From positions 1-16,322 of the forward strand of contig JAAFHD010000032.1 of assembly GCA_013298245.1 (NCBI GenBank): a DNA stretch of 16,322 bases, written 5' to 3'. Positions 1 to 16,322 of the stretch are shown here, piece by piece. How positions within the stretch are numbered: the stretch's first letter is position 1; each line of letters opens with the position of its first letter. The stretch is from Alphaproteobacteria bacterium (GTDB lineage: Bacteria; Pseudomonadota; Alphaproteobacteria; Acetobacterales; Acetobacteraceae). Both the position numbers and the translations under genes were made by a program. The notes beneath the pieces are model-generated. The model was given only the letters and a program-made list of their open reading frames with translations. It was not told the origin of the DNA and searched no databases.

Positions 1-1
1 G

Positions 2-1117
2 ATTCCTGATTGCGTGCGTGTCGCGCTGTCGGAATTGCTGCTGTCGGGCGTCACGACGCTGGCGGATTTGTCGATGGCGCATCCGGGTTGGCTCGACCTG
101 CTGGCGGAGGCGGGCATGCGCGTCTGCATCGCGCCGATGTTCAAATCGGCGCGTTGGTTCACCAAGAATGGCCACGTCGTCGAATACGAGTGGGACGCGC
201 GCGCGGGCGAAAAGGCGATGGAGGAAGCCTTCACGCTGATCGAGCGCGCGGAGCAGCATCCATCGGGCCTGTTGTTCGGCATGGCCTGCCCGGCGCAGAT
301 CGACACCTGCGCGCCGGAATTGCTGCGCGATTCACGCGCGGAGGCGCGTGCGCGCGGCCTGTCATGGCAGATTCACGCGGCGCAATCCGTGGTGGAATTC
401 CACGAAATCACCCGCCGCCACGGCTTCACGCCAGTGCAGTGGCTGCACGAAATGGGCCTGCTGGATGAACGCGCGATCATCGGGCACGGCATCTTCCTGG
501 ACGACCACCCGAGCACGCCGTGGCACACCAAGCGCGACCTCGGCATCCTGGCGGAGACCGGCACCACGGTCGCGCATTGCCCCACCGTCTTCGCGCGGCG
601 CGGCATCACCATGAAGGATTTCGGGCGCTACAAGCGGGCCGGCGTGAAGCTCGGCGTCGGCACCGACACCTACCCGCACAACATGCTCGATGAGATGCGG
701 CTCGTGGCCTACATGGCGCGCACCCAGGCGACCGACCCGCGCACCATGACCACGACGGATGTCTTCGAAGCCGCGACGGTGGGCGGCGCGCAGGCGCTCG
801 GGCGCGATGATATCGGCCGCCTCGCCGTCGGCTGCCGCGCCGACATCGTGGTGGTGGATGCGACGCATCCGCGCATGCAGCCCGCCTACGACCCCGTGCG
901 CAGCCTGATCTACGCCGCGGGCGATCGCGCGGTGAAGGATGTCTACGTCAATGGCCGCAAGGTGGTCGGCGATGGCGAGGTGCTGACCATGGATTTCCGC
1001 GCCGCCGCGCTGCATCTGGCGGAGGCGCAGAAGCGCGTGGTTGGCAAGGCGACGCAACAGGACTGGGCGCATCGGCCGGTCGAGAAGATCACGCCACCCA
1101 CCTTCAAGTGGGTGTGA
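2..1117 (+). CDS. Amidohydrolase (ATZ/TRZ-type deaminase/chlorohydrolase superfamily), 5' partial
   Basis: Metal-dependent TIM-barrel hydrolase of the cytosine-deaminase/chlorohydrolase group, which removes amino, chloro or similar groups from N-heterocycles and related compounds in the cytoplasm. The frame is open from base 2, so the N-terminus with the first metal motif (HxH) lies outside the window; 371 residues are visible. Seen in order: a QIHAAQ segment with a metal-type His at bases 374-376, IGHGIF with a second His near base 485, [11 protein letters not shown], and [10 protein letters not shown] carrying the catalytic Asp. The C-terminus has the usual composite-domain return ([14 protein letters not shown], then VYVNGRKVV). 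The position after His that is often Glu in this superfamily is Gln here. The next gene follows after one base, so it is part of an operon with the ABC ATPases. The family call is firm; the substrate is unknown. Confidence 0.9.
1095..1114 (+). promoter_or_regulatory. Perfect 7-bp hairpin at the amidohydrolase/ABC ATPase junction
   Basis: CACCCAC (1095-1101) and GTGGGTG (1108-1114) are exact reverse complements around a 6-base loop. The stem ends directly before the amidohydrolase stop (1115-1117), four bases before the TTG start of the next gene. It covers the stretch where a Shine-Dalgarno sequence would lie. A ribosome finishing the upstream gene would melt it, so translational coupling is a reasonable inference. 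There is no T-run, so it is not a typical terminator. Confidence 0.4.
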
Positions 1118-1118
1118 G

Positions 1119-2083
<965 letters not shown>

Positions 2084-2084
<1 letters not shown>

Positions 2085-3106
2085 TGCTGCTCGAAGCGAC
2101 CGATCTGACGAAACACTACCCCGCCCGCGCCGGTCTGGTGCGCGCTGTCGATGGCGTATCCCTGCACGTCGCACGCGGCGAAACCCTGGCACTGGTTGGC
2201 GAATCCGGCTGCGGCAAGTCCACCACCGCGCGTCTCGTGCTGCGGCTGATCGAACCCACAAGCGGCAGCCTGCGCTTCGATGGCGAGGATATCTCGTCGC
2301 TATCGCCCGCCGCACTGCGCCGCTTCCGCCGCCGCGCGCAGATCATCTTCCAGGACCCCTATGCCAGTCTAAATCCTCGCCTGCGCGTCGGCCAGACGAT
2401 CATCGAACCGATGGAGGTGCACGGCATCGCCACCGCCGGCGAACGCCGCGCGCGCATGGAGGAACTTTTGGGGTTGGTCGGCCTCGCGCCTTACCACGCG
2501 CAGCGCTTCCCGCATGAATTCTCCGGCGGTCAGCGCCAGCGCATCGGCATCGCGCGCGCACTCTCGGTGCAGCCGGAACTGGTGGTGTGCGACGAGCCAG
2601 TCTCGGCACTCGATGTCTCGATCCAGGCGCAGGTCGTGAACCTGTTGAAGGACCTGCAAGCGCGCTTCGGCCTGTCCTATCTGTTCATCGCGCACGACCT
2701 GGCGGTGGTGCGCCACATGGCCGACCGCGTGGCGGTGATGTACCTCGGCCGCATCGTCGAAGTGGCGTCCAAACAGGAACTCTTCGCCCGCCCGCGCCAC
2801 CCCTACACGCGCGCGCTGCTGCAAGCGATCCCGCATCCGGACCCAGCACGTCGCGGCCAGGTGGTGCCGCTCGGCGGTGACCCGCCAAGCCCCATCAACC
2901 CGCCCACCGGCTGCCGCTTCCACACGCGTTGCGCCTTCGCGACTGACCTCTGCAAGCGCGAGGAACCCGCACTCACCACAGGCCCGCACGCCGTCGCCTG
3001 CCATCACGCCGATGCGCTGCCACCCGCAGGCCTGGATTTCGCCGGCGGCCTCAGCGAAACTGCCGCGCGAAGGCTCGCCCGATACGCCGAGGCGGCCGCG
3101 AAGTAG
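2084..3106 (+). CDS. Dipeptide/oligopeptide-type ABC transporter ATP-binding protein (DppF/OppF-like)
   Basis: Second ATPase of the same importer, 340 residues. Its ATG (2084-2086) overlaps the stop of the preceding ATPase (TGATG), the usual arrangement of a coupled DppD/DppF pair. Motifs: Walker A GESGCGKS (39-46), Q-loop in [13 protein letters not shown] (Gln 90), signature FSGGQRQR (146-153), Walker B LVVCDEP (166-172), switch His in IAHDL (204). The C-terminus carries HPYTRALL and a [11 protein letters not shown]ys segment typical of the oligopeptide/dipeptide C-terminal domain. The longer reading starting near 1988 lies wholly inside the upstream gene and is rejected. Substrate-binding protein and permeases are expected upstream of the window. 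Confidence 0.94.
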
Positions 3107-3114
3107 GACACGCC

Positions 3115-4272
3115 ATGCAGACCATCGTCTCGCCACGCCATATGCTGATCGGCGGCGGCAGCGTCGCGCGCACCGCGGAAACCCTGGCAGCACTTGGGCT
3201 GTCGCGCCCCTTCGTCGTGACCGATCCGTGGATGGTTTCAAGCGCAACCATCAACCGCTGCCTCGACCCGCTAACGCGCGCGGGGCTTGCGCACCGCGTC
3301 TTCAGCGACACCGTCCCCGACCCCACCGACACCGTGGTCGAAGCCGGCGTCGCCGCGTTCAAGGCAGGCGATCACGACTGCATCATCGGCTTCGGCGGCG
3401 GCTCGCCGATGGACACCGCCAAGGCCATCGCCATCCTCGCCGCCACCGGTGGCCACATCAGCGCACAAAAAGTGCCGCACGCCGCCGACCGCGCCGCGGT
3501 GCCGCTGATCTGCATCCCCACCACCGCCGGCACCGGCTCCGAGGCCACGCGCTTCACCGTCATCACCGACAGCGCGCGCGACGAAAAGATGCTGATCGCC
3601 GGCCTCGGCGCGCTGCCCTTGGCCGCGATCGTCGACTACGAACTGACGCTGACGGTGCCGCCGCGCACCACCGCCGATACCGGCATCGACAGCTTCACGC
3701 ACGCTTTGGAGGCCTATGTCTCCAAGCGCGCCAACCCGGTCGCTGACATGTTCGCCGAACGCGCGATGCGCCTGATCGGCCCGAACCTGCGCGCCGTGTA
3801 CCACCAGCCCGACAACCGCGCGGCGCGCGAGGCGATGATGCTGGGCGCCACGCTGGCGGGCCTGGCCTTCAGCAATTCATCGGTGGCGCTGGTGCATGGC
3901 ATGTCGCGCCCAATCGGCGCGCATTTCCATGTGCCGCACGGGCTGTCCAACGCGATGCTGCTGCCGGCGGTGACGCGCTATTCGCTGGGGGCTGCGCTGC
4001 CGCGATACGCCGAAGCCGCGCGCTGCATGGGCTGCGCCGCACCCGGCGATGCGGACCAGGTGGCGGGTGCGAAACTGCTGGACGAACTCTCGGCATTGAA
4101 CGCGGAATTGAAGGTGCCGACGCCGGCGGCCTACGGCATTGATGCCGACCGCTGGAACGGCTTGCTGCCGACCATGGCGGCGCAGGCGCTGGCCAGCGGC
4201 AGCCCGAACAACAACCCTGCGGTGCCGGACGCCGATGCGATCATGGCGCTGTATCGGGAGTGTTTCGGGTAG
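3115..4272 (+). CDS. Iron-containing (type III) alcohol dehydrogenase
   Basis: NAD(P)-dependent oxidoreductase interconverting an alcohol and an aldehyde or ketone in the cytoplasm; 385 residues, the usual family length. Seen: the nucleotide-binding GFGGGSPMD motif (about 92-100), PTTAGTGSEAT (about 136-145), and the four expected metal ligands Asp192 and His196 (IDSFTHALEAYVS), His261 (ALVHGMS) and His275 (VPHGLSN). Their spacing matches the Fe-ADH family, for example E. coli FucO. The ATG is supported by AGGA at 3105-3108, which overlaps the stop of the upstream ATPase gene and sits six bases from the start. It is the last gene of the plus-strand operon and probably handles a product of the imported compound. 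Maleylacetate reductase is less likely because the GGGSPMD motif fits the general alcohol dehydrogenases better. Confidence 0.93.
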   Translation: MQTIVSPRHMLIGGGSVARTAETLAALGLSRPFVVTDPWMVSSATINRCLDPLTRAGLAHRVFSDTVPDPTDTVVEAGVAAFKAGDHDCIIGFGGGSPMDTAKAIAILAATGGHISAQKVPHAADRAAVPLICIPTTAGTGSEATRFTVITDSARDEKMLIAGLGALPLAAIVDYELTLTVPPRTTADTGIDSFTHALEAYVSKRANPVADMFAERAMRLIGPNLRAVYHQPDNRAAREAMMLGATLAGLAFSNSSVALVHGMSRPIGAHFHVPHGLSNAMLLPAVTRYSLGAALPRYAEAARCMGCAAPGDADQVAGAKLLDELSALNAELKVPTPAAYGIDADRWNGLLPTMAAQALASGSPNNNPAVPDADAIMALYRECFG

Positions 4273-4303
4273 GCTTTCGCTGCCACATCCCAGCCACGCG
4301 TGA

Positions 4304-4329
4304 AGCCGTTTTTTCGATCGAAAGCGGCT
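4304..4329. terminator. Candidate bidirectional terminator hairpin between convergent genes
   Basis: The 57-base gap between two converging genes holds AGCCG (4304-4308) and its reverse complement CGGCT (4325-4329). They enclose a T-rich arm and the self-complementary core TTTCGATCGAAA. The hairpin starts one base beyond the minus-strand stop and about 30 bases beyond the plus-strand stop. Position and symmetry suit a shared terminator; the T-tract lies inside the hairpin rather than after it, so strength is uncertain. Confidence 0.4.
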
Positions 4330-6255
4330 CTACTTCGCCAATCTGGAAAAGCGCCAGCCGGCTTTCGGCATATCCGTGCTCATGGCGAAGGCCAGGAGTA
4401 CTGCCGCGAGCAGCGCGTATGGCAGGATTGGCATGTCGGCACCGATTGCGGTTGACATCGGCACGCCCGGATTGGCCAGGAATGCCAGTCCGAACGCGAA
4501 CTGTGCCAGGGAAAGCCACTGATAGAGATTGAGCTGCGCCCAGCACGGCGTGCGTGGCTCGCCGCGAAATCTCTCCTCCACGAAACGCATCACCGATTGC
4601 AGCATCAGGTAGTTCCCGATGATCATCCCGACCGGCGCCGAGAGCTGGCCCAGCCGCAACTGGATCACGAACAGCGCGAGATTGGCGGCAATCGAATAGA
4701 GCTGCGTCGGATAGATCGGCGTGCACGCAAAGCCCGCCTGCGACACAACGCGCGACGTGGGGTTCCACACGCGAATGCCGTGCGTGCCGCCGCCTGTCGG
4801 CCTGCCGTGACAGCAGCCCTGGACGATGCATCGCAGCCGCCCGATGGCCTGTGCGATCGGCGCGGCGATGGCGATGGCGGCGGCGAGCGCGGCACCCCTG
4901 GCGTCCATCGCCCAGAATGTCCCAAGACAGAGCGCTGCGCCGATGCAGAAGCCGAAATATCCGAAGGGCCGGGCGGTCTTGTCCTGGGCTTCGATCAGAT
5001 AGCCCCACAGCGCCGCCGCGACGACCGAAATGGTCAGGAAGAGCAGGAAATGGGGTGCGACCGCGGTGCCCGCGAAGCCCAGCACCACGGCAGTGCCCAC
5101 ACCGGCGGCCAATGCGCTCCATATGGCGTGGCTGAAGATGCGGAACGGCCCGATCGCCACCGAAGAGATTGAATTCGCCAGGCCTTCGCATGCGCTTTGG
5201 GCCTGCCGCCAGATCGCCGCGTGATGCCATGCCACCAGCGCCAGCAGCCAGCCGGCCAACACATCCAGGATGGCATGCGCGTCGAGCGACAAGCAGGCAA
5301 ACGCGACGGCCAGGGAGACACCGTGCCAGAGCCAAGCCAGCCGCGGCCATCGCAGCGCCAGGCACGACGAAGCCAGCACAGTCCAGGCGACATGAAAGGA
5401 TGGCAGCGCCAGCCATGGCGCATCGACATAGGCGTTCCAACCCATCAACTCGCCGGTGACGCCATTGAAGGCATTGGGCGCGAAAGCGTGAACGCCAGGC
5501 AGCAGCAGCATCGTAGAAAAGCCCAGGACAGTCGCGATCCAGGCCGCGCGGAAGAACCGCCGCAGGCTCGTCGCATCGCCAAGCAACATGGGGCCGATCA
5601 CCGCGTAGCCATAGGCTGCGGAGTAGACCCAGACCGCCCCGGCATGGCTTGGCAACCCGATGTCGAGCAGCGAGCGCCAGATGATCGCGCCGCTTGGCGT
5701 CGGCGCTGTCGCGAACAAGGTGTAGAGCACGGCCCAGGAGCCAAGGGTTGCGATGCAAAGCCAGGCGCGTTGCCACAACGGCACGGCAAACCCCGACTCT
5801 TCCGGCAGGCCGAGGATCCGCCGCGAAGCGATCGTTCCGAAGCGCGCAGCCAGTGCTGGCGCTTCATACCCCAGTACCAGCGCGGCAGAGGCCAGGCACG
5901 CCATGGGCGCGACATACCAGAAGCCCGCAGGCGAGCCCGCGAGTGCAGCCGCCCCGAATGCGAGCATGCCGAAGCCGACATAGATCGGGTGCGCCATCCA
6001 GCCATAGACCGCGCCGGTGACATAGCCCGTCGTCGGGTAGGCATTCATCGGCAGGCCGCCGCCCAGCCGGACCAGCGCAATCCAGCCGGCCATCATGATG
6101 GCCGCGCCGGCGGCGAACAGGGCAAACGCCAGGATGGGATCGATGGGCACCGGCCAGGTGACGAAGCCGCTGGCATCGATGCGCAGCGCGCAGATCACCA
6201 GGATTGCCGGCCACATCACCACGAAGAGCGCGCCGTAGAGGAATTTGCCTAGCAT
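4330..6255 (-). CDS. Multidomain membrane protein: PEMT/ICMT-like + PAP2-like + Lgt-like modules
   Basis: A 641-residue integral membrane protein, hydrophobic nearly throughout. Three modules can be read. Residues about 70-145 carry a GAVYGWMAHPIYVGFG segment and a later GYEAPALAARFG, resembling isoprenylcysteine/phospholipid methyltransferases (HPxYxG, then E..L...FG). Residues about 195-345 carry LPSFHVAWT (284-292) and SLDAHAILDVLAG (323-335), the PSxH and HxxxD motifs of PAP2/inositolphosphotransferase-type phosphatases. Residues about 385-595 resemble prolipoprotein diacylglyceryl transferase: GRLRCIVQGCCHGRPT (472-487, with Arg473 matching the Lgt GRxxN arginine) and YPTQLYS (515-521). 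The Lgt catalytic-region His appears replaced (GYFGFCIG where Lgt has SFHGGLIG), so it is probably a paralogue and not the essential Lgt. The ATG lies four bases after the stop of the 251-residue gene, implying co-translation. Membrane-lipid modification is inferred; no exact function can be stated. Confidence 0.85.
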   Translation of the reverse strand: MLGKFLYGALFVVMWPAILVICALRIDASGFVTWPVPIDPILAFALFAAGAAIMMAGWIALVRLGGGLPMNAYPTTGYVTGAVYGWMAHPIYVGFGMLAFGAAALAGSPAGFWYVAPMACLASAALVLGYEAPALAARFGTIASRRILGLPEESGFAVPLWQRAWLCIATLGSWAVLYTLFATAPTPSGAIIWRSLLDIGLPSHAGAVWVYSAAYGYAVIGPMLLGDATSLRRFFRAAWIATVLGFSTMLLLPGVHAFAPNAFNGVTGELMGWNAYVDAPWLALPSFHVAWTVLASSCLALRWPRLAWLWHGVSLAVAFACLSLDAHAILDVLAGWLLALVAWHHAAIWRQAQSACEGLANSISSVAIGPFRIFSHAIWSALAAGVGTAVVLGFAGTAVAPHFLLFLTISVVAAALWGYLIEAQDKTARPFGYFGFCIGAALCLGTFWAMDARGAALAAAIAIAAPIAQAIGRLRCIVQGCCHGRPTGGGTHGIRVWNPTSRVVSQAGFACTPIYPTQLYSIAANLALFVIQLRLGQLSAPVGMIIGNYLMLQSVMRFVEERFRGEPRTPCWAQLNLYQWLSLAQFAFGLAFLANPGVPMSTAIGADMPILPYALLAAVLLAFAMSTDMPKAGWRFSRLAK

Positions 6256-6259
6256 CGTG

Positions 6260-7015
6260 TCATTGGTCCCACAGGACGTCCTCGAACAGCACGTCGCCGT
6301 CCTCGATCAACCCGTCGGCCATGCGCAATTGGCCGCGGCCGACATATTTGCGTTCATGTCCGGCGAGGAAGCGCAAAGGTCGCATGCGACGCGGCCAGGG
6401 CATGTCCTGCAACAGGCCCGAACCCAGGCGCGCATCGACAAACAGCCGGGCGCCTTCAATGTCCAGCCGGGCACCGGCGACGGTCACGCTCTCGGCGGTG
6501 ATGGTTTCCAGGCTGGTTTCGCGCCCGTTGAGCAGTGCGCGCGCGACCGGAATCTCGCCGAGCCACTGCACCCATGTCAGCGACGAATTGCGGCCGCAGA
6601 AACGGCCCCACCGCAAGACCTTGATGCCGAGACGCCACGGCGCGACCCGCAACACCAGGCGTTCCGCATAGCCGATGGCGCCGTGCGACAGGCCAGGCCC
6701 TGTCACGCGTCCTGCCGGCACAAGGACATCCCATTCGACCGCGTTTCCAAGTCCATCGGCGAGATGCAGCGGACGCGATGATGCGCCGTCCCAGCGGTAG
6801 CGCTGACCGCGATGCGGCCAAACGACATGGCTGCCGTCGCGGTGAGGCAGGGCTTGGCGATCGAGCGTGAACCGGCCTGCGCCTGGTGCGGACGCCATGT
6901 GCCCGCCCTCGAAGGAGATCACCGCGGAGCCTGCGCGCAGCGCTGCCTTGTAGAGGATGTTGGGGCCGGATGCGTCGATCCAGTCGCCGTACCATTTTTC
7001 GAGAAGGAGCGGCAT
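6260..7015 (-). CDS. Uncharacterised 251-residue protein, operon partner of the multidomain membrane protein
   Basis: I do not recognise the family with confidence. The protein is soluble-looking, with no signal peptide or membrane segment, and rich in Trp, Arg and Gly. It has alternating hydrophobic patterns suggesting a beta-rich fold. Visible landmarks are an N-terminal EKWYGDWIDASG, a GYAERL segment, LRWGRFCGRNSSLTW in the middle and an acidic C-terminus ending FEDVLWDQ. The GYAERL/RWGRF spacing is loosely reminiscent of lipocalin-like hydroxyneurosporene-synthase/CrtC or AttH-type proteins, a weak impression only. The gene ends four bases before the start of the PEMT/PAP2/Lgt-like gene, so the two are almost certainly translated together. 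The upstream 157 bases to the tRNA hold no ORF I trust and no clear promoter. Confidence 0.75.
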   Translation of the reverse strand: MPLLLEKWYGDWIDASGPNILYKAALRAGSAVISFEGGHMASAPGAGRFTLDRQALPHRDGSHVVWPHRGQRYRWDGASSRPLHLADGLGNAVEWDVLVPAGRVTGPGLSHGAIGYAERLVLRVAPWRLGIKVLRWGRFCGRNSSLTWVQWLGEIPVARALLNGRETSLETITAESVTVAGARLDIEGARLFVDARLGSGLLQDMPWPRRMRPLRFLAGHERKYVGRGQLRMADGLIEDGDVLFEDVLWDQ

Positions 7016-7172
7016 GTCACGGAACCTGGGGCGGCGCTGGGAAATGGACGCTATATCCTGGCAGGAAGCGCATCCTGGGGCATCAGTGTTCTTGGCGCGA
7101 CGCCGATTTTCTGCCGATCGCGATGCGGGACGGATCGCGCGGAACAGGCGGAACTGTGTGGCTTGATTGGAA

Positions 7173-7248
7173 TGGTGCCCGGGGCCGGAATCGAACCAGC
7201 GACACTGCGATTTTCAGTCGCATGCTCTACCAACTGAGCTACCCGGGC
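7173..7248 (-). tRNA. tRNA-Phe (GAA)
   Basis: Reading the minus strand gives a full cloverleaf of 76 bases including an encoded CCA (TGG at 7173-7175 on the plus strand). The acceptor stem GCCCGGG pairs perfectly with CCCGGGC, with A as the discriminator. The D-arm reads TAGCTCAGTTGGTAGAGC. The anticodon stem TGCGA/TCGCA encloses the loop CTGAAAA, giving anticodon GAA (7213-7215). The T-arm has the standard GGTTCGATTCC. It lies between the quinone oxidoreductase gene and the 251-residue gene, all on the minus strand. Confidence 0.97.
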
Positions 7249-7267
7249 AGAACGGTTGAGATAGCGA

Positions 7268-7283
7268 ACAGGCCTTCCCCTGT
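7268..7283 (-). terminator. Weak hairpin after the quinone oxidoreductase gene
   Basis: ACAGG (7268-7272) and CCTGT (7279-7283) form a 5-bp stem with a 6-base loop. It lies just beyond the oxidoreductase stop (7289-7291) and before the tRNA. No T-run follows on the minus strand, so a terminator role is only a suggestion. Confidence 0.2.
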
Positions 7284-7288
7284 CCAGC

Positions 7289-8266
7289 CTACCCCACCCG
7301 CATCGCGATCTTTCCGAAGTGCTGGTTCGCCTTCATATGCGCCAGCGCGTCACGCACATCATCCAGCGCAAACACCCGGTCCAGCGGCAGCCCCAGCACG
7401 CCCGATTCGACAGCGCCCCACAGATCCTCGCGCATCAACCGCACGATCTCCCGCACCTCCGCGTTGGAGCGCGTGCGGAAGGTCACGCCGATATAGCTGA
7501 TACGCCGCGCCGCATGCGTGTCGAAGTCGAACTCCGCGCGCATTCCGGCAAGCCGCCCAACATTCACGATGCGCCCCAGCACCGCGGTCGCCCCCAGCGC
7601 CTGCGACGTCACCGCGCCCGACAACTGGTCCACGACGGATTCGACACCCTTGCCATCGGTCGCATCCAGCACCTGCGCCACCCAGCCAGGGTCGTTCGTA
7701 TCCACCACATGCGTGGCGCCGAATTCCTTCAGCCGCGCGCGTTTCTCGGCGTTGGTCGAAGTGCCGACAATCACCTTCGCACCCTTCAACCGCGCGATCT
7801 GCAGCGCCATCAGCCCGACGCCGGATGATGCGCCCAGGATCATGATCGACCCGCCCTCGCGCACTTGGCCCTGCGTGACGACGGCGTTGTGCATGGTCTG
7901 CAACGCGACGGGCAACGTCGCGGCCACTTCCCACGCCATGTTGCTGTCCGGCACCGGGTTCACCCGCGCCCAATCGGCCAGCGCATACTCGGCATAGGCG
8001 CTGCCCATCGCACCCATCACCCGCATGCCTGGCACGATGTGGTCAGGCACGCCTGGGCCGCATTCAACGATCTCGCCCGCACCCTCCAGGCCCGGAATGG
8101 CGCCCGCGCCACCCACCGCGCCATGCATATGGCCCGATGCAATGCCCAGATCCGCGCGGTTCAGCCCGATCGCGCGCAGCCGCACCAGCACCTGGTCCGC
8201 CCCGGGCCTGGGCACCGGCACATCCTGGATGGAGACGCCATTGGCGCCGACAACCGCGGCCTTCAT
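7289..8266 (-). CDS. NADPH:quinone oxidoreductase-type medium-chain dehydrogenase
   Basis: Cytoplasmic MDR-superfamily oxidoreductase of 325 residues, normal for the quinone oxidoreductase branch (QOR/crotonyl-CoA reductase-like), which reduces quinones or enones with NADPH. The N-terminal GroES-like domain shows VPVPRPGADQVLVRL and GLNRADL (about 35-40), followed by PGLEGAGEI (58-66). The Rossmann nucleotide motif is ILGASSGVGLMALQIA (143-158). The Cys/His zinc ligands of classical alcohol dehydrogenases are absent, so the protein is zinc-independent. The ATG at 8264-8266 shares bases with the TGA of the upstream OmpA-like gene (ATGA), so translation is coupled to it. The physiological substrate is not evident from the sequence. 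Confidence 0.92.
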   Translation of the reverse strand: MKAAVVGANGVSIQDVPVPRPGADQVLVRLRAIGLNRADLGIASGHMHGAVGGAGAIPGLEGAGEIVECGPGVPDHIVPGMRVMGAMGSAYAEYALADWARVNPVPDSNMAWEVAATLPVALQTMHNAVVTQGQVREGGSIMILGASSGVGLMALQIARLKGAKVIVGTSTNAEKRARLKEFGATHVVDTNDPGWVAQVLDATDGKGVESVVDQLSGAVTSQALGATAVLGRIVNVGRLAGMRAEFDFDTHAARRISYIGVTFRTRSNAEVREIVRLMREDLWGAVESGVLGLPLDRVFALDDVRDALAHMKANQHFGKIAMRVG

Positions 8267-9399
8267 CGCAGCGTGATGTCCACGCGGCGCGATGTCGGGT
8301 CCTGCGGCCCGGTGCCGCCCACGGTCGAGACATTGATCGCACTGCGCGGAATCCCCTGTGCCACCAGTGCCGCCGTCACCACTTGCGCGCGGCGGGCCGA
8401 CAGGGCGCGGTTGTTGGCGTTGGGCGTGCCATCCGCCTGGCCGACCACATCCAGGCTGGACACGCCACCGCTGCGCGCCGCCTGTGCGGCTTGCGACACG
8501 GTGCTGCGCGCCTGCGCGTCCAGCGCCGCACTGCTTAGCGGAAAGAACACCGCGAAGCTCGACATCGCAGACGCCGGCCGCGCGAAATTCGGCATGGTGA
8601 AGCCAAGGGGCCCGCTGGCCGCGGCCGGAGCGCTGCTTGGCGCATTGAAGGCGTAGCGCAGGCCGAGCGTCAGGTTATGGCCGCCGACATTGGGCGAGAA
8701 TTGCCGCGTGAACTGCGTCAGCAGGAAGGGCTGCTGACCTTGCGTCGGCACAGTGCGCGTTTCCAGGTTCAGCCGCGGCGGCAGCGCTTGCCAGTAGCGA
8801 TACTCGATCGTGGCGGCCAGGCCAGGCAGCACATTGTCCAACGGGAAGGCGGCACCGGCGATGATCTGCCATGCCAGATTGCGGCCAGACCCCGTCGCCG
8901 TGGTGGTCAGCGATTGCGACAGGTTGAAGCCGATATCGCGCACATTGGTCAGTGCCAGGCCCAAGCCCGCGCCGACATAAGGCTGCACCCAGCGGAATTG
9001 CGGCCCAAGCCCCGACAGGTCGAAATCATACAGCACATTGCCCATGAAGCCGTAGCTTTGCACCGAGCCACCCGTGCTGCCGATGCCGCCCTGGAAATTG
9101 CCCTGCTGGAAGAATTGCGCACCCGCGATGCGCGCCTGCCGCCAGGTGCCTTCCAACTCGAGGCGCACGCCATTGCCCATGCCATAGCCGATCGAGGCCA
9201 GCACGTTCACGCCGGTGTTGAAGGTAAAGCGGTGCCCATCGCCCTGGCCGAAAATCGCCGGCGGGCTGCGGGTATTCACGCTCTGGCTCAGCATGACGCC
9301 ACCGGCGCCGAGGCCGATATAGAGGCCATTGGTCGTCTGCGCCGCGGCGGGCAATGCCGCCAGACCAAGGGCGCAGGCGAGAGAGAGGCGCTTGATCAT
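8263..9399 (-). CDS. OmpA-like outer membrane protein with N-terminal beta-barrel
   Basis: Secreted protein of 378 residues. The start at 9397-9399 is chosen because it opens a clean signal peptide (MIKRLSLACALGLAALPAAA, cleavage after about residue 20). It is also preceded by GAGGA at 9405-9409, five bases away; an in-frame start nine codons upstream lacks these supports. After the signal come alternating aromatic/glycine-rich strands (GLYIGLGAGGVML, later VQPYVGAGLGLAL and LTLGLRYAF), typical of an Omp25/OmpA-type porin-like barrel. The C-terminal 100 residues resemble the OmpA peptidoglycan-binding domain: FAVFFPLSSAALDA, then VVGQADGTPNANNRALSARRAQVV and a final RRVDITLR. The usual GHTD is GQAD here, and the Asp-to-LS spacing looks one residue short, so peptidoglycan binding may be altered. 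It shares four bases with the quinone oxidoreductase gene. Confidence 0.88.
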   Translation of the reverse strand: MIKRLSLACALGLAALPAAAQTTNGLYIGLGAGGVMLSQSVNTRSPPAIFGQGDGHRFTFNTGVNVLASIGYGMGNGVRLELEGTWRQARIAGAQFFQQGNFQGGIGSTGGSVQSYGFMGNVLYDFDLSGLGPQFRWVQPYVGAGLGLALTNVRDIGFNLSQSLTTTATGSGRNLAWQIIAGAAFPLDNVLPGLAATIEYRYWQALPPRLNLETRTVPTQGQQPFLLTQFTRQFSPNVGGHNLTLGLRYAFNAPSSAPAAASGPLGFTMPNFARPASAMSSFAVFFPLSSAALDAQARSTVSQAAQAARSGGVSSLDVVGQADGTPNANNRALSARRAQVVTAALVAQGIPRSAINVSTVGGTGPQDPTSRRVDITLR

Positions 9400-9442
9400 T
9401 CGAATCCTCGCAGCTTCCAGCCCCACCGTCCTACCAGACAGA

Positions 9443-9460
9443 CAGGGCTTGCACAGCCTG
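9443..9460 (-). terminator. Bulged hairpin immediately after the DUF924 gene
   Basis: CAGG-CT (9443-9449, one G bulged) pairs with AGCCTG (9455-9460) around a 5-base loop, three bases past the DUF924 stop. On the minus strand it is followed by TGTCTGTCT, which is T-rich but not a true run. It could end the oxidoreductase/DUF924 transcript before the OmpA-like gene; weak evidence. Confidence 0.25.
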
Positions 9461-9462
9461 GG

Positions 9463-10032
9463 TCAGAACCCCGCCCCTGGCTGTGCCAGATATGCCACTT
9501 CCGCAGCCGTATTCACACGGCCGAGAGCGGCGTTGCGGTGCGGAAAACGGCCGAATCGGCGGATGACGACGCGGTGCCGCCATGCGTATTCGATGGCCCC
9601 GTTTTGCGCCGCATGTTTGGGGGTGTCGCGCAGGCCTTCGAACAGCGCGCAGGACAGGTCCTGGTCGGCCGCGTCTTCGGAATGTTCGAAGGGCAGGTAG
9701 ATGAACGGGCGCTGGATCGGTGTCACGGCCATGTCCAAGCGCTGGGCCAGCGCGCCGCGCGCGATGTGGCGGGCATGCGGGTCGGACGCAAAAGCATCTG
9801 CACTGCCGCGCAAGAGGTTGCGCGGAAACTGGTCCAGCACGATCAGCAGCGCCAGCGCGCCACCAGCGGTTGTGGCCCATGCGTCCAACGCACCACCGCG
9901 CGCCGGGGCGATCAGCGTGCCGAAACGCGTGCGGATGTCGTTGTCGAAATCGTCGTTCTTCTGGAACCAGGCCTGGCGGAATGCGTCCGGCCCATCGGCG
10001 AACCAGAATTGCAGGATGTCGTCGGGCGTCAT
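9463..10032 (-). CDS. DUF924 family protein
   Basis: Protein of 189 residues, the usual size of this family, which is predicted to be all-helical and TPR-like and whose function is not established. Recognisable family features are the N-terminal ILQFWFADGPDAFRQAWF, the central LDQFPRNLLRGSADAFASD (about 66-84) and FIYLPFEHSEDAADQD (about 109-124), followed by RFGRFPHRNAALGR near the C-terminus. No signal peptide or membrane segment is seen, so it is probably cytoplasmic. Its ATG (10030-10032) overlaps the TGA of the large FAD/Fe-S gene upstream (ATGA), so it is translationally coupled to that oxidoreductase. An AAGG stands about ten bases before the start. The coupling suggests a linked role, but none can be named from sequence alone. 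Confidence 0.9.
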   Translation of the reverse strand: MTPDDILQFWFADGPDAFRQAWFQKNDDFDNDIRTRFGTLIAPARGGALDAWATTAGGALALLIVLDQFPRNLLRGSADAFASDPHARHIARGALAQRLDMAVTPIQRPFIYLPFEHSEDAADQDLSCALFEGLRDTPKHAAQNGAIEYAWRHRVVIRRFGRFPHRNAALGRVNTAAEVAYLAQPGAGF

Positions 10033-12863
10033 GGCAGGGCCTTGTCCAGAAGTTGCACGGAATGGATGGCGCGGCGGCCCGACAGCCCTTCGATCTGATG
10101 CCGGCAGGACGTGCCGTCAGCGACGATGATGTCCGCGGGTGCTGCGGCGCGCACGGCGGGCAGCAAGGATGCCTCGGCCATCGCGCGCGAGGCGTCCTGG
10201 TTCGCTGCCATATACCCGAAGCTGCCGGCCATGCCGCAGCACGAGGAGGTGATGGGCTTGACCGCCACACCGGGCACTGCGGCAAGTGCTGCTTGCGCAG
10301 GCGCGAAGGCCGCGAAGGCCTTCTGGTGGCAATGGCCATGCATGTGCGCGGTGACGGGCGTGTCCCGCCATGCGATGGCAGGGCGTGTTTCATCGAGCCA
10401 TTCGCCGATCAGCCTCGCGCGGGCAGCAACACGTTTTGCGGCATCACCTGGCACAAGTGCGAGGAACTCATCGCGAAGCGTCGTGAGGCATGAGGGTTCT
10501 AGGCCGATGATCGGGGTGTCGCTGCCATCATCAAGTGCTGCGATGGTGCGCTGGGCTTCCTGGCGTGCGCGGTCGACCAGGCCGGCCGACAGATAGGTGC
10601 GCCCGCAGCACAGTGCGCCGGCGCTGCGTGGGGCGGCGCCGGCGGCGGCGATGACGCGTGTGGCAGCACGCAGGTTTTCCGGTTCGAACCAGCGGTTGAA
10701 GGTGTCGGCGAAGAGGATCGGGCCGGGGCCTTGGGCCTCTGTGTCGCGAAAGGGATTGCCCACGAATTCGGGCAGCGCGCGCGCGGCGGAAAACCCGGTC
10801 GCGCGTTCCATTATGCGCGCCAGCGCAGGCACACGGTTGCGCAGGTTCGCAAGCCACGGCGCGCGCGCGGCCCATGGCGCGTAGCGCGGCAATTCCGCGA
10901 CCAGGCGATCCTTCAGCGACACGCCGTGCTTCGCGTTGCGCGCGGCCAGCACCTCGATCTTCATGCGCGCCATGTCCACACCGGTCGGGCATTCGCGCTT
11001 GCAGCCCTTGCACGACACACACAGCGACATGGCATCCGCCAGCGCATCAGAGGCCAGCGCATCCGGGCCCAGTTGGCCGGTGAGTGCCAGCCGCAAAGTG
11101 TTGGCGCGGCCGCGGGTCAGGTGCTCCTCCTCGCGTGTGACGCGATAGGAGGGGCACATCACGCCGGCGTCGAATTTCCGGCAGGTGCCATTGTTGTTGC
11201 ACATCTCCACCGCACCCAGGAAACCATTGGGGTGTTCGGACCAGTCCAGCACCGGCGTGTGCGGCGCGGGCGCGTAATCGGGCGCGTAGCGGAACAGGCT
11301 GCGGTCATCCATTTTCGGCGCGCGCACCACGCGGCCGGGGTTGAGCAGCGCGTGCGGATCGAAGGCGTCCTTCACGCTTTCAAAGGCGCGCGCGATGCGG
11401 GCGCCGAACATGGGTTCGTTGAACTCGCTGCGCACGATGCCATCGCCGTGTTCGCCGGAATGGCTGCCCTTGTATTCGCGCACCAGGTCGAAGCATTGCT
11501 CGGCGATCTCGCGCATTTTGCGCACGTCGCCGCCATCCTTCATGTTCAGAACGGGGCGCACATGCAGGCAGCCGACGGAGGCATGCGCGTACCAGGTGCC
11601 CTTCACGCCGTGGCTGTCGAACACGGCGGTCAGGCGTTCGGTGTAGTCCGCCAGATCGGGCAGGGAGACGGCGCAATCCTCGATGAAGGAGACCGGCTTC
11701 GCGTCGCCCTTCATCGACATCATGATGTTGAGCCCCGCCTCGCGCACTTCGGCGATGCGAGCCTGGAAGGCAGCATCGGTGGCGCGCACCACGGCGCCCG
11801 GCAGGCCGAGATCGCCCATCATCTCCTCAAGCCGCGCGAGTGCGGCCAGCAGCGGCGCATCCTCATGGCCATGGAATTCCACGATCAGCAGGCTGTCCGG
11901 TTCGCCGATGACCATCTGATCGATGGTGGCGCGATAGATCGGGATGGACCGCCCCAGATCGATCATCGTGCGGTCCACCAACTCCACCGCCTCGGGGTCC
12001 AGCGTGACCAAATGCTGTGCGGCTTCCATCGCGCGGCGGAAGGTGGGGAACTGGCAGATGCCGACCACCTTGCGCGGCTTGATCGGCCAGAGCTTCAGGT
12101 CGAGTGCGGCGGAGAAAGCCAGCGTGCCCTCGCTGCCCACCAGCAGCCGCGCCAGGTTGCCGCGCCCATGCGCGCGCGCATCCGGCGTCAGCGCACCCAG
12201 GTTGTAGCCGCCGACGCGGCGCAGCTGCGCGGGGAATTTCTCGGCGATTTCGGCGGCCTCGCGCTCGCCTAAGCGGTGCAGCCGCGCGACCAGGTCGGTG
12301 TTCGGTTCGCGCTCGCCAAAGTAATGCCGGCTGCCATCGGCCAGCAGCGCGTCGATACCCTGCACATTATCCGCCATCAGCCCATAGCGGATGGACTTGG
12401 AGCCGCAGGAATTGTTGCCCGCCATGCCGCCGATCGTACAGCGCTGCCATGTCGAAGGGTCCACCGGAAAAAACCGGCCATGCGCCCGCAGCGCCTCGTT
12501 CAGCGCGCCCAGCGTGATGCCCGGTTGCACACGCGCTGTATCGCCCTCCACGCTGATCACGCCGCGTAAATGCCGCGAGCAATCCAACACCAGCGACGCA
12601 TTCACCGTCTGCCCGCATTGCGACGTGCCGCCACCGCGCGCCAGCACCGAGACACCTTCCTCGCGCGCCAATTCCATCGCCGCCTGCACATCCTCGATCG
12701 TGCGCGGCACCACCACGCCAACCGGCATCACCTGGTAGATGCTGGCATCCGTCGCGTAGCGGCCGCGATCGGCTGGGTGGAACAGCACCTCGCCCTGGAT
12801 GTTCTGGCGCAGCTTTGTGGCCAGGCGGCTGTCCGACAGGCTTGGACGGGTGATCGCGTTCAT
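10029..12863 (-). CDS. FAD-linked oxidase / Fe-S fusion protein (YdiJ-like, D-2-hydroxyacid dehydrogenase family)
   Basis: Large oxidoreductase of 944 residues. The family oxidises D-2-hydroxyacids such as D-2-hydroxyglutarate or D-lactate and passes electrons through Fe-S clusters toward the quinone pool. Domains in order: FAD-binding type 4 domain (about 45-230; VVVPRTIEDVQAA, LARGGGTSQCGQ, NNSCGSKSIRYG); FAD-oxidase C-terminal domain (about 230-530), with a His-containing YAHASVGCLHVRPVLNM segment fitting the metal/substrate site of D-2-hydroxyglutarate dehydrogenases; an Fe-S region (about 550-650) with CNNNGTCRKF, VMCPSYR and CVSCKGCKRECPTGVD; and a C-terminal CCG-type region with LCCGRTYLSAG and SCCGMAGSFGY. 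The size is close to E. coli YdiJ. No signal peptide is present. It is the first gene of a unit with DUF924 and diverges from the deacetylase genes across a 115-base gap. GlcD/GlcF-like glycolate oxidase is a less likely alternative, because those subunits are normally separate. Confidence 0.93.
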   Translation of the reverse strand: MNAITRPSLSDSRLATKLRQNIQGEVLFHPADRGRYATDASIYQVMPVGVVVPRTIEDVQAAMELAREEGVSVLARGGGTSQCGQTVNASLVLDCSRHLRGVISVEGDTARVQPGITLGALNEALRAHGRFFPVDPSTWQRCTIGGMAGNNSCGSKSIRYGLMADNVQGIDALLADGSRHYFGEREPNTDLVARLHRLGEREAAEIAEKFPAQLRRVGGYNLGALTPDARAHGRGNLARLLVGSEGTLAFSAALDLKLWPIKPRKVVGICQFPTFRRAMEAAQHLVTLDPEAVELVDRTMIDLGRSIPIYRATIDQMVIGEPDSLLIVEFHGHEDAPLLAALARLEEMMGDLGLPGAVVRATDAAFQARIAEVREAGLNIMMSMKGDAKPVSFIEDCAVSLPDLADYTERLTAVFDSHGVKGTWYAHASVGCLHVRPVLNMKDGGDVRKMREIAEQCFDLVREYKGSHSGEHGDGIVRSEFNEPMFGARIARAFESVKDAFDPHALLNPGRVVRAPKMDDRSLFRYAPDYAPAPHTPVLDWSEHPNGFLGAVEMCNNNGTCRKFDAGVMCPSYRVTREEEHLTRGRANTLRLALTGQLGPDALASDALADAMSLCVSCKGCKRECPTGVDMARMKIEVLAARNAKHGVSLKDRLVAELPRYAPWAARAPWLANLRNRVPALARIMERATGFSAARALPEFVGNPFRDTEAQGPGPILFADTFNRWFEPENLRAATRVIAAAGAAPRSAGALCCGRTYLSAGLVDRARQEAQRTIAALDDGSDTPIIGLEPSCLTTLRDEFLALVPGDAAKRVAARARLIGEWLDETRPAIAWRDTPVTAHMHGHCHQKAFAAFAPAQAALAAVPGVAVKPITSSCCGMAGSFGYMAANQDASRAMAEASLLPAVRAAAPADIIVADGTSCRHQIEGLSGRRAIHSVQLLDKALP

Positions 12864-12877
12864 CCCGCGCTTCTAGC

Positions 12878-12896
12878 GCAGGCCGCGCGCGCCTGC
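12878..12896. repeat. Inverted repeat GCAGGC-N7-GCCTGC
   Basis: Two exact 6-base half-sites (12878-12883 and 12891-12896) separated by seven G/C bases, starting 15 bases upstream of the FAD/Fe-S gene ATG. It could be an operator or a hairpin in that gene's leader. GC-rich inverted repeats arise easily by chance in this genome, so the call is modest. Confidence 0.35.
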
Positions 12897-12916
12897 CCAT
12901 GGGAAGTGCCAATGGC

Positions 12917-12931
12917 GCACAGAAGCTGTGC
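12917..12931. promoter_or_regulatory. Candidate operator GCACAG-AAG-CTGTGC
   Basis: A 15-base inverted repeat with perfect 6-base arms (12917-12922, 12926-12931) and a 3-base centre, near the middle of the divergent gap and about 48 bases before the deacetylase ATG. Compact symmetry with a short odd spacer is typical of dimeric repressor sites such as those of GntR or LacI families. No such regulator is encoded in the window. Confidence 0.4.
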
Positions 12932-12978
12932 TCATCGCGCGCCGCGTGCGACGCTTTGCGTGCAACGCGGAGAACACC

Positions 12979-13923
12979 ATGGCCCTGCACAGCAGCGCCG
13001 GCGCGCCGGAAGGCCCCTTGCTCGCCGAGCCTGGGCATTACGACTACGCGCCTTATCGCGGCCGCCCGCGCATTGCCTGGCCGGGCGGCGCGCGCATCGC
13101 CGTCTGGGTGGTGCCGAATATCGAGCATTACGAACTCGACCCGCCGATCAACCCACGCCGCGGTGGCTGGCCGCGCCCGACGCCCGATGTGCTGGCCTAT
13201 TCCTGGCGCGACTATGGCAATCGCGCCGGCTTCGACCGGATGGCTGATGTCATGGCGCGGCATGGCGTGCGCGGCAGCGTCTCCCTGAACGTCGCGGTGT
13301 GCGACATGTTCCCCGACATCATCGCGCGCTGCTGCGAGCTGGGCTGGGAGCTGTTCAGCCATGGCGTCTACAACACGCGCTACATGTACGGCATGGACGA
13401 GGCGCAGCAGCGCGCGCTGATCGCCGATGTGCGGAACACGATCTTCCGCGCCTCCGGCCAGCGGCTGGATGGGTGGCTTTCGCCCGCGCTGTCCAATGAC
13501 GAAACCACGCAGCATATCCTGGCGGAGGAGGGCATCCTCTACACGCTCGACATGCTGCATGACGACCAGCCGATGCCGGTGCGCACGCGATCCGGTCGGC
13601 CGCTGATCAGCATTCCCTATTCGCTCGAGACCAATGACGTGCCGAATTTCGTACTCCGCAACGCCACAGCCGATGAATGGGCGGAACTGGTGCTGGCGCA
13701 GTTCGAACAGCTGCGCGCGGAGGGCGGGACGGTGCTGTGCCTGCCGATCCACCCCTACATCATCGGCGCGCCGCACCGCATCGGCGCGCTGGACCGCGTG
13801 CTGGCGCATATCGCAGCCCAGCCGGATGTGTGGCTCGCCACGGGGCGCGAAATCGCGCGGCACTTCATCGACCATCACCTGGCGGAATTCGACGCCTGGA
13901 TCGCCGCGGGCACACCGGCATGA
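12979..13923 (+). CDS. PuuE-like polysaccharide deacetylase family protein (first copy)
   Basis: Cytoplasmic NodB-fold hydrolase of 314 residues, in the branch containing the allantoinase PuuE. That branch acts on small amides or ureides rather than polymers. The start at 12979 is supported by GGAG at 12969-12972; a GTG 17 codons upstream would add an Arg-rich tail with no family match. Seen: YSWRDYGNR (74-82), SLNVAVCDMFPD (102-113), the GWELFSHGVYNTRYMYG block with His128, GWLSPALSNDETT (165-177), a DMLHDDQPMPV segment (191-201), and LCLPIHPYIIGAPHR with His258 (253-267). Both conserved histidines of the branch are present, so the enzyme is probably active. Its stop overlaps the start of a paralogue by four bases. 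The exact substrate cannot be told; allantoin itself is only one possibility. Confidence 0.9.
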   Translation: MALHSSAGAPEGPLLAEPGHYDYAPYRGRPRIAWPGGARIAVWVVPNIEHYELDPPINPRRGGWPRPTPDVLAYSWRDYGNRAGFDRMADVMARHGVRGSVSLNVAVCDMFPDIIARCCELGWELFSHGVYNTRYMYGMDEAQQRALIADVRNTIFRASGQRLDGWLSPALSNDETTQHILAEEGILYTLDMLHDDQPMPVRTRSGRPLISIPYSLETNDVPNFVLRNATADEWAELVLAQFEQLRAEGGTVLCLPIHPYIIGAPHRIGALDRVLAHIAAQPDVWLATGREIARHFIDHHLAEFDAWIAAGTPA

Positions 13924-14795
13924 CGCTCGATCCGCGATACCTGGAATACCCGTCGCGCGGGGCGCGCCTGGACCATGGCCGCTTCGCGCATCGCCGCCCG
14001 CCACCGCGCGCGGCATGGCACGGCCTTGGTCTGTGGATCGTGGTGCCGGTGCAGCATTTCCCCATGGACATGCCGCGCGGGCCGGTGGCGATTCCGGGCG
14101 GCATGGAACGGCCCTATCCGTCCTATTGGGACTACACGCAGCGCGATTACGGCAATCGCGTCGGCATCTACCGCATTATGCGCGCGTTGGACGAACGCGG
14201 CCTGCGCGCGACCGCCGCTGTCAGCGGTTGCATCCCTGGCCGCTACCCTGCGCTCGTCGCCGATATCGCCGCGCGCGAATGGGAGGTGATGGCCGCCGGT
14301 TGGGACATGGGCCAGGCGCTGCACAGCGCGCGGCCCGAAGCGGAGGAGCGAGGGCTTATTCTTCGCACGCGCAACGCGTTGGCCGCCGCTTTCGGCACCG
14401 CGCCGCACGGCTGGCATTCGCCCGGCCATTCGCAATCCGCCGTCACGCCCGACCTGCTGGCCGAGGCCGGCTTCACCTGGTGCGCAGACTGGATCAATGA
14501 CGACTTGCCCTTCGCCATGACCACGCGTGCCGGGCCGCTGATGAACCTGCCCATGGCCTGGGAACTCTCGGATCGTCGCTGCCTGTTCGAACAGCAGCAG
14601 ACCACCGCGCAATTCTGCTGCCAGATCGCAGATGCTGCCGCGCGGCTGCGTGACGAAGATGGGCGCGTGCTGACCCTGATGCTGACGCCCTGGGTGATGG
14701 GCCAGGCGCATCGCTATCGCGCCATGTGCGGGCTGCTGGACGCGTTGATGGAGTTGCGGCCCGCGCTGCTGACGGGGGAGATGCTCGCCGCCTGA
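13920..14795 (+). CDS. PuuE-like polysaccharide deacetylase family protein (second copy, likely degenerate active site)
   Basis: Paralogue of the preceding gene, 291 residues, starting at the ATG that overlaps its stop (ATGA). It keeps the family scaffold: YTQRDYGNRVG (72-82), GWHSPGHSQSAVTP (164-177), a DWINDDLPFAM segment (190-200) that parallels DMLHDDQPMPV, and LMNLPMAWEL (207-216). The block that reads SHG in the first copy is AAG here (125-127), and IHPY is LTPW (255-258), so both conserved histidines are replaced by Ala and Thr. A His-rich HSPGHS is present nearby and could partly compensate. It may be a non-catalytic partner of the first copy, or act on a different substrate. No signal peptide is seen. 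Confidence 0.87.
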   Translation: MTLDPRYLEYPSRGARLDHGRFAHRRPPPRAAWHGLGLWIVVPVQHFPMDMPRGPVAIPGGMERPYPSYWDYTQRDYGNRVGIYRIMRALDERGLRATAAVSGCIPGRYPALVADIAAREWEVMAAGWDMGQALHSARPEAEERGLILRTRNALAAAFGTAPHGWHSPGHSQSAVTPDLLAEAGFTWCADWINDDLPFAMTTRAGPLMNLPMAWELSDRRCLFEQQQTTAQFCCQIADAAARLRDEDGRVLTLMLTPWVMGQAHRYRAMCGLLDALMELRPALLTGEMLAA

Positions 14796-14834
14796 CCTTG
14801 CGTTGCGCGCGCCCCGCTGGCATCCGCGCAGGCC

Positions 14835-15893
14835 ATGAGTGGTTTTGCTGCCCGCCTCGATCAGATCACGCGCCGCGCAGAGGAATTGCGCGCGCTGCTG
14901 GAAACCGCGCAGGGCTCGCAGGTGGCGACGCTGTCGCGCGAATTGTCGGGCATCGAACCCATCGTCGCGCGCATCGCCGCGTTGCGTGAGGCGGAGCGTG
15001 CGCAGCGCGATGCGACGGCCATGTTGGACGACTCGGAAATGCGCGAATTGGCCGAAGCCGAGCTTCAGGAACTGAACGCGCGGCTGCCGGTGCTGGAGCG
15101 CGAACTCCGCCTCTCGCTGCTGCCGCGCGACGAGGCCGATGAACGCAGCGCCATCCTGGAAATCCGCCCCGCCGCCGGCGGCGACGAAGCCGGCATCTTC
15201 GCCGCCGAACTGTTCCGCGCTTACCAACGCTATGCCGAGGCGCGCGGCTGGCGCTGGACCATGCTGGACTATGACGAAAACGAGCTCGGCGGCGTGAAGG
15301 GTGCCACCGCCGAAATCGAAGGCCGCGCCGTCTTCGCGCGCTTCAAATTCGAAAGCGGCGTGCACCGCGTGCAGCGCGTGCCGGCCACCGAAAGCCAGGG
15401 CCGCATCCACACTTCGACCGTCACCGTCGCCGTGCTGCCCGAAGCCGAAGAAGTGGACGTGCAGATCAACGACACCGATCTGCGCATCGACACCTATCGC
15501 GCCTCCGGCGCCGGCGGCCAGCACGTCAACAAGACCGACAGCGCAGTGCGCATCACGCACATCCCCACCGGCACCGTGGTCGCGATGCAGGAGGAAAAAT
15601 CCCAGCACAAGAACCGCGCCAAGGCGATGAAGGTGCTGCGCTCGCGTATCTTCGAAGCTGAACGTGCGCGGCTTGCCAGCACGCGCAGCGCCGACCGTCG
15701 TGGCCAGGTCGGCACCGGCGATCGCAGCGAGCGCATCCGCACCTACAACTTCCCGCAGGGCCGCGTGACCGATCACCGCATCGGCCTGACGCTGCACAAG
15801 ATCGACCGCGTGATGCTGGGCGAGATGGACGACATCATCGAAGCCCTGATCGCCGAGGACGAGGCCGCGCGCCTGGCCGAAGCCGAGGCTTGA
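14835..15893 (+). CDS. prfA: Peptide chain release factor 1
   Basis: Class I release factor that reads UAA and UAG stop codons in the ribosomal A site and triggers peptide hydrolysis. The protein has 352 residues, close to the usual 355-360. Seen: the PAT tripeptide anticodon (183-185, in [14 protein letters not shown]), which marks RF1 rather than RF2 (SPF), and the catalytic GGQ loop (227-229, in [15 protein letters not shown]). After it come the conserved HIPTGTVV and QEEKSQHKN segments and the C-terminal [15 protein letters not shown]. The ATG is 39 bases after the second deacetylase gene; the upstream GCAGG lies very close to the start, so initiation may be modest. The expected partner methyltransferase gene prmC (hemK), which often follows prfA, is not next to it. 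Confidence 0.97.
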
Positions 15894-15944
15894 CCGCGAC
15901 TTCCGAGCGCCTGACCTTCCCACGCGGATATCCTGGAGGCCCCG

Positions 15945-16322
15945 ATGCAACCGACCCGCCGCGCGCTGCTTGCAACACCTGCCTTCATCCTGCCCGCGGT
16001 CGCGCAAGCCCCATGGCCTGAACGGCAAATCCGCTGGATCGTGCCCTTCCCGCCGGCCGGCACCGCCGACATCCTCTCGCGCATCCTGTCGGAGCGCATC
16101 GCGCCGCGCCTGGGCCAGCCCATCGTGGTCGAAAACCGCGCCGGCGCCGGCGGCACGCTGGCCGCCACCATCACCGCCCAGGCGCGCGGCGATGCACACA
16201 CCGTCATGGTGTCCAACTTCGCGCCGCACGGCGTCTCGCCCAGCCTTTTCGCGAACCTGACCTACGATGCCGTCACCGACTTCACGCATCTCGCGCTGCT
16301 CGGCGCGCTGCCGATGGTGATC
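15945..16322 (+). CDS. Bug/TctC family tripartite tricarboxylate transporter substrate-binding protein, 3' partial
   Basis: Start of a periplasmic solute receptor of the Bug family; 126 codons are visible and the gene runs off the window. The ATG follows a strong GGAGG (15935-15939) at five bases. The N-terminus MQPTRRALLATPAFILPAVAQA is a signal peptide with an RR pair that could be Tat-type. The mature start WPERQIRWIVPFPPAGTAD is the Bug hallmark (the usual IxxIVPFPPGGxxD with one Gly changed to Ala). It is followed by GQPIVVENRAGAGGTLAA, also diagnostic. Such receptors bind carboxylates or other small organic compounds, many working with TctAB permeases and many as orphans. No permease gene is visible. 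The gene lies 51 bases after prfA, and its own ribosome-binding site suggests independent translation. Confidence 0.93.
   Translation, partial: MQPTRRALLATPAFILPAVAQAPWPERQIRWIVPFPPAGTADILSRILSERIAPRLGQPIVVENRAGAGGTLAATITAQARGDAHTVMVSNFAPHGVSPSLFANLTYDAVTDFTHLALLGALPMVI

Follow-up and report, generated by a model that had tools for sequence, protein, structure and literature searches.

A probable lipid-modifying membrane enzyme with methyltransferase, PAP2 and Lgt-like modules, encoded next to a predicted double-lipocalin partner

Membrane methyltransferases of the PEMT/ICMT type carry an HPxY motif and a downstream glutamate that have a role in SAM binding. The phosphatases of the PAP2 superfamily are recognised by the motif KX6RP and by the SR of their third motif. 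Proteins with the CrtC/AttH-type double-lipocalin fold have polycyclic or prenylated compounds as substrates. In the prolipoprotein diacylglyceryl transferase of Escherichia coli (Lgt), mutants of H103 (in the HGGL motif) and of E151 are inactive, and several arginines, which are kept in the protein described here, bind a phospholipid (extracts of PMC4728403).

We analysed a window of 16,322 nucleotides from an alphaproteobacterium of the Acetobacteraceae (assembly GCA_013298245.1, contig JAAFHD010000032.1). A preliminary description had reported in it a single uninterrupted frame carrying lipid-enzyme-like modules of the methyltransferase, PAP2 and Lgt families. The frame is present, with 641 codons and an ATG start, and lies on the minus strand, which had not been stated (Table 1). 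All the motifs quoted for the protein occur in its translation: HPIYVG (residues 89-94), PSFH (285-288), H327-x3-D331, GRLRCIVQGCCHGRPT (472-487) and YPTQLY (515-520). In Pfam the protein matches LGT at residues 369-593 (E = 3.9e-19, 69.4 bits), above the curated cut-off of 24.9, and, below the respective cut-offs of 27 and 25, PAP2_3 at 209-343 (E = 1.9e-4, 21.7 bits) and PEMT at 41-140 (E = 2.2e-4, 22.0 bits). The assignment of the segments to these families was borne out by 34 aligned relatives, picked from the 120 listed homologues: all of them matched each of the three families at E ≤ 0.01, with best E-values of 1e-22 (LGT), 4.7e-19 (PAP2_3) and 1.3e-12 (PEMT).

Table 1. Features of the gene pair and its flanks, with positions in the window.
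Feature	Position	Strand	Basis or remark
Strain-specific segment with the gene pair	4273..7161	.	between iron-containing alcohol dehydrogenase gene and tRNA-Phe
Fusion gene, 641 aa, ATG start	4330..6255	-	AlphaFold2 pLDDT 89.8, pTM 0.91
Extra C-terminal helix and basic tail, residues 599-641	4333..4461	-	beyond the seven Lgt helices
Module 3, Lgt-fold, predicted inverted, residues 353-598	4462..5199	-	
Module 2, PAP2 fold, AUR1/LpxE-like, residues 160-349	5209..5778	-	
Module 1, PEMT/ICMT-like SAM methyltransferase, residues 1-158	5782..6255	-	Pfam PEMT 41-140
Partner gene c1, 251 aa, predicted CrtC/AttH-type double lipocalin	6260..7015	-	model pLDDT 94.1, fold matches, N-terminal hydropathy
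tRNA-Phe (gaa), at the edge of the strain-specific segment	7173..7248	-	ARAGORN

A database search found 653 homologues at E ≤ 0.001 among 7,997 scored candidates. HPxY, P[SA]FH and GCC[HY]G occur together in 111 of the 120 listed, and the same domain combination is thus found in other genomes. Given these relatives, we rejected a sequencing error or a misjoin of separate genes. The three modules hence belong to a true and conserved fusion, and the proposed involvement in membrane-lipid chemistry is supported: the fusion is very probably a lipid-modifying enzyme. In searches of an open-access library we found no paper that describes it. By our reading, the AlphaFold2 model has 18 membrane helices, the extra C-terminal one spanning residues 610-626, and the tail (624-641) has a mean net charge of +1.62 over the 117 aligned three-domain proteins (rows).

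In the methyltransferase module, the HPxY motif (residues 89-92, bases 5980-5991) is followed by E131. P90, Y92 and E131 are found in all 117 rows and H89 in 116. The ICMT family matches the protein with 16.1 bits, below the Pfam cut-off of 24, and is also matched at E ≤ 0.01 by 21 of the 34 relatives. The fold-match lists of the fusion model contain no methyltransferase structure, being filled by other parts of the model.

The second module has both the PAP2 superfamily fold and the H-H-D triad (PSFH at bases 5392-5403, H327-x3-D331 at bases 5263-5277). A sequence search of the PDB with the fusion profile matched AUR1 and YodM and no other structure; the same search with the single protein gave no match. 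The phosphatase motifs are not found: position 321 is C, S or T in all rows, with no SR, and an RP-like motif at 249-266 is seen in 43 of the 117 rows, not including this protein, which has no KX6RP. The triad is incomplete in eight of the 117 rows, where the other core residues checked are kept, and a two-domain form of about 460 residues lacks the module (the PAP2 model matches one of 59 such rows). Judging from these alignments, the PAP2 module is optional.

The third module has the Lgt fold, but its NCBIfam Lgt scores are far below the cut-offs (49.9 bits vs 334, and 31.1 vs 118.9). R473, R557, E561 and R564, corresponding to R143, R239, E243 and R246 of Lgt, are present in 117 of 117 rows (GRLRCIVQGCCHG, residues 472-484, bases 4804-4842; R557 to R564, bases 4564-4587). 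The equivalents of R143, R239 and R246, together with C-x4-C-C-H, are invariant in the 117 three-domain and the 59 two-domain rows. Other signature positions differ: that of H103 is occupied by Y, F or W (80, 35 and 2 rows), that of E151 by C in every row, and that of N146 is also replaced. There is a second LGT match in this genome, which we read as a canonical Lgt separate from the fusion. Given these replacements and the separate Lgt, the earlier suggestion of glyceryl transfer is not supported in the sense of lipoprotein maturation. An LGT match besides the fusion was found in 30 of 32 tested hosts, and in the other two (G407 and G422) we found none.

The GCC motif could be taken for the hallmark of a new family. 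We rejected this idea, since the best LGT match of seven Acidobacterial hosts has the pattern GRxGC..AGCCxG and lacks HGG, N146 and E151, all of them important in E. coli Lgt. Transfer to a protein is therefore compatible with the loss of N146 and E151 taken by itself, and we included GCC-type Lgts as a second control in the polarity analysis below. The seven Acidobacterial proteins (L118, L121, L122, L123, L124, L131 and L132) are presumed Lgts. In a tree from which L136, L142 and L151 had been left out beforehand, the Lgt-like modules of the fusions form a clade of their own on a branch of length 1.65.

Membrane orientation was predicted with the positive-inside rule, which is statistical. 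SAM is cytosolic, and this fixes the face of the methyltransferase. With the N-terminus set as cytosolic, the loops that fall on the cytosolic side all exceed their neighbouring loops in net charge across the 117 rows; the head-side loop 561-579 has only +0.15. Some outer loops are slightly positive (+0.16 for 103-111 and +0.02 for 535-544), and in the outer loop 249-289 the 2.18 K/R per row are balanced by 3.26 acids. The predicted faces are cytosolic for the methyltransferase site and the Lgt head domain, and periplasmic for the PAP2 site. In segment 345-376, which is not hydrophobic (mean -0.25), we see no helix by which the usual orientation could be regained.

The stand-alone Lgts served as controls, with labels from simple patterns (the row L134, labelled canonical, groups outside the canonical clade) and without the GCC rows L127, L141 and L149 and the unlabelled L137. 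Their head side has a charge of -4.05 and the other side +6.05 in the 19 canonical rows, the values being -2.88 and +5.53 in the 17 GCC rows, and none of the 36 rows is head-positive. The polarity of the fusions is opposite: +4.05 on the head side and -0.73 on the other, the head side being higher per residue in 114 of 117 rows and three going against. The two-domain proteins have +3.2 and -0.27, with a higher head side in 50 of 59 rows and nine exceptions. The head side is the more positive one, and the Lgt-like head is therefore predicted to be cytosolic; by the positive-inside rule it would not lie on the periplasmic side, as the head of Lgt does. Part of the head-side charge may be catalytic. 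On this basis, the Lgt-like module is probably inverted in the membrane relative to Lgt.

The start of the fusion gene is separated by four bases from the end of c1. In 80 of the 81 loci c1 directly precedes the fusion; the remaining locus has 96 bases upstream. Neither this gene nor the charge polarity had been noted in the preliminary description. ORF clustering initially placed c1 in 50 loci; 73 loci had a called fusion ORF, and 48 of the 50 were among these. A profile built from 37 of the 81 loci then found 79, and one outlier (L059) was traced to a second Lgt on the contig, which gave 80. Fusion and c1 are almost certainly a conserved gene pair. The c1 protein of the window matches no Pfam family, the 37 members gave single matches to unrelated families at E = 0.013 or worse, and the c1 profile matched nothing in a sequence search of the PDB. 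Its structural model has the CrtC/AttH double-lipocalin fold, and the protein is predicted to be cytosolic. In one protein of 404 residues (P0134, on a contig of 66,819 bases), inspection by eye shows the C-terminal part of c1 joined straight to the Lgt-like module, without methyltransferase and PAP2; it is possibly a natural fusion of both partners.

Two peptide patterns were used to scan genome contigs from 84,980 species, and we kept the best 80 of 241 stretches that encode a relative. By our grouping of the record titles, these 80 represent about ten phyla: the hosts include Alpha-, Beta- and Gammaproteobacteria, Bacteroidota, Acidobacteriota, Planctomycetota, Verrucomicrobiota, Myxococcota, Zixibacteria, Ignavibacteria, Calditrichia and Neomarinimicrobiota. 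The fusion gene is rare. In a Proteobacterial sample it was found in one of 349 genomes, the own one (two-domain query P0188, E ≤ 1e-20), and in a Bacteroidota sample in seven of 296 (query P0202), at least four of which were already known hosts; all seven matches are frames of three-domain length. It occurs in the own genome only among the 60 genomes of the set of relatives, and in none of eight congeners. P0001 had no match in plasmids, P0202 none in phages or plasmids, and no relative was found in viral contigs. We also considered a wider operon and rejected it: besides c1 the neighbours are heterogeneous (ten scanned with Pfam), and only UbiA recurs, in five loci.

The congener contig G008:C215 (L096) aligns with the window up to position 4272 and again from 7162; in between it has a different sequence of about 3.1 kb with small ORFs. 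The segment with the fusion and c1 is thus strain-specific, and the border at tRNA-Phe may vary within the genus. A mis-binned contig is unlikely, as the flanks match congeners at 76-91% identity. We saw no integrase among the nine window proteins scanned with Pfam. For the far edge, the direct repeats of at least 14 bases between 4200 and 7400 included no att-like copy of the tRNA end. An ORF at 6812-7237 (+), ending in GAGIEPATLRFSVACSTN, overlaps the tRNA-Phe on the opposite strand and is probably spurious. Further along, two neighbouring genes of the polysaccharide-deacetylase family occupy 12928-14795 (+), called as 12928-13923 and 13677-14795; the true start of the latter is probably later.

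The two proteins most likely constitute an inner-leaflet lipid-modifying pair rather than an enzyme of lipoprotein maturation. It had been proposed that the modules perform sequential chemistry on one lipid. This proposal is supported only in part: membrane-lipid chemistry is, but a single reaction chain as proposed is not. PAP2 is predicted on the periplasmic side, opposite to the methyltransferase and the Lgt-like module, it is absent from the form of about 460 residues, and its triad is incomplete in eight of 117 rows. A full two-gene model, with supply by c1, inverted Lgt-like transfer, methylation and finishing by PAP2, is quite possible though tentative. Soluble c1 in the cytosol would supply or transform a hydrophobic small molecule, on which the fusion enzyme would work at the inner leaflet. 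The Lgt-like module would be upside down compared with real Lgt, so that its active-site cavity would open to the cytosol. R473 and R557 would hold a phospholipid, from which a diacylglyceryl-type group would be moved to a non-peptide acceptor near the invariant cluster C476/C481-C482-H483. The fused SAM methyltransferase would methylate the acceptor or the product on the same cytosolic face. After a flip of the lipid, the periplasmic PAP2 might remove or exchange the phosphoryl head group, as an optional finishing step. The core unit would then be c1, methyltransferase and inverted Lgt-like module on the cytosolic side, with PAP2 on the other face.

We infer that a phospholipid is the donor because the phospholipid-binding arginines are kept, and the acceptor would be non-peptide, since the residue on the lipobox side is missing and the site is predicted to face the cytosol. 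A diacylglyceryl-type group may be transferred to a small acceptor, with methylation as the next step, but we put this forward with reserve. The modules, their conservation, the pairing of the genes, the changed residues and the charge polarity are computed results, whereas the topology, the cytosolic place of c1 and the phospholipid donor are inferred from them or from general rules. What the model adds by conjecture is that a small molecule receives the diacylglyceryl group, what is methylated and in which order the steps occur.

Instead, the pair might belong to an isoprenoid or meroterpenoid route. In that case the substrate of c1 would be prenylated, and c1 would resemble CrtC or tocopherol cyclase in its action; the methyltransferase would correspond to ICMT or to a quinone methyltransferase, prenyl phosphates would be the substrates of PAP2, and the Lgt-like module would join the product to a lipid. 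Polycyclic or prenylated compounds are what c1-fold proteins act on, and 21 of the 34 relatives match ICMT. Five loci (L036, L050, L069, L071 and L081) have a gene for a UbiA-type prenyltransferase upstream of the pair, confirmed by Pfam UbiA in the two scanned, and this also hints at isoprenoid chemistry. However, these are only five of 73 clustered loci, all Acidobacterial by record title, and the four UbiA-type genes scanned with NCBIfam came closest to generic and geranylgeranylglyceryl-phosphate prenyltransferases, far below the cut-offs. The kept Lgt arginines, which bind phospholipid in E. coli Lgt (extracts of PMC4728403), also argue against this route, which we consider unlikely.

The chance is smaller still that the protein is a true GCC-type prolipoprotein diacylglyceryl transferase in normal orientation, to which two lipid-processing modules were fused. 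The Lgt fold with four key residues, the GCC-type best matches of the seven Acidobacterial genomes and the two hosts with no other LGT would fit, yet the charge polarity is opposite to that of all 36 stand-alone Lgts scored, GCC type included. The separate clade with its long branch, the second LGT match in this genome and in 30 of 32 tested hosts, and the low NCBIfam scores speak against it too. The replaced Lgt signature residues, the incomplete triads and the optional PAP2 module would also agree with Lgt-like and PAP2 parts that are non-catalytic and merely bind or shield a lipid for the methyltransferase. This is very improbable, as the three arginine equivalents and C-x4-C-C-H are invariant in both alignments, a pattern typical of catalysis.

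In its most specific form, which can be proposed only tentatively, the lipid-modifying reading describes an upside-down, phospholipid-cleaving transferase of diacylglyceryl type that turned to the cytosol on fusing with a SAM methyltransferase. With an obligate CrtC-fold partner, it would make an undescribed methylated membrane lipid and form a portable two-gene cassette of about ten phyla. If the topology holds, Lgt-type chemistry is not limited to the periplasmic maturation of lipoproteins, and evolution turned an Lgt fold to the cytosolic face, which is unusual. That c1, an uncharacterised protein of the CrtC fold, accompanies the fusion in distant phyla points to a membrane lipid that has gone unrecognised.

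Among known systems, the CrtC/AttH-type double lipocalins (CghA, Fsa2, Phm7, AttH and 25-phosphosteroid lyase) share their predicted fold with c1, which is smaller, is paired with a membrane enzyme, matches Pfam families at chance level only and matches no PDB sequence. The PEMT/ICMT membrane methyltransferases (PF04191, PF04140) have HPxY and the downstream glutamate in common with Module 1, whereas the latter is fused N-terminally, has a conserved GLPM(N/S)xxP block and in this protein stays under the Pfam cut-offs of both families. AUR1 inositol phosphorylceramide synthase and LpxE share the fold and the H-H-D catalytic triad of Module 2, which is AUR1-like in that no arginine follows the serine of its third motif. 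Unlike them, it is internal to a fusion, is lost in some relatives and has no KX6RP in this protein. Compared with E. coli Lgt (PDB 5AZB), Module 3 has H103, N146, N149, E151 and E202 replaced, a reversed charge polarity and an extra helix, and it is fused and paired with c1. The stand-alone GCC-type Lgts of Acidobacteria and others (PF01790) resemble Module 3 in having GRxxCxxxGCCxG and no HGGL, but they are not fused to these modules, have the opposite polarity in 17 of 17 rows scored and lie on the other side of a 100/99 branch.
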